DNA of 64,000 nucleotides from Hyphomonas sp. (GTDB lineage: Bacteria; Pseudomonadota; Alphaproteobacteria; Caulobacterales; Hyphomonadaceae), in the NCBI GenBank assembly GCA_013791775.1, contig VMTE01000023.1, forward strand, positions 1-64,000, read 5' to 3'. Positions 1-64,000 of this stretch are shown one piece after another; the stretch's first letter is position 1, and each line of letters opens with the position of its first letter. The position numbers were made by a program, and so were the translations under genes. Under the pieces are notes generated by a model, which searched no databases, was not told the origin of the DNA, and saw only the letters and a list, made by a program, of their open reading frames with translations.

Positions 1-1
1 G

Positions 2-127
2 CATATCGCCATGAACCTCGTCCGAAACCCCAAGGACAAGCACAGCCTCAAGGTCCGCCGAAAACTCGCCAATCTCAACCCCGATTACCTCGAAACCCTC
101 ATCCGACAAAATGGCTCGTTAACCTGA
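2..127 (+). CDS. ISAs1-type transposase, C-terminal fragment (cut by window start)
   Basis: An open frame enters from the left window edge and stops at TGA 125-127. It encodes about 41 residues beginning HIAMNLVRNPKDK and ending NPDYLETLIRQNGSLT. The pattern of an R/HIA-L-N-L segment followed by basic residues and a D-Y-L motif just before the end is what I recall for the extreme C-terminus of ISAs1/H-repeat-type DDE transposases. The catalytic residues would lie outside the window, so activity cannot be judged. The bases CCCCTG at 135-140, 8 bases after the stop, could be the inward-facing right terminus of the element (CAGGGG on the other strand). That is inference because the left end is not visible. 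Confidence 0.55.
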   Translation, partial: HIAMNLVRNPKDKHSLKVRRKLANLNPDYLETLIRQNGSLT

Positions 128-240
128 AGCGATTCCCCTGGTGAGATCACAACCCCCAAGGAATTTCTTCGCCTTGCTGCATCCAGGCGCTGTGTTCGCT
201 GCATCTCTGTTTCGGGCTGCATCCAAAAAGGGGAAACGCC

Positions 241-1014
241 ATGCTCAGAACCGTGTTCATCCTGCCCGTTGCCGGCCTGCTGTGCGGCGCCTGTGCGACC
301 CCTCCCGCGCCCGTCCCGCCGTCGCCGCCGGCCTTCCAGTTCGAGGCAGATGCCGGGGATCCGGCCCGCACGGGGGTCGAAGCCAATGTCGGCGCCGGCC
401 GGGAGACGATCGAGCATTTCTTCGGCCTGCCCTTTGCCGATCCGGTGACGGTCAAGCTCGGCGCCAACCGGCAGGCGTTCGATGCGTCGCTGCCGCAGGA
501 CTGGGGCCTGGCGCCGACGCAATGCTGGATGGTGGGGGTCGGCGTGGCAGACTGGGTGGCCATCCTCTCGCCCGCCGCCTGGCCGGAAGAAGCCTGCGAG
601 CATGACAGCGCCGATGCCCGGCACGTCCAGGACATCATCACCCATGAGATGGTGCACACCTTTCACGGTCAGAGAAACCCGACGCGGGACTTTACCGGCA
701 TGGATGACACCGGCTGGTTCGTGGAAGGACTCGCGGTCTACGTCTCCGGCCAGCTGGACTCTTCGCATCTCGCAAGCGCCGCCGACGCGGTCGCGGCCGG
801 CGCGGCGCCCAAGGCCCTCGAATCGGCCTGGAGCGGCAAATACCGGTACGGCGTCAGCGGGTCGCTGGTCGCCTACATCGACGACCGGTTCGGCCGGCCC
901 ATGCTGATCAGCCTGCTCGATGCAACGACAGAGGCGGAAATCCTGGACCGTCTGGGCCTGACGGAAGAGGCCTTGCTTGCCGGCTGGGAGGCCTGGGTGA
1001 TTTCGCGGAGCTGA
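241..1014 (+). CDS. Lipoprotein with HExxH metalloprotease-like motif
   Basis: A 257-residue protein with a lipoprotein-type signal: a hydrophobic N-terminus ending L-C-G-A-C with Cys18 as the likely lipidated residue, followed by a Pro/Ala-rich linker. Near the middle it has HEMVH (about residues 137-141), and about 20 residues later WFVEGLAVY. The arrangement HExxH followed by a downstream E-G-L-A is the zinc-ligand layout of gluzincin peptidases (M1/M48-like and related families). I infer an outer-membrane or periplasmic zinc peptidase or an inactive relative. No named family is certain. The ATG at 241 follows GGGGAAACGCC, a reasonable ribosome site. It sits directly downstream of a transposase remnant, and the next gene starts about 60 bases later. 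Confidence 0.75.
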   Translation: MLRTVFILPVAGLLCGACATPPAPVPPSPPAFQFEADAGDPARTGVEANVGAGRETIEHFFGLPFADPVTVKLGANRQAFDASLPQDWGLAPTQCWMVGVGVADWVAILSPAAWPEEACEHDSADARHVQDIITHEMVHTFHGQRNPTRDFTGMDDTGWFVEGLAVYVSGQLDSSHLASAADAVAAGAAPKALESAWSGKYRYGVSGSLVAYIDDRFGRPMLISLLDATTEAEILDRLGLTEEALLAGWEAWVISRS

Positions 1015-1074
1015 TGTCATCCGGTCCGGGCTGTGCTAGCCCGCTGGGCGGAAACAGACGCAAGGCCGCCCCGC

Positions 1075-1542
1075 ATGACACCTTCGCCCCTCCCCTCCGA
1101 CATTGCCCATATCATCCAGCTGGCCATTGCACCGGTGTTCACGCTGGCCGGCATCGGCGCGCTGCTGAACGTGATGGCCAACCGCCTCGCCCGGGTGGTG
1201 GACCGGTGGCGGGCGCTGGAAGCAACCCTGTCGGCCGCCGATGAGCGCACGAGCCGGCTGCACGTCACCGAACTGGGCGTGCTGGACCGGCGCATGGCGC
1301 ATATCCACCGCGCGATTGCCTTCTCGACGCTGGCGGCGTTGCTGATCTGCATCGTGATCATCCTGCTGTTCACCGGACAGCTCCTGCCGGTGCCGGTCGC
1401 GCCGGCCGTGTCGATCCTGTTCGTGATCTCGATGAGCTTCCTGGTGGTGGCGCTGATCTCGTTCTTCATCGAGGTGAACATCGCCAGCCGGACGCTGCGG
1501 GTGACGCGGGCGGTGCTGGATGCGGGGAAGGCCGCAGGTTGA
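1075..1542 (+). CDS. DUF2721 family membrane protein
   Basis: A 155-residue integral membrane protein. The N-terminus (DIAHIIQLAIAPVFTLAGIGALLNVM) followed by a basic R-L-A-R-V-V-D-R-x-R stretch is characteristic of DUF2721. Two closely spaced hydrophobic segments occupy about residues 85-130, and a final basic tail is predicted to be cytoplasmic. The function of the family is unknown. I place the start at the ATG at 1075, which gives MTPSPLPS and the usual family length. An in-frame upstream start at 1033 would add 14 Arg/Pro-rich residues with no membrane character. The gene stands alone between the lipoprotein gene and an inverted-repeat element. Confidence 0.8.
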   Translation: MTPSPLPSDIAHIIQLAIAPVFTLAGIGALLNVMANRLARVVDRWRALEATLSAADERTSRLHVTELGVLDRRMAHIHRAIAFSTLAALLICIVIILLFTGQLLPVPVAPAVSILFVISMSFLVVALISFFIEVNIASRTLRVTRAVLDAGKAAG

Positions 1543-1548
1543 GGACCC

Positions 1549-1620
1549 GCTCATCCCCGCGAAGGCGGGGACCGTGTGAGGCAGGCCCGGTGCGCGATCC
1601 CCGCCTTCGCGGGGATGAGC
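1549..1620. repeat. Paired palindromic repeat (GCGAAGGC-core hairpins)
   Basis: Two hairpins in opposite orientation: 1554-1571 (TCCCCGC-GAAG-GCGGGGA) and 1597-1616 (ATCCCCGC-CTTC-GCGGGGAT). The two halves are also reverse complements of each other over more than 20 bases, so the whole element can fold as one long stem with a loop of about 25 bases. It lies in the convergent gap between the DUF2721 gene and truB. A related pair occurs at 29286-29361. There is no T-tract, so it is not a classic terminator. A REP/BIME-like intergenic repeat is the best description. Confidence 0.8.
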
Positions 1621-1645
1621 GAATCAACACAATCCCGGATCAAAC

Positions 1646-2599
1646 CTAAACCGCAAACACCCGAACCGGTTCGAAATGGCCAGCGCGGACTTCGCCGAGG
1701 GCGACGGCGTCGTCGCCGGCGAGGGCGAGGGCGAGGCGGTCGTCATCGTCGCTGCGGCCTTCGCGCCAGGTCTCGATGACATGCGGCAGCAGCATGATGG
1801 TGCGGCCCTGGCGCAGATTGCCCGCGTCGTGGGGCGTGACCTGCAGATGCGGCATCGAGGTGAGCACGGCGTGCAGCGGCTTGAGATGCGCAAACAGGCC
1901 GGCCCGGTCATCGGCCAGCGCCTGCAGGTCGGCGACGGAGACCGCGCCGGCGGCATCGAAGGCGCCGACGCGTGTGCGGCGCAGCTGGCTGATATGGCCT
2001 TCGGCGCCGAGATCGGCCGCGAGATCGCGCGCCAGGGCGCGGACGTAGAAGCCCTTGCCCGAGACGACATGGATCACCGAATGATCCGCGTCCGGCATGC
2101 CGATCACCTTCGCGGCGTGAACCTCGACTTCGCGGGCTTCGAGCTCGAACGTCTCGCCGCCGCGCGCCAGGTCGTAGGCCCGCTCGCCCGCGACCTTGAT
2201 GGCGGAGTATTTCGGCGGGATCTGGTGGATGGTGCCGACATAGGCCTTCAGCGCCGCCTCGACAGCCTCGCGCGCGGGGCGCACATCCGACGTCGCGGTG
2301 ATTTCGGCTTCGGCATCCTGGCTGGCGGTGGAGACGCCCCAGCGGATGGTGAAGACGTATTCCTTGTGAGCGTCCATGGCCCACTGGACGGTCTTGGTGG
2401 CTTCGCCGAGGGCGATGGGCAGGATTCCGTCCGCCAACGGATCAAGCGTGCCGCCATGGCCGACCTTCTCGGCATTGAACAGGCGCTTGATGATGGCGAC
2501 CGCCTGGGTGGAGGTCATGTCCACGGGTTTGAACAGGTTCAGCCAGCCCGTGACGGGCTCGCCCTTGCGTTTTCTCTGACGGGACAAGTCGGTCTCCAA
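1646..2599 (-). CDS. truB: tRNA pseudouridine(55) synthase TruB
   Basis: A 317-residue cytoplasmic enzyme that isomerises U55 in the T-loop of tRNAs. The N-terminal GWLNLFKPVDMTSTQAV and the catalytic block GHGGTLDPLADGILPIALGEATK (catalytic Asp in TLDP) are diagnostic. YAFTIRWG-like and IPPKYSAIKVAGERAYDLAR segments follow, as in the family. The C-terminus beyond about residue 215 is a PUA-like region with a variable Asp-rich stretch. The start gives METDLSRQRKRKGEPVTGW; a shorter start is possible because the family core begins at GWLNL. In most relatives truB follows rbfA directly, but here it is 3.5 kb from rbfA with foreign genes between. Confidence 0.97.
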   Translation of the reverse strand: METDLSRQRKRKGEPVTGWLNLFKPVDMTSTQAVAIIKRLFNAEKVGHGGTLDPLADGILPIALGEATKTVQWAMDAHKEYVFTIRWGVSTASQDAEAEITATSDVRPAREAVEAALKAYVGTIHQIPPKYSAIKVAGERAYDLARGGETFELEAREVEVHAAKVIGMPDADHSVIHVVSGKGFYVRALARDLAADLGAEGHISQLRRTRVGAFDAAGAVSVADLQALADDRAGLFAHLKPLHAVLTSMPHLQVTPHDAGNLRQGRTIMLLPHVIETWREGRSDDDDRLALALAGDDAVALGEVRAGHFEPVRVFAV

Positions 2600-2704
2600 A
2601 GGTGCCGAGCGGGCGGGTCGAACGCGCGTCCGGGTCTTGTATTCGAAGCGGGCCGCTTAGCGGCAACCGGGCGGCCTCGTCAATCCATCCCCTGCAAGGA
2701 CGGG

Positions 2705-3325
2705 CTACGGGGTCGCCGAGGGGGCGCTCCCCTCCCCGCCGGGCAGATCGGGTTCTGCCGCGCGGGGCGGGGCGGCAGGCGGGGTGGCACTTCGCGGCAG
2801 GCGCAGGTTCACCATGTCGAGGTTCAGGTCGAAGTCGCCCGTCACCGATGCATCGCCGGTATCCATCTTGTGGCGCACCACATCGCGGATCTTGATCAGA
2901 ACGTCGCGGTTGTTGTCGACGAGCGGAATCTGGCGGCCATCCGATGTGCCGATCAGAAGCCGGTAGTACGGCTCCTTCTTCTTGAGCTTCACCGCGATCA
3001 TCGCCGCGCGCGCACCGAGAAAGAGGCCCACCAGCATCAGGAACAGGCCGGCGAACAAGGCGAGGATCCCGGCTTCCGGATTGGCCGACATCACCGCCCA
3101 GGCCGCAATGCCGACCAGCCCGAAGAACAGGAAACCGACGCAGCTCGTGGCGTAGACGCCCTGGGTCTGGCGATTGGCGGCGGTGTCCCAGGGGAAGAAT
3201 TCGTGGCGCTCGACGCTCATCGTCGCGATGCGGCGAATGGCGATCGTGTCGTCGCCCAGCTGCAGCGAAGCGGCTGACACTTCGCCCTGGCGTGCGCCTT
3301 CCATGTCGAGTGTCTGGCGGTCCAT
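2705..3325 (-). CDS. DUF6232-like two-helix membrane protein
   Basis: A 206-residue protein. An N-terminal cytoplasmic segment (MDRQTLDMEG...TIAIRRIATMSVERHEF) is followed by two adjacent membrane helices (about residues 65-115, the second running GILALFAGLFLMLVGLFLGA). A soluble C-terminal domain has LLIGTSDGRQIPLVDNNRDVL, then a Pro/Ala-rich tail. This layout resembles the DUF6232 (QacE-like) family, whose function is unknown. I chose the ATG at 3325 because GGGGAGCG lies a few bases upstream. An upstream in-frame start at 3511 would add 62 non-conserved residues. It is the gene immediately upstream of truB and may share its transcript. Confidence 0.7.
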   Translation of the reverse strand: MDRQTLDMEGARQGEVSAASLQLGDDTIAIRRIATMSVERHEFFPWDTAANRQTQGVYATSCVGFLFFGLVGIAAWAVMSANPEAGILALFAGLFLMLVGLFLGARAAMIAVKLKKKEPYYRLLIGTSDGRQIPLVDNNRDVLIKIRDVVRHKMDTGDASVTGDFDLNLDMVNLRLPRSATPPAAPPRAAEPDLPGGEGSAPSATP

Positions 3326-3544
3326 GAAGCGCTCCCCGGGCAGTCTGCAAATGGCGTTGAAGGCAATCCAGGCGCTACTTGCAAGCCGGACAAGGCAAAA
3401 TGAGGGCAATTGGTGAAACGGGCCAGCCGTTTCGCGGCACGCGCGAACCGGCATGGACGCCCTGTGGCCGGTTCGATATGAAGGGCAAGCTCCGGCCAGA
3501 TCCGGGCGCAAGCGCTTGGCAGGACTGAGAAACGTGGCAACGCC

Positions 3545-5344
3545 GTGAAGAGTACCGCTCTCTTTGAGCCAGACGCAATTTCGGTAGCTGTGCCCGGTGA
3601 TGTGCTTGCGCAGATGGCGGACTTCCGGTCCCGCTTGGCTGCCCGTTCAGTCATTGTCTGGGGCGAGCATTGTTCGGAGTGCGCGTTTCCCACCTGCTAC
3701 AGCCAGTGTGTGTTCTACACGCCGCGCGCCGACCTGCATTGCCGCCGGTTTGACCGCGGCATCGAGCGCCTTTCCGCCGCCGAAGGGCTGCAACTGGTGC
3801 AGATCCAGTTCCGGCGCTGGGGCAAACTCGAAGGACAGGGCCCCTCACAGCTGGTGCCGCTGGCTGACGCGGACCGGCGCGAAGAGCGCGATGCCTGGGT
3901 GTCGGCGCGGCTGAATACTACAGGATTGCCGAGGCGCGTGTCGGGCGGGCTGATTGGCCGGTGGAACGCCCTCAAGGCCGGGCCCCGCGAGGCGGACGAT
4001 GCCGGTAGCCATTTTGTCGTTGAAACTTGGCTGGATCCCGCGAGGCACGCTGCGCCCATTCCGTTTACCCTGACGATTCTCGATCTCGCCAAGGCCGGCG
4101 ATACGCTTTTCCAGTCACCTTTCGAGATCCGGCCCGGCTATGGCCGGTGGCTCGTTCCCGCCGACGACATCAAACGGATGATTCCACTGGATGCGCCGTT
4201 CCTCGTGCAGATCGAACCTGTCGGCGATGCGCCGCCCGTGCCGATCGTGTTCGGGCTGACGGACTTCGTACGCGCGCAGACGGGTCAATCCCTGAACGCG
4301 GGGAGCGCCGGCGCGCCGGCGAAACGCAAGACGGCGAAATGCGTCGTCTGGGACCTGGATGACACGCTCTGGGAAGGCGTGCTGGCGGAAGACGGCATCG
4401 AAGGCCTGCGCGTCCGGCCCGAAGCGGTTGAGCTGATCAAGCAGTTGGACGCGCGCGGGATCCTGATGTCGGTCGCCTCCAAGAATGACCCCGAACCGGC
4501 CCTCGCCGCGCTCGAGCAGTTCGGCCTCCGGGATTATTTCCTGTTTCCGCAGATCGGCTGGGGCCCGAAAAGTGTGTCCGTTCGCCAGATCGCAGAGCTG
4601 CTGGACATCGGCAGCGACACGTTCGTGTTCATTGACGACCAGCCCTTCGAGCGGGCCGAGGTGCAAAGCAGCGTGAACGGCGTCACGGTCATCGATTCCG
4701 CGCTGTTGGACGGGCTGCAGGATCATCCCCTGTTTGATGTCCCGGCAACTACCGAATCGGCGCGGCGGCGGGCGATGTACCAGACCGAAGAAACCCGCCA
4801 GGCGGTGTTTCAGGCTTCGGGCAGCGATTACCTCCAATTCCTTCGCGACTGCCGGATCGAACTGCGGGTCAGCCATCTTGACGGCGCCTCGCTGGAGAGG
4901 GTGTTCGAGCTGACCCAGCGGACCAACCAGCTGAACTTTTCCGGCGCACGCTACGACCGCGCCGAACTGAGAGCGATGTTGGGCGAGGCCGGCCGGACGC
5001 ATGTGCTCAGCTGCAGCGACAAGTTCGGAGACTATGGAATCATTGGTTTTGTCGTCGCCGACCCGCACCGCGCCGAGATCGAGAGTTTCTTCATGAGCTG
5101 CCGCGTGCAGCGCAAGCGTGTCGAGAATGCGCTGTTCGAATACCTGCGCAGCGCATGGGGCGCGCCGGCCGAGATGCGAGCCCGTTACCGGGCGACTGAA
5201 AAGAATGCCGCCTCGGCGCGCATGCTGCAAAGCCTCGGCTTTGTCGCAACGGACGAAGGGTTTGTGCGCCGCGGCAACCTGCCCTTTGCCGAAGCCGGGA
5301 TTGTGACGCTCCGCCTGAGCGCCGTTTCGGGAGCCGGCCCATGA
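3545..5344 (+). CDS. FkbH-like HAD-IIIC phosphatase/acyltransferase with Cys-rich N-terminus
   Basis: A 599-residue multidomain protein. Residues 43-66 carry CxxCx4Cx3C plus a fifth Cys (C43, C46, C51, C55, C66), a possible metal site. Residues about 75-250 look like a beta-rich domain (HFVVETWLDP, FEIRPGYGRWLVPADDI). Residues 263-400 are a HAD-IIIC domain with VWDLDDTLWEGVL (nucleophile Asp270), SVASKND, GPKS and VFIDDQ. Residues 430-590 are the acetyltransferase-like half typical of FkbH (RTNQLNFS, GDYGIIG). FkbH proteins transfer a phosphoglycerate-derived glyceryl unit to a carrier protein. No carrier gene is in the window, so the substrate is unknown. It starts with GTG at 3545 and its TGA overlaps the ATG of the next gene (ATGA at 5341), so the two are probably translationally coupled. 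Confidence 0.85.
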   Translation: MKSTALFEPDAISVAVPGDVLAQMADFRSRLAARSVIVWGEHCSECAFPTCYSQCVFYTPRADLHCRRFDRGIERLSAAEGLQLVQIQFRRWGKLEGQGPSQLVPLADADRREERDAWVSARLNTTGLPRRVSGGLIGRWNALKAGPREADDAGSHFVVETWLDPARHAAPIPFTLTILDLAKAGDTLFQSPFEIRPGYGRWLVPADDIKRMIPLDAPFLVQIEPVGDAPPVPIVFGLTDFVRAQTGQSLNAGSAGAPAKRKTAKCVVWDLDDTLWEGVLAEDGIEGLRVRPEAVELIKQLDARGILMSVASKNDPEPALAALEQFGLRDYFLFPQIGWGPKSVSVRQIAELLDIGSDTFVFIDDQPFERAEVQSSVNGVTVIDSALLDGLQDHPLFDVPATTESARRRAMYQTEETRQAVFQASGSDYLQFLRDCRIELRVSHLDGASLERVFELTQRTNQLNFSGARYDRAELRAMLGEAGRTHVLSCSDKFGDYGIIGFVVADPHRAEIESFFMSCRVQRKRVENALFEYLRSAWGAPAEMRARYRATEKNAASARMLQSLGFVATDEGFVRRGNLPFAEAGIVTLRLSAVSGAGP

Positions 5345-6084
5345 GCGGATTGATTGCCCGGATCGAGCGCGGCCTTGTCCGGCGGCTGCCGCTGCATGTG
5401 GCACACTCGAAACTCACCCGGCCGCTGGCCAGTTTCTCGTTCGACGATTTCCCCGAAAGCGCCGCCGAAGCCGGCGCGGCGCTGCTGGAATCGCGCGGCA
5501 TCTGCGGCACGTTCTATGCCTGCGGAAGCCTTGAAGGCAGCGACTACCGCGACCTTCCCCACTTCTCGGCGAGCAGCCTGAAAGCGCTGGCCGCCAACGG
5601 GCACGAGATCGGCTGCCACGCCTTCGACCATGTTCCGTACCCGGCAGAAGGCCCGGCGCGCCTGCGCGCAAGCGTGGCGGAGAATGCCCGGTATTTCCAG
5701 GACCGGTTGGGCGATGTCCGGCCGGTGTCGTTTGCCTATCCGTTCGGGGATGTGAACTTCGCCATCAAGGCGGCCGCCGCCAGCCTGTTTCCGATCGCCC
5801 GCGGGGTCCGGCGGGGCATCAATTCAAAGCGGATGGATTTCTCCGAGCTGCGCGCCAATCCGCTCGACAAGCGGTGGGAAGCCAGCACGGACATTGCCGC
5901 GCTGGTTGACACGGCGCGCGCTGCCAATGGCTGGCTGATCTTCTTCACGCACGATGTCCAGAAAAACCCGACGCCGGAAGGCTGCGATCCTGACCGCCTG
6001 GCCCGCACGCTCGACGCCGTTCTCGAGGCGGGATTCGAAGTCCTGCCGGTCAAGTCGGCGGCCGCCCGCGCCAAGTTTGGCTGA
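5341..6084 (+). CDS. Polysaccharide deacetylase (NodB-like) family protein
   Basis: A 247-residue carbohydrate esterase family 4 type protein. It shows SFSFDDFPESA (motif 1, with the catalytic/metal Asp pair), GTFYACG, CHAFDHVPY (motif 2, His-x-x-x-His variant), FAYPFGD (motif 3) and IFFTHDV (motif 5). These enzymes remove N-acetyl groups from sugars using a divalent metal. No signal peptide is evident, which suggests cytoplasmic action or an unusual location. Its ATG lies inside the stop codon of the upstream FkbH-like gene, so the pair probably acts in one pathway, perhaps building or decorating a surface glycan. That role is inference. Confidence 0.88.
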   Translation: MSGLIARIERGLVRRLPLHVAHSKLTRPLASFSFDDFPESAAEAGAALLESRGICGTFYACGSLEGSDYRDLPHFSASSLKALAANGHEIGCHAFDHVPYPAEGPARLRASVAENARYFQDRLGDVRPVSFAYPFGDVNFAIKAAAASLFPIARGVRRGINSKRMDFSELRANPLDKRWEASTDIAALVDTARAANGWLIFFTHDVQKNPTPEGCDPDRLARTLDAVLEAGFEVLPVKSAAARAKFG

Positions 6085-6108
6085 GCAGGCGCCCGGCGGT
6101 CCGAGCCT

Positions 6109-6507
6109 CTATTCGAGATCGCGTTTGACGCGGGGGTCTGACAGCAGGCGGTCAATCGCGGTCGCCTCATCGTAGGATTTGTCCGCGATGAAGTGCAGCT
6201 CCGGCGTGAACTTGAGCTCGATCTCGCGGCCGAGGCGTCCCCGCAGGAACGCGGCGGCCCGGTTCAGCGCGCCGGCCAGCCTGGTGCGCCCGGCTTCGGT
6301 ATCATCGCCCAGCGGCGTGACGAAGATATTGGCGCGTTTCAGGTCCGGCGAGCAGCGCACCTCGCCGACCGTGACCAGCACACCGGCCAGTTCAGGATCG
6401 CGGAAATCCTCGCGCGCGATGAGCTCGGCGAGGGCGTGGCGGATGATCTCTCCGGCGCGCAGCTGACGCTGGGACGGGAGGCCGGGAGAGGAGGGTTTGC
6501 GGGCCAT
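6109..6507 (-). CDS. rbfA: 30S ribosome-binding factor RbfA
   Basis: A 132-residue protein needed for late 16S rRNA/30S maturation. It begins MARKPSSPGLPSQRQLRAGEIIRHALAELI. The KH-like core includes the family pattern of a first strand with VTVGEVRCSPDLKRANIFVTPL, and FTPELHFIADKSYDEATAIDRLL near the end. The start ATG at 6507 overlaps the stop of the upstream YcxB-like gene by one base (TGATG), indicating translational coupling at the end of the rimP-nusA-ylxR-infB run. truB, normally next, is displaced. Confidence 0.95.
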   Translation of the reverse strand: MARKPSSPGLPSQRQLRAGEIIRHALAELIAREDFRDPELAGVLVTVGEVRCSPDLKRANIFVTPLGDDTEAGRTRLAGALNRAAAFLRGRLGREIELKFTPELHFIADKSYDEATAIDRLLSDPRVKRDLE

Positions 6508-7034
6508 CAGCGGCACACCTTTGCGGTCACATAGTCCTTGAACGCGGTACAGCGCGCAGAATCGCGGCCAAACCAGTCGTCCGGGATGATCAGCATATCG
6601 GCGCCGTCTGCAAAGACTGCAAGGTGCCCGTTGCTGGACGAGGCCTTGTGCACGCCGTTCCACGCGATCCGGGTCTCGACGGCGCCCCGGCAGACCACCA
6701 GCACGTCGGGGGTCGCCAGGACCGCCGTGTCGAGATGGCTCTCCGTGCCGCGGCCCGGCCGGTGGCGAGAGGACCAGCGCATGAAGATCACATACCAGGC
6801 AATGCCAGCAAACGCCGCCAGGTTGGCCGAGACCATGAGCTGGGAGAGCGCATCCCAGTCGAGCGAACGGGCGACGTCCTTGGCGAGCAGCGCGACACTG
6901 GCCGAAATGATCGGCGCCGTCAGGCCGGCATAGTACAACGCGGTCGGCCCGACGGTCCCGGTCCGGCTCATCCGGATCAGGCGCTTCAAATCGCGGCTTT
7001 TCAGCCGCCCGGAAACCGACAGGGACTCGCTCAT
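6507..7034 (-). CDS. YcxB-like two-helix membrane protein
   Basis: A 175-residue protein of unknown function placed between infB and rbfA, which are usually neighbours. Residues about 30-85 contain two hydrophobic segments (PTALYYAGLTAPIISASVALL and SANLAAFAGIAWYVIFM). The C-terminal soluble part has DVLVVCRGAVETRIAWNGVHKASSSNGHLAVF and IIPDDWF, resembling the C-terminal domain of YcxB-like proteins. I chose the ATG at 7034 (MSESLSVSGRLK). A longer frame to 7085 would run back into the end of infB and is unlikely. The stop overlaps the rbfA start, so it is probably co-transcribed and coupled with rbfA. Confidence 0.75.
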   Translation of the reverse strand: MSESLSVSGRLKSRDLKRLIRMSRTGTVGPTALYYAGLTAPIISASVALLAKDVARSLDWDALSQLMVSANLAAFAGIAWYVIFMRWSSRHRPGRGTESHLDTAVLATPDVLVVCRGAVETRIAWNGVHKASSSNGHLAVFADGADMLIIPDDWFGRDSARCTAFKDYVTAKVCR

Positions 7035-7045
7035 CAGGAAGACGA

Positions 7046-9622
7046 TTAAGCGAGCGTCCTTGCGATTTCTTCTACCTGGAAGCATTCAATTTTATCGCCG
7101 ACGCGAATGTCTTCATAGCGTTCGAAGGCCATGCCGCATTCCATGCCGGCGTTCACTTCGGTCACTTCATCCTTGAAGCGCTTCAGCGTCTTCAGGCGGC
7201 CCTCGTGGATAACCACGTTGTCGCGCAAGAGGCGCACGCCGCAACCGCGAAGAACCTTGCCTTCGGAAATCCGGCAGCCGGCAACCTTGCCGGTCTTGGT
7301 GATGTTGAAGACTTCGAGGATGTCCGCATAGCCGAGGAAGGTTTCGCGCTTCTCCGGCGCCAGCATGCCAGACAGCGTCGCTTTGACGTCGTCGATCAGG
7401 TCATAGATGACCGAGTAGTAGCGGATCTCCACGCCTTCGCGCTCGGCAAGATCGCGCGCCTGCTTGTTGGCACGGACGTTGAACGCGAAGATCGGCGCGC
7501 TCGACGACTTGGCGAGCAGGACATCGGATTCCGAAATCCCGCCGACCGCGCCGTGAACCACCCGGCCCCGGACTTCTTCGGTCGAAATCTTGTCGAGCGA
7601 CATCGAAATGGCCTCGACGGAACCCTGCACGTCGGCCTTGAGGACGATCGGCAGCTCGCGCGTTTCGATCGCGCCGTCTTTCAGGCGGCTGAGCAGCTGA
7701 TCGAGCGAGACGCGGGCTGCCACACCGGCATTGCCTGCCACCTGGCGTTTCGTCCGGATACGGTATTCCGTGATCTCGCGAGCCCGCGATTCGCTGTCGA
7801 CAACCACGAGGGCCTCGCCCGGATCAGGCGCGCCGTCGAGACCCAGCACTTCCACCGGAAGCGAGGGGCCAGCTTCGCTGAGCTGCTGGCCGCGCTCGTC
7901 GACGAGCGCGCGCACCTTGCCCCACTGGGCACCGGCCACGACAATGTCGCCGCGCTTCAGCGTCCCGCGCCGGATCAGCACAGTCGCCACAGGGCCGCGG
8001 CCCTTGTCGAGCTTGGATTCAATCACCACGCCGTCCGCTTCGCGGTTCGGGTTGGCTTTCAGCTCCAGCACTTCGGCCTGCAGCGAGATGGCATCGGTCA
8101 GCTCGTCGAGGCCTTCGCCGGTCTTTGCCGAAACCTTCACCGCCATCGTCACGCCGCCCATGGCCTCGACCTGGATGTCGTGCTGCAGAAGGTCGGTCAG
8201 GACCTTTTCCGGGTTGGCGTCATACAGGTCGGTCTTGGTGACCGCCACGATGATCGGAACGCCGGCGGCCTTTGCGTGATTGATGGATTCGATCGTCTGC
8301 GGCATCACTGAATCATTGGCCGCCACCACGAGGACGGCAATGTCCGTCGCATTGGCGCCGCGCGCGCGCATCGCCGTGAAGGCCGCGTGGCCCGGCGTGT
8401 CGAGGAAGGTGATGCGTTCGCCGGATTTCAGCTGAACCTGGTAGGCACCGATGTGTTGCGTGATGCCGCCGGCTTCGCCCGAGACCACATCGGTCTTGCG
8501 CAAGGCGTCCAGCAGCGAGGTCTTGCCGTGGTCTACGTGGCCCATGATGGTCACGATCGGCGCACGCGGCAGCAGTTCGCCTTCATCGTCGGCAACGCCT
8601 TCGAGGCCGATTTCAACGTCTGCCTCCGACACGCGTTTCACGGTGTGTCCGAATTCCGACGCGATCAGCTCAGCCGTGTCGGCATCGATGATGTCGTTGC
8701 CGCGCAGCATTTCGCCTTGCTTGAACATGAACTTCACAACGTCGGCGACGCGCTCGTTCATACGCTGGGCGAGATCCTGCAGCGTGATGGTTTCAGGCAG
8801 CGTGACTTCGATCGAGACTTTCTCGCGGTCACCCCCGCCGCCCATCTTGCGTTCGCGTTCGCGCTCGCGGGCGCGGCGCACCGAGGCGAGGGACCGCTGG
8901 CGATCCGCATCATCACCGAGCGCCGAGGCGATCGTCAGTTTGCCGCGACGGCGCTCGCCGGTGTCCCGGCTGCGGGCGGCGGCTTCGCGGGCGCGGTCGC
9001 CTCCGCCGGCGCGGTCATCCTTGACCGCCTTGCCGCCGGAGCTGCGCTTAGCGCGGCCTGCGTCGTCTTCCTCGACCGGCACGACGGCCGCCGGAGCAGC
9101 CGTGTCGGCGCGGGTGCGCGCCTTGACGGGAGGGCGGTCAGTCTTTTCTGTGCGGGTAAGCGCGGTGACTTCCGCAACCTTGCGGGCTTCTTCCTCGGCC
9201 TTGCGGCGCGCTTCCGCTTCATCGCGCTCGCGGCCCTCGGCGGCCTTGCGCTCCTGTTCGGTGCGCAGACGGTCCTGGGCGGCCATTTCCTTTTCATTTT
9301 CCTTGGCGCGCGCGGTCTCTTCGGCCTTGCGTTGCTCAAGAACCTTCTGGCGGGCCTTCAGCTCGTCCACCGTGATGCCGAGCTTTGACGCCAGCGCGAT
9401 CAGCTTCGATTCCATAGACTCGCCGGCCGGCGCGGACGCTTCCGAAGACTGCCCTGGCGCGCCGGGTCCACCTGCCGTGACAGGCCGGCGTTTCTTGGTT
9501 TCGACCACGACCTGCTTGGAGCGGCCGTGACTGAAACTTTGCTTCACCGTGCCGGAGGTTTTCCGCACGACGGTCAGCGGCTTGCGCCCACCGGAATTGC
9601 CTTGATCGTTGTTGTCGCTCAT
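7046..9622 (-). CDS. infB: Translation initiation factor IF-2
   Basis: An 858-residue GTPase that brings fMet-tRNA to the 30S subunit. Residues 1-265 are the variable, highly charged N-terminal region, with long Glu/Arg/Ala coiled-coil-like runs. The G domain starts near 355 with [10 protein letters not shown] (G1, 361-370), [10 protein letters not shown] (G2) and DTPGH (408-412, G3). The G4 motif reads TKTD (462-465) where NKxD is usual, a change to note but one found in some functional GTPases. Domains II-IV complete a normal length and the protein ends [15 protein letters not shown]. It sits in the rimP-nusA-ylxR-infB operon. Confidence 0.98.
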
Positions 9623-9678
9623 ACGTCCTACATATCACATTCTTGGCCGGCCCGCCCATGCGGTCCGGCATGATTTCG

Positions 9679-10362
9679 TTACCGATCCGGTTCTGGGAAC
9701 CAGTCAAGTTCCGGCGCCAGGCGAAACCCGGTGAGGCGCCGGTAGGCGGTCTCCCAGTTCTTCGCAATGGCGCCACGACGGACGAGGCCGTGTATCACAC
9801 GGTCGCGTCCGAAAGCCATGCCCAATTCCTGTGCGCTCAGTGCACCGGCCACTTTCACCGCGCTATATATCGCTTTCGCCAGAAAATACACCTTCTTGCG
9901 CCCATCCTCGGCACCGTCCGACGCTTCGAGGAGAAAGGCCGGTTCTGCGCCGCGCAGCGCGTCCCGGACCTGGTCGTGTCCCTGCACCGCCTGCCCGGCT
10001 TTGCGGGCAAGCCCGAGCAGATCGATGCAGCGCTTGAGCAACAGGCGTTCCGTCAGGTCCGAAAGGTCGGTAGGGACCGTCACACTGGTCTTGAAGCCGC
10101 GCGCAAAGGCGCCCTTCGATGCGGCTGTATCGACATGGCGCCGCTCGGCCGTGACCCAGACGCCGCGCCCTGGCAGACGGGCCGCAAGGTCGGGCATGAC
10201 GACATTGTCCGGCGACAGAACAAACCGCAGCATCGCCTCCTTGGGGAGACGCTCACGGGTGACCGCGCACTGGCGCTCCGGCGATGCCGAAGCATCGCCG
10301 TCGCTGTCCATCTCATTTTCGGGGATCAGACCCGGTTCACTGCTCGGGTACGGCTTCTTCAT
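9679..10362 (-). CDS. ylxR: YlxR (DUF448) RNA-binding protein with L7Ae-like domain
   Basis: A 227-residue protein. The N-terminal DUF448/YlxR domain shows ERQCAVTRERLPKEAMLRFVLSPD and the signature LPGRGVWV. The C-terminal half (LLLKRCIDLLGLARKAGQAVQG...) is the L7Ae-like fold often fused to YlxR in alphaproteobacteria. It is believed to bind RNA and act with the NusA/IF-2 machinery. The ATG at 10362 has GGAGG five bases upstream and overlaps the end of nusA by 26 bases, so I prefer it. MDSDGD at 10311 is an alternative start just after the nusA stop. Confidence 0.88.
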   Translation of the reverse strand: MKKPYPSSEPGLIPENEMDSDGDASASPERQCAVTRERLPKEAMLRFVLSPDNVVMPDLAARLPGRGVWVTAERRHVDTAASKGAFARGFKTSVTVPTDLSDLTERLLLKRCIDLLGLARKAGQAVQGHDQVRDALRGAEPAFLLEASDGAEDGRKKVYFLAKAIYSAVKVAGALSAQELGMAFGRDRVIHGLVRRGAIAKNWETAYRRLTGFRLAPELDWFPEPDR

Positions 10363-12106
10363 CGCCGCCCTCCGTCTGCAGGTCTGCCAGATCGATACCG
10401 AGTTCCTCTGCGAGGGCGTCGGTGTCGTCATCATCATTGTTGCCCAGTTCGCCGAGGGCGAGGAGCGCGCGCTCCTCTTCCGTCAGCTCCGGCGCATCGT
10501 CTTCGGCGCCGGCCTGTTCGGCGAGCATCGCGTCGATCGCTTCCTGTTCGATCCAGCCCGCGAGGACGCGCGCCTTCATGATGAACATCTGGGCGTCGTC
10601 CTTGCGCATTTCGCCCTTCTTCAGGATACCTTCGACCCAGACCGGTTTCCCATCCGGTCCCGGTTCGCGGTAGCCCGTGATGTCGTCCGGCACCAGACCG
10701 GCCACATCCTCGACGGTCTTCACGCCCTGTTCGCCAAGTTTCACGGCAAAGGACGGGGTCATGCCTTCGAGTTCCATCACGGCATCCTCGACGCCGAGTT
10801 CGCGGCGCTTGGTGTCGTTCTCGACCGCCACGCGGTCGAGGAACTCGCGCGCCCGTTCCTGCAGCTCTTCGGCGACGTCCTTGTCGAAGCCTTCGATGGT
10901 GATGAAGTCTTCCGGGGCAACGAAGGCGATCTCTTCGACCGACTCGAAGCCTTCCGACGCGAGCAACTGGGCGAGCGTTTCGTCCGCATCCAGAGCTTTC
11001 ATGAACAAATCGGTGCGCTCCTGGAATTCCTTCTGGTAGCGTTCCGAATCCGAGGATTCGGTGATCAGGTCGATCTGCCAGCCGGTGAGCTGCGAGGCGA
11101 GGCGGACGTTCTGGCCGCGGCGGCCAATGGCCAGCGGGAACTGGTCATCGGCGACAACCACTTCGACGCGGCGCTCATCTTCATCAAGCACCACTTTGGA
11201 CACTTCGGCCGGCTGCAGCGCGTTCACGATGAACGTGGCCGCGTCATAGTTCCACGGGATGATGTCGATCTTCTCGCCCGACAGCTCACCAACGACGGCC
11301 TGGACGCGCGCGCCACGCATACCGACGCAGGCGCCGACGGGATCAATCGAGGAATCGTTCGAGATGACACCGATCTTGGCGCGGCTGCCCGGGTCGCGGG
11401 CGCAAGCCTTGATCTGGATGACGCCTTCGTACACTTCCGGCACTTCCTGCGCGAACAGCTTGCGCATGAAGTCCGGCGCGGCGCGCGACAGGAAGATCTG
11501 CGGGCCTTTCAGCTCGCGGCTGACCTTGTAGAGATAGGCGCGCACGCGGTCGTTCGGCTGGAAGTTTTCGCGCGGGATACCGTCATTGCGGCGGATGATG
11601 CCTTCGGCGCGGCCGAGATCGACGATCACGTGGCCATACTCGACGCGCTTGACAATGCCGTTGATGACTTCGCCGACGCGGTCCTTGTATTCATTGTACT
11701 GACGTTCGCGCTCGGCATCGCGCACCTTCTGCGTGATGACCTGCTTTGCAGTCTGGGCGGCAACGCGGCCGAAGTCGAAGGGCGGCAGTTCTTCCTTCAG
11801 CTCGCTTCCGATTTCCAGCGAAGGGTCGATCTTCTTGGCTTCAGCCAGACGCAGCTGCTTGGCTTCGTCATCGAAGTTCTCATCGCTGACCACCGTTTGC
11901 ACACGCCAGAGCGACTGCTCACCCGTCGCCATGTCGATCCGGGCACGGATGTCATGCTCCTGACCGTACTTCGCCTTGGCTGCCTTTTCGATGGCTTCCT
12001 GCATCGCTTCGATCACGATACGCTGGTCGATCGACTTCTCTTCCGCGACCGCCTTGGCGATCTGCAGGATTTCAAGCCGGTTGGCGGAAACGCCTACGGT
12101 GGTCAT
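10337..12106 (-). CDS. nusA: Transcription termination/antitermination protein NusA
   Basis: A 589-residue RNA polymerase-binding factor controlling pausing, termination and antitermination. The N-terminal domain begins [24 protein letters not shown]. The S1 region ([29 protein letters not shown]) and two KH domains ([48 protein letters not shown]) follow. The C-terminus has helix-hairpin-helix repeats and a very acidic tail. Its ATG overlaps the rimP stop (ATGA), giving coupling with rimP, and its end overlaps ylxR. Confidence 0.98.
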
Positions 12107-12696
12107 TGGAGATCTCCTGTCTCTTCGTCTGTGTCGTCTTCGGACTCGTCGATTTCAAAATCGTCGAGCATGTCTTCGTCAGGCTGGGGCGGCAGGTTTC
12201 CGCTTGCGCGCGCCGCTTCGATCAGTTCGTCGGTCAGCACAAGGCTCGCCCGGCTCATTTCATGGACGCCGGCAACCAGCTCGGTCTCGTCGTCGAGTTC
12301 GATATGCACACCGTCTGCGTCTTCCGACACGATCGTGCCGGTGAACCGGCGGCGGCCATCAATCGGGCGCGCCAGTTCGATCCGGGCTGCATGGCCGATC
12401 CACCGGGCAAAATCGCCCGGGCGGGTCAGCGGCCGGTCGATGCCGGGCGTGGACACCTCGAGGATATAGGCCTCCGAGATCGGGTCGGCCTCTTCCAGAA
12501 CCGGCCCCATGGCCCGGCTGAGGCGGGCGCAATCCTCGACATCCGTTGGCGCGCCCCCTGCCCGCTCGGCCATGACCTGCAGGTGCGGCCGGCGGCCTCC
12601 GGAGACCCGCAGGCGCACGATTTCCATGCCGAGCCCTTCCGCAACGGGGCGGAGCAGGTCCAGCAGGCGGCGTTCCTGTTCAGTCAGTGCAATCAT
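12103..12696 (-). CDS. rimP: Ribosome maturation factor RimP
   Basis: A 197-residue 30S maturation factor. It begins MIALTEQERRLLDLLRPVAEGLGMEIVRLRVSG. The family segment CARLSRAMGPVLEEADPISEAYILEVSTPGIDRPLTRPGDF is clear, followed by the C-terminal SH3-like domain. An extra acidic tail (EDMLDDFEIDESEDDTDEE) makes it longer than the usual 150-170 residues. I use the ATG at 12696; an upstream open frame to 12915 has no conserved sequence. It is the first gene of the nusA-infB operon, and a hairpin with a T-run ends 25 bases upstream of its start. Confidence 0.95.
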   Translation of the reverse strand: MIALTEQERRLLDLLRPVAEGLGMEIVRLRVSGGRRPHLQVMAERAGGAPTDVEDCARLSRAMGPVLEEADPISEAYILEVSTPGIDRPLTRPGDFARWIGHAARIELARPIDGRRRFTGTIVSEDADGVHIELDDETELVAGVHEMSRASLVLTDELIEAARASGNLPPQPDEDMLDDFEIDESEDDTDEETGDLQ

Positions 12697-12720
12697 GCGC
12701 GGCGCGGCAAATCCGGATAA

Positions 12721-12754
12721 AGAAAAACGGCGGACCCGTTTCCGGACCCGCCGT
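12721..12754 (-). terminator. Intrinsic terminator/leader hairpin before rimP
   Basis: On the minus strand, ACGGCGG pairs with CCGCCGT around the loop, with extra G-U/G-C pairs inside, directly followed by TTTTTCTTT. It lies downstream of the TonB-like gene ending at 12822 and only about 25 bases before the rimP start. It can terminate the upstream gene and may also serve as an attenuator in the rimP-nusA leader. Confidence 0.75.
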
Positions 12755-12821
12755 CGATATATTTCGACTTGGCGGCTAGATAGTCGCGAATTGCCGGTCT
12801 GTCGAGGGGGCCAGTGCGGAC

Positions 12822-13955
12822 TTATTGGAGGGAGAATACAAACTCCTGGATGAGACTGTCCCGGTTGAGAGTGCATCCTGCCTTTGCAGGATCGACACTG
12901 GGCTTGAAATACCATTTCGAAATCGTCTTCAGAACTTCGTCCCGGAACCCATCCATGGGAACAGCGGCCAGGACTTCGGGATCACGAACCTTGCCCTCTT
13001 CAAACCTGAACCGGACGATCAAGGCACCAAATTGTCCCTTGCTTCCCATTCCGGAAGGATATCGCATGGCAGGCTTCCGGACGAAATTGCCTTCGCAGAG
13101 CGGCAGCTTCGGCTCGGGATCAACATCAGCCGCTTTCGCGTCCGCCTGCTCCAGCCCGTTTTCATAGGATTCTAGAATTTGTTCCGCGCGCTTTTCACTG
13201 ACGCCCGGTTTTCCCTCAGACGAAAAGAAAGCGTTCATCGCGCTTTGCCACGCGTTCGCGACCCAGAAACTCTTTTCCATCCAGTCCGGAACATTGTCGC
13301 CGTACAGGTGCTGGCTGCGCGACAGCTCGCCGCGAAGATGGATCATTTCTTCCAGCTGGGAAGCCTTCGGCTTTACATTGAAGCGGGAACTGATGTCGAT
13401 GGTTCGGGCCTCGATCAGATACCGTTCGTACGCCTCACCGCCAGCGGCGAAATGCGCTGTGGCAAGTTGCGCCAGCCTGGCCGCGTCGTCAAAGTTCCGG
13501 CTCTGCAATTCGCTGGCATAGCGTTCACGAACTGCGGACGTTGACAGCCCTGTGGGCGGGGCGCTCTGTATCGCACCAAGCGCAGCATCAACAGATTTTT
13601 CATTCGCGACTGACGGATTGACCTTCCACGCCGCGAACGCCTTGAGCAGCGTGGCCCCTTCTGGCCCACCGGCCTGCGCCGCCGCAAACTCCGCAGCCGG
13701 AAGAGCCTCGGCGCAAGCGCCGATCTGGCAGAGCACCCAGCCCGACTCATAAGCAATCAGACTTGCCTGTGGGTCGCCCTCGCTTGCGATCGCCGCGCTC
13801 GCAAGCTGCTGCGCTGCGGCCCGGATCTGCTCAACGTTTCCGGACGCCACAGCCGCGTTGTAGTTCAACACATCCGCATCAGTGATTTCCGCAGCTGCAG
13901 CCCCCACGACGAGGCCCATGATTGCCAAGCCGGCAACCGCCCATTTTTCAGTCAT
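12822..13955 (-). CDS. Exported protein with TonB-like C-terminal domain
   Basis: A 377-residue secreted protein with a signal peptide (MTEKWAVAGLAIMGLVVGAAAA-E). The Ala-rich alpha-helical middle part resembles TPR-like repeats (ASLIAYESGWVLCQIGACAEALPAAEFAA). The last 100 residues look like the TonB C-terminal/energy-transducer fold: MRYPSGMGSKGQFGALIVRFRFEEGKV followed by VLKTISKWYFKP. There is no N-terminal membrane anchor apart from the signal, so it is unlikely to be a classical TonB. A periplasmic partner of a transporter or an envelope-assembly factor are possibilities. It lies between csp and rimP, inside an otherwise conserved housekeeping order, and ends in its own terminator. Confidence 0.7.
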   Translation of the reverse strand: MTEKWAVAGLAIMGLVVGAAAAEITDADVLNYNAAVASGNVEQIRAAAQQLASAAIASEGDPQASLIAYESGWVLCQIGACAEALPAAEFAAAQAGGPEGATLLKAFAAWKVNPSVANEKSVDAALGAIQSAPPTGLSTSAVRERYASELQSRNFDDAARLAQLATAHFAAGGEAYERYLIEARTIDISSRFNVKPKASQLEEMIHLRGELSRSQHLYGDNVPDWMEKSFWVANAWQSAMNAFFSSEGKPGVSEKRAEQILESYENGLEQADAKAADVDPEPKLPLCEGNFVRKPAMRYPSGMGSKGQFGALIVRFRFEEGKVRDPEVLAAVPMDGFRDEVLKTISKWYFKPSVDPAKAGCTLNRDSLIQEFVFSLQ

Positions 13956-14014
13956 TCAACTAGCCCCCCATTTTCGCTCTACCTTATGTTGCCGGTCAGC
14001 AGGGAGAGGTCAAT

Positions 14015-14050
14015 GAAAAAACGGCGGCCCGGGCAAAGCCCGGCCGCCGC
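14015..14050 (-). terminator. Rho-independent terminator of the cold-shock gene
   Basis: On the minus strand a strong GC stem (GCGGCCGGGC-TTT-GCCCGGGCCGC) is followed by a run of T. It lies about 30 bases after the stop of the cold-shock gene at 14078, so it should end that transcript. Confidence 0.85.
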
Positions 14051-14077
14051 TTCCTGACCCTGGGCGGGCCGTCAGAC

Positions 14078-14287
14078 TTAGAGGACTTTCAGGTCCACTG
14101 CCGAGGTTTTGCCGCGGCGTTCGTCTTTGTGCAGTTCATACTGGATCGACTGGTTTTCTGCGAGTGTGCGCAGGCCCGAGCGCTCAACGGCGGAAATGTG
14201 AACGAAAACGTCCGCACCACCTTCATCCGGCTTGATGAAGCCGAAACCTTTTTGGTCGTTGAACCACTTGACTTTTCCGGTTGCCAT
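14078..14287 (-). CDS. Cold-shock domain protein (CspA family)
   Basis: A 69-residue single cold-shock domain, the normal family length. The RNA-binding motifs are both present: RNP1 as KGFGFI within NDQKGFGFIKPDEGG, and RNP2 as VFVHIS. It ends DERRGKTSAVDLKVL. It should bind single-stranded RNA/DNA as a chaperone. The gene has its own leader of more than 100 bases, a candidate promoter at 14427-14458 and a strong terminator. It appears to be a single-gene transcript inserted between trmB and the rimP-nusA operon. Confidence 0.96.
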   Translation of the reverse strand: MATGKVKWFNDQKGFGFIKPDEGGADVFVHISAVERSGLRTLAENQSIQYELHKDERRGKTSAVDLKVL

Positions 14288-14426
14288 TATGGCCTTCCTT
14301 TACCGTTCCGGGCCGCAGCAGCCGCGGGATTGCGACAGGCTGGTGCCCATCGAAAGCGGGGGAGGGAAAGTCAGTGCCGTCGGTCTGACGGGGTCTTGAT
14401 ATTCAGACCGACCGGTTTCGATGCCG

Positions 14427-14458
14427 ATTATAAGCGCACAAAAAGCTCAAAACGTCAA
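14427..14458 (-). promoter_or_regulatory. Candidate promoter of the cold-shock gene
   Basis: On the minus strand TTGACG (14453-14458) and TATAAT (14427-14432) are separated by 20 bases; reading the -10 as TTATAA gives 19. The boxes are good but the spacing is long. The region is clearly richer in A/T than its surroundings and would give a leader of roughly 130 bases before the ATG at 14287, as is common for cold-shock mRNAs. Confidence 0.4.
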
Positions 14459-14472
14459 CATTATCCACAGGC

Positions 14473-15174
14473 TCAGACCCGGCGAAAATCCAACCAGACG
14501 GGGGCGCAATCGCCGAGTTTCTTGGTTTCGTAGCGCGTCGTGACATGGTCCTTGGGCGGACGGCGCCAGTCGTCAGCGCAGGTTGCAGTCCACTCGAACA
14601 GCCCGCCCCCGGCAAAGGCGAGCAGCGCCTCGTCGGCGTAGCTGGCCACGTCGGTCGCAAACCTCACCTGGCCGCCCGGCATCAGCACCTGCGCCAGGGC
14701 GGCGGTGAAGGCAGGCTGCACCAGCCGCCGCTTCTGCTGTCGCCGCTTCGGCCACGGGTCGGGAAACAGCACGAACACCCGCTCGACCGAGCCCGGCGCG
14801 AGCGCTTCGAGCAGGAGGCGCGCATCATCTGGCCACAGACGGACGTTCTTCAGGCCGTTGTCCTCGATCCCGGCAATCGCCTTGGCCACGCCTTCCACAA
14901 ACGGCTCGCAGCCGATGAACCCGGTGCCTGGATGGGCGGCGGCCTGCGCCACCAGATGTTCGCCGCCGCCGAAACCGATCTCGAGCCAGACAGGTCCGGT
15001 GGTGATGAAAAGGTCCTGCGGGTCGAGCCGGGGCGGCAACGGGGCCGGAACGCGCCAATGGCCGAGCCGGGTTTCGAACAGGGTCTGCTGGCGCGGCGAC
15101 AGGGCCCGTCCGCCGGTACGCCCGAACGTCCGGATCGGGCGATCCCTCAGGTCTTTGCGATCCTTAGCGTCCAT
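14473..15174 (-). CDS. trmB: tRNA (guanine-N7-)-methyltransferase TrmB
   Basis: A 233-residue SAM-dependent enzyme that methylates G46 of tRNA. The SAM site reads VWLEIGFGGGEHLVAQAAAHP, followed by FIGCEPFVEGVAKAI. The family signature VFVLFPDPWPKRRQQKRRLVQPAF is intact, and it ends with TRYETKKLGDCAPVWLDF. The N-terminus (MDAKDRKDLRDRPIRTFGRTGGRALSPRQQ) includes the usual R-S-F/x-G-R-x-x-G-R segment. It follows the XRE regulator by 9 bases and is probably in the miaB-to-trmB transcript. In Caulobacter-type order metK lies between the regulator and trmB, but it is absent here. Confidence 0.95.
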   Translation of the reverse strand: MDAKDRKDLRDRPIRTFGRTGGRALSPRQQTLFETRLGHWRVPAPLPPRLDPQDLFITTGPVWLEIGFGGGEHLVAQAAAHPGTGFIGCEPFVEGVAKAIAGIEDNGLKNVRLWPDDARLLLEALAPGSVERVFVLFPDPWPKRRQQKRRLVQPAFTAALAQVLMPGGQVRFATDVASYADEALLAFAGGGLFEWTATCADDWRRPPKDHVTTRYETKKLGDCAPVWLDFRRV

Positions 15175-15183
15175 GCCGGGCGC

Positions 15184-15606
15184 TCAGCTCTGGCCCGAGC
15201 GGTTGTCAAACGCGGACGCGGCCGCGCGGACCGTGTTGAGGAGCGATTTGCGCAGCGACACATCCTCGATCTTCTGGAACGCCGAGATCAGCTCCAACAT
15301 CTCCGGCGTCATCACCGGGGCGTGGGGCTCGTCTTCGTCTTCGGCGAATTCGGATTGTTCTGCGTCCAGGAACTCCTCGGCGCCTTCGAAGAAATAGTTG
15401 ATCGGCACGCCCAGCACGCCGGCAATCTCGTAGAGGCGGCCCGCCGATACCCGGTTGACACCCTTCTCGTATTTCTGGACCTGCTGGAATGTCAGCTCAA
15501 GGAGCTCGCCCAGGCGTTCCTGCGTCAGCTTCAACTCGCGGCGGCGCCAACGGATACGCTGTCCGACGACCCGGTCGATTCCGCTCGGAAGCTTGCTGTC
15601 CGTCAT
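15184..15606 (-). CDS. XRE-family helix-turn-helix regulator
   Basis: A 140-residue DNA-binding protein. The N-terminal Cro/CI-type HTH runs VGQRIRWRRRELKLTQERLGELLELTFQQVQKYEKGVNRVSAGRLYEIAGVL. The C-terminal part is acidic (ILDAEQSEFAEDEDEP) and ends with a short helix-rich region. This is the regulator usually found between lnt and metK in alphaproteobacteria; its target is not evident here. Two adjacent ATGs (15609 and 15606) are possible starts. It is 40 bases downstream of lnt and 9 bases upstream of trmB. Confidence 0.9.
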   Translation of the reverse strand: MTDSKLPSGIDRVVGQRIRWRRRELKLTQERLGELLELTFQQVQKYEKGVNRVSAGRLYEIAGVLGVPINYFFEGAEEFLDAEQSEFAEDEDEPHAPVMTPEMLELISAFQKIEDVSLRKSLLNTVRAAASAFDNRSGQS

Positions 15607-15648
15607 CATCCACCCCGTTTGGCATGCGGCGCCCTGGAAATTACGGAC

Positions 15649-17292
15649 TTAACGCCTCCAGCTCAGGAAGGCCAGTAGCGCGAAAAGACAGAGGCTGAAC
15701 CAGAACAGGCCTGCGCCGAGACGCGTCTGGTAAACGGTCAGGGGTGCCGGCTCGGGGATCCGGTCGCGGCCATAGGTCGTCGACCAACCATCCGGCGCGG
15801 TTTCAGCCGGCAACGTCCGCATGGTTTCGCGGCCAAAACCATCGACGATGCCAGACACGCCCCGGTTGGCCGCCCGTACCAGCGGCAGACCGGTTTCAAT
15901 CGCCCGGTACCGGTTCTGCGCATAGTGCTGCGCCGGGCCCATGCCGGCGCCGAACCAGGCGTCGTTCGAGACGAGCACGATCCATTGGGCCCGGTCCGTC
16001 AGGTTAGCCTTGCGGGTGATCTCCGGGAACAGGCCCTCGTAGCAGATCAACGCAACGAACGGCGGCAACTTGCCGGCATCAATCGCCGTTGCGCCGGCGC
16101 CGGGGCGGAATCCGGACGCCGCCAGCCGCTGCGTTGTCGGCGGCAGAAGGGTTGCAAACTCACGTCCGAACGGAATGAAATCGACCGCTGCCAGCTCGCC
16201 GAACGGCACCAGGCGGTGCTTGTCGTAGAGCGAAATCGGGCCCGTCTGATTGGCCGACGCATCAAGTACGGCGAGGCTGTTATAGTAGACGGGTGTTTCG
16301 TCCGTGAACCACTCATAACGGGTCGCACCGACGATCAGCGTCCGCTCGCCGATATATGCCGAAATGGCATCCAGCGAGGCAGACTCCTGCAGCAGGAATC
16401 CCGGCACGGCGCCTTCCGGCCAGACGACGATATCGCCGGGCTTGCTGTCCGGATAATTCAGCAGGCTGACATAAACGCCCAGAACCGGCTCCGACGGGAG
16501 CCGGTCCCATTCCGCCTGCGGAACGCCGGCGTCCATGATCACCACGTTCTGGTCCGTCAGCGCGGAGCGCTCTGCGGTGCGTTCCGCCCCCCAGGCCCAG
16601 CCGAAGGCCAGGATGATCACCGCGCCGAATGCGGGCGCCAGGCGCAAGCCGAGGCCGCGCGCGTCGCGTGTATCCACCAAGGCGGCCGGCGCCGACATGA
16701 CGAACACAGTCAACAATGTCAGCCAGTAGACGCCGCCGAGCGAGGCGGCCTGAGACAAGGCGCCGCCGGGGATCCAGGTCGTGCCCGGCAGGTTCCAGGG
16801 AAAGCCGCCAAACAAGTGGCCGCGGACCCATTCGGCGATCACGAAGAACAGCGCAAAGACGAAGATGCGCGAAGGCGAGGCTGACCAGAACGCGCCGGCC
16901 ATGGCCGCGCAGGCGCCCCAGATCAGTCCCATGCCGGCCGGCAGGACAATCAGCGGCAGCCAGATGAAGGCAAGATGTTCAGCCGGGTTCACCAGGAACG
17001 GCATCGCCGTCCAGTGCATGCTGACGAAAAAGAATCCGGTCCCGAACGCCCAGCCGCGCAGCGCGACCGCCCTGCCCCACCGCTTGTGCGACCGCGCGCC
17101 GTCGATCAGCCAGATCAGGGCCGGGAACGAGACGGCGAGCACCGCGCTGAAGTGGAACGGCGCAAACGCGAAGGCCGCGATGGCCCCGAACAGCGCCGCG
17201 AAGCCTGCGGCGGTCCAGCCCGTCATCCGGGCAAGCGACTCGTGCAAGGGGCCCAAAGCCGTGAAGCCGTGGCTGCGGACAGCGGTGGACAT
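15649..17292 (-). CDS. lnt: Apolipoprotein N-acyltransferase Lnt
   Basis: A 547-residue inner-membrane enzyme that N-acylates lipoproteins at the periplasmic face. It has about seven N-terminal hydrophobic segments and a nitrilase-like domain with the catalytic set visible: Glu in VVWPEGAVPGFLL, Lys in SLYDKHRLVPFGE and Cys in VALICYEGLFPE. A final hydrophobic helix (GLFWFSLCLFALLAFLSW) closes the protein. The ATG at 17292 has GGAGT upstream and is 6 bases after the corC-like gene. The pairing of lnt with a corC-like gene is the standard order. Confidence 0.97.
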   Translation of the reverse strand: MSTAVRSHGFTALGPLHESLARMTGWTAAGFAALFGAIAAFAFAPFHFSAVLAVSFPALIWLIDGARSHKRWGRAVALRGWAFGTGFFFVSMHWTAMPFLVNPAEHLAFIWLPLIVLPAGMGLIWGACAAMAGAFWSASPSRIFVFALFFVIAEWVRGHLFGGFPWNLPGTTWIPGGALSQAASLGGVYWLTLLTVFVMSAPAALVDTRDARGLGLRLAPAFGAVIILAFGWAWGAERTAERSALTDQNVVIMDAGVPQAEWDRLPSEPVLGVYVSLLNYPDSKPGDIVVWPEGAVPGFLLQESASLDAISAYIGERTLIVGATRYEWFTDETPVYYNSLAVLDASANQTGPISLYDKHRLVPFGELAAVDFIPFGREFATLLPPTTQRLAASGFRPGAGATAIDAGKLPPFVALICYEGLFPEITRKANLTDRAQWIVLVSNDAWFGAGMGPAQHYAQNRYRAIETGLPLVRAANRGVSGIVDGFGRETMRTLPAETAPDGWSTTYGRDRIPEPAPLTVYQTRLGAGLFWFSLCLFALLAFLSWRR

Positions 17293-17298
17293 GTAACT

Positions 17299-18165
17299 CT
17301 ACTCCTCGGAAGTCGGGGAAGCGGGGGGCTCGGGAAGGCGCAGTTTCAGCCGCCGGACGCGGCGGGTGTCTGCATCCATGATTTCGAGTTCGGTTCCCCC
17401 CGGGTGCCGCAGGATTTCGCCGCGCAGCGGCACCTTGCCGGCCAGCGCAACGGCAATACCCCCCAACGTGTCGATATCGGCGTCAATGTCGGTCAGGCCG
17501 AGGTCCACGCCGGACTCTTCGGTGAACTCGTCCACCTCCATGCGGGCGTCTGCCTCCCAGATACGGGCGCTGCGGCGCAGGAACATCGGATCATCGTCGT
17601 CGTGTTCGTCTTCGATGTCCCCGACGATGACTTCAACGAGGTCTTCCAGAGACACGAGCCCGTCCGTGCCACCATACTCATCGACAACCAGGGCGAGATG
17701 GATGCGGGTTGCCTGCATCTTCACGAGGAGATCGGTGAGCTTCATCGACGGGGGCACGTAGAGCACTTCGCGGTGCAGGCGCTCAAGCGGCCGCTTGGGC
17801 GGGATGCCGTCCTTTGCCAGTTCGCTGACCACATCCTTGATGTGCACGAAGCCAATCGGGTCATCGAGCGTTTCGCGAAACACCGGCAGGCGCGAATGGG
17901 TGACTTCGGCGAAGAACTTCAGCAGCTCGGGAAACTCGGTGCCGGCCTCAACCGCCTTGATCTCGGCGCGCGGCACCATGACGTCGAACACCCGGAGCTG
18001 CTCGAATTCCGCTACCCGCAAGCGCATGACCTGCGGCGCGCCGCCCTCGGCGGCAGCGGCTTCGGCGACGGCGGCAGTCTGCGCGGCAGTCGGCTTGCGC
18101 CGGAAGCCGAAGAGACCGCGCAATCGCCCTGTAGACGGGGCATCGGAAGAATCAGAATCACTCAT
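17299..18165 (-). CDS. corC: CorC/YbeX-type CBS-domain protein
   Basis: A 288-residue cytoplasmic protein with a short low-complexity N-terminus. Two CBS domains follow ([40 protein letters not shown]...; ...[48 protein letters not shown]), then a C-terminal CorC/HlyC transporter-associated domain ([28 protein letters not shown]). Relatives are linked to magnesium/cobalt efflux and envelope functions. It overlaps the end of ybeY by 8 bases and is followed by lnt, the classical ybeZ-ybeY-ybeX-lnt order. Confidence 0.93.
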
Positions 18166-18625
18166 CGGGGCCTGTGTCGCAGAGCAGATATGGATTGGCT
18201 ATGCCGAGCGACGCAAGCGCCCGTATCTCCTTGGTCTCCATCCGGACAGCCTCCTCAGGCATCTCGTGATCGTGTCCGAGGAGATGAAGATAGCCGTGAA
18301 TCAGCAGATGGGCGAGGTGATCATCGAGCTTTTTACCCTGAACGGCCGCGTCCCGCGAGGCCACGCCGTGGGCCACGGCGATATCGCCGAGCAGCGGCCG
18401 GTCCATCGGCAGCGCCGGGAAGGAGAGCACGTCCGTCGGCTTGTCCTTACCCCGGAAGTCCCGGTTCAACTGGTGTAGCTCGGCGTCATCGGTCAGCAGC
18501 AGGGACACGAGTCCTTCGGCGGGCTCCTCCTTGGCGGCGGCCGCAAAAGCTCGGTTGGAGAGGGCTTCCAGATCGCCAAGAGCGGTCCAGGCCTCCCCAT
18601 CGACGATCAGCGCAAGATCAATCAT
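18158..18625 (-). CDS. ybeY: Endoribonuclease/rRNA maturation factor YbeY
   Basis: A 155-residue zinc-dependent RNase involved in 16S rRNA 3' end processing and 70S quality control. The metal motif [11 protein letters not shown] is intact, and upstream is the conserved [17 protein letters not shown]. Length and N-terminus ([16 protein letters not shown]) fit the family. It lies 8 bases after the phoH-like gene and overlaps the next gene by 8 bases. Confidence 0.96.
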
Positions 18626-18633
18626 GGGCCGGC

Positions 18634-19604
18634 TCAGCTCTCGCCTGCAGCCGCATAGGCATCGATGATCCGGCTGACGAGACCATGGCGGACCACGTCA
18701 GCCGCTGTCAGGCGGTGGGTCACGATCCCTTCGACGTGGTCGAGGATCTTGAGGGCATGCTTGAGGCCGGACGCCTGGCTTCCCGGCAGGTCCACCTGGT
18801 CGGGGTCGCCGGTCACCACCATGCGGCTGTCCCGGCCGAGCCGGGTCAACACCATCTTCATCTGGGCGACGGTCGTGTTCTGGGCCTCGTCCACGATGAC
18901 AAAGGCATTCTTCAGCGTGCGTCCGCGCATGAAGGCGATCGGCGCCACTTCAATCTCGCCGCGCAACATGCGCCGCTCCATCTGCTCCTGACCCATCAGC
19001 TCGCGCAGCGAGTCCCAGATCGGCAGCATGTAGGGATCGACCTTTTCCTCCAGCGTGCCCGGCAGGAAGCCGAGCTTCTCGCCGGCTTCAACCGCCGGCC
19101 GTGTCACGATCAGGCGCTGGCGAAGACCGGCCTGCAGTTCGGCCACGCCGGTCGCCACAGCGAGAAAGGTCTTGCCGGTCCCCGCCGGTCCGACGCCAAA
19201 CACCAGCGCATTGTCCGGCTGCGACAGCAGCTCGATATAACGGGCCTGTCCGCGCGTCATCGCGGTGACCGGCTTGCGCAGACCCTTCAGGGCGTTGAAC
19301 GATTGCGACGGCGACAGGGCCGCCTGCAGCGCGCCGTCGAGCTCCATTTCCGTTGGCTCGGACCCGTTGCGCAGGCGGCGCTCGAACTCGGCAAGCGCGG
19401 CCTCCGCTATCGACACGCCTTCTTCGGTGCCATCCAGCCGGATACCGCCGCCCTGGCTTTCGGCGCGCAGTCCGTGCTGTTTCAGACGGGTCTCGAGTAA
19501 GGCGAGGTTGCGGTGATGCGGGCCGCAAAGATCGCGCAGGCGCTCGGCCTGACTGACCGTGTAGACGCGGCTGACGTTTTCGGGGGAAGACGGGCGTTTC
19601 GCGC

Positions 19605-19608
<4 letters not shown>
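18634..19608 (-). CDS. phoH: PhoH-like ATPase (YbeZ)
   Basis: A 324-residue P-loop protein. Walker A is [14 protein letters not shown] and Walker B is [20 protein letters not shown]-like sensor residues ([25 protein letters not shown]) follow, as in YbeZ/PhoH. An N-terminal KH-like region precedes ([27 protein letters not shown]). It is thought to act with YbeY in RNA metabolism. Its start overlaps the miaB stop by 4 bases. Confidence 0.95.
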
Positions 19609-20981
<1,373 letters not shown>

Positions 20982-21128
20982 CGAGCGGCTTATGCCTCAA
21001 ATGCGGGCAGGCTGAAAGAACCTTCCACCATCGGGGAGCTGTACGGCAAAGAACGCCTTCACAGACGAACAAACCGGGCTAGGGTGCCCCCAAATTGACA
21101 CGTTTGGCGCCGGGGAGGCCCTTCAACC

Positions 21129-22691
21129 ATGCTCGACGAACTTTATACTTCGCTGGAACACGGCGTGAATAACATCAGCGGCTTCATCTGGGCGGGCGAG
21201 TGGAACGGCCAGTCGATCCTGCCTTTCGGTCCGATTGCCGTGCTGCTGCTGGGCACCGGCCTCTTTTTCATGCTCCGGATCGGCTTTCGCCCGATCCGCC
21301 GGCTGCTGCCCGCCATGGGCGAAGTCTGGGCCGGCCGTAAAGGCAACGGCGACCCGAGCGCCATCACCCCGTTCCAGGCGCTGACGACGGCTCTGTCGGG
21401 CCAGGTCGGCACCGGCAATATCGTCGGCGTGGCTACCGCGATCACGTTGGGCGGGCCGGGCGCCGTGTTCTGGATGTGGATCACGGCCATCTTCGGCATG
21501 GCGCTCGCTTTCGCCGAAAGCTCGCTGGCGATCAAATACCGCGAACGCGACGAGTATGGCCGCCTGAACGGCGGGCCGATGTATTACATCACCAACGGTC
21601 TCGGTAAGCACTGGAAGGTGCTGGCGATCCTCTTCTGCATCGGCACGATCCTCTCGGCGACGGCGACCGGCGGCATGGTCCAGGCCAACGGGATGACCCA
21701 GAACATCATGTCCGAACTCAGCCCGCTGGGCCTTGAGGTTCCGGCCTGGATGATCGGCATCGTCATTGCGGCGCTTGTCTTCATCATCATCATCGGCGGC
21801 ATCAAGTCGATCGGCAGCGTCGCCGAGAAACTCGTGCCTGCCATGGCCGTGGTCTACGTCACCATGTGCCTCGTCGTGCTGGGCCTCAATGTGCAAGAAA
21901 TCCCGCACGCATTCGGCATGATCTTCACCTCGGCCTTCGGATTGCAGCAGGCTGCAGGCGGACTTGCCGGATACGCCGTGCTGTCGGCCATCCGCTTCGG
22001 CGTGGCGCGGGGGCTGTTCTCCAACGAGGCCGGTCAGGGCTCCGCGCCGATTGCCCACGCCGCCTCGCAGATGAAAAACCCTGCAATTCAAGGCGAAATC
22101 GCCATGATCGGCGTGTTTGTCGACACATTGGTGATCTGCACCATGACGGCACTGGTCATCATCACAGCCGAAGGCAGTTTCCAAACGTCCGCGGCTTTCC
22201 TTGCCAATGCCGACATGGTGGCTGGCGGTCTCGGAGAGACAACGACCCACCTGTGGCTCTCCGAAGGCATCAATCCCGCCACGCTGACCAACCACGCGTT
22301 CACGGAGGCCCTCCCTGGACCGGTCGGCGGCTGGATCGTGACGCTGTGCCTGACCTTGTTCGCCTTCACGACGATCATCGGCTGGTCTTATTATGCCGAG
22401 CAGGCGGTGACCTACCTGGTCGGGGAATGGGCAACAAAGCCCTTCCGCTATATCTGGTGTGTCGTCATCTTCGTCGGCGCGATTGCGCAGGTGAACTTCG
22501 TCTGGCTGTTCGGGGATATCGCCAACGCGGCGATGGCCTTCCCGAACCTGATTGCGATCCTCGCCCTGTCGGGTGTCGTCATCGCGATCCACCGGGCAAA
22601 CGGCGACCCTGACAGCGAAACCGGCGAAAGCGTGATCCCCTTGTCGGACAAGGCGGCCGCGCTCGCAGCGAAGGAGACGCAGGCCGGATAG
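21129..22691 (+). CDS. AGCS-family alanine/glycine:sodium symporter
   Basis: A 520-residue polytopic transporter. Family hallmarks include GNIVGVATAITLGGPGAVFWMWITAIFGMALAFAESSLA, the repeat of GPMYYI, and GLFSNEAGQGSAPIAHAAS. It has about 10-11 membrane segments, and the last helix is followed by a polar tail. AGCS carriers import alanine or glycine with sodium. It starts at an ATG preceded by GGGGAGG and is transcribed divergently from miaB. No cotranscribed neighbour follows. Confidence 0.95.
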   Translation: MLDELYTSLEHGVNNISGFIWAGEWNGQSILPFGPIAVLLLGTGLFFMLRIGFRPIRRLLPAMGEVWAGRKGNGDPSAITPFQALTTALSGQVGTGNIVGVATAITLGGPGAVFWMWITAIFGMALAFAESSLAIKYRERDEYGRLNGGPMYYITNGLGKHWKVLAILFCIGTILSATATGGMVQANGMTQNIMSELSPLGLEVPAWMIGIVIAALVFIIIIGGIKSIGSVAEKLVPAMAVVYVTMCLVVLGLNVQEIPHAFGMIFTSAFGLQQAAGGLAGYAVLSAIRFGVARGLFSNEAGQGSAPIAHAASQMKNPAIQGEIAMIGVFVDTLVICTMTALVIITAEGSFQTSAAFLANADMVAGGLGETTTHLWLSEGINPATLTNHAFTEALPGPVGGWIVTLCLTLFAFTTIIGWSYYAEQAVTYLVGEWATKPFRYIWCVVIFVGAIAQVNFVWLFGDIANAAMAFPNLIAILALSGVVIAIHRANGDPDSETGESVIPLSDKAAALAAKETQAG

Positions 22692-22716
22692 GGCTGCGTC
22701 TCCGCCGGCAGCGGGT

Positions 22717-23721
22717 CTAGATCGTCAGGACGATCTTGCCGAAGTGCTGCTGGCTGGCCTGGTGGGCAAAGGCTGCCGCGATCTGGTCGAGCGGAAAGCG
22801 GCTGTCGATGACAGGCCGGATGCCGCTCGCTTCCAGTGCGTTGATCATGTCTTCCTGGTGACGGCGAGAGCCGACCGTGATGCCGGACAGCGTGATATTG
22901 CGCGAGAAGAGCGCGGCCGTTGGCACTTCGCCTGACACACCCGTCAGAACGCCGATCAGCGAAATATGGCCGCCGGGACGGCAGGCATTGATGGACTGCG
23001 CCATCGTGCCCGGCCCGCCGATCTCGACGACTTCATCGACGCCGCGTCCGCCGGTCAGGTCGAAGGCGGCCTTGCCCCATTCGGGCGTGGTCTTGTAGTT
23101 GATCACATGGTCTGCGCCGAGCGCCTTTAGTCTCTCGAGCTTGGCGTCTGAGGACGAGGTGGCAATAACCCGCGCGCCGGCTGCCTTGGCGAACTGCAGC
23201 GCGAAGATCGACACGCCCCCCGTGCCCTGCACCAGCACCCAGTCTCCGGGTTTGGTATGCGTCTCGACGAACATGCCGCGCCAGGCCGTGAGCGCCGCGC
23301 AGGGCAGCGTCGCCGCTTCTTCAAACGACCAGCGGTCCGGCATCCGGGTGAATGCCGTTTCAGGCGCCGCGACGAGTTCGGCGCCGAAGCCGTCCGCGCC
23401 GTCGCCGGGAACGCTGGCGAACCCGGCTGCCTCGATCTGACCCGACTGCCAGCTCGGGAAAAACAGCGAGAGAACCCTGTCGCCGACTTTCCATTTGGTC
23501 GCGCCTTCACCCAGCGCGACGACCTCGCCGGCCCCATCGGACATCGGAATGCGGCCATCCGGCGTCGGAATGCCCCCGAGCGCCACGACGAAGTCGTGAA
23601 AGTTGAGTGAGCTCGCGCGGACGCGGACCAGCACCTCACCGGCTTTGGGCTTCGGATCCGCGCGGGTCTCGATGACGAGCTTGTCGAGCCCGCCTGGCTT
23701 CTTGACGGCTGCTACTTTCAT
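22717..23721 (-). CDS. NADPH:quinone oxidoreductase-type zinc-less alcohol dehydrogenase
   Basis: A 334-residue MDR-superfamily protein. The GroES-like N-terminal domain (VLVRVRASSLNFHDFVVALGGIPTPDGRIPMSDGAGEVVALG) lacks the Cys ligands of zinc alcohol dehydrogenases. The Rossmann motif is GTGGVSIFALQFAKAAGARVIATSSS. It probably reduces quinones or enones with NAD(P)H. The ATG at 23721 follows GGGAGGAACGTTCC, a good ribosome site, so a longer start at 23778 is unlikely. It is the last gene of a leftward run behind the acyl-CoA synthetase. Confidence 0.9.
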   Translation of the reverse strand: MKVAAVKKPGGLDKLVIETRADPKPKAGEVLVRVRASSLNFHDFVVALGGIPTPDGRIPMSDGAGEVVALGEGATKWKVGDRVLSLFFPSWQSGQIEAAGFASVPGDGADGFGAELVAAPETAFTRMPDRWSFEEAATLPCAALTAWRGMFVETHTKPGDWVLVQGTGGVSIFALQFAKAAGARVIATSSSDAKLERLKALGADHVINYKTTPEWGKAAFDLTGGRGVDEVVEIGGPGTMAQSINACRPGGHISLIGVLTGVSGEVPTAALFSRNITLSGITVGSRRHQEDMINALEASGIRPVIDSRFPLDQIAAAFAHQASQQHFGKIVLTI

Positions 23722-23774
23722 GGAACGTTCCTCCCGTTTCTCCACCACGGGAAGTGCGGCGCCCCCAAGGGAAG

Positions 23775-25232
23775 TCAAGGGGCAGCGAGGCGCGCTTCCC
23801 GCAGCGCCTTGCGCCGCACCTTGCCCGCATCATCGCGAACCGGCTCCGTCACATACTCGAAGCTCTTCGGAATCTTGTACCGCACAAGGCGTTCGGCGAG
23901 ATGGGCCTCCATCGCCCGAGGGTCGGCCGGGCCGTCGGGCCGGTCGACCACGGCATACAGCCGCGCGCCCATATCCTCATCCGGCAAACCGATGACCGCC
24001 GAAGAACGCACGCCCGGAAAGGCATCAATCGCGGCTTCGACTTCGGCCGGGTAGATGTTGGCGCCGCCGACGAGGATCATATCGGACAATCGGTCGGTCA
24101 GGTAGAGATACCCTTCCGCGTCCATCCAGCCCATGTCGCCAAGGCTTTCCCAACCGCCTTCGATCGCCTTGGCTTCGGCGCCGACATAGCGATAGGTCGT
24201 GCCGGCGCCGGCCAGCGGGCGGATGAAGACTTCGCCGACTTCGCCGGGCGCCAGCGCCGCGCCGTCTTCGCCCACGACTTTCATCTCGCACGTCTCAACC
24301 GGGCGTCCGACCGACCCCTTGTGCGTCAACCACTCCGTACCCTGAATGGTGGTCGAGCCCTGCCCTTCCGTGCCGCCATACAGTTCCCAGATCACCTCGG
24401 GCCCCAGCCACTCGATGAAGCATTCCTTCAGCCAGGGCGGGCACGGCGCCGCCAGGTGCCAGAGCGCCTTGAGGCTGGAGAGATCATGCGCGGAGCGCAC
24501 ATCCTCCGGCAGCGCCCATATGCGGCGCATCATGGTGGGCACGGTGTAGACGACATCCACGCGGTGCGCCGCGGTCAGACGCAGCGTCTCTTCGGCATCA
24601 AAGCGCGTGGTGACGACAACCGTGCAGCCCTTGAACAGCGCCGTCATCGCCCAGAGAAACGGACCGTTATGGTAGAGCGGGCCGGGGATCAGCATGCAGC
24701 CCTGTTGCGGGATTTCGAGCATGGGGATGTCGGGATCGGTCGCCGCCGGCAATTTCGAAACGATCAGCTTCGGCCGGCCGGTTGATCCGCCGGAGGTCAT
24801 CGCCTTGAAACTTGCGGCGGTCACTTCCGGCAGCGGCGCGCCGGAGATTGCCGCGTCCGGAACGAACTCTGCCGGCAGGCAGGATACCGGGGCATACTCA
24901 TCCGGCTCGACCCCCACAACGAGGCTTGGCGCGCCGACGTCGACAATCTGGTCGCGCTCGAATTTCGGCATCCGCGCAGATACCGGTTGCGGCGTGGCCC
25001 CCGCTTTCCAGGTTGCAAGGCAGGCCTCGAAGAACTCGATTCCGTTCGGCAAGGCGATCGTGACAAAGTCATCCGGCTTGACGCCGAGCGCCTGGTAGGC
25101 CCGCGCGAGACGATTGGTGCGCGATTCCAGTTCTGCCCAGGTGACGCTGTCCCCTTCGTGATACAGCGCCATGCGCGATGGCTGCTGCGCCGCCCAGTGT
25201 GCAATGATGCGCGAAAGCGAAATGACCGGCAT
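23775..25232 (-). CDS. Acyl-CoA synthetase (AMP-dependent ligase)
   Basis: A 485-residue ANL-superfamily enzyme that activates a carboxylic acid to its CoA thioester through an acyl-AMP. P-loop motif MTSGGSTGRPKLIV, A5 motif YGGTEGQG, and SLGDMGWMDAEGYLYLTDRLSDMILVGGANIYPAEVE are all present, with the C-terminal catalytic lysine region (VRRKALREA) at the end. I start at the ATG at 25232, which has GGAGGAGG about 9 bases upstream; the ATG at 25253 lies just before that site. The substrate is unknown; its neighbours suggest fatty or terpenoid acids. Confidence 0.92.
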   Translation of the reverse strand: MPVISLSRIIAHWAAQQPSRMALYHEGDSVTWAELESRTNRLARAYQALGVKPDDFVTIALPNGIEFFEACLATWKAGATPQPVSARMPKFERDQIVDVGAPSLVVGVEPDEYAPVSCLPAEFVPDAAISGAPLPEVTAASFKAMTSGGSTGRPKLIVSKLPAATDPDIPMLEIPQQGCMLIPGPLYHNGPFLWAMTALFKGCTVVVTTRFDAEETLRLTAAHRVDVVYTVPTMMRRIWALPEDVRSAHDLSSLKALWHLAAPCPPWLKECFIEWLGPEVIWELYGGTEGQGSTTIQGTEWLTHKGSVGRPVETCEMKVVGEDGAALAPGEVGEVFIRPLAGAGTTYRYVGAEAKAIEGGWESLGDMGWMDAEGYLYLTDRLSDMILVGGANIYPAEVEAAIDAFPGVRSSAVIGLPDEDMGARLYAVVDRPDGPADPRAMEAHLAERLVRYKIPKSFEYVTEPVRDDAGKVRRKALREARLAAP

Positions 25233-25272
25233 GCGATTGGGCCTCCTCCCCATTTTTTCCGTGTACTGACCT

Positions 25273-26223
25273 TCAGATTCCTGCGCGTTTCAGAAGGCGG
25301 TGGAATCCGGCCCAGAACTCCGCCCGGCGGTCGTCGGTTTCCATCAGGATCTCGTGCATGGCGCCGTCAACGGTGATGTGCTCGCAATCCTTCAGGCGTC
25401 GCGCGATATCGGCGTGCGATGCGTTGTCCACAAGCTGTTCCTCGGCGGCCGACGCGACGAAGACGGGAATGGTGACCTTGGCCAACGCCCTGGGTTTCGT
25501 GAATGTTGACAGGATGTCGAGTGACGCGCCGAGCCAGCCCCAGGTGACGGGTCCGAGTTCAAGATCCGGCGCCGCGTCAATGAGATCGCGCTGTAATTCC
25601 CAGCGGCGCTTGTCATGCGTGACAATGTTGTTCTCGAACCGCTCTGGCGGTCCGGGCTGGACGGCATAGTCGCCGGACCGGCCGGTCGCCCGCATCGCCC
25701 AGACCAGATAACTCATGCCGAAAAACTTCGACTTCAATCCCCACATCGGCGCCGAGAAAGCGGCAGCCTCGACTTTCACCAGCCCCTGCGCAATGGCGGC
25801 GAGCGCAATCGCGCCGCCCATCGAGTGGGCGAGGCAGATGTGCGGCCGGGGCAACCGGTCGCTGAGCGTTTCGAGGCCGCGCGCCAGCGCGCCCATGAAC
25901 GTCTCGAACCGGTCGATGTGCCCCTTCTTGGTGTCCTCGAGCAAGCGCTCGGACCGGCCCTGTCCGGGCCAGTCGATGATGACCAGCGCAAATCCCATCT
26001 TCTGCAGTTCGCAGCCGACCTCGAAATACTTTTCGATGAACTCCGTGCGTCCCGGGCAGACGATCACCGTGCCGCGCGGCTTCGACGGCGACAGGGCCGG
26101 CGCCACACAGGTGCGCAGGGCCCGGCCCGAGGCACCCTCGAACCAGACAACGCTGGCGCCTTCCGGCGCGGGGTTGCCCTTCAGGCTCACGAACCCGGAC
26201 GGTCTAGTCTTCGGTTCGGCCAT
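25273..26223 (-). CDS. Alpha/beta hydrolase (lysophospholipase/monoacylglycerol-lipase-like)
   Basis: A 316-residue soluble hydrolase. The fold begins with GTVIVCPGRTEFIEKYFEV, and IDWPGQGRSERL contains the usual strand-4 block. The nucleophile elbow is AHSMGGAIAL, and the catalytic His is in HEILMETDDRR near the C-terminus. The overall pattern resembles PldB/YjfP-like lysophospholipases. It is 40 bases upstream of the acyl-CoA synthetase and could supply it with released fatty acids. That link is inference. Confidence 0.9.
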   Translation of the reverse strand: MAEPKTRPSGFVSLKGNPAPEGASVVWFEGASGRALRTCVAPALSPSKPRGTVIVCPGRTEFIEKYFEVGCELQKMGFALVIIDWPGQGRSERLLEDTKKGHIDRFETFMGALARGLETLSDRLPRPHICLAHSMGGAIALAAIAQGLVKVEAAAFSAPMWGLKSKFFGMSYLVWAMRATGRSGDYAVQPGPPERFENNIVTHDKRRWELQRDLIDAAPDLELGPVTWGWLGASLDILSTFTKPRALAKVTIPVFVASAAEEQLVDNASHADIARRLKDCEHITVDGAMHEILMETDDRRAEFWAGFHRLLKRAGI

Positions 26224-26240
26224 GGCGCGCCTCCTGCCTC

Positions 26241-26278
26241 AAAAATGAAAAGCCGCCCGAAGCTGTCTCCGGGCGGCC
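26241..26278 (-). terminator. Rho-independent terminator of the SCP2 gene
   Basis: On the minus strand the stem GGCCGCCCGG...CGGGCGGCT is followed by TTTTCATTTTT. It lies about 30 bases after the SCP2 stop, separating that gene from the hydrolase gene. Confidence 0.85.
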
Positions 26279-26309
26279 TTCCAGGTCAAGCCCTTCAGGG
26301 CGGGCCGGT

Positions 26310-26615
26310 TCAGCCGGCGAGTTTCTTCATCAGGCTCTGCAGCTGCATGGCAACCGACATGTCGCCCGCCACTTTCAGCTTGCCTTGCATGAACGCCATC
26401 GTCGGATCCATTGCGCCGGAAGCAATCTTTGCGAAGTCGTCCCAGTTCACCGAGATCGTCGCATCGGCCGGATTGTCGGAATTGTCGGCCGTGTTGTTGA
26501 CGCCGTCGATCAGCAGTTTGCCGGCGCTGCCGAAATCAAACTTGACCTTTTTCTTGAAATCGCTGCCGCCGGCCATGGCCGATGCTGCGCGCGCGGTGAG
26601 TTCTGCAAGATCCAT
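26310..26615 (-). CDS. SCP2 sterol-carrier-domain protein
   Basis: A 101-residue single SCP2 domain of normal size. Characteristic segments are KVKFDFGSAGKLLIDGVNNTADNSDNPADATISVNWDDF and the helix-forming PTMAFMQGKLKVAGDMSVAMQLQSL. SCP2 domains bind sterols, fatty acids or acyl-CoA. It is followed by a strong terminator and divergent from the carboxyltransferase gene, which fits a lipid-metabolism neighbourhood. Confidence 0.95.
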   Translation of the reverse strand: MDLAELTARAASAMAGGSDFKKKVKFDFGSAGKLLIDGVNNTADNSDNPADATISVNWDDFAKIASGAMDPTMAFMQGKLKVAGDMSVAMQLQSLMKKLAG

Positions 26616-26726
26616 CCGGGTGTTCCTCCTTGGGAATTGGGTCTGGACGGGGATAAAGCAAACCGGCGGGCGAGGGGCAAGAAGATTCCCTTGACGCGCC
26701 CAACGGCAAGGCGATCACCTGAAAGC

Positions 26727-28274
26727 ATGAGCTGGGAAAAAGCGATTGAAGAACTGCGCCGGCGCGAGCGGCTGGCCGAGCGGATGGGCGGCGAGGAGCC
26801 GGTCGAGCGCCAACGCGGCCGCGGCAAGTTGACCGTACGGGAACGCGTTGCCTTTCTGGCAGACCCCGGAAGTTTTCACGAAATCGGCAAGATCGCCGGC
26901 AAGGCCATCTATGGCGCCGATGACGAACTGGCCGCCTTCACGCCCTCGACATCGGTGACCGGGCGGGCGCGCCTCGAAGGCCGGCCGGTGGTGATCCTGG
27001 CGGACGATTTCACGGTGCGGGGCGGCGCGTCGGATGCCTCGATCTGGCAAAAGATGGTCCAGATGATCAAGATGGCGACCGAATACCGGATGCCTCTGGT
27101 CCAGATGATCGACGGCACGGGCGGCGGCGGCTCGGTCAAGAGCCTCGAGAAAGATCCGCGCACCTACATCCCCGAAACGCCCGGCTGGAGCGAGATCGTC
27201 CAGGGCCTGTCGCAAGTCCCCTTCGTCTCGCTCGCGCTCGGCCCCTGCGCAGGCATGGGCGCCGGCCGGGTTGCCGCCAGTCATTTCTCGGTGATGGTCA
27301 AGGAACTGAGTCAGGTCTTCGTCGCCGGGCCGCCGGTTGCCATCGCGCTCGGCGAGAACGTCACCAAGGAGGAACTCGGCGGCTGGAAGATCCAGGCTCA
27401 GAACGGCACGGTGGACAACGTGGTCGACACCGAAGCCGACGCCTTTGCCGCCGCCCGGCGGTTCCTGTCCTATCTCCCTTCGTCCGTTCATCAGATCCCG
27501 GATCGCCTGGCCCCGTCGGACGATCCGAAGCGACGTGAGGAAAGCCTGCTCTCCATCGTGCCCAGGGACGGACGCACTCCTTACAAGCCGAGACGGATCA
27601 TCGAGGCGGCGGTGGACCAGGGAAGTTTCTTCGAGATCGGCCATGACTGGGGCCGGGGCATCGTCACCGGCTTCGCCCGGATTGACGGATATGCCGTGGG
27701 CATTCTGGCTGGTGACCCGTTCTTCCTTGACGGCGCCTGGACGGCCGACGTCTGCGACAAGGTCACGCGCCACATGGACCTCTGCTCGACCTTCCACCTG
27801 CCGGTCGTGCACTTTGTGGACTGCCCCGGTTTCGCGGTCGGCGTGAAAGCGGAAATGGCCGGCGTCACGCGCGCGGGTGTTCGCGCGATGACGGCCGTGT
27901 ACCAGACGGACGTGCCGGTCTGCTCGGTCGTCATCCGCAAGGCCTACGGGCTCGCCGGCTCCGTGATGATGAACCAGTCGAAGACCAAATGGCGCTATTG
28001 CTGGCCAAGCGGCGATTGGGGGTCCTTGCCCATGGCCGGCGGCATCGAGGCCGCGTTCCGCAAGGAACTGTCCGAGGCCGAGAATCCCGAGGAGCTCAAG
28101 GCGCAGCTCTACAAGAAGTTCGAAGCGATCCGCTCACCCTTCCGGACCGCCGAGAGTTTCCTCGCCGAGGAGATCATCGACCCACGCGATACCCGCGCCT
28201 TGCTGGTCGACTACGTGCACCATGCCCAGCGCGTGCTCGCCCCCGGCGAACGGCGCGTCACCTTCCGGCCGTGA
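26727..28274 (+). CDS. Acyl-CoA carboxylase, carboxyltransferase (beta) subunit
   Basis: A 515-residue crotonase-fold carboxyltransferase of the propionyl/methylcrotonyl-CoA carboxylase type. It begins MSWEKAIEELRRRERLAERMGG, with GRGKLTVRERV soon after. The acyl-CoA-binding part contains GPCAGMGAGRVAASHFSVM. The biotin-binding half holds DCPGFAVGVKAEMAGVTRAGVRAM and RKAYGLAGSVMM. The ATG at 26727 gives the standard N-terminus; an open frame continuing upstream to 26385 has no family sequence. No biotin carboxylase or biotin-carrier gene is adjacent, so its partner subunit must be elsewhere. Confidence 0.93.
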   Translation: MSWEKAIEELRRRERLAERMGGEEPVERQRGRGKLTVRERVAFLADPGSFHEIGKIAGKAIYGADDELAAFTPSTSVTGRARLEGRPVVILADDFTVRGGASDASIWQKMVQMIKMATEYRMPLVQMIDGTGGGGSVKSLEKDPRTYIPETPGWSEIVQGLSQVPFVSLALGPCAGMGAGRVAASHFSVMVKELSQVFVAGPPVAIALGENVTKEELGGWKIQAQNGTVDNVVDTEADAFAAARRFLSYLPSSVHQIPDRLAPSDDPKRREESLLSIVPRDGRTPYKPRRIIEAAVDQGSFFEIGHDWGRGIVTGFARIDGYAVGILAGDPFFLDGAWTADVCDKVTRHMDLCSTFHLPVVHFVDCPGFAVGVKAEMAGVTRAGVRAMTAVYQTDVPVCSVVIRKAYGLAGSVMMNQSKTKWRYCWPSGDWGSLPMAGGIEAAFRKELSEAENPEELKAQLYKKFEAIRSPFRTAESFLAEEIIDPRDTRALLVDYVHHAQRVLAPGERRVTFRP

Positions 28275-28356
28275 AGCCGCGCCATCTCTCCCTGAAACCG
28301 GCTTCCTCTTGCCATTTTCGGGGCAATGATGCGTGAATGCCCGCTTGGGGAGGACC

Positions 28357-29271
28357 ATGACCATGAAATTCACGCATCTACTCACCGCGGGCGCGTCCGC
28401 GATCATGCTTGCCGCTTGCGGCGCATCTGACCGCAGCTACGAATCCAGCCCGTCGATGGCGCCGCCCGCGCCTGAAATGGCGATGAAGATGGCCGACGCG
28501 GTTTCCGAGCGGGAGGAATCGATCAGCGGCGGTGCCGGCGCCGAAGGTGAAGCGGTCGCCCAGCAGTATATCGCCTACATCCATTCCATCGGGATGCGTT
28601 TGCCGGTGAAGGCGATCGAGCCAACGATGCAGGCGCACATTGACGCCTGCAACAAGGCAGGGCCTGCGGTGTGCGTCGTGACGAACTCCTGGCTCAATGC
28701 CTATTCCGACGACGAGTCCTCCGCCGCGCTCAACATCCGGGCGACGCGCGAGTGGATCGAAACCTTTCTGGCGAGTGTCGAATCCGAAGCCGAGGCCGCG
28801 AAAGGCGAGATCATCAACCGCCAGACGACCGCCGAAGACCTGACGGTTTCCATCATCGATACTGACGCCCGCCTGAAGTCCCAGATATTGCTGCAGGGAC
28901 GGATCGAACAGCTGCTTGCGGATCGTCCGGGCAATCTCGGCGAACTATTGGAAACCCAGCGCGAACTGGCGCGCATCAACGGCGAAATCGACTCGCTGAA
29001 GTCGACGCTCGCCGCCCTTCGCCTGCGGGTCGACATGAGCCAACTGTCGGTCAGCTACGAGACCAAGCGCAATCCGGTCTCGCAAGGCGCCCTCTCGCCG
29101 CTCGGCGATGCCTTCGGCAGCTTCTTCTACAATCTCTCCAGCGCGATTGCGGCCGTGATCACGGCCTTCGCCGTGGGGCTGCCCTGGCTGATGCTGATCG
29201 GCGCGCTGCTCTGGATCTGGCTCCGCCTCATCTGGCCGCGCATCCGCCGGAAGAAGCCGGCGGTGACTTAG
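28357..29271 (+). CDS. DUF4349 lipoprotein
   Basis: A 304-residue lipoprotein: the signal MTMKFTHLLTAGASAIMLAAC ends in the lipobox L-A-A-C, with acylated Cys21. DUF4349 follows (about residues 75-275), with ATREWIETFLASVESEAEA, then a coiled-coil region (LLETQRELARINGEIDSLKSTLAALRLRVD). One membrane helix (VITAFAVGLPWLMLIGALLWIWLRLIW) and a basic tail close it. The function is unknown; many DUF4349 proteins sit at the envelope. The ATG at 28357 follows GGGGAGGACC. Confidence 0.88.
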   Translation: MTMKFTHLLTAGASAIMLAACGASDRSYESSPSMAPPAPEMAMKMADAVSEREESISGGAGAEGEAVAQQYIAYIHSIGMRLPVKAIEPTMQAHIDACNKAGPAVCVVTNSWLNAYSDDESSAALNIRATREWIETFLASVESEAEAAKGEIINRQTTAEDLTVSIIDTDARLKSQILLQGRIEQLLADRPGNLGELLETQRELARINGEIDSLKSTLAALRLRVDMSQLSVSYETKRNPVSQGALSPLGDAFGSFFYNLSSAIAAVITAFAVGLPWLMLIGALLWIWLRLIWPRIRRKKPAVT

Positions 29272-29285
29272 TCCTCCTCGCCGCA

Positions 29286-29361
29286 GGTCCCAGCGAAGGC
29301 TGGGACCCCGATTTCGAGGCGTGAATTCCGGCTGCATCTGGACCCCTGCCTTCGCAGGGGT
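29286..29361. repeat. Paired palindromic repeat (second GCGAAGGC-core copy)
   Basis: Two hairpins, 29286-29307 (GGTCCCAGC-GAAG-GCTGGGACC) and 29342-29361 (ACCCCTGC-CTTC-GCAGGGGT), are separated by about 34 bases. The inverted order and the shared GCGAAGGC/GCCTTCGC core match the element at 1554-1616, although the stems differ. It sits between the convergent DUF4349 and gltB genes and could also serve as a weak transcription end for both. Confidence 0.75.
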
Positions 29362-29406
29362 CTGCGAATCCTGGAGCCCCCCCCACTCACCAGCGACGCA
29401 CACGGA

Positions 29407-33948
<4,542 letters not shown>

Positions 33949-33952
33949 TGCC

Positions 33953-35395
33953 TTACTCCGCCGCCACCTTGCCAGACGCCATGGCTTTCATGGACTTGTG
34001 CATCGCCTCGGCCGCATCACGGCCATCCTTGATTGCCCAGACGACCAGCGAGGCCCCGCGCACGATATCACCTGCCGCATAAACGCCAGGCAGGCTCGTC
34101 TGCATCGTCGCATAATCGACCCGCACGGCGCCCCAGCGGTTCACCGTCAGCGCCGGCTCGTCGAACAGCAACGGCAGGTCTTCCGGGTCAAAGCCCAGCG
34201 CCTTGATCACCAGGTCCGCCTTCACATCGAACGTCTCGCCGGTCTTCACCGGGCTCTGGCGGCCGGACGCATCCGGCTCGCCCAGTTTCATGCGGCTCGC
34301 GCGCACGGCTTTCACCTTGCCCGCCTTGGTGTCCAGAATGGCGTCCGGATTGGCGAGCCACTCGAAGACCACACCTTCCTCTTCCGCGTTCTGCACCTCG
34401 CGTTGCGACCCCGGCATGTTGGCCCGGTCGCGCCGGTAAAGGCAGGTTACAGACTTCGCACCCTGGCGCACGGCCGTCCGCACACAGTCCATCGCCGTGT
34501 CGCCGCCGCCGATCACCACCACGCGCTTGCCTTCGGCGTTCAATTCGCCGGACTCGAAGGCCGGAACCACGTCACCGAGGCCCTTGCGATTCGAGGCGGT
34601 GAGATAATCCAGCGCCGCCAGCACACCCTCGGCGCGGCTGCCCGGGCACTTGAGGTCCTTGGCGGCATAAACGCCGGTCGCGATCAGCAAGGTGTCATAT
34701 TCAGTGCGCAGCGCCGGAAGCTGGACGTCCCTGCCGACACGGGTATTGAACCTGAACCGGATGCCGGACGCTTCGAGGCGCGCGATGCGGCGCTCGACGA
34801 TATCCTTCTCGAGCTTGAAGCCCGGAATGCCGTACATCAACAGGCCGCCGCCCCGGTCATGGGCGTCATAGACGGTCACCTGATAGCCCTTGCGGCGCAA
34901 CTGCTCGGCGGCGGCCAGGCCGCCCGGCCCGGCCCCGATGATGCCGGCCGACTGGGCGCGCTCGCGCGGCGGCTTGATCGGCTGCACCCAGCCTTCGTTC
35001 CAGGCATTGTCGGTGATGTATTTCTCGATCGAGCCGATGGTGACCGTGCCATGGCCCGACTGCTCGATCGTGCAGATGCCTTCGCAGAGCCGGTCCTGCG
35101 GGCAGATACGCCCGCAGATCTCGGGCATGTTGTTGGTGGCCGATGACACCCGCCAGGCCTCTTCCATCCGGCCTTCGGCGGCCAGCTTCAGCCAGTCCGG
35201 AATATTGTTCTGCAGTGGGCAGCCCTGCTGACAGAACGGCACGCCGCATTGGGAACACCGGCTCGCCTGCGCCTGCGCTGCGTCCGGCGAGAACTCCGCA
35301 TAGATTTCATCGAAATCGACCGCGCGCGCTGGTGCCGGGCGTTTGTCCGGCATCGACCGGGACACTTTCGTGAACTGCAGCATTCGCTCCGCCAT
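33953..35395 (-). CDS. gltD: Glutamate synthase small subunit
   Basis: A 480-residue flavoprotein that feeds electrons from NADPH to GltB. The N-terminal Fe-S region shows CSQCGVPFCQQGCPLQNNIPDW and GRICPQDRLCEGICTIE. The FAD-binding motif is GAGPGGLAAAEQLRRKGYQV and the NADPH motif is VIGGGDTAMDCVRTAVRQGA. The start at 35395 (MAERMLQFTKVSR) matches the family; a longer frame to 35437 is not conserved. It is transcribed before gltB. The upstream gap carries three palindromes that could be operator sites. Confidence 0.97.
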   Translation of the reverse strand: MAERMLQFTKVSRSMPDKRPAPARAVDFDEIYAEFSPDAAQAQASRCSQCGVPFCQQGCPLQNNIPDWLKLAAEGRMEEAWRVSSATNNMPEICGRICPQDRLCEGICTIEQSGHGTVTIGSIEKYITDNAWNEGWVQPIKPPRERAQSAGIIGAGPGGLAAAEQLRRKGYQVTVYDAHDRGGGLLMYGIPGFKLEKDIVERRIARLEASGIRFRFNTRVGRDVQLPALRTEYDTLLIATGVYAAKDLKCPGSRAEGVLAALDYLTASNRKGLGDVVPAFESGELNAEGKRVVVIGGGDTAMDCVRTAVRQGAKSVTCLYRRDRANMPGSQREVQNAEEEGVVFEWLANPDAILDTKAGKVKAVRASRMKLGEPDASGRQSPVKTGETFDVKADLVIKALGFDPEDLPLLFDEPALTVNRWGAVRVDYATMQTSLPGVYAAGDIVRGASLVVWAIKDGRDAAEAMHKSMKAMASGKVAAE

Positions 35396-35707
35396 TGCGG
35401 TCTCTCCCGGTCGTCGCACCTTCCCGCATGCGCACACACGGATCGCGCGTTGTTACGGCGCCAAACCCACGCCGCCAAGTGCGAATTCAGAATATAAGTA
35501 TCAATGCGATATTGATTAGGTGTTTTTACGCACCTTGCAGCGCGCCCGAGGTCACCACGAGTTCCAGTTTATATCATAATGATATAGTATTTTCTGAGCC
35601 ATTCTTGACCCGCTCAAGCGACCCAGTCACCGAATGCAGGCCCGCGATTCAATCCTTCACTTTTTTGCGGTAGCTGTGCGACGTTTATAGCCAGCGGTGC
35701 CCGGTCC
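35396..35707. promoter_or_regulatory. gltD-uppP divergent control region with three palindromes
   Basis: This 312-base gap is conspicuously A/T-rich at 35490-35595. It holds three inverted repeats: ATCAAT-N5-ATTGAT (35500-35516), AGGTG-N8-CACCT (35518-35535) and TATATCAT-A-ATGATATA (35570-35586, a perfect 8+8 palindrome). They lie between the divergent starts of gltD (35395) and uppP (35708). Nitrogen or metal regulators are possible binders, but none of the sites matches a consensus I am sure of. I see no small gene in the gap. Confidence 0.6.
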
Positions 35708-36559
35708 ATGTCCCTTCTCCAGATCATCATCATCTCGATTGTCCAGGGCATCACCGAGTGGCTGCCGGTCTCCTCGTCCGCGCATGTGCTCATCGCCGCA
35801 GACTATTTCGGCTATGTCGGCCGCGACGAACTCCTGATCAACGCGGTCGCCAACTTCGGCACCGTTGCCTCGATGCTCATCTACTTCCGCAAGGAGATCG
35901 GCGAGGCCGTCGTCGGCGTTTTCGCGTTGCCCGGCGCGCTCCACCACAAGCGCCCGCTCAGCGCCGGCGAACGTCTTGCGATGAACCTGCTCGCCTCGTT
36001 GCCGCTCACCATTCTCGGCCTTGCCGCCGCCAAGCTGCTGATCTCGGACGAGATGAACGCAGCTGTCCGCTCGGTGAACGGCGTTGCGATCCCCCTGATC
36101 GGGTTCGGCATCCTGCTCGGGTTGGCGGACATCTACGGCAAGCGGACCCGCACCATTGACGAGCTGACGCCCGCCCATGCCGTGCTGATCGGCGCAGTGC
36201 AGGTGATCGCCGCGATCCTGCCGGGCACCTCGCGCTCCGGCATCACCATGACTACCGCGCGCGCGCTCGGCTATTCGCGGCCTGATGCCGCGAAGTTCGG
36301 CATGCTGGTCGGCGCGCCGGTCCTGTCGGCGGTGGGGCTCTACATGATTGCGGAATTCTACTTCGGCAACGAAGTGGGTCTCGTCACCGTGACCGCGGCG
36401 GAAGCCGTGGCCATCGGCGTCGGTTCGGCCCTGTCGGGTCTCGCCGCGATCTACATTCTCATGTCGCTGGTGCGCCGGATGAGCTTCCTGCCCTTCGTCG
36501 CCTACCGGATCCTGCTGGGCATCGCGCTGCTGGCCATGATGCCGGTCCCGGTGATCTGA
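35708..36559 (+). CDS. uppP: Undecaprenyl-diphosphate phosphatase UppP/BacA
   Basis: A 283-residue membrane enzyme that recycles undecaprenyl diphosphate for cell-wall synthesis and gives bacitracin tolerance. Both catalytic regions are present: EWLPVSSSAH near the N-terminus and PGTSRSGITM in the middle. About eight hydrophobic segments and the normal length fit BacA. It is transcribed divergently from gltD. Confidence 0.97.
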   Translation: MSLLQIIIISIVQGITEWLPVSSSAHVLIAADYFGYVGRDELLINAVANFGTVASMLIYFRKEIGEAVVGVFALPGALHHKRPLSAGERLAMNLLASLPLTILGLAAAKLLISDEMNAAVRSVNGVAIPLIGFGILLGLADIYGKRTRTIDELTPAHAVLIGAVQVIAAILPGTSRSGITMTTARALGYSRPDAAKFGMLVGAPVLSAVGLYMIAEFYFGNEVGLVTVTAAEAVAIGVGSALSGLAAIYILMSLVRRMSFLPFVAYRILLGIALLAMMPVPVI

Positions 36560-36566
36560 AGCGCTT

Positions 36567-37556
36567 CTAGGCTTCGCTGGGCTTGTGGAATTCGCCGTAG
36601 GTGCGGAAGCGCCACAGGTATCGCGGCACGATCGCCTCCACCGATTCCAGCGTCGTGACACCCAGATCGGCCAGCGTCAGCGCGCCTTCGGCGACGACAT
36701 TGTCATCCTTCAGCAACTCGACCTGCGAACCGGTCAACGGGGGGCGGCCCAGCATGCCCCATGAAAAGGGCGGCAGGTAGCGCCACACGGCGCCTGCAAT
36801 ATAGCCAAGCGGGCGCACAATGAAGAATGGCAGACCGATCTTGAAGCGCTTCTCGTCGATGATCTTCAGGATCACGTCGAACAGTTCGTTGAACGTGTAG
36901 ACGGCTGGGCCGCCCAGTTCGTACGTTTTGCCTTCGGCCGCTTCAGACCCGGCGGCCGCCGTGATCGCCTCAGCGACATTGCCGGCATAGACCGGCTGGA
37001 ACCTGGTCTTGCCGCCGCCGATGGCCGGCAAAAGCAGTGCCGACCGGGCCATGGCCGCAAACCGGTTGAAGAAGTCGTCTTCCGGGCCAAACACGATGGA
37101 CGGGCGCAAGATCGTCGCCGTCGGAATCGCCTTGCGCACCGCCGCCTCGCCGGCGGCCTTGGACTTGGCATAGGGGGATTTCGACGCCGCACTCGCCCCG
37201 ATGGCCGAGACCTGGATGAAGCGCGTGATGCCTTTGGCGGCGGCCGCCTCGGCGATCAGGGCGGCGCCATCGGCATGGGCGCCCTGAAAGGTCTGTTTGC
37301 CGCTTTCGAAGAGTATTCCGACGAGGTTGACCACGGCATCGGCCCCGTCGAGGGCCCGGTCAATTGAGGCGCGGTCACGCACGTTCGCCTGCACGATATC
37401 GACCCAGCCCGGCGGCCCGGCCAGGCGGACATCAATCGCGGTGTGCACCCGGCGGCAGGCCACACGGACGCGCCATCCCTGTTCGACCAGCGTGCGGGCG
37501 GTGTAGCGGCCGATGAAGCCCGACCCACCGAATACCGTGACCAATCCCTTGCTCAT
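36567..37556 (-). CDS. NDUFA9-like NAD(P)-dependent epimerase of complex I type
   Basis: A 329-residue short-chain-dehydrogenase-fold protein. The Rossmann motif is VFGGSGFIGRYTARTLVEQGWRVRVACRR, followed by DAVVNLVGILFESGKQTFQGAHADGA. The later YAKSKAAGE supplies the Tyr/Lys pair of the family. The pattern matches the complex I NDUFA9-type/NAD-dependent epimerases common in alphaproteobacteria. It lies downstream of and convergent with uppP. Confidence 0.92.
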   Translation of the reverse strand: MSKGLVTVFGGSGFIGRYTARTLVEQGWRVRVACRRVHTAIDVRLAGPPGWVDIVQANVRDRASIDRALDGADAVVNLVGILFESGKQTFQGAHADGAALIAEAAAAKGITRFIQVSAIGASAASKSPYAKSKAAGEAAVRKAIPTATILRPSIVFGPEDDFFNRFAAMARSALLLPAIGGGKTRFQPVYAGNVAEAITAAAGSEAAEGKTYELGGPAVYTFNELFDVILKIIDEKRFKIGLPFFIVRPLGYIAGAVWRYLPPFSWGMLGRPPLTGSQVELLKDDNVVAEGALTLADLGVTTLESVEAIVPRYLWRFRTYGEFHKPSEA

Positions 37557-37670
37557 GCCAATTGCCTCTTGCCGGCCGCCGATCCAGCGGCCGCGATTGC
37601 CAGATTCACGCGCCTTTGACCACAGGAACCTTGCCCCTGTCCATGCGGCATGGACTGCGTGGAGCGCGCC

Positions 37671-38294
37671 TCAGGACCGCATCAACCCCGACGCCTTGAG
37701 CAGCTTGCCCGCGCGGATCACCCGATCGAGCTTGTGTTCGCTGGACCGGTCGCCCTTGTTCGAGTCCGGGTGGAACCGGCGGACATACTCGGCATAACGC
37801 GTCCGGATCTCCGCCGGCGCCGCATCCGGCTCGAGGTCAAGCTCGCGCAAGGCTCTCAGCTGCAAGCTGGAACGGTGTTTCTCCACGCGCGCTTCGGCGG
37901 CCGGCATATCGTCCATGTCGAACAGGCCGCGACCGGCCCAGCGGCGGGGGTCGTGCGTCTGCGCGCTGCGTTTGCCGCCCATCGGTCCGCCGCCGAAGCG
38001 CCAGGTCCGCTTGTGGCCATAGCGCTCGGAGCGGACAAAGGATGCGGCTTCCGCCTCGCTCATGCCCTCGAAGAAGTTGAACCGGCGATTGTATTCCGAG
38101 ACGTGCCGTTCGCAGAAAAAATGCTTCCCCTTGCCGTTCTGGCGCGGCGCCGGATGGGCGCCTTCGAGGTCGCAGCCCGGCTCGTCGCACACACGGGTCT
38201 GCTTCGCGCGCGCGCGCGAAGTCTCGTCCGCGGGAGGTTTCACGCGTATATCTTTGAACTTGACGCGGTAGCGGAAGGGATCGCTGTCGGACAT
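37671..38294 (-). CDS. DnaJ-like protein with C-terminal J domain
   Basis: A 207-residue cytoplasmic protein. An N-terminal region contains a Cys/His cluster (RVCDEPGCDLEGAH and FFCERHVSEYNRRFNFFEGMS) that may bind zinc. The J domain is at the C-terminus, with LRELDLEPDAAPAEIRTRYAEYVRRFHPDSNKGD carrying the HPD motif. Alphaproteobacteria commonly encode this small J-domain family, which would act as a DnaK co-chaperone. The ATG at 38294 (MSDSDPFRYRVKFKDIRV) is chosen; a longer frame to 38420 lies opposite bolA. It is divergent from bolA by about 30 bases. Confidence 0.88.
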   Translation of the reverse strand: MSDSDPFRYRVKFKDIRVKPPADETSRARAKQTRVCDEPGCDLEGAHPAPRQNGKGKHFFCERHVSEYNRRFNFFEGMSEAEAASFVRSERYGHKRTWRFGGGPMGGKRSAQTHDPRRWAGRGLFDMDDMPAAEARVEKHRSSLQLRALRELDLEPDAAPAEIRTRYAEYVRRFHPDSNKGDRSSEHKLDRVIRAGKLLKASGLMRS

Positions 38295-38325
38295 GGACGG
38301 AGATAATAGGGAGCACCGCTTAAAG

Positions 38326-38601
38326 ATGCCACAACCAAGTGACAGACGAACACGAATTGAGGAAATTCTTGTCGAGGCGTTTGCCCCCGTCTCGTTGAGC
38401 ATCATTGACGACAGCACCAAACATGCTGGACATGCCGGCGCTGCGCCCGGCGGCGAGACGCACTATTCCGTCGAGATTGTCGCAGAGGCCTTTGCCGGGT
38501 TGTCCCGTGTGCAGGTCCAGCGCACGGTCATGCTGGTGCTGCAGACTGAATTCGATACGGGGCTGCACGCGCTCGCCCTGAAAGCCAGCGCGCCGGCCTG
38601 A
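38326..38601 (+). CDS. BolA family protein
   Basis: A 91-residue BolA domain with IEEILVEAFAPVSLSIIDDSTKHAGHAG, the conserved HYSVEIVAEAFAGLSRVQVQRTVM, and a terminal LHALALKA. BolA proteins pair with monothiol glutaredoxins in iron-sulfur trafficking and also influence morphology. I take the ATG at 38326 (MPQPSDRRTR), with GGGAG about 12 bases upstream; an earlier in-frame ATG at 38293 is possible. It is adjacent to and divergent from the DnaJ-like gene, a pairing seen elsewhere in the group. Confidence 0.93.
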   Translation: MPQPSDRRTRIEEILVEAFAPVSLSIIDDSTKHAGHAGAAPGGETHYSVEIVAEAFAGLSRVQVQRTVMLVLQTEFDTGLHALALKASAPA

Positions 38602-38610
38602 ACCCGCCCG

Positions 38611-39873
38611 TCAGCTTGCTTCCGCTTTCGACACGTTCACGCCCGTCACCTGGTTGCGCTGGCGGCGCAGGATATTGAACCGGTAACCGTAGAACACGAA
38701 ACTCTGGCCCGTCTCCGGAATCGTCTGAGCTTCATGGATCACGAGTCCCGCCACCGTAACCGCTTCCTCGTCCGGCAGGTTCCAGCCGGTCGCCCGGTTG
38801 AGATCGCGGATCGGCACCCAGCCATCAACGTTCATCGACCCGTCCGGCTGCGCGCGCACACCCTGGATCTGGACGTCATGCTCGTCATGGATCGCGCCGA
38901 CGATCTCTTCAAGAATGTCTTCCAGCGTGATCATGCCCTGGAGTTCGCCATATTCGTCGATCACGAGGGCGAAATGCAGGCCTCTGGCGAGGAACTGGTC
39001 GAGCTGGTCCTTCACCGGGGTCGTCTCCGGCACGAACCAGGGCTTGCGCAGGATCGTTTCGAGATCGAGCTTGGAGAGATCCCCGCCCAGTGGCAGCGCC
39101 GCGCGCAGCAGATCCTTGGCATGCAGGATGCCGATGATCTCTTCCTTCTCGCCCCGGTAAAGTGGCAGGCGGGTGTGCGGGCTCGCCAGCGCCTTCATCA
39201 CCAGCTGGCGCCGGTCGAGATCCGCGTTCAGCATCTGGATGTTCTTGCGGTGGATCATCACGTCTTCCACCGTCAACTCTTTCAGGTCCAGCGCGCCGAC
39301 GAGGCGCAGCCGGTCTTCCTGCTCCACACCGCCTTCCATCGCGTGCAGGTCGATGGCACCGCGAATTTCCTCTTCGGCAGAAACCGGTCGGCCGGGCGTA
39401 CCCAGCCCCAGTACCGAGAGAATGAAGTTCACGATGAACTTGATCAGCTTGATGATCCAGGAGGCAGCCCGGACAAGCACGCTGATCGGCCGGGCCACGA
39501 CCAGCGACACGCTGTCCGGCCGCGAGATTGCATAGGTTTTCGGCATCACTTCGGAAAAGATCAATACAGTGATCGTCATCACCCCCGTGGCGATGGCCAG
39601 CGCCAGGCCGCCCTGCCCGAACAGCGCCGTGAACAGCGACGTCGCCAGCACCGAGGCGAGGATGTTGACGAGGTTGTTGCCCAGAAGGATCGCTCCGATG
39701 AAATCCTCCCGGTTGGCGAGCAGGCGGTTGACCGCCTTGGCGCGCTTGTCACCCTCCTTCTCCAGCTGGTGCATCCGCGCCCGGGACGCGGCGGTCAGCG
39801 CCGTTTCAGAGCCCGAAAAGAATCCGGACAGGCAGAGAAGCAGAGCGATGGCAATCAGGTAACCGGCAATCAT
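38611..39873 (-). CDS. HlyC/CorC-type transporter (CNNM and CBS domains)
   Basis: A 420-residue membrane protein. The N-terminal CNNM domain has LSGFFSGSETALTAASRARMHQLEKEGDKRA and NNLVNILASVLATSLF, with about four hydrophobic segments. A CBS pair follows (VEDVMIHRKNIQMLNADLDRRQLVMKALASPHTRLPLY; ALVIDEYGELQGMITLEDILEEIVG), and a CorC-associated domain closes. Relatives export divalent cations. The ATG at 39873 is taken as the start; TTG at 39882 adds three residues. It is 18 bases downstream of aroB and probably in the aroK-aroB transcript. Confidence 0.93.
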   Translation of the reverse strand: MIAGYLIAIALLLCLSGFFSGSETALTAASRARMHQLEKEGDKRAKAVNRLLANREDFIGAILLGNNLVNILASVLATSLFTALFGQGGLALAIATGVMTITVLIFSEVMPKTYAISRPDSVSLVVARPISVLVRAASWIIKLIKFIVNFILSVLGLGTPGRPVSAEEEIRGAIDLHAMEGGVEQEDRLRLVGALDLKELTVEDVMIHRKNIQMLNADLDRRQLVMKALASPHTRLPLYRGEKEEIIGILHAKDLLRAALPLGGDLSKLDLETILRKPWFVPETTPVKDQLDQFLARGLHFALVIDEYGELQGMITLEDILEEIVGAIHDEHDVQIQGVRAQPDGSMNVDGWVPIRDLNRATGWNLPDEEAVTVAGLVIHEAQTIPETGQSFVFYGYRFNILRRQRNQVTGVNVSKAEAS

Positions 39874-39891
39874 GTCGGGCAACAGGTCTCT

Positions 39892-41025
39892 TCAGGTGAT
39901 GGTTTCAAGGAGTTCGCGGTCGAGGAAGGCTTCAATGGAGGCAAGATCCGCATCGGGATGAATATAGGCCGCACCGATGCCGCGCGCCAGGATCAAGGGA
40001 ACACGTCCGCCCCGGGCCTTCTTGTCCTGCTGCATCAGTTCGGCAAGGCGCTTGGCGGTAAATCGGGCGCGGTCGCGTCCAGCCAGGGTCACCGGCAAAC
40101 CCGAAGCCTCGATGACGGTTGCCACCTGCGCCGCATCCGCCGCCGGCGTCACGCCCAGCTCTGCGCCATACCGGAAAGCCAGCGCCATGCCGAGCGCCAC
40201 GGCTTCGCCGTGCAGTAGGTCCGGCCCATAGCCGTTCGCCGCTTCCAGCGCATGGCCGAACGTGTGTCCGAGGTTCAGCAGCTGGCGCACACCGGTTTCG
40301 GTCTCGTCCTGGGCGACGATGGCCGCTTTGGATGCACAGGACCGCGCCACCGCCTCACGCGCGGCGTCGGGCTCCAGCGCCAGCACCCGGCTGCCCTGCT
40401 GTGCCAGCCAGGCGAAGAAGGGCGCGTCATTGATCAGGCCGTATTTGAGGATCTCGGCATAGCCGGCTTTCAGCTCGCGCGCCGGCAGGGTCTCCAGCAG
40501 GGAGGTATCTGCAATCACGAGGCGCGGTTGGTAGAAAGCGCCGACAAGGTTCTTGCCCCGCGGCGTATTCACGGCCGTCTTTCCGCCCACGGAAGAATCG
40601 ACCTGCGCCAGCAGCGTCGTCGGCACCTGCACGAATCCCATGCCGCGCTTCATCAGACTGGCCGCCAGCCCGCCCATGTCCCCGATCACGCCGCCGCCGA
40701 ACGCGATCAGCACATCGCCGCGATCCGCGCCGCCCGCCAGCAGCCAGTCGAGTACGCCTTCCAGTTGGGCAAACGTCTTGGTCTGCTCGCCCGGCGGCAC
40801 CGCCCGCCAGTCGAGCGCAATCCCGGCCCCGGCGACCGCCGCTTCGAGCCGCGCCTTGTGCAGACGCATCACCGTCTCGTCCGTCAGCACGAAGGCCTGC
40901 GGGCGCTTCACCAGGCCGGACAACCGTTCGCCCAGCGCCGCCAGCGCGCCATGGCCGACAAGGATGTCGTAGCTGCGCGCGCCAAGCGCAACGCGGACGA
41001 TCTCGGGCGGTGGGGCAAGGGTCAT
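39892..41025 (-). CDS. aroB: 3-dehydroquinate synthase
   Basis: A 377-residue enzyme of the shikimate pathway that converts DAHP to 3-dehydroquinate using NAD and zinc. Family blocks include [77 protein letters not shown] and [13 protein letters not shown] with the zinc His. I take the ATG at 41025, which overlaps the aroK stop as ATGA; MDSR upstream (41037) is inside aroK. aroK-aroB-CorC are read leftward as one unit. Confidence 0.97.
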
Positions 41026-41594
41026 GCGGGAGTCCATGTCTGCAGGGCTTTAAGGATGGCCGTCACGGTATTGTTGTGCGGGCCGTCCTTGGACTGAACA
41101 TGCAGGTCAGCCTGGGAATAGAACGGCTCGCGTGCGGTCACGAGATTCGACAGGTGCGCCTTCGCGTCGGCGCGTTTCAGCAACGGCCGGTCATCGCGCT
41201 TCTGCACCCGCCGCCAGAGCGTCTCGAGATCGGCGTTCAGCCATACACTGACGGCCTTCTCCTTCATCAAGGCGCGCGTCTCGGCATCAAGGAAGGCCCC
41301 GCCCCCGGTTGCCAGCACGTGCGGCGGCAATTCGAGAAGGCGTTTCAGCACCTGCTTTTCGCCGCGCCGGAAGTCGGCCTCCCCGTGGAGGGCAAAAATA
41401 TCGGAGACCGACAGGCCGGCAGCCTTCTCGATCTCGGCGTCGCTGTCATAGAAGGCGCGGCCCAGCTTTTCCGCCAGCCGGCGCCCGACCGTGGACTTTC
41501 CGGCCCCCATGAGCCCGACCAGCGCAATCGTGCGCGCCGCAAACGGGGGGCCCGTAACGGTATCAGGCCTTGAAGGGTCACTTTCGTCCGGCAT
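41022..41594 (-). CDS. aroK: Shikimate kinase
   Basis: A 190-residue enzyme that phosphorylates shikimate. The P-loop is [21 protein letters not shown]; the shikimate-binding Asp/Arg/Gly residues are in [22 protein letters not shown] and [10 protein letters not shown], and the lid is near RPLLKR. It has an extra N-terminal 20 residues compared with the E. coli enzyme. It is translationally coupled to aroB and divergent from the small membrane-protein gene. Confidence 0.97.
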
Positions 41595-41711
41595 GTCTCT
41601 CTCTTACCCGGCGTTGCGCGCATGTCCTAGACCTGCCACATAGACGGCGCATTCGGGCGGCAGGATTCGCTCGTAAATCCAGTCGCAAACCAGCTTTCGG
41701 GGCAGAAATCC

Positions 41712-41846
41712 ATGCGCAAATACCTGATCGGCTTCGTTGTGGTCCTCGTGGCGGTCCTCGGTGGCATGTGGTGGCTGGGCCAACAGGCCGTCAAGAACCC
41801 GCCCCCGGACGGCGAAACCCGCATTCCCGTCGAAGGCGTTTTCTAG
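41712..41846 (+). CDS. Small single-helix membrane protein (44 residues)
   Basis: The ATG at 41712 opens a 44-residue frame that ends with TAG at 41844-41846. It begins MRKYLIGFVVVLVAVLGG, a membrane helix led by basic residues, then MWWLGQQAV and a polar Pro-rich tail ending PVEGVF. A weak GGGGCAG ribosome-binding sequence precedes it. It lies 53 bases before xerD in the same orientation. No family is recognised; the hydrophobic start, basic lead and position between divergent genes argue that it is real. Confidence 0.55.
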   Translation: MRKYLIGFVVVLVAVLGGMWWLGQQAVKNPPPDGETRIPVEGVF

Positions 41847-41899
41847 CCCAATTCGGCCGTTTCACGCTGTTTTAAGCCCGCCGCCCTACCCTGCCAGGC

Positions 41900-42796
41900 A
41901 TGTCAGACACCCACCGCATCGGCGCCTTCCTCGAAATGATGTCTGCCGAGCGGGGCGCCAGCCCCAATACGCTGGATGCCTACGGGCGCGACCTGCTGGA
42001 TGCCTCCGATTTCTGCCGGGGCCGCCTGATCCGGGCCAGGCCCTCCGAACTCAGCGCCTGGGCCGTCGATCTGGCCGAACGGGGCCTCGCCCCGGCCTCG
42101 CAGGCCCGCAAACTGTCGGCGCTGCGCCGCTTCTTCCGCTTCCTGTTCGAAGAAGGCGACCGCAAGGACGACCCCACTGCCCGCCTCGATGGCCCTTCCC
42201 CCGCCCGCGAAATACCGGACGTCCTCTCGCGCGAAGAGATGAAGGCGCTGATCTTTGCCTGCGGGAACGATACGCGTCTTCGTTGCCTGGTGGAGCTGCT
42301 CTACGGCGCGGGCCTGCGCGCCTCCGAACTCGTCTCCCTCACCCTCGGCAGCCTGCCGCGCCGCAAGGGCGCGCGCTGGGTGACGGGCGACATCATCATC
42401 CGCGGCAAGGGCGGCAAAGAACGCCTCTGCCCGCTCGGCCGGCCGGCGCTGGAGGCCCTCGCCGACTGGCTTGCCGAGCGCACCAGGGAAAAGGCGCCTG
42501 CCCGCGCCGAGGACTATGTCTTCCCCTCGCGCGGCGCGAGCGGCCACCTCACCCGCCGCCGCCTCGGCCAGCTGCTGGAAGGCCTCGCCGCAGAGTCCCG
42601 GCTCGACCCCGCCCGCGTCCACCCGCACGCCCTGCGCCATGCCTATGCCACGCATCTCCTGCAGGGCGGCGCCGACCTGCGCGCGGTCCAGATGCTGCTC
42701 GGCCATGCCGACATCGCGACCACGCAAATCTACACTCACGTCCTCACCGACGAGCTTCAGGAACTGCTCGAAACGGCGCATCCGATGGCCCGTTGA
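41900..42796 (+). CDS. xerD: Tyrosine recombinase XerD
   Basis: A 298-residue site-specific recombinase that resolves chromosome dimers with XerC at dif. The N-terminal SAM-like domain starts IGAFLEMMSAERGASPNTLDAYGRDL. The catalytic residues are the first Arg in LLYGAGLRASELVSL, Lys in KGGKERLCPLG, H-x-x-R in HPHALRHAYATHLL, His in LLGHADIATT and the nucleophile Tyr in QIYTHV. It is divergent from aroK, a common placement in alphaproteobacteria. Confidence 0.95.
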   Translation: MSDTHRIGAFLEMMSAERGASPNTLDAYGRDLLDASDFCRGRLIRARPSELSAWAVDLAERGLAPASQARKLSALRRFFRFLFEEGDRKDDPTARLDGPSPAREIPDVLSREEMKALIFACGNDTRLRCLVELLYGAGLRASELVSLTLGSLPRRKGARWVTGDIIIRGKGGKERLCPLGRPALEALADWLAERTREKAPARAEDYVFPSRGASGHLTRRRLGQLLEGLAAESRLDPARVHPHALRHAYATHLLQGGADLRAVQMLLGHADIATTQIYTHVLTDELQELLETAHPMAR

Positions 42797-42898
42797 GACC
42801 GGCCAGGCCGTCTGAGAATCGCCGATTGCACAGTCTGCGGCAGACGCTTAGATGGCAGCCGTGCCAGCGGATGCTGGTGTTTTCCTTCGGGGATATGA

Positions 42899-43132
42899 AT
42901 GGGCCGCACCCTTCGCGCCGTGATTGCCACCCTTCTCATGGTCGAGATCGCAGCAATCTTCTTCGGAACGTCCACCTGGGCCATCCTGACCGAACTCCAC
43001 GCCAGCCTGCCGGTCATCCTCGGCGGCGAAGCAGTTGCCGGCCTCGCGGTGCTGGTCATCGCGGTGATCGTGTTCCGGCGCGCCCTGGCCGCCGAGCGCC
43101 GGATCGACGAGGGCGTTTCCTCCTCGACCTGA
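42899..43132 (+). CDS. Small two-helix membrane protein
   Basis: A 77-residue protein: MGRTLRAVIATLLMVEIAAIFFGTSTWAIL is a first helix, VILGGEAVAGLAVLVIAVIVFRRAL is a second, and a short polar tail follows. No family is recognised. It is downstream of xerD in the same direction, about 100 bases away. Basic residues just before the first helix, two well-separated helices and clean codon use suggest a genuine gene of unknown function. Confidence 0.6.
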   Translation: MGRTLRAVIATLLMVEIAAIFFGTSTWAILTELHASLPVILGGEAVAGLAVLVIAVIVFRRALAAERRIDEGVSSST

Positions 43133-43213
43133 GGCCCGCCGCCGCAGGCAGGCCCTCCCCTTTGACGCGGCGCAGCATGGCGCCTATTCCTCTGGCATAA
43201 CCGGAGGGGCCCC

Positions 43214-44269
43214 ATGTCTCAGAAAACGCCGCGCAATTTCTTCAAGCCGCTCGCCATCGGCGCGCCCGAGCCGATGCGCGACCTTCCCGTCCGCCTCGAG
43301 CGGATGATCCATTTCGTCCCCGGCCATAACGACAGGATCCGCCCCAAGGTGCCGGAGATGGCCAAACAGGTGGACGTGATCCTCGCCAACCTCGAAGACG
43401 CGATCCCTGCCGATGCCAAGGACGCCGCCCGCGCCGGCGCCGTCGAGATGGCAAAGATGGTGGACTGGCAGAAATCCGGCACCGGTTTCTGGAGCCGCGT
43501 GAACCCGCTGAACTCCCCCTGGTTCCAGGACGATGTCTCGCGGCTCGTGCTCGAAGCCGGCCACCAGCTCGACGTGATCATGCTGCCCAAGGTCGAAGGG
43601 CCGTGGGATATCCACTTCGCCGATCAGTATGTCGCCCAGCTGGAAGCCAAGGCCGGTCTCTCCCGCCCGATCCTCTTCCACGCCATCCTCGAAACCGCGC
43701 AAGGCGTCTCGCTCGTCGAGGAGATCGCGCAGGCCTCCCCGCGGATGCAGGGCATCTCGCTCGGACCGGCAGACCTCGCCGCCGACCGCAAAATGAAAAC
43801 CACCCGCGTCGGCGGCGGCCATCCCTTCTACCGCGTCATCGAAGACCCGAAGGACGATGGCAGCGCGCGCAGCAATGCCCAGCAGGACCCGTGGCACTAC
43901 ACCATCGCCCGCATGGTCGATGCCTGCCGCACCGCCGGCATCAACGCCTTCTACGGCCCGTTCGGCGACATCTCCGACAGCGAGGCCTGCGAGCAGCAGT
44001 TCCGCAACGCCTTCCTGCTCGGCTGCGCCGGCGCGTGGAGCCTGCACCCAGGCCAGATCGCCATCGCCAAGCGCGTCTTCTCCCCGGACCCCGCCGAAGT
44101 CATCTTCGCCCGCAAGATCCTCGCCGCCATGCCGGACGGCACCGGCGTCGCCATGATCGACGGCAAGATGCAGGACGACGCCACCTGGAAGCAGGCCAAG
44201 GTGATTTCGGACCTCGCCGACCTCGTCGCGTCGAAGGACCCGGAATTGGCAGCAGCTTATGCGGGGTAG
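43214..44269 (+). CDS. HpcH/HpaI-family CoA ester lyase (malyl/citramalyl-CoA lyase-like)
   Basis: A 351-residue TIM-barrel lyase. Typical segments are [34 protein letters not shown] (acidic metal ligands), [35 protein letters not shown] (metal Glu), and [12 protein letters not shown]. The C-terminal [19 protein letters not shown] is as in malyl-CoA and beta-methylmalyl-CoA lyases. It cleaves or forms a CoA ester with glyoxylate or acetyl-CoA. The exact substrate cannot be set from sequence. The ATG at 43214 follows CCGGAGGGG, a strong ribosome site. Confidence 0.9.
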
Positions 44270-44276
44270 CCCGTAG

Positions 44277-44345
44277 GGTGGGTTAGCCGAAGGCGTAACC
44301 CACCATTCCGCCCGGCATGGTGAGTAGCGCTCCGCTCAACCCACC
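44277..44345. repeat. GGTGGGTTA/TAACCCACC palindromic repeat
   Basis: Between the lyase gene and the SnoaL-like gene is the inverted repeat GGTGGGTTAGCC-N6-GTAACCCACC (44277-44304). A second, imperfect half-copy (GGTGAGTAGCGCTCCGCTC then AACCCACC) runs to 44345. Repeats of this type are frequent intergenic elements in many proteobacteria. No T-run follows, so I do not call it a terminator. Confidence 0.75.
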
Positions 44346-44417
44346 CTTACCCGCGCCTTTTCCGTCGCTTCCGTCAGAACTGAAACCGATCTAACCTTCC
44401 ATCCGGAGGACACACCC

Positions 44418-44846
44418 ATGAGCAAGCACCTGATCCCTGAGACCAGCCACAGCCCGAACCTGCAGCGCTGGTTTGACTGGATGGCGCAGGATCATTCGCC
44501 CGCCGGTCTCGCCCTGCTGCTCGCCGACGAGGTGGTGTTCAAGAGCCCCGTGGTTCACACGCCGCAAGTGGGCAAGCCGATCACCATGGGCTACCTGCTG
44601 GCCGCCGGCCAGACGCTCGGCAATGACTGCTTCCGCTATACCCGCGTCTTCGATTGCGGGACCCGCGCCGTGCTTGAATTCGAAACCGAGATGGACGGCG
44701 TGCAGGTCAACGGTATCGACATGATCGAATGGAATGGCGAAGGTCAGATCACGGACTTCAAGGTGATGGTCCGTCCCCTGAAGGCCATCCAGGCCGTGCA
44801 TGCCGCCATGGGCGCCATGCTCGCCAGGATGAAAGCCGGCGCGTGA
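44418..44846 (+). CDS. SnoaL/NTF2-like domain protein
   Basis: A 142-residue cone-fold protein with LQRWFDWMAQDHSPAGLALLLADEVVFKSPVVHTPQVGKPITMGYLLAAG and FETEMDGVQVNGIDMIEWNGEGQITDFKVMVRPLKAIQAVHAAM, the layout of SnoaL-like proteins. Members include small isomerases and ligand-binding proteins, so no reaction is assigned. GGAGGACACACCC precedes the ATG. Its TGA overlaps the GTG start of the acetyltransferase downstream, so the two genes are coupled. Confidence 0.88.
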   Translation: MSKHLIPETSHSPNLQRWFDWMAQDHSPAGLALLLADEVVFKSPVVHTPQVGKPITMGYLLAAGQTLGNDCFRYTRVFDCGTRAVLEFETEMDGVQVNGIDMIEWNGEGQITDFKVMVRPLKAIQAVHAAMGAMLARMKAGA

Positions 44847-45361
44847 AGGCACCCGTCCTCGAAACCGAACGCCTCCGCCTGCGCCCGGCTGTGCCCGGCG
44901 ACCTTGAGGCCGCAACCGCGATGTGGGCGGATGAAGGCGTCGTGCGCTTCATTGGCGGCAAGCCGCGCAGCCGCCAGGAAGTCTGGTTCGCGCTGCTGCG
45001 CGGGGCGGGACTCTGGATGCTGAAAGGCCATGGCTACTGGGTCGTCACCGACCGGGAGACGGGCGCGTTTCTCGGCGAAGGCGGCTTCGCCGATTTCCAG
45101 CGCGGACTGCCCGCCCATCTCGTCCCCGGCCCGGAAGCCGGCTGGGCCTTTGCGCCGGCCGCCTGGGGCCGCGGCCTCGCCACCGAAGCCGTCGCCGCCA
45201 TGCACACCTGGCTGGACGCGGCCCTGCCCGGCGTCAGCAGCTGCGTGATCGAGCCCGGCAACACGGCCTCGGCCCGCGTCGCGGCAAAGCTGGGTTATCT
45301 GCAGACCGGCGATACGATGCTCGGCGGCGTCGTGGTGAATACCTACCGGCGCGGTGCCTGA
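44843..45361 (+). CDS. GNAT-family N-acetyltransferase (RimJ-like)
   Basis: A 172-residue GNAT protein. It begins VKAPVLETERLRLRPAVPGDLEAATAMWADEGVVRFIGGKP, the usual RimJ/RimL-like N-terminus. The acetyl-CoA site is WGRGLATEAVAAM (Q/RxxGxG/A type), followed by VIEPGNTASARVAAKLGY. Start GTG at 44843 overlaps the upstream SnoaL-like stop. Its last 19 bases overlap the end of the convergent EAL-domain gene. The substrate is unknown. Confidence 0.9.
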   Translation: MKAPVLETERLRLRPAVPGDLEAATAMWADEGVVRFIGGKPRSRQEVWFALLRGAGLWMLKGHGYWVVTDRETGAFLGEGGFADFQRGLPAHLVPGPEAGWAFAPAAWGRGLATEAVAAMHTWLDAALPGVSSCVIEPGNTASARVAAKLGYLQTGDTMLGGVVVNTYRRGA

Positions 45362-47112
45362 CGTTCCTGGAAGTCCTGGATCTGGCTGGTCGCCGACGGG
45401 TTCCAGGCGCGCAGGAATTCGAGGAAGGCCGTATCCGGCAGGCCGGGGCTGTAGAGGAAACCCTGCGCCATCGTACAACCGCGCCGGCGCAGAAATTCCG
45501 CCTGCTTGGTCGTCTCCACGCCTTCAGCCACGGTCTTCAGGCCAAGCGTTTCGGCCATCGCCAGGATCATCTCGACAATCGCCGGCGCCTGCTTGTCGGT
45601 TTCCAGCGCCGAGACGAATTGCCGGTCGATCTTGAACACGTCGAACGGCAGCTGGGTGAGCGTCGCGAGATTCGAATGGCCGGTGCCGAAATCGTCGATA
45701 GCCAGCTTGGTGCCCATCGCGCGCAGCGGCGAGATGAACTCCGCCACCCGCGCCGGATCCGACACCGCCATGCTCTCGGTGATTTCCAGCTCCAGCCGGT
45801 TCGGATGCAGGCCTGTCTTGCGCAACACCGCCATGATCGAATCGGTCAGGTCGTGGCGCTGGAACTGGCTTGGCGAAACGTTCACGGCGACCGTCAGGTC
45901 AAAGCCTTCCAGCTGCCAGGTGCGCGCGGCCTGGCACGCCGCTTCGAGGATCTGCATGCCGATCGCGTCGATCAGGCCGGCTTGCTCCGCCACCGGAATG
46001 AACGTCGCGGGCGAGATCAGCTTGCCGTTCGGCCGCCGCCAGCGGGCGAGCGCTTCGGCGCCGCTGATCCGGCCTGTCTGGAAATCGATCTTCGGCTGGT
46101 AGACCGCCCTGAATTCCTTGTTGCCGACCGCGTCACGCAGCTCCGCCTCAAACCGGTAGCGTCCCTGCACGATCCGCGTCAGGCGCGGCGTGAAGAAGCG
46201 GAAACCGGATTGCGCCTCCGAGCGCACCAGCCGCATCGCGAGCTTGGCGTTCTGCATCAGCTTCGAGAACGACTCGGCATCTTCCGGCGCCATCACGATG
46301 CCGCCTGAGATCGACATGGTGGTCTGGCGCGTCGGCAGGTCGAATGGTTCGGCAAACGAGGCCCGAACGGCGCGCGCAATCGAGATCACATGGTCCCGGT
46401 TGATCGCGGAGGGCAGGTAAAGCACGAACTTGTCGGCCGTCAGGGCCGCCAGCATGCTGCCGCGCAGCGCCACCGCCGCCGGATCGCCCAACTCGGACAG
46501 CGCCTTCGTCAGCCGCTGCGCCGCCGCATCGATCAGGGTGTCGCCGGAGGCGGCCCCCACCTGTTCCAGAATCTGCCCGAACCGGTCGATGTCCAGCAAC
46601 AGGAACGCTGCCGGATGGTCGAAGCTGGCCTCCGGCAAGGTCGCATTCACATGCCGCTCGAGCGCGATGGCGTTCGGCAGGTTGGTGCGTCCGTCCATGT
46701 AGGCAATGTGGCGCAGGGTCTCGTTCTCGCGGCGCAGCTTGCGCACGGCGCGGGTGCTGGCCACCCGCAGGCGCCGAAGCTCCGGGAACTGAAGGGACTC
46801 CAGATCCGCTTCGGCATCGACGCGGTTTGTCAGCATATAGGCGGTGAAGCGGACGAAGATGTCCTGCAGGGGCTTGGCGGCAAGGTAGGCGCCGGCCGAA
46901 GAGATCGCGACGCAAATGAGGAACATCGCAACCACAAAGCCCGACGGAAGCAGCAAGGTGGGCGCTTGGCCCAGCACGATCGCCCTGTAGCCGATCGCCA
47001 TGGCCAGCACCGCGCTGAAGAGGACGACAGCCAACAGGGCGCCGATGATTGCGGCGCAAACCGTAATCGTCAGCCTGCCGGTCACCCGGCCAATGAACGT
47101 CTCATTCTTCAA
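45343..47112 (-). CDS. EAL-domain c-di-GMP phosphodiesterase with degenerate GGDEF domain
   Basis: A 589-residue inner-membrane signalling protein. Two hydrophobic helices near the N-terminus (ITVCAAIIGALLAVVLFSAVLAMAI; GFVVAMFLICVAISSAGAYLAA) are followed by a HAMP-like/coiled segment and a GGDEF-like domain whose catalytic motif reads TADKF, so synthase activity is unlikely. The EAL domain keeps EALARW, ELEITES, IDDFGTGHSNL, FKIDRQF and VAEGVET, so c-di-GMP hydrolysis is plausible. I choose a TTG start at 47112 with AGGTGG 7 bases upstream; another TTG at 47154 adds 14 residues. It is divergent from hisB with a palindrome between them. Confidence 0.9.
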   Translation of the reverse strand: MKNETFIGRVTGRLTITVCAAIIGALLAVVLFSAVLAMAIGYRAIVLGQAPTLLLPSGFVVAMFLICVAISSAGAYLAAKPLQDIFVRFTAYMLTNRVDAEADLESLQFPELRRLRVASTRAVRKLRRENETLRHIAYMDGRTNLPNAIALERHVNATLPEASFDHPAAFLLLDIDRFGQILEQVGAASGDTLIDAAAQRLTKALSELGDPAAVALRGSMLAALTADKFVLYLPSAINRDHVISIARAVRASFAEPFDLPTRQTTMSISGGIVMAPEDAESFSKLMQNAKLAMRLVRSEAQSGFRFFTPRLTRIVQGRYRFEAELRDAVGNKEFRAVYQPKIDFQTGRISGAEALARWRRPNGKLISPATFIPVAEQAGLIDAIGMQILEAACQAARTWQLEGFDLTVAVNVSPSQFQRHDLTDSIMAVLRKTGLHPNRLELEITESMAVSDPARVAEFISPLRAMGTKLAIDDFGTGHSNLATLTQLPFDVFKIDRQFVSALETDKQAPAIVEMILAMAETLGLKTVAEGVETTKQAEFLRRRGCTMAQGFLYSPGLPDTAFLEFLRAWNPSATSQIQDFQERQAPRR

Positions 47113-47180
47113 ATGAATGCCACCTGGGGCCTTGATTCGGAAAATCCCCTGCAAACTGCGGCATATATGTTTAGGAATCT

Positions 47181-47211
47181 GTGAACATCCTGAGCTAGCT
47201 GTAATGTTCGC
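47181..47211. promoter_or_regulatory. Palindromic site between the EAL gene and hisB
   Basis: GTGAACAT (47181-47188) and ATGTTCGC (47204-47211) form an inverted repeat with one mismatch around a central AGCTAGCT palindrome (47193-47200). The site lies 20 bases upstream of the hisB start and within the divergent gap, where it could bind a regulator of either gene. Confidence 0.45.
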
Positions 47212-47231
47212 GTCAGACTATAGGCCTGCCC

Positions 47232-47828
47232 ATGACCCAGAAGCGCATCGCCACCATCACCCGGAAGACCAAGGAAACGGATATTTCGGTCACCGTCGAT
47301 CTCGACGGGACGGGAAAATCCGACATCGACACCGGGATCGGGTTTTTCGATCACATGCTCGACAGCCTGTCCCGGCATTCGGCCATCGACCTGACCGTGC
47401 GGTGCCAAGGCGATCTGCACATCGACATGCACCATTCGGTCGAGGATACCGGCATTGTCATCGGCCAGGCGATCCTGAAGGCGCTGGGCGATTTCGCCGG
47501 CATCACCCGCTTTGGCCACGCTTATATCCCGATGGACGAGACGCTGACCCGCGCCAGCCTGGACCTGTGCAAACGTCCCTACCTGGTCTGGAAGGTCGGC
47601 TTCTCGCGCAACAAGATCGGCGACATGGACACCGAACTCTTCAAGGAGTTCTTTCACGCCCTCGCCGGCAATGGCGGCATGTGCCTGCACGTGGAAAACC
47701 TCCACGGCGAGAACTGCCACCACATCGCCGAAAGCTGCTTCAAGGCCACCGCCCGCGCCCTCCGGGCCGCCATTGCGGTGGATCCGAAGCTCGGCGGCAA
47801 GCCGGCCTCGACCAAGGGCAGTCTCTGA
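47232..47828 (+). CDS. hisB: Imidazoleglycerol-phosphate dehydratase
   Basis: A 198-residue single-function dehydratase of histidine synthesis (no phosphatase fusion). Mn-binding motifs are complete: [34 protein letters not shown], and [20 protein letters not shown]. It is the first his gene in the window, divergent from the EAL-domain gene. In related genomes hisH follows at once; here four kilobases of other genes come first. Confidence 0.97.
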
Positions 47829-47834
47829 CGAACG

Positions 47835-48413
47835 CTAGATAAGCCGCGCGTCCACCACCACGTCGATCAGGGCGGGGTCGGCCGGCACCTGTCCGTCGAG
47901 CATCAGCATCGCCAGCCCGTGCACCAGCGCCCAGGCCCGCAGCCGGCGCGCCTCCTGCACCGGGGCCGGCACGCCGGCGCCGAACAGGCTGTCAATCGTA
48001 TTGACCAGCATCTGCATCGCCGCACCGCCGTCCCCGGCGCTCGGCGGCGGCACCGGCAGGGGACCGCGGCCCGGCGCCGCCATCATCAGCCGGAACAGCG
48101 ACGGATGCGCGAGGGCAAAGCGCACATAGGCCTGGCCCATGGCCGAGAAGGCAGCCAGCCCCGGCTCCGCCGAGGCCATGGCCGCCTTGAAGGCCGCGCC
48201 CAGGCGGGCATCGCCTTCAAGGCACATCGCGTCCAGCAGCGCCGCCTTGTCCGGAAAATGCCGGTACACGGCGGTCGCCGAGACACCTGCATTGCGCGCA
48301 ATCTCGCGCAGGCTCAGCGCGTCGGCCGGGCCCGTATCGATCAGCTTCAGTCCCTCTTCGATCAACGCCGCCCGCAGGTCGCCATGGTGATAGCGACTTT
48401 TCTCCGAACTCAT
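47835..48413 (-). CDS. TetR-family transcriptional regulator
   Basis: A 192-residue repressor-type protein. The HTH region is YHHGDLRAALIEEGLKLIDTGPADALSLREIARNAGVSATAVYRHFPDKAALLDAMC, standard for TetR. The C-terminal half (about residues 75-190) is the variable ligand domain, Ala-rich. Start MSSEKSRYHHG at 48413 is preferred because an upstream ATG (48440) would place candidate operator sequence inside the gene. It is divergent from a carotenoid oxygenase gene, its most likely target, and its end lies 6 bases from hisB. Confidence 0.9.
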   Translation of the reverse strand: MSSEKSRYHHGDLRAALIEEGLKLIDTGPADALSLREIARNAGVSATAVYRHFPDKAALLDAMCLEGDARLGAAFKAAMASAEPGLAAFSAMGQAYVRFALAHPSLFRLMMAAPGRGPLPVPPPSAGDGGAAMQMLVNTIDSLFGAGVPAPVQEARRLRAWALVHGLAMLMLDGQVPADPALIDVVVDARLI

Positions 48414-48457
48414 GTTGACAGTGTTATCATTTCCAGTCATGTTACCAGCGTAAACAT
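48412..48457. promoter_or_regulatory. Candidate TetR operator pair
   Basis: Two similar palindromes in tandem: ATGTT-N9-ATCAT (48412-48430) and ATGTT-N9-AACAT (48439-48457). They lie between the TetR gene and the carotenoid oxygenase. TTGACA (48415-48420) could be a -35 box for the + strand gene, with a weak -10 17 bases downstream, so binding would block both directions. This is inferred from position and symmetry. Confidence 0.45.
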
Positions 48458-48505
48458 TATGTCCGCCGCCCGCAACCGCCAACCCAACGTGTCAGGAGCT
48501 ACAAA

Positions 48506-49942
48506 ATGTCCAGTCCCGTCGAAGCCGCAATCCGGGGGGTCGTCACCAAAGGCCTGATGAGTGTCGCGAACTTCAATCGCGCTCACCGCAAGGCCAAGGG
48601 GCCGAACCCTTTCCTCACCGGCGTTCACACGCCGCTCGGGTCTGAAACCACCCTCACCGATTTGAAAGTCACCGGCGCCATCCCGGCAGCGCTGAACGGT
48701 CTCTACCTGCGCAATGGTCCGAACCCCTTCACGCCGCCCAATCCTGCCATCCACCACTGGTTCGTCGGCGACGGCATGTTGCACGGCGTCCGTCTGGAAG
48801 GCGGCAAGGCGCTCTGGTACCGCAACCGCTGGGTCCGCTCGGCGGCCATCAGCAAGGCGCTCGGCGAGACACCGATCCCCGGCCCGGCCAGCCGCTTTGA
48901 AAGCCCGAACACGAATGTTGTCGCCATCGCCGGCAAGATCTGGGCGCTGGTTGAAGCGGGCGGCCTGCCGGTCGAGGTCTCCGACACGCTGGAATCGCGT
49001 ACGCGCAGCGACTTCGACGGCCTTCTCGCCATGGGCTACACGGCCCACCCGCATGAAGACCCGCTCACCGGCGAAACCCATGCCATCTGTTACAATTCGC
49101 TGGCGCCCACCACGATCTGGCACACCGTCATCGACACCCAGGGCAAGGTCCGCCGCCACGAGCCGATCGCCGTCCAGGACGGCCCCTCCATCCATGACTG
49201 CATGATCACGAAGAACCATGTCATCGTGATGGACCTGCCGGTTACCTTCTCGATGCCCGCCCTGATCTCCGGCGAAACCTTCCCGTATCGCTGGAACCCG
49301 AAACACGCCGCCCGTATCGGCCTCCTCCCCCGCGAGGGCAAAGGCAGTGACATCATCTGGTGCGACGTCGAGCCCTGCTACATCTTCCACCCGGCCAACG
49401 CCTATGAAACAGAAGACGGCACGGTCATCATGGACGCCTGCGTCCACTCGGCCGTGTTCGCGGATGGCCAGATGGGTCCGAACGCGCCGGTCACCACCTT
49501 CGAAAGCCTCGAGATCGACCCCGCCGCCCGCAGGGTGACCCGCACGGTCATCGATGCCGCGCCGCAGGAATTTCCGCGTCCGGACGAACGGCGCACCGGC
49601 CAGCCCTACCGCTACGCCTACACCGTCGCCCTGCCCGAGAACGGGGACCCCGGCTTCGTCGGCGACCCCCGGCTCTACAAGCACGACCTGGGATCACGCA
49701 CCCGCGAGACCCGCAATTTCGGCGAGGGCAAGATGACAGGCGAATTCGTCTTCGTTCCCGCGCATGCCGGCGCCGAGGAGGATGAGGGCTGGCTGATCGG
49801 CTTTGTCATCGACACGGCGGCCGACACGACCGACCTCGTGATCCTCAACGCGCACGACTTCACCGGCCCGGCGGTTGCCACCATCACCATCCCGCACCGC
49901 ATCCCTCCGGGTTTCCACGGCAACTGGATCCCGCTGGCCTAG
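48506..49942 (+). CDS. Carotenoid oxygenase family protein
   Basis: A 478-residue non-haem iron dioxygenase of the RPE65/CCD family. The early block ALNGLYLRNGPNPFTPP is typical, and the four iron-binding His residues are visible in YTAHPHED, SIHDCMIT, YIFHPANAYE and PPGFHGNWIPLA. It cleaves carotenoids, stilbenes or related alkenes; the substrate is not predictable. It is controlled in all likelihood by the divergent TetR gene. The pair lies between hisB and hisH. Confidence 0.93.
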   Translation: MSSPVEAAIRGVVTKGLMSVANFNRAHRKAKGPNPFLTGVHTPLGSETTLTDLKVTGAIPAALNGLYLRNGPNPFTPPNPAIHHWFVGDGMLHGVRLEGGKALWYRNRWVRSAAISKALGETPIPGPASRFESPNTNVVAIAGKIWALVEAGGLPVEVSDTLESRTRSDFDGLLAMGYTAHPHEDPLTGETHAICYNSLAPTTIWHTVIDTQGKVRRHEPIAVQDGPSIHDCMITKNHVIVMDLPVTFSMPALISGETFPYRWNPKHAARIGLLPREGKGSDIIWCDVEPCYIFHPANAYETEDGTVIMDACVHSAVFADGQMGPNAPVTTFESLEIDPAARRVTRTVIDAAPQEFPRPDERRTGQPYRYAYTVALPENGDPGFVGDPRLYKHDLGSRTRETRNFGEGKMTGEFVFVPAHAGAEEDEGWLIGFVIDTAADTTDLVILNAHDFTGPAVATITIPHRIPPGFHGNWIPLA

Positions 49943-50000
49943 CCTTCTTGCCGGTCGCGGCGCGTTCCCGGCAACCGGGGCCACTTTTTGCCGCGCCGCT

Positions 50001-51770
50001 TCAACCGCCGCAGAGCAGGCCGAGCGGCGTCATGCCGCTCGCCGGCTCGATTTCCTGCCGGATCTGTTCGAGGATCAATGGCAGCGCCACGCCAAAGCCG
50101 CTGCGCGGACGGCCTGGATCTGCGCCCGGCACCGAGCCGATATGCACCGCCACCACTTGCCCGCCCGTCAGGTCGAACACCGGCGCGCCAAGCGCGCCCA
50201 GCGTGGTCGAGTGCGCGTAATAGATCCTGTACGGATCAGCGGCGTCTTCCAGCTTCGACACGAACAGCGTCACCGACTGCCCGCCGGCCGCCGCGTCGCC
50301 GATGCCGTAGAGCGCCAGCGGCCGCCCCGGCAGGTTCGCCGGGCTCTCGTCGCCGTCAAGGATCGTGCAGGCGATATCCTGCGTCACCAGCGGACGCGCA
50401 CCGAAGGGCGGCGCGGCGTCCAGCCGCCAGAGCTCGAACGGATCGATCCCGCCCATGTGCGCCGGTGTGGACCAGACCGGCGCGGCGCCCTTGATCCAGA
50501 TCCCGCCGTCGAGCGCCGGAAACAACGCGCGCAGACCCGTGGGCGGTCCCGCCTGCCCGGTATCGACAATCCGCTGCACGAGCGGCGGCGCGTCCACCGG
50601 CACCTCGCCTGCCGCAAACCCGTCCGGCGGATCCGGCTCCCCGGGCGCTTCGGCAAGGTTCACAATCGCGCCGCCGCCGGACCCGCCGTGGCCCCGCATC
50701 GCCGGCACCAGGAGGTAGGCGCCCGCATCGCCCCCGCGCAGCACGCTGCCGTCGATCAGTACGCCGGACTGGACCGCCGCCACCACGCCCGCTGCATCGA
50801 CGCGCTCGACCTTCGCGATGGCGCCGGAAAACTTCGCCGCCAGCGGGAACCAGCCGCCCCTGATCGTCACATAGTCCGCGCCGGACGGCGGCGCGCGCAG
50901 TGAAATGTCCGCCTGCAGACGAAGGTTCGCCTGCTCGACTTCGCGCGCCCTGACTTCCAGCTCCTGGAAGGCCCAGACGGCGCGGGCGCGGGCCTCTTCG
51001 GCGTCGTCGCGCGCCCTGGAGGCCTTGTACGCCTGCCACGCCGCCCCTGCCGCCAGCAGGCTCATCCCCAACGCCACCAGCATCGAGACAACCACCGCCC
51101 CGCGCCGCTTTGCCCTTGCGGCCATCTCGGCCGCTGCGCGCGCCGCCAGGCTCGCGCCGATATAATCCGCATGCAGATCGGTCAGCGCCGGCGCAGTGTG
51201 CGGCCGGGCCGCCGCCCAGTCCCGCGCCGCATCCAGCTCCTCCCCGCGCAGCAACGCCGCCTCCGGCCGCCCGCGGGCCTCCCACCGCCGCGCAAGGCCG
51301 CCGATCCGCGAATGCTCCCGGATCCAGGCGGCGTCGACCCGCAGCGCGCCGGCCAGTTCTGACAACCCCTTCGCAAAGCTCTTGCCGCCATCGAAGAACA
51401 CGAAGTTCAGCGCCGAGAGCTCCTTCGGCATCTGCGCCGCGTCGACGGGCGACCACACCACCGGCAAGAGCCGCTTCGACAGGCGCAGCGTCTCGGTCAC
51501 TTCCCAATGGCATTGCGGCGAGGACACCGAATGCGGCGAGATCACATAGACGACCGTATCGGCCTCGCCGATCAGCCCGCCGAGCCGCGCCTCCCACGCC
51601 TCGCCGGGCGCGATATCCTCCCGGTCGATATACGCCTCGAAGCCGCACGCCTGCAGCCCCGCCACAAGGTCGTCCGCAAACGCCGCATCCTTGCGCGAAT
51701 AGGACAGGAACACCTTGGCGGCTTCCGGCGCGGAGGCCGGGCGGCCTGGCTGAGACGCTCTGGTCCCCAT
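50001..51770 (-). CDS. TIR-domain protein with membrane helix and degenerate trypsin-like domain
   Basis: A 589-residue protein. The N-terminal TIR domain (residues about 18-145) includes KVFLSYSRKD, YIDREDIAPGEAW, VVYVISPHSVSSPQCHWEV, with Glu90 at the position of the catalytic Glu of NAD-cleaving TIRs. One membrane helix lies at about 223-247, followed by a coiled coil (250-290). The C-terminal part (295-575) has a trypsin-like pattern: SGVLIDG early, and GALGAPVFDLTGGQVVAVHIGS late. Where active proteases have GxSGGP, this has GALGAP (Ser replaced by Leu527), and no H-C block is visible. I infer a dead protease fold used as a sensor or ligand domain. It sits alone between the carotenoid oxygenase and hisH. 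Confidence 0.8.
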   Translation of the reverse strand: MGTRASQPGRPASAPEAAKVFLSYSRKDAAFADDLVAGLQACGFEAYIDREDIAPGEAWEARLGGLIGEADTVVYVISPHSVSSPQCHWEVTETLRLSKRLLPVVWSPVDAAQMPKELSALNFVFFDGGKSFAKGLSELAGALRVDAAWIREHSRIGGLARRWEARGRPEAALLRGEELDAARDWAAARPHTAPALTDLHADYIGASLAARAAAEMAARAKRRGAVVVSMLVALGMSLLAAGAAWQAYKASRARDDAEEARARAVWAFQELEVRAREVEQANLRLQADISLRAPPSGADYVTIRGGWFPLAAKFSGAIAKVERVDAAGVVAAVQSGVLIDGSVLRGGDAGAYLLVPAMRGHGGSGGGAIVNLAEAPGEPDPPDGFAAGEVPVDAPPLVQRIVDTGQAGPPTGLRALFPALDGGIWIKGAAPVWSTPAHMGGIDPFELWRLDAAPPFGARPLVTQDIACTILDGDESPANLPGRPLALYGIGDAAAGGQSVTLFVSKLEDAADPYRIYYAHSTTLGALGAPVFDLTGGQVVAVHIGSVPGADPGRPRSGFGVALPLILEQIRQEIEPASGMTPLGLLCGG

Positions 51771-51860
51771 GGGTCAGCCTCGTGTGCAGTTCGCCGCCGC
51801 GACCCTATCCCAAACACCGGTCAATTGCCACGCCCCGCCGCCCCCGCTAAGAGCCGGACC

Positions 51861-52493
51861 ATGTCCCGCGTCGCGCTCATCGATTATGGCTCCGGCAACC
51901 TGCACTCCTGCGGCCGCGCCCTCGTTGCCGCAGCCGGCGGCGCCCACGACATCCAGATCACCGCCCGCCCGGAAGATCTCGCAGCCGCCGACCGCATCGT
52001 CCTGCCGGGCGTCGGCCACTTCGCAGACTGCGCCGGCGCCCTGCGCGCCATCCCCGGCCTGATCGACGCCCTCGAAGACGCCGTCCTGACGCGCGCGCGG
52101 CCTTTCCTCGGCATCTGCGTCGGCCTGCAGCTGATGGCCGACCTTGGCCTCGAGGACGGCGAGACGCCCGGCCTCGGCTGGATCCACGGCCTGGTCGAAA
52201 GCCTTGAGCCCGCCCCCGGCCTGCCGGTGCCGCATGTCGGCTGGAACGAGCTCGCCCTGCCCGCGCCCCACCCCGTCCTCGCCGGTCTCGGGCCGAGCCC
52301 CCACGCCTACTTCACCCACTCCTACGTCTTCCGCCCCGAAGACGAGGCCGGCGTCGCCGCCTGGTGCGACTACGGCGCCCCCTTCGCCGCCGCCGTCACC
52401 CGGGACAACCTCTTCGGCACCCAGTTCCACCCGGAAAAAAGCCAGAAGGTCGGCCTGACGATCTTGTCGAACTTTCTGAATTGGTCACCCTGA
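51861..52493 (+). CDS. hisH: Imidazole glycerol phosphate synthase, glutaminase subunit HisH
   Basis: A 210-residue class I glutamine amidotransferase that supplies ammonia to His[22 protein letters not shown] starts the protein, the nucleophile Cys is in [11 protein letters not shown], and the His-Glu pair is in TQFHPEKSQ. The ATG at 51861 is the clear start. A hairpin repeat and 60 bases separate it from hisA. Confidence 0.97.
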
Positions 52494-52515
52494 AGCCCCC
52501 TCACCCCTTCCGTCT

Positions 52516-52537
52516 CCCCTCTCCCAAGGGAGAGGGG
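52516..52537. repeat. Perfect hairpin repeat between hisH and hisA
   Basis: CCCCTCTCCC-AA-GGGAGAGGGG forms a 10-base-pair perfect stem, flanked by CCCCTCACCCCTTCC on the left. The flanks resemble the ends of the element at 59334-59432 (CCCCTCACCTTCC ... GGGAGAAGGGCAAGAAG). This suggests one repeat family in full and shortened forms. No T-run follows, so transcription of hisA probably continues. Confidence 0.7.
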
Positions 52538-52554
52538 TTCAAAGAGAAGACAAG

Positions 52555-53301
52555 ATGACCTTCACCCTCTACCCGGCCATTGACCTCAAAGACGGCGCCT
52601 GCGTCCGCCTCCTGCGCGGCGAGATGGACGCGGCCACCGTGTTCAACACCGATCCCGGCAACCAGGCCGCCGCCTTTCAGGCCATGGGCTTCACCCATCT
52701 GCATGTGGTGGACCTCAACGGCGCCTTCGCCGGCGCGCCGGTCAACCGCGCGGCCGTTGCCTCGATCCTGAAATCCACCCCGGCCCCGGTCCAGCTCGGC
52801 GGCGGCATCCGCACCCGCGCCCAGATCGACGCCTGGCTGGAGGCCGGCATCGCCCGCGTCATCCTCGGCACGGCGGCCCTGCGCGACCCCGGACTCGTCA
52901 AGGCCGCCGCCCGCGACCTGCCCGGCCGCATCGTCGTCGGCATCGACGCGAAGGCGGGCATGGTCGCCGTCGAAGGCTGGGCCGAGACGAGCGACATGAA
53001 GGCGGTGGACCTCGCCCGCGCCTTCGAGGATTGCGGCGTCGCCGCCATCATCGCCACCGACATCACCCGCGACGGCCTGAAAACCGGCGTCAACGTCGCC
53101 TTCACCAGCGAACTCGCCAATGCCGTCCGCATACCGATCATTGCCAGCGGCGGCGTCGCCAGCGTGGACGACATCCGGCACTTGCGCGCCGCCCCCGGCA
53201 CCCCGATAGCTGGCACGATCCTCGGCCGCGCGCTGTATGATGGGGATATTGAGGCGGGTGAAGCTGTGAGGGCGGCGGGGAAGGTCAACCACCTAAGTTA
53301 G
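52555..53301 (+). CDS. hisA: 1-(5-phosphoribosyl)-5-ProFAR isomerase HisA
   Basis: A 248-residue (beta-alpha)8 isomerase. The catalytic Asp lies in [14 protein letters not shown], the second Asp in [15 protein letters not shown], and phosphate-binding turns in QLGGGIRT and [12 protein letters not shown] are intact. It follows hisH in the normal order. hisF, usually next, is 3.9 kb downstream. Confidence 0.97.
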
Positions 53302-53332
53302 CATCGAGTTCGAATCAGGGTATCGGAAGCCA

Positions 53333-54757
53333 ATGGCAATCCCATCACTTCGTTCCGTCCGCGAACTTATCGAGAACCCACAAGAGTCGCTATCTGTAGA
53401 GCTGAAGGATTGGATTGATCCGAGTTTGCCAGAAGATGCTGCAAAACTGGTGAAAGAGTGTTTTGCGCTTAGAAACTACAACGGCGGTGACCTGATTGTT
53501 GGATTCGACGACAAGACTCTTTTACAATCCAAAAGGAATATCCCATCCGACGTTTCGGCAACCTTTCACGCCGATCTCGTGCAACAAGTTCTCTCAAAGT
53601 ACGCATCCGAGCCGTTCGGAGTGAGTGTCGAGTTTGGGGAGCTCAATGGCATCTCACACCCCGTAATTAGAATTCCATCAGGAGTTCGAGTGCCCGTGTG
53701 CGTCAAGTCGGACCTTTTTGATTCGAAGCAGAAAAAACTGCTCGCAGTCGATGACGTGTATTTCCGCACGTTGAATGCGAACAATCGCCCTAGTTCCGCA
53801 AAGATAAAGTACCGTGATTGGCCAGCCCTTCTCGACGTGTGTTTCGACAACCGAGAGGCTGATATCGGTCGTTTTCTGAGACGTCACCTGGGGTCTACGT
53901 CTGCGCAAAACTTGCTGAACTCACTAAAAGATCTCACTGCGGATCAAATAGAAACCGATGGCTCGGCGTTTCTCCGAAGTTCAGTTTCAGATCGGCTGAG
54001 CGCACTACTGCTTGCTGGCAGGCTTCGATTTGCAGCTATCGCGCTCAAACGCAAATCAGCATTCCCCGCATTCGGCACATATGAAGCAGCTTTGATAATT
54101 GAGGGTGAGCATCCCCATCACAAAGCAAACTATGCGTTTCTTGACATTTTGTCGTCTGCGAACCCTCGCCTGACCGGTTGGCCCATTTGGCTAGACAGTA
54201 GGACGTTCAGCGATGAGTCAACTCGACCATTTGTGCATTATGGCGTTTGGGAGGCGTTCATCGACAGCGTCTCGGCGCAAGCGAACGGCCATATTGACTT
54301 CTATCGATATGACCCTTCCGGACAATTTTATTTGCTCCGAGCGCTGCAAGATGACGTTGCCGCAAGCGAGCGCCGTCCCAAGCCTCTGACACAGTTTGAA
54401 GCAATTGTTGCAGTCTACCGCGTCACGGAGACTCTTGCCGTTGGACGCAACTTTGCGAAGGCGCTTGGATATGACACCGAAACTGCGACTCTGTGCTACA
54501 AGTTGAAGTGGACTAAGCTTGGCGGCCGCACGCTTTCAACATGGGCGAACCCGGAGAGGTCGTTGTCGTATGGCAGAAAAGCTTATCAAGACGAGTGCGT
54601 AACAGAGGCGTTCATTCCGGCTAATACTCCAGACTCGGCTTTGCCGCAGTTTGTGAAGTCAGCTGTCGACCCACTCTTCGAGATATTCGAAGGATTTGAA
54701 ATGGCGATGCCGGTAATTGAGGAAATAGTACGCAGAGTTCTGGAGCGCCGGTGGTGA
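53333..54757 (+). CDS. AT-rich AlbA_2/Schlafen-like domain protein
   Basis: A 474-residue protein with an N-terminal AlbA_2 (Schlafen-like) domain: E18-x4-E23-L-K25 opening, LVKECFALRNYNGGDLIVGFDDK (the N-x-GG core, N50-G51-G52), and later DVYFRTLNANNRPSSAK. Such domains bind nucleic acid or act as nuclease-like modules in viruses, toxins and defence proteins. The remaining 310 residues match nothing I recognise. Base composition differs sharply from neighbours: the line 53701-53760 has 28 G+C of 60, against 47 of 60 at 52801-52860 in hisA. It lies between hisA and hisF. Acquisition by transfer is likely. Confidence 0.75.
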   Translation: MAIPSLRSVRELIENPQESLSVELKDWIDPSLPEDAAKLVKECFALRNYNGGDLIVGFDDKTLLQSKRNIPSDVSATFHADLVQQVLSKYASEPFGVSVEFGELNGISHPVIRIPSGVRVPVCVKSDLFDSKQKKLLAVDDVYFRTLNANNRPSSAKIKYRDWPALLDVCFDNREADIGRFLRRHLGSTSAQNLLNSLKDLTADQIETDGSAFLRSSVSDRLSALLLAGRLRFAAIALKRKSAFPAFGTYEAALIIEGEHPHHKANYAFLDILSSANPRLTGWPIWLDSRTFSDESTRPFVHYGVWEAFIDSVSAQANGHIDFYRYDPSGQFYLLRALQDDVAASERRPKPLTQFEAIVAVYRVTETLAVGRNFAKALGYDTETATLCYKLKWTKLGGRTLSTWANPERSLSYGRKAYQDECVTEAFIPANTPDSALPQFVKSAVDPLFEIFEGFEMAMPVIEEIVRRVLERRW

Positions 54758-54843
54758 AATTTTGAGCTCGATGATCTAACCGCTGCAACGCTTGCCGCCT
54801 CAAGCCCCCGCCCCTATCCTCCGCCGCAAACGGAGCCCCCACC

Positions 54844-55260
54844 ATGCCGGACGATCTCGTCGCGCGTCTCAATGCCTTTACGGCGAACAAGCATCCCGGC
54901 CATGTCGGCGTCTCGCTCACGCATTGCGAGGCGACCCGGGTCGAAGGCCGCCTGACGGTGACCGAGTCCGTCGTCGCCGGCACCGGATTTCTCTGGGCGC
55001 CGGTCGTCATCACGCTGGCGGACTGGCTCTGCGCCGCCGGCATGTCGCCCAACCTGAAAGATGGTGAAAGCTTCACGACCGTCGAACTGAAAACCAATTT
55101 TCTCGGCAGCGCGAAGGTCGGCGAGGTCGTCTCCGGCGTGGCGACGCCCGCGCACCGGGGCCGCACCACGCATGTCTGGGATGTCGAGATCACCAACGAG
55201 ACCAGCGGCAAGGTGATTGCGCTGTTCCGCTGTACGCAGATGATCCTCGCGCCGCGCTAG
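54844..55260 (+). CDS. PaaI-type hotdog-fold thioesterase
   Basis: A 138-residue hotdog-fold protein with GTGFLWAPVVITLADWLCAAG, FTTVELKTNFLGSAKVGEVVSGVATPAHRGRTTHVWDVEI, as in PaaI/YdiI-like acyl-CoA thioesterases. It hydrolyses an acyl- or aryl-CoA ester of unknown nature. It follows the AT-rich gene but has the host's GC-rich codon use. Its last 4 bases overlap the end of the convergent small gene. Confidence 0.9.
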   Translation: MPDDLVARLNAFTANKHPGHVGVSLTHCEATRVEGRLTVTESVVAGTGFLWAPVVITLADWLCAAGMSPNLKDGESFTTVELKTNFLGSAKVGEVVSGVATPAHRGRTTHVWDVEITNETSGKVIALFRCTQMILAPR

Positions 55261-55451
55261 CGCATCGTGCTCAGCGGCCGGCGCAGCATCCGCCGCGTGC
55301 GCAGGGCATGGGCGAGGTCGGATTCGCCGGTCTCGGGCTTGTCAGAGGCCTCCTGCAGCCGGGTCAGCCGCGCCGCCAGGCGGCAAAGGTTTTCGGTGTC
55401 GTCCTGGCGGATCCGTTCCGCCGCTTTCAGGCTTTCACGTTTCAGGCTCAT
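55257..55451 (-). CDS. Small basic/helical protein of unknown function
   Basis: A 64-residue soluble protein, MSLKRESLKAAERIRQDDTENLCRLAARLTRLQEA, largely alpha-helical by eye, ending with RRMLRRPLSTMR. A good GGGAGAGGAAAG lies just before the ATG. No family is recognised. It is the shortest frame I accept here on a ribosome site and a compact position between two genes. Confidence 0.5.
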   Translation of the reverse strand: MSLKRESLKAAERIRQDDTENLCRLAARLTRLQEASDKPETGESDLAHALRTRRMLRRPLSTMR

Positions 55452-55544
55452 GTCTTTCCTCTCCCGGGCGCGCCGCGCCCATCTGCTTCAAGACCCCCGT
55501 CCTTCTATAGCAGACTCCCGCACCTACCCCAAACTGTGCCGTGC

Positions 55545-56120
55545 TCAGTCGAATTCGACACCTTTGGCTACAAGCGCAGCGCGGACCGCATCATACTCTG
55601 CCTGCGCCTCGGCCACCGCCGCATCGAGCGCTTCCGGCGCAATGCCTTGCCGCCGGATCAGCAGGGCATAGCACGTCTCGTTCGCCGCCCCGAGGCCCCA
55701 GGCCGTCATCGAAATCGAGGCAGACAGCGTGCCCGTCTCGCGGCTTGAAGAGAACTGGGCCTGCCGCTTTCCGACGTCGAAAACTTCATACCGCATCAAC
55801 TTGGAATAATAGCCGCCGAACGTCTTCTTGTTGTTGTTGACACGCACCCTGTCGGAAAGGAATTCGCACTTCTCGCGTGTCGAAAAGATCCTCTTGAACG
55901 GACCGTCATCGTCCGCGTCATACGTCGCCGCCGCGAGCACCTCGTCGGGCGTCTTCGCGGCGGGCGCCGCCGCATCGGCCGCACACAGAGCGTCCACCTC
56001 GGCCTTTTCGTAACCTGCTTGGGCGAGCTCGATACGTTGTTCAACCGAACAGCCCTCCGCCGCCGCATTCATCAGGCCCGAGAGGGCAGCGCCAAACAGG
56101 CAAACAACGAGTGTCTTCAT
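55545..56120 (-). CDS. Secreted protein of unknown function
   Basis: A 191-residue protein with a signal peptide (MKTLVVCLFGAALSGLMNAAA-EG) and two Cys pairs likely to form disulfides (CSVEQR, CAADAA, KCEFL, ETCYALL). A Pro/Ala linker, the central YYSKLMRYEVFDVGKRQAQFSSSRETGTLSASISMTAW and a helical C-terminus follow. No family is identified. GGAAAACTGC precedes the ATG. It lies between a 64-residue gene and a diguanylate cyclase, all leftward. Confidence 0.65.
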   Translation of the reverse strand: MKTLVVCLFGAALSGLMNAAAEGCSVEQRIELAQAGYEKAEVDALCAADAAAPAAKTPDEVLAAATYDADDDGPFKRIFSTREKCEFLSDRVRVNNNKKTFGGYYSKLMRYEVFDVGKRQAQFSSSRETGTLSASISMTAWGLGAANETCYALLIRRQGIAPEALDAAVAEAQAEYDAVRAALVAKGVEFD

Positions 56121-56192
56121 TGCAGTTTTCCTTTTCGTCTGCGCAAAGTCTAATCGCCGCGAGCGTGATAGGGCAACCCCGGATTCGCGTCG

Positions 56193-56969
56193 TCAAACCC
56201 GTGCCAAGCGCACCACGGATGCGCCATGGAGCGGCGAGAATTGCTGCGCATCCAGCGCGCAGTTCTTGCCGGCGTGCTTGGCCCGGTAGAGTGCATGATC
56301 AGCGCGGCTGAGCAGCGCGGACATCGTGTCGCCGGCGCCGGCAAGGCTGTAGCCGAGGCTGATCGTTACCCCGAGGGGGGGCTCGCCGGCAAGGCTCGTC
56401 TCGCGCCGCACCGCGCTGACCAGCGCCTCGCACCCGTCTTTCGCCGCCGCCTCATCGGCGAACGCGGCCGCCATCGCGAATTCCTCGCCGCCGAGGCGTG
56501 CAATCACGCCGGATTTCGGCGTCGCCGCCCGCAATATTCCGCCTACGGACGTCAGCACCTTGTCGCCGGTTTCGTGGCCGAAATCGTCGTTCACGCGCTT
56601 GAAATTGTCGATGTCGGCAATCGCGCAAACGAACACCAGCCCGGCCTCCTGCGCCGCCGCCTGCAAGCCTCCGGCCGCCACGAAGAAGGCGCGCCGGTTG
56701 GGCAAGCCCGTCAGCTCGTCGGTATTCGCCAGCCGGTGGTTTTCCCGCGCCAGGCGCTCAACCCGCATCCGTTCCCGCAAGATGAAGAACGAACAGGCTG
56801 GCGAAATCAGGGCCGGCAGGAGAATGCACGCTGCATAGATCGACGGACGGTCAATCACCGGGTCAATCTGCAGCCAGATGTAAACCGGAACGAACGTGGC
56901 CAGCACGGAAAAAACCGTGATGGCCGCCCCTGTGGCAAGGGCTTTCTGGAGATCGGTCAGGTCGCGCAT
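56193..56969 (-). CDS. Membrane-bound diguanylate cyclase (GGDEF)
   Basis: A 258-residue protein with two N-terminal membrane helices (AITVFSVLATFVPVYIWL; IYAACILLPALISPACSFFIL) and a GGDEF domain starting at ANTDELTGLPNRRAFF. The active site is LGGEEFAMA and the substrate-binding DIDNFKRVNDDFGHETGD is complete, so synthesis of c-di-GMP from two GTP is expected. No RxxD inhibitory site is obvious. MRDLTDLQ at 56969 is the preferred start. It is divergent from hisF across a 201-base gap. Confidence 0.93.
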   Translation of the reverse strand: MRDLTDLQKALATGAAITVFSVLATFVPVYIWLQIDPVIDRPSIYAACILLPALISPACSFFILRERMRVERLARENHRLANTDELTGLPNRRAFFVAAGGLQAAAQEAGLVFVCAIADIDNFKRVNDDFGHETGDKVLTSVGGILRAATPKSGVIARLGGEEFAMAAAFADEAAAKDGCEALVSAVRRETSLAGEPPLGVTISLGYSLAGAGDTMSALLSRADHALYRAKHAGKNCALDAQQFSPLHGASVVRLARV

Positions 56970-57089
56970 GGGGTCTCGTCGCTCTTGCCGGCAGGAATAC
57001 ACAGGCCGGGTTAAATCCAGCCCCGGATGATCGGCGCAATTTCACCGGTCGCCGCGCGGCCGCCCCCAGGAATTGTCCAGCCGGGGAGC

Positions 57090-57120
57090 TTGACACCGGA
57101 CGTTTGTTCGTGTTTTGTTC
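57090..57120 (+). promoter_or_regulatory. Candidate hisF promoter overlapped by GTTC-N7-GTTC (LexA-like) box
   Basis: TTGACA at 57090-57095 is followed 17 bases later by a weak TTTTGT. GTTCGTGTTTTGTTC (57106-57120) overlaps the expected -10 region. GTTC-N7-GTTC is the known LexA (SOS) box layout of alphaproteobacteria. It lies 51 bases before the hisF start and about 140 bases before the start of the divergent diguanylate cyclase gene. Either may be controlled. Confidence 0.45.
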
Positions 57121-57170
57121 CCTTCCGATTGGCTATGGCGCCGCGTGCGGGCTGACGCTAAACCGCAGGC

Positions 57171-57929
57171 ATGCTGAAAACGCGCATCATCCCCTGCCTG
57201 GACGTGAAAGACGGGCGCACCGTGAAGGGCGTCAATTTTGTTGATCTGAAGGATGCCGGCGATCCCGTCGCTCTGGCGCGCGCCTATGATGCGCAGGGGG
57301 CGGACGAGCTGTGCTTCCTCGACATCACCGCCAGCCATGAAGGCCGGGGGACGTTACTGGAAACGGTCAGCCGTACGGCGGAGGCCTGTTTCATGCCGCT
57401 CACCGTCGGCGGCGGGGTGCGCACGGTGGAAGACATGGTCGCCCTCCTCCGGGCGGGGGCGGATAAGGTGGCTATCAATTCCGCGGCCGTGGCGGATCCG
57501 GCGCTGATATCTGCCTGCGCGGCGAAGGCCGGCCGGCAATGCGTGGTGGTGGCCATCGACGCGCGCCAATCCGGTGCGGGCTGGGAAATCTTCACGCATG
57601 GCGGCCGCAAGGCCACCGGCATCGACGCGGTGGAATTCGCCCGCGAAGCCGCCCGGCGCGGCGCCGGCGAAATCCTCCTCACCTCGATGGACCGCGACGG
57701 AACCAGATCGGGCTACGACATCGCGCTCCTCAAGGCGGTGTCGTCGGCCGTTACCATCCCCGTGATCGCCAGCGGCGGCGCGGGCCGGGTCGAGGATTTT
57801 GCCCCCGCCGTCCTGGAAGGCGGGGCGAGCGCGGTACTTGCCGCGTCGATCTTCCATTTCGGCGAAGCGACCCTCGCCGACGCCCGCGCCGCGCTGTCGA
57901 GAGCCGGTGCGCCGGTGAGGACTGTGTAG
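57171..57929 (+). CDS. hisF: Imidazole glycerol phosphate synthase, cyclase subunit HisF
   Basis: A 252-residue barrel enzyme that joins HisH to make IGP and [23 protein letters not shown] holds the first catalytic Asp and [13 protein letters not shown] the second; [12 protein letters not shown] and [14 protein letters not shown] are standard. It has its own upstream gap of 201 bases with a promoter-like sequence, so it need not depend on the hisB/hisH/hisA transcript. Confidence 0.97.
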
Positions 57930-58739
57930 CTACTCGGCAAACGTCGCGCGGCGTTTCTGCATTTCGGCCATCACGGCTTCGATCTGGTTGGGCGTGCGGA
58001 TCACCTTCAATTGCTCCGCGCTTTCGAGGGCGAGGAGTTCAGCGTCCGTGGCGTCCGCCATCGCGTTGCAAAGCCGTTTCGCCCCGCGCATCGCGGCCGG
58101 GTGCTTGCCGGCCATGACCTTAGCCAGCCAGAAGGCATCCTCAAGCGGCGTGTCGGAGACCTTGGTGGCAAAACCCAGCGCGTGGGCTTCTGTGCCTTTG
58201 AATTCGCGGTTCGTGTATGTCAGCTCACGGATCACATCGTCGCGCACATTGCCCCGCCACAACGGGAAACCCGCCATGTCCGGCACGAGGCCCCATTTCA
58301 TTTCCATGATGGCGCAGCGTGTGTCCGGATGGATGATGCGGATGTCGGCGCCCGACATGATCTGGAACCCGCCCCCGAAGGCGACGCCGTGCACGGCGGC
58401 GATGACCGGCACGGGGAGTTCCCGCCAGCCCCAGGCGACGTACTGGGCGAGGTTGGCGATGCCATGACTGCGGCTGCCGAGGCTGCCGGTAGCGCCTTCG
58501 CCCTGTTTCTTGCCGTCACCCGGCTGGCCGAGCGAGGTAAGATCGAGCCCGGCGCAAAAGGCGCGGCCTTCGCCGGACAGGACGACGACGCGCAGGCCCT
58601 TCATCTCCTTCAGCTGGGCAATCGCTTCGGCGATGCCCGCGAACATCAGGTTGTCGAGGGCGTTCATCTTGTCGATCCGCACAAGGCGGACATCGGCCAC
58701 GCCGTCCTCGAGCATCGTGATCGTAACGCGGTCTTTCAT
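57930..58739 (-). CDS. Crotonase/enoyl-CoA hydratase family protein
   Basis: A 269-residue crotonase-fold protein. The oxyanion segments are VVLSGEGRAFCAGLDL and HGVAFGGGFQIMSGADIRI. A downstream EMKWGLVPDMAGF supplies the acidic residue position. It is close to enoyl-CoA hydratase/isomerases that handle fatty or dienoyl-CoA. The start at 58739 (MKDRVTITMLEDG) has GGAGGACAAG upstream. An open frame running on to 59339 overlaps hisE and is not real. It sits between hisF and hisE on the opposite strand. Confidence 0.92.
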   Translation of the reverse strand: MKDRVTITMLEDGVADVRLVRIDKMNALDNLMFAGIAEAIAQLKEMKGLRVVVLSGEGRAFCAGLDLTSLGQPGDGKKQGEGATGSLGSRSHGIANLAQYVAWGWRELPVPVIAAVHGVAFGGGFQIMSGADIRIIHPDTRCAIMEMKWGLVPDMAGFPLWRGNVRDDVIRELTYTNREFKGTEAHALGFATKVSDTPLEDAFWLAKVMAGKHPAAMRGAKRLCNAMADATDAELLALESAEQLKVIRTPNQIEAVMAEMQKRRATFAE

Positions 58740-58855
58740 GGCTTGTCCTCCGGAGCCTTGATCGGATGCTGGCGCCCTTCCCCGGGGGACGTCAAGCGTT
58801 GGCGGGTGACGCAGCGTTTGGGGCGCGCTAAACGGCAGGCAACAGGAGTTTGCCC

Positions 58856-59206
58856 ATGACCGCCCTTGCCTCCCCTGACCGGCTTGCCGCCGCGCTGGCG
58901 CATCTCGCCGCAACCATTGATGCCCGCGCCGCAGACGGCGATGCCGGCAAGAGCTGGACCGCCCGGCTGCTGGCCAAAGGCCCGGATGCCTGCGCGGCAA
59001 AGGTCGCCGAAGAGGGCGGCGAACTGGCCGACGCGGTGCGCGGCGAAAGCGACACGCGGGTCGCGAGCGAGGCGGCGGACGTGCTCTACCATGTATTCGT
59101 GGCGCTCCGGTCGCGGGGCTTGAGCCTCGATGATGTAGCAGCGGCACTGGAAGCCCGGCAGGGCACCAGCGGGATTGACGAAAAGGCGGGGCGGACGGTT
59201 GAGTAG
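58856..59206 (+). CDS. hisE: Phosphoribosyl-ATP pyrophosphatase HisE
   Basis: A 116-residue enzyme that hydrolyses PR-ATP to PR-AMP in the second step of histidine synthesis. The MazG-like four-helix pattern shows TARLLAKGPDACAAKVAEEGGELADAV and SEAADVLYHVFVALRSRGLSLDDVAAALEARQG. It is a single-domain HisE, not fused to HisI. AGGAGTTTGCCC precedes the ATG at 58856. It ends the his group; a hairpin with a T-run lies 160 bases beyond. Confidence 0.95.
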   Translation: MTALASPDRLAAALAHLAATIDARAADGDAGKSWTARLLAKGPDACAAKVAEEGGELADAVRGESDTRVASEAADVLYHVFVALRSRGLSLDDVAAALEARQGTSGIDEKAGRTVE

Positions 59207-59333
59207 GTCCCTTTCGTCTGCTTCGAGCACTTCCCCCGCTTATGCAGGACTGTCCGGGGCAACTGCAGCATCTTAGGCTGAAGGTCACTCGCCGGGATGG
59301 CATGAAGGATGGGTTAGAGATGGAGGAGAAGCC

Positions 59334-59432
59334 CCTCACCTTCCATCACTTTGCGATGGCCTGCTCAGGGCGATTGCTGTGCAATCGCTTTTCCTTCGCA
59401 GCCCATCCCGGAGGGAGAAGGGCAAGAAGCGT
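59334..59432. repeat. Intergenic repeat element after hisE, with terminator-like hairpin
   Basis: Between hisE and cobT is a patchwork repeat. CCCCTCACCTTCC on the left and GGGAGAAGGGCAAGAAG on the right match the ends of the shorter element at 52504-52548. In the middle, GCGATTGC-TGT-GCAATCGC followed by TTTT (59370-59392) could terminate hisE. The rest of the gap (59207-59333) shows nothing recognisable. Confidence 0.55.
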
Positions 59433-61411
59433 CACTTCTTTCCCGGTGGTTTCACCGCTTGCAGCGTGGTGGTTTTGACGTCGCGGCCGAGGCCGACTTT
59501 CTTGCCGTAGCTGGGGGCGCCGGCGGTGGCGCCGCGGACGGTGCGTTCCGTGAGCGGAGGGATGGCCATGGCGGCGGGGTTGGGGGGATGCTCGTCGAAC
59601 AGGGAGGCGAGCTGTTCAGTCATCGCGCCGCCGAGCTGTTCGGCGTCGACGATGGTGACGGCACGCTTGTAATAACGCGTCACGTCATGGCCGATGCCGA
59701 TGGCGATGAGTTCGACCGGTGAGTGGTTCTCGATCTCGTCGATCACCTGGCGGAGATGGCGCTCGAGGTAATTGCCGATGTTCACGTTGAGCGTGGAATC
59801 ATCGACCGGCGCGCCGTCCGAGATGACCATCAGGATCTTGCGCTGCTCCGGACGGGCCAGCATCCGGTCGTGCGCCCAGAGTAGGGCTTCGCCGTCGATG
59901 TTCTCTTTCAGCAGCCCTTCGCGCATCATCAGGCCGAGATTGCGGCGGGCGCGGCGCCAGGGCATGTCGGCGCCCTTGTAGATGATGTGGCGGATGTCGT
60001 TGAGGCGGCCGGGGCTCGCCGGTTTGCCAGCCTTGACCCAGTCCTCGCGGCTCATGCCGCCTTTCCAGGCCTTGGTGGTGAAGCCGAGGATTTCGGTTTT
60101 CACCGCGCAGCGCTCCAGCGTGCGGGCGAGAATGTCCGCACACAGAGCGGCGACCATGATCGGGCGGCCGCGCATCGAGCCGGAATTGTCGAGCAGCAGG
60201 GTGACGATGGTGTCGCGGAACCTGGTATCGTCTTCCTGCTTGAAGGAGAGCGGCGCGGTGGGGTCGGTGATGACGCGGGTGAGGCGGGCAGTGTCGAGCA
60301 CGCCTTCTTCGAGATCGAAGCTCCAGGACCGGTTCTGCTGCGCCATCAGGCGGCGCTGCAGCTTGTTGGCGAGCTTGGCGACGGCGCCCTGCAAGCCTTG
60401 CAGCTGGTGATCGAGATAGGCGCGCAGGCGGGTCAGTTCCTCGGCGTCGCAGAGGTCCGGCGCATTGGCGGTCTCGTCATGCGCGCGAGTGAAGACGTTA
60501 TAGACAAAGCGGTCGCGCTCGTCGCCCGGCTGGTAGTTCGGGCGGAGCGGCTTGGAGCCTTCGTCTTCCTCGTCCGCCGTGTCGTCAGCGTCGAAATCGG
60601 CGTCCTGATCGACCGAGACATTGGCTTCCTCGCCGTCGATGTCTTCGGTCTCGCCGGCCTCGGTCTGTTCGGCGGAGGCGCCCATCTGTTCTTCCGAGGA
60701 CGTATCGTCCTCTCCGGTCTGGGTCTCGCTGTCTTCCTGCGGCTGGGCATCTTCCTCTTCGCCGGTCTCGACATCGTCGCCGGGCACATCGGAGGCCGTC
60801 AGGTCACGGATGATCGAGCGGATGGCCTTCGAGAACTTCGCCTGGTCGTGCAGCTGCTCGATCAGGCCGTCGATGGCCTTGCCGGCGCGGGCCTCGACCT
60901 TTTCGCGCCAGACATCGGCGATGCGGGCGGCGCTTTCGGGCAGCGGGCGGCCGGTGAGGCGTTCGCGCAGCAGGAATTCGAGCGCGGGAGCGAGGACCGC
61001 CTCGGGGTCTTCAGACCCATTGCCGAAATTGGTGGACTTGCAGCGGAAATCGAGCGCGGCGTCGAGATTGCCGGCGGTGCCGGTCATCGCATTGGCGCCG
61101 AGGCTTTCGATGCGCGCGGTCTCGGCGCTTTCATGGACGCGGCGGGCGAGATCGCCTTGCGGGCGGTGGGCGAGGTGGGCGGCGGGATCGTGGTGCGCGC
61201 GGCGCAGCGCCAGCGCGTCGGCTTCGCCCCGGATGCGCGCGGCGATTTCCGGCGCAAGCTCGATGGGCGGCGGGCGCAGCACGAGCCGGTCGCCGTGATC
61301 GCCGGCATCGTTGCCGAAGCCGACCTCAAGCTCGCGCTCCGCGCTCATCGCCTTGGTCGTGGCGGCGAGGGCGGCCTTGAACAGATCCTGGGGAGTGGTG
61401 TCCTTTGCCAT
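59432..61411 (-). CDS. cobT: Cobaltochelatase CobT-type subunit
   Basis: A 659-residue protein. The middle (about residues 200-300) is a very acidic Asp/Glu-rich linker. The C-terminal von Willebrand A domain has the MIDAS motif [13 protein letters not shown], with [13 protein letters not shown] and [10 protein letters not shown] later. The acidic linker and VWA domain are typical of CobT, which partners CobS in a AAA+/VWA chaperone that drives CobN in late cobalt insertion. CobN is not in this window. It is 24 bases downstream of cobS. Confidence 0.93.
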
Positions 61412-61435
61412 GCGCCGCGCGCGTCGGGCCCTGCC

Positions 61436-62419
61436 CTACGCCACCTTCACCATCAGCGCGCTCTCGGGGAGTTCGACGCCGAAGCAGCGCTGGTACATCT
61501 CGGCGACGAGCGGGCGTTCCAGCTCGTCGCACTTGTTGAGGAAGGTCATGCGGAAGGCGTGGCCGAGGTCGCCGAAGATGGCGAAGTTCTCGGCCCAGGT
61601 GATGACGGTGCGCGGGCTCATCACGGTGGACAGGTCGCCGGCCATGAAGGCGTTGCGGGTGAGGTCGGCGAGGGTGACCATCTTGGCGAGGGTCGCGTCA
61701 TCGACGCCGGTGGCTTTCGACTTGACGATTTCGACCTCGGCGTCGTGGGCGAGATAGTTCAGCGTGGTGACGATCGACCAGCGGTCCATCTGGCCCTGGT
61801 TGAGCTGCTGGGTGCCGTGGTAGAGGCCGGTCGTGTCGCCGAGGCCGACCGTGTTGGTGGTCGAGAAAAGGCGGAAATAGGGGTTCGGCGAAATCACGCG
61901 GTTCTGGTCCAGCAGGGTCAGCTTGCCGGAGCTTTCGAGGACACGCTGGATGACGAACATCACGTCCGGGCGGCCGGCGTCGTATTCGTCGAACACGATC
62001 GCGACGGGGCGCTGCAGGGCCCAGGGGAGAATGCCTTCGCGGAATTCGGTGATCTGCTTGCCGTCCTTCAGGACGATGGCGTCCTTGCCGACCATGTCGA
62101 TGCGGCTGACGTGGGAGTCGAGGTTGACGCGGATCATCGGCCAGTTGAGGCGGGCGGCGACCTGCTCGATGTGGGTCGATTTGCCGGTGCCGTGATAGCC
62201 TTGCACCATGACGCGGCGGTTGAACTCGAAACCGGCGAGGATGGCGAGCGTGGTCTGGGGGTCGAACCGGTAGGAGGGGTCCAGCTCCGGCACGTATTCG
62301 GTGCGCGTCTTGAAGCCGTGCACGACCATGGCCGTGTCGAGGCCGAACAGCTTCTTGAGATTGAGCTTTTCAGTCGGCTTGAGGCCTTCGAGCGTGTCGG
62401 TGGACGTCATTGTAGTCAT
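61436..62419 (-). CDS. cobS: Cobaltochelatase CobS-type AAA+ ATPase
   Basis: A 327-residue AAA+ ATPase. The Walker A is [16 protein letters not shown] and Walker B is [54 protein letters not shown] contains sensor 1 and the arginine-finger region. The N-terminal [18 protein letters not shown] matches CobS. The start at 62419 (MTTMTSTD) is used; MTSTD at 62410 is possible. It is followed by cobT, and together they form a MoxR/VWA-like pair. Confidence 0.95.
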
Positions 62420-62521
62420 GGGGAAGCGGGGCTCGTCACGGGAGAGTGTGGGACAGACTTGGGGTTCTAGCACGGGATGGGCCCGCGACTAGTGCGACGC
62501 AAGGGAAAGTCGCAGGCCCGA

Positions 62522-63355
62522 TCAGGGCTTGCGGAAGATCAGGATCGCCTGGCTGGTGTGGCCGCGGATCTCCGGATCGAAGACGTTCTTCGTGCCGTCA
62601 TCGGCGGGATTCAGCAGCAGGTCCGAGCCCGTTTCGAACACAAGACCGGCAGCAGCAGCGTAGGTCCTGATAATCGCCGGGTCGATGCGGTGGGTGTCGC
62701 CGCCGGTGGTTTCGGGCGAGCCGGCGGGCGCGGCGTGGTCGATGACAACGAACTGGCCGCCGGATTTCAGGGCGCGGGCAATCTCGGCAAAGACGGCGGC
62801 AGGCTCGCCGAAGCCTTCGGGCTGGTCCTCCGGGATGTACCAGAGCTCGTGCGGGCCCTGGAACCAGGTGACGATGTCGGCCTCCCCGTCCGCGACGGCG
62901 AAGGCGTCGAAGTTGGATTTGAGGTAGGTGACGTTGGTGAGGCGGCCCTCGAGGCGCTTGGTGACGGTATCCCCGAGGAAGGCATCGAACCCGGCGGGGT
63001 TCTGCATGTAGATCGTGCCGGTTGGCCCGACCGCGCGCGACAGGATTTCGGTATAGTAGCCACCGCCGGCCTCGATCTCGAGGATCGTGTCGCCGGGCTG
63101 GGGCGAGAACAGGCCGAGCACGGCGGCGGGCTTGCGGTTGACGTCGGCGACGATGTCCGCATCCGGACGGTCCGGCGTATCCACGAAGACGGAATAGTCG
63201 GGGGTGGCCGCTACCGCCACCGGCTCTGGCGCGGGCGCAGCTTCGGCGGGCGGCGCGAGGGCGGCTTCAGGCGCGGCGGCAGGCGGCGTGCAGCAGGCAG
63301 ACACGAGGACGAAGGACAGGGCAGCGACGCTGCCTTTGATCAGATGCTTGGCCAT
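62522..63355 (-). CDS. Exported class I methyltransferase-like lipoprotein
   Basis: A 277-residue protein. MAKHLIKGSVAALSFVLVSAC is a lipoprotein signal ending L-V-S-A-C, with Cys21 the likely lipidated residue, followed by an Ala/Pro/Glu-rich linker. A methyltransferase-like fold begins near residue 75: DTILEIEAGGGYYTEILSRAVGPTGTIYMQNP is the SAM motif, and FVVIDHAAPAGSPETTGGDTHRIDP is a later conserved block. A lipidated periplasmic methyltransferase is unusual, because SAM is cytoplasmic. The ATG at 63355 follows GAGGGAGAAAAAT. Confidence 0.85.
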   Translation of the reverse strand: MAKHLIKGSVAALSFVLVSACCTPPAAAPEAALAPPAEAAPAPEPVAVAATPDYSVFVDTPDRPDADIVADVNRKPAAVLGLFSPQPGDTILEIEAGGGYYTEILSRAVGPTGTIYMQNPAGFDAFLGDTVTKRLEGRLTNVTYLKSNFDAFAVADGEADIVTWFQGPHELWYIPEDQPEGFGEPAAVFAEIARALKSGGQFVVIDHAAPAGSPETTGGDTHRIDPAIIRTYAAAAGLVFETGSDLLLNPADDGTKNVFDPEIRGHTSQAILIFRKP

Positions 63356-63387
63356 GGATTTTTCTCCCTCACCCTGGACCCTTGTTG

Positions 63388-64000
63388 TCATGGCGCGCCG
63401 TCTTCGCGGCGCCAGACAATCTTGCCGCCGATGACCGTCATCACCGGTTCGGCTTTCAGAATGTCACCTTCGGGAACCGTCATCAAGTCGCGGTCGAAGA
63501 CAGAGAAGTCGGCGAGCTTGCCGGGTTCGATCGTACCGAGGTCGGCCTCGCGGAAGCTGGCGAAGGCTGGTCCTGTCGTGAACAGGGCAAGGGCGCGCGG
63601 CCGGGAAATCGCCTCCTCCGGCTGCCAGCCTTCGCCGGAGAAGCCTTTCAGATCCTTCCGGGCGACGGCGGCGTAGAATTCGATGTTGGGCGAGCCGACT
63701 TCGACCGGCGCGTCGGAGCCGCCGGCGATCACCGTGCCGAGATCTAGCAACGTCGCCCAGGCATAGGCGCCGCGCAGACGGTCCATGCCGAGACGGGCGG
63801 GGGCGAAGAACAGGTCTCCGATGGCATGGCTCGGCTGCATCGAGGCGATCAGGCCGCCGGAGGCGACGCGGGCCAGGTCGTCCACATGGATCACCTGTGC
63901 GTGCTCGATCCGCCAGCGGAGTGAGGCGCCGTAACCGCCTGCCTCGTAGGCCTCGAGGATGCGGCGGTTGGCGAGGTCGCCGATGGCGTGGATGGCGAGC
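63388..64000 (-). CDS. Amidohydrolase (YtcJ-like), C-terminal part
   Basis: The frame enters from the right edge with LAIHAIGDLANRRI, then RIEHAQVIHVDD, GGSDAPVE and SPNIEFYAAVARKD. It ends with GKLADFSVFDRDLMTVPEGDIL and VIGGKIVWRR. This is the C-terminal third of an exported or cytoplasmic metal-dependent amidohydrolase related to YtcJ, where HAIGD and the EHAQ His bind metal. The upstream two thirds lie outside. It is 32 bases upstream of the methyltransferase-like gene and probably co-transcribed. Confidence 0.9.
   Translation of the reverse strand, partial: LAIHAIGDLANRRILEAYEAGGYGASLRWRIEHAQVIHVDDLARVASGGLIASMQPSHAIGDLFFAPARLGMDRLRGAYAWATLLDLGTVIAGGSDAPVEVGSPNIEFYAAVARKDLKGFSGEGWQPEEAISRPRALALFTTGPAFASFREADLGTIEPGKLADFSVFDRDLMTVPEGDILKAEPVMTVIGGKIVWRREDGAP

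Follow-up and report, generated by a model that had tools for sequence, protein, structure and literature searches.

A TIR protein of Hyphomonas with a catalytically dead trypsin-like domain, a candidate one-protein membrane receptor

Introduction

What might a TIR protein do with a protease domain that can no longer cut, and why would the two be joined through a membrane helix? This question is raised by a gene in a 64,000-nucleotide stretch of DNA from the marine bacterium Hyphomonas sp. (GenBank assembly GCA_013791775.1, contig VMTE01000023.1, positions 1 to 64,000), here called the window. A preliminary description, made from the sequence alone, had proposed that the gene encodes a membrane sensor whose former protease domain recognises a ligand and triggers NAD depletion. 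We followed this proposal through the architecture of the protein, its orthologues, its relatives with other C-termini and its genomic surroundings.

Results

Domain layout of the protein

The gene is a 589-codon open reading frame on the minus strand, and the plus-strand reading of the same interval contains stops. A chance open frame was ruled out by conservation among orthologues together with a dN/dS of 0.26 over the whole gene, measured against the nearest orthologue. The gene and its parts are as follows, with residues numbered along the encoded protein:

50001–51770, minus strand: whole gene, 589 amino acids, in the order TIR domain, helical linker, membrane helix, long helix, trypsin-like pseudo-protease
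51354–51713, minus strand: TIR domain (TIR_2), residues 20–139, Pfam E 2.8e-23
51501–51503, minus strand: E90, glutamate at the TIR catalytic position, codon checked
51105–51335, minus strand: helical linker, about residues 146–222, common to TIR proteins with other C-termini
51042–51098, minus strand: hydrophobic helix, residues 225–243, a probable membrane span by hydropathy and charge bias
50895–51041, minus strand: long helix or coiled coil, residues 244–292
50046–50873, minus strand: trypsin/HtrA-like pseudo-protease domain, about residues 300–575, by AlphaFold2, Foldseek and profile-profile comparison
50694–50696, minus strand: R359 at the catalytic His column, codon checked
50538–50693, minus strand: variable loop downstream of the lost His, about residues 360–411
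50439–50441, minus strand: P444 at the catalytic Asp column, codon checked
50367–50369, minus strand: C468, one of two cysteines after the hydrophobic helix, codon checked
50190–50192, minus strand: L527 at the nucleophile Ser column, codon checked
50010–50012, minus strand: C587, the other cysteine after the hydrophobic helix, with a homologous Cys in 12 of 12 orthologues

The membrane helix and coiled coil that had been described as joining the two domains were found again, as the hydrophobic helix at 225–243 and a long helix predicted by AlphaFold2 at residues 240–292, the latter in part at low confidence. A Pfam scan of the linker gave no match, and the full-length AlphaFold2 model had a pTM of 0.44, so that the arrangement of domains within it was not used.

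A trypsin-like domain without its catalytic triad

At the level of Pfam, the two domain calls of the preliminary description fared differently: TIR_2 is significant, while Trypsin_2 is a weak match under its cut-off (E 0.0041, residues 501–542). Profile-profile comparison with a mixed set of 13 trypsin-like domains returned 99.2% probability (E 1.2e-19), against 0.5% or less for each of five column-shuffled controls and one TIR control. An AlphaFold2 model of the C-terminal part, built from nine sequences (mean pLDDT 66.7, pTM 0.73), matched 343 PDB chains in Foldseek at E ≤ 0.001; DegP, DegS and Rv3671c head the list, and the best 50 of the 343 comprise DegP, DegS, DegQ, Deg1, HtrA3, Rv3671c, FAM111A and the S1C domain of RsgI9. 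A sequence-profile search of the PDB gave weak matches only, to FAM111A (E 0.0012) and V8-type proteases (E 0.0044). The structural and profile comparisons bear out the trypsin-like fold proposed for the C-terminus. DegS, DegP and their HtrA-type relatives are envelope-stress proteases, and their place among the closest folds lends something to an unlikely alternative, in which the protein is an envelope-stress or developmental regulator whose ligand would be the cell's own misfolded or cleaved envelope protein and whose TIR output would be signalling, not suicide; we return to it below with the neighbouring genes.

To examine the triad, we aligned the C-terminal domains of 12 orthologues with 13 trypsin-like relatives, which represent 13 of the 17 other loci from an order-wide scan. 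His, Asp and Ser stand at the catalytic columns in 0 of 12 orthologues at each column, compared with 13 of 13 relatives, whose frames were picked by a GxSG-type motif, so that their Ser is partly a product of selection and not independent evidence. With the orthologues in row order, the residues found are R R I - P F F F E D F F at the His column, P P P P P V I P P P A A at the Asp column and L F M G T F F F G G T T at the Ser column. The leucine reported earlier in place of the nucleophile is confirmed as L527, and the window protein has in addition lost its His (R359) and Asp (P444), which goes beyond the original claim. Inspection of the three catalytic columns, each with three flanking columns on either side, revealed no replacement triad, and an active serine protease was rejected on the absence of the triad at every column in all 12 proteins. 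Because all three positions are replaced in 12 of 12 orthologues, the catalytic loss is an old one. The stretch that follows the lost His measures 32–132 amino acids in the 12 orthologues, compared with 16–29 in the 13 relatives that carry the triad, and in our models this loop (about residues 360–411) mostly has a pLDDT under 50. The assignment as a catalytically dead trypsin-like domain thus holds, and more strongly than was first stated.

Distribution, history and selection

Full-length proteins of the TIR–helix–dead-trypsin architecture number 12 in 105 Hyphomonadaceae genomes, the window protein included, and one more genome (G067) holds only pieces of a broken copy, beside hisH. The other 11 proteins are 74, 48, 46, 44, 42, 42, 44, 43, 42, 23 and 23% identical to the window protein; a contig scan returned eight records, among them Hyphomonas sp. 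and Henriciella sp., of which the nearest is Hyphomonas sp. RI_45 at 74% identity. When 398 genomes of the order were scanned with a profile of the C-terminal domain, the strong matches, at E 2e-69 or better, came from the same 12 and no others; the weaker ones, between E 1.8e-6 and 1e-3, mostly belong to larger proteins with an ordinary trypsin-like domain. No further orthologue was found in these 398 genomes or in 385 drawn from the class. Carriage of the whole protein by phages or plasmids was considered and set aside: there was no match among phage records at E ≤ 1e-5, and six plasmid records match only within residues 8–204, none covering 80% of the protein. In a tree of N-terminal halves, a branch with support 93/92 (not starred) sets the 12 orthologues apart from 23 other proteins with a TIR-linker half, so that a single fusion event would be the simplest history.

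Selection was estimated by the Nei–Gojobori method from one gene pair, the window gene and its nearest orthologue, which makes the following figures rough. The dN/dS was 0.16 for the TIR domain, 0.19 for the linker, 0.47 for the membrane and long-helix part, and 0.27 and 0.21 for two parts of the pseudo-protease core; the value for the variable loop, 0.29, is a poor one (dS 1.5), and the controls hisA and hisB gave 0.14 and 0.07. Rough and from one pair as they are, the values of 0.21–0.27 say that the dead domain is kept by selection, unlike a sequence in neutral decay. That the gene is decaying and has no present function is, accordingly, a very improbable reading. The loss of all catalytic residues would suit it, as would G067, which has pieces only at the same site, but a dN/dS of 0.16–0.27 in both domains, measured against one orthologue, and the conservation of the structural residues and both cysteines in 12 of 12 orthologues across several genera speak against it.

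The TIR domain and its glutamate

The N-terminal domain belongs to the TIR superfamily, scoring 83.1 bits with TIR_2 against a cut-off of 28. In a scan of its own genome the TIR match has an E-value of 4.2e-24, the genome contains 11 TIR_2 matches, and TIR proteins are common in this Hyphomonas. E90 lies where the earlier reading had placed it, at what we take to be the catalytic position of NAD-cleaving TIRs, and its conservation, which had been proposed as a check, is complete: the Glu is present in 12 of 12 orthologues, and the aligned residue (E92 in that alignment) is Glu in all 23 other TIR-linker proteins.

A profile of 18 TIR relatives matches TLR, MyD88, SARM1 and bacterial TIR structures, and the best-matching solved TIRs by profile are the TLR and MyD88 domains. 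The TIR domains of TLR and MyD88 are signalling adaptors, which could favour a reading in which the TIR domain is a non-enzymatic assembly module and the protein scaffolds or signals by contact only. The same reading could draw on two fast-evolving orthologues (L020 and L023) with degenerate TIR boxes, in which the SYS box and the BB-loop motif are gone and the Glu is retained. We nevertheless regard it as quite unlikely, for the Glu is invariant among orthologues and relatives alike, and SARM1 and bacterial TIR structures match the profile too.

A probable membrane span with a charge bias

The hydrophobic helix at residues 225–243 has a mean hydropathy of 2.23, with five Lys or Arg in the 15 residues before it and three in the 15 after. 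All 12 orthologues carry a 19-residue hydrophobic stretch after the linker (mean hydropathy 1.82–2.28), and in all 12 the Lys and Arg of the 15 preceding residues (3–7) outnumber those of the 15 that follow (1–3). The asymmetry is modest, and in one case amounts to 3 versus 2. Exactly two cysteines lie after the helix in every orthologue, at homologous positions (468 and 587 in the window protein), for which we propose a disulfide. Because of the charge bias and the two cysteines conserved in 12 of 12 proteins, the sequences suggest a topology with the N-terminus inside and the C-terminus outside, in which the C-terminal domain would be a periplasmic, disulfide-bonded sensor.

Relatives with other C-termini

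Proteins with the same N-terminal half were sampled as 23 TIR-linker proteins in 20 chosen regions from the family search. The direction of the charge bias is the same in 21 of the 23, and 20 have a hydropathy stretch above 1.6 (that of L117 being doubtful). WD40 (PF00400) is the commonest C-terminal domain, present in 14 of 23. One protein (L126:2306-5248) ends in glycosyl hydrolase 108 and PG_binding_3, and another (L115:13688-15370, in G012) in a caspase domain (Peptidase_C14, E 1.7e-10) and is without a clear span or charge bias. Inspection by eye found one C-terminal pattern, around 'HIS' and 'RYYYD', in four members (L112, L113, L114 and L123), and the C-termini of L112 and L123, scanned on their own, had no Pfam match. 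The remaining C-termini received no assignment. From their predicted domains, these proteins make up a modular family in which the same TIR-linker half precedes differing C-termini such as WD40, caspase and muramidase. Three other TIR-linker genes lie within about 15 kb of the caspase gene.

An Agrobacterium plasmid protein (L139:2959-5892) has the order TIR–helix–WD40–M23 peptidase, with the helix at 235; together with L126 it makes two TIR-linker-type proteins with cell-wall domains after the helix. The metal-binding His positions of its M23 domain look replaced by eye; the protein would then be a second example of a sensor position occupied by a dead enzyme.

The WD40 members and their neighbours bear on another alternative. 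WD40 domains would not be expected in the periplasm. In the genome of the window itself, a TIR–helix–WD40 gene lies 93 nt upstream, on the same strand, of a gene for a 1413-aa trypsin/TPR-S protein (G000:C51; L135:8805-16856), whose triad motifs are intact and in which no signal peptide was seen by eye. The trypsin/TPR-S protein also has a weak, below-cut-off peptidoglycan-binding match, and TIR–helix–WD40 and trypsin/TPR-S genes are paired in G060 and G072 as well, at other spacing.

These pairs raise the prospect, to which we assign a low probability, that the dead trypsin domain acts in the cytoplasm as a decoy or regulator, binding whatever an active trypsin/TPR-S protease encoded elsewhere has as its substrate or partner, and so gating activation of the TIR domain. 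Trypsin/TPR-S domains are among the closest relatives found of the dead domain, and TPR-S matches (E ≤ 0.001, only 13 of the 23 passing the family cut-off) occur in 7 of 12 orthologue-bearing genomes and in 16 of the remaining 93 (p 0.004 by Fisher's test, without correction for kinship), both of which agree with a cytoplasmic partner. On the other hand, 5 of the 12 orthologue-bearing genomes have no TPR-S match, though one of them, G087, has a similar trypsin protein (L065), and the cysteine pair and charge bias point to the periplasm.

A shared site in the his operon

The genes on either side of the TIR gene belong to, or interrupt, a histidine operon:

47232–47828, plus strand: hisB (IGPD, E 7.6e-66)
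48506–49942, plus strand: RPE65-type carotenoid oxygenase (E 1.1e-105), one immediate neighbour
51861–52493, plus strand: hisH (GATase, E 1.2e-19), the divergent neighbour, with a likely ATG at 51861

The operon is split, with TetR, RPE65-type and TIR genes lying between hisB and hisH. hisH itself has matches in 41 of 42 genomes of the genus, and among the best 30 of 44 hisH loci the gap between hisB and hisH is variable: the two genes are adjacent in some species, and elsewhere the gap holds an RPE65-type gene, a CorC/HlyC-like frame (by eye) or other genes. A second species (G061) has both the TetR and RPE65-type genes (47835–49942 in the window) between hisB and hisH and the TIR gene at the same site, and in a third (G067) the pieces of the broken copy stand beside hisH. 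Two other genera (g8 and g10) have, between them, four loci at which the TIR gene adjoins a cytochrome P450 gene; other orthologues have as neighbours an MFS transporter, a YdcZ-type exporter, an amidase and a PQQ-type dehydrogenase. Because the his site is common to further species and the P450 adjacency recurs in four loci, the gene looks more like an old resident than a newcomer to a defence island, and a recent insertion of that kind was rejected on the same two observations. The preliminary description placed the gene by itself in an interrupted his operon and likened this to what is often the case for acquired defence genes; the disruption stands, but the site is a variable one, shared with two other species and broken in one of them.

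No known defence system or defence island was seen among the neighbours scanned with Pfam, beside either the window gene or its orthologues. The nine neighbouring genes include neither a ThsA-type partner nor a MoxR ATPase with a vWA protein, so that we assign the gene neither to Thoeris nor to the MoxR-vWA ternary systems; the AAA and vWA genes at 59432–62473 lie some 8–11 kb off, and Pfam names them CobS and CobT. Elsewhere, a DNA methylase with a RAMA domain (L073:3902-4984) adjoins one orthologue and could be part of a restriction system or a housekeeping enzyme.

The his operon of the window contains a second insertion, between hisA and hisF, which encodes a SLFN/AlbA_2-like protein (53333–54757; below cut-off, E 0.0067). 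It is present in 1 of 31 genomes searched, that of the window, and was dropped as a candidate partner of the TIR gene for this reason.

The surroundings also bear on the envelope-stress or developmental regulator introduced above. Ordinary neighbours, namely his genes in Hyphomonas and cytochrome P450 in the four loci of two genera, would sit well with such a role; the patchy presence of the protein (12 of 105 genomes) and the species with a broken copy are more easily squared with a conflict-type gene that cells can do without than with a core stress regulator.

Discussion

We read the dead trypsin-like domain best as a sensor, and the protein, with about even weight for and against, as a one-protein membrane receptor in which a pseudo-protease ectodomain would bind a ligand and cluster a cytoplasmic TIR NADase. 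In such a receptor the C-terminal domain would sit in the periplasm, its fold held by one disulfide. No longer cutting, it would bind its ligand through the old substrate groove or through the variable loop, which may have replaced the active-site loop; an extended peptide, an envelope fragment and an invader protein are candidate ligands. By way of the long helix and the one membrane helix, binding would rearrange or cluster the receptor, upon which the cytoplasmic TIR domains would assemble and hydrolyse NAD+, and this hydrolysis would starve or kill the cell or else yield a nucleotide signal, for an anti-phage or some other purpose.

Several observations weigh against the receptor account: the TIR boxes are degenerate in 2 of 12 orthologues, the charge asymmetry is small, relatives carry WD40 domains, and the caspase relative has neither span nor bias. 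The trypsin/TPR-S gene next to the TIR–helix–WD40 relative would suit a cytoplasmic partner, and the TIR gene of the window has neither a defence island among the neighbours scanned nor a match among phage records.

If the receptor account is true, a single bacterial gene encodes a receptor whose sensing takes place outside the cytoplasmic membrane, by means of a dead enzyme, and whose signal is given by a TIR domain in the cytoplasm; to our knowledge, characterised bacterial TIR systems sense inside the cell. It would also provide a small, testable case of the evolution of an enzyme into a receptor, since the genome still has a triad-intact trypsin/TPR-S relative, whose gene stands 93 nt from one with the same kind of TIR-linker-helix half.

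Comparison with known systems

The components of this protein have precedents. TIR effectors on the one hand, and inactive trypsin domains in conflict systems on the other, have each been described (PMC7159879, PMC8195603), and active trypsin-like proteases are known from phage defence and from a CARD-NLR-like system of Caulobacter (PMC12799240, PMC13236601). Among the matches listed in a search of the open-access literature, nothing described a TIR domain joined via a membrane helix to an inactive trypsin domain, and the term TPR-S was absent among the matches listed for TPR-S with TIR and trypsin. With the NAD-cleaving TIRs of SARM1 and Thoeris type the protein has in common the TIR fold and the catalytic-position Glu, which is present in all members found. 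PADLOC matches fall within residues 3–166, and those to the ThsB and ThcB4 models cover the TIR domain only. It differs from these systems in having a hydrophobic helix and a pseudo-protease in the same chain and no ThsA-like neighbour among those seen, and its own NADase activity is putative.

Some of the closest relatives of the dead domain come from the trypsin/TPR-S proteins (PF13365 with PF20308), one of which adjoins a TIR–helix–WD40 relative; unlike the window protein, these have intact triad motifs and TPR-S and no TIR domain. For inactive trypsin domains in bacterial conflict, the MoxR-vWA ternary systems offer a precedent (PMC7159879); compared with the systems as described there, our protein has no vWA domain and no conserved neighbour gene, and its TIR domain is attached via a hydrophobic helix.

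Another parallel is the anti-sigma factor RsgI9 of Clostridium thermocellum, for which PMC12203970 describes an N-terminal intracellular domain, one membrane helix and a protease-like S1C domain (7sjy) that is said to bind cellulose or polysaccharide, within a family that has divergent C-terminal sensors. In both proteins, on that description, a protease-like domain would be used for binding on a single-span protein with its N-terminus inside. The output of RsgI9 is control of a sigma factor, with no TIR domain, and the likeness is one of fold, confined to the protease-like domain.

Toll-like and IL-1 receptors resemble the proposed receptor in layout only, as single-span receptors with an ectodomain and a cytoplasmic TIR domain (PMC7075850), and we claim no membership for it among them. 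In the Hyphomonas protein, which is bacterial, the TIR domain is N-terminal, so that the order is reversed, and the putative ectodomain has neither LRR nor Ig domains. As a tentative generalisation that we hold to be a little on the doubtful side, the Hyphomonadaceae, and probably other bacteria too, may possess 'upside-down Toll-like receptors', in which exchangeable periplasmic sensors, one of them a trypsin domain killed in ancient times that would bind rather than cut, would be combined with a constant cytoplasmic TIR domain, a linker and one membrane helix.
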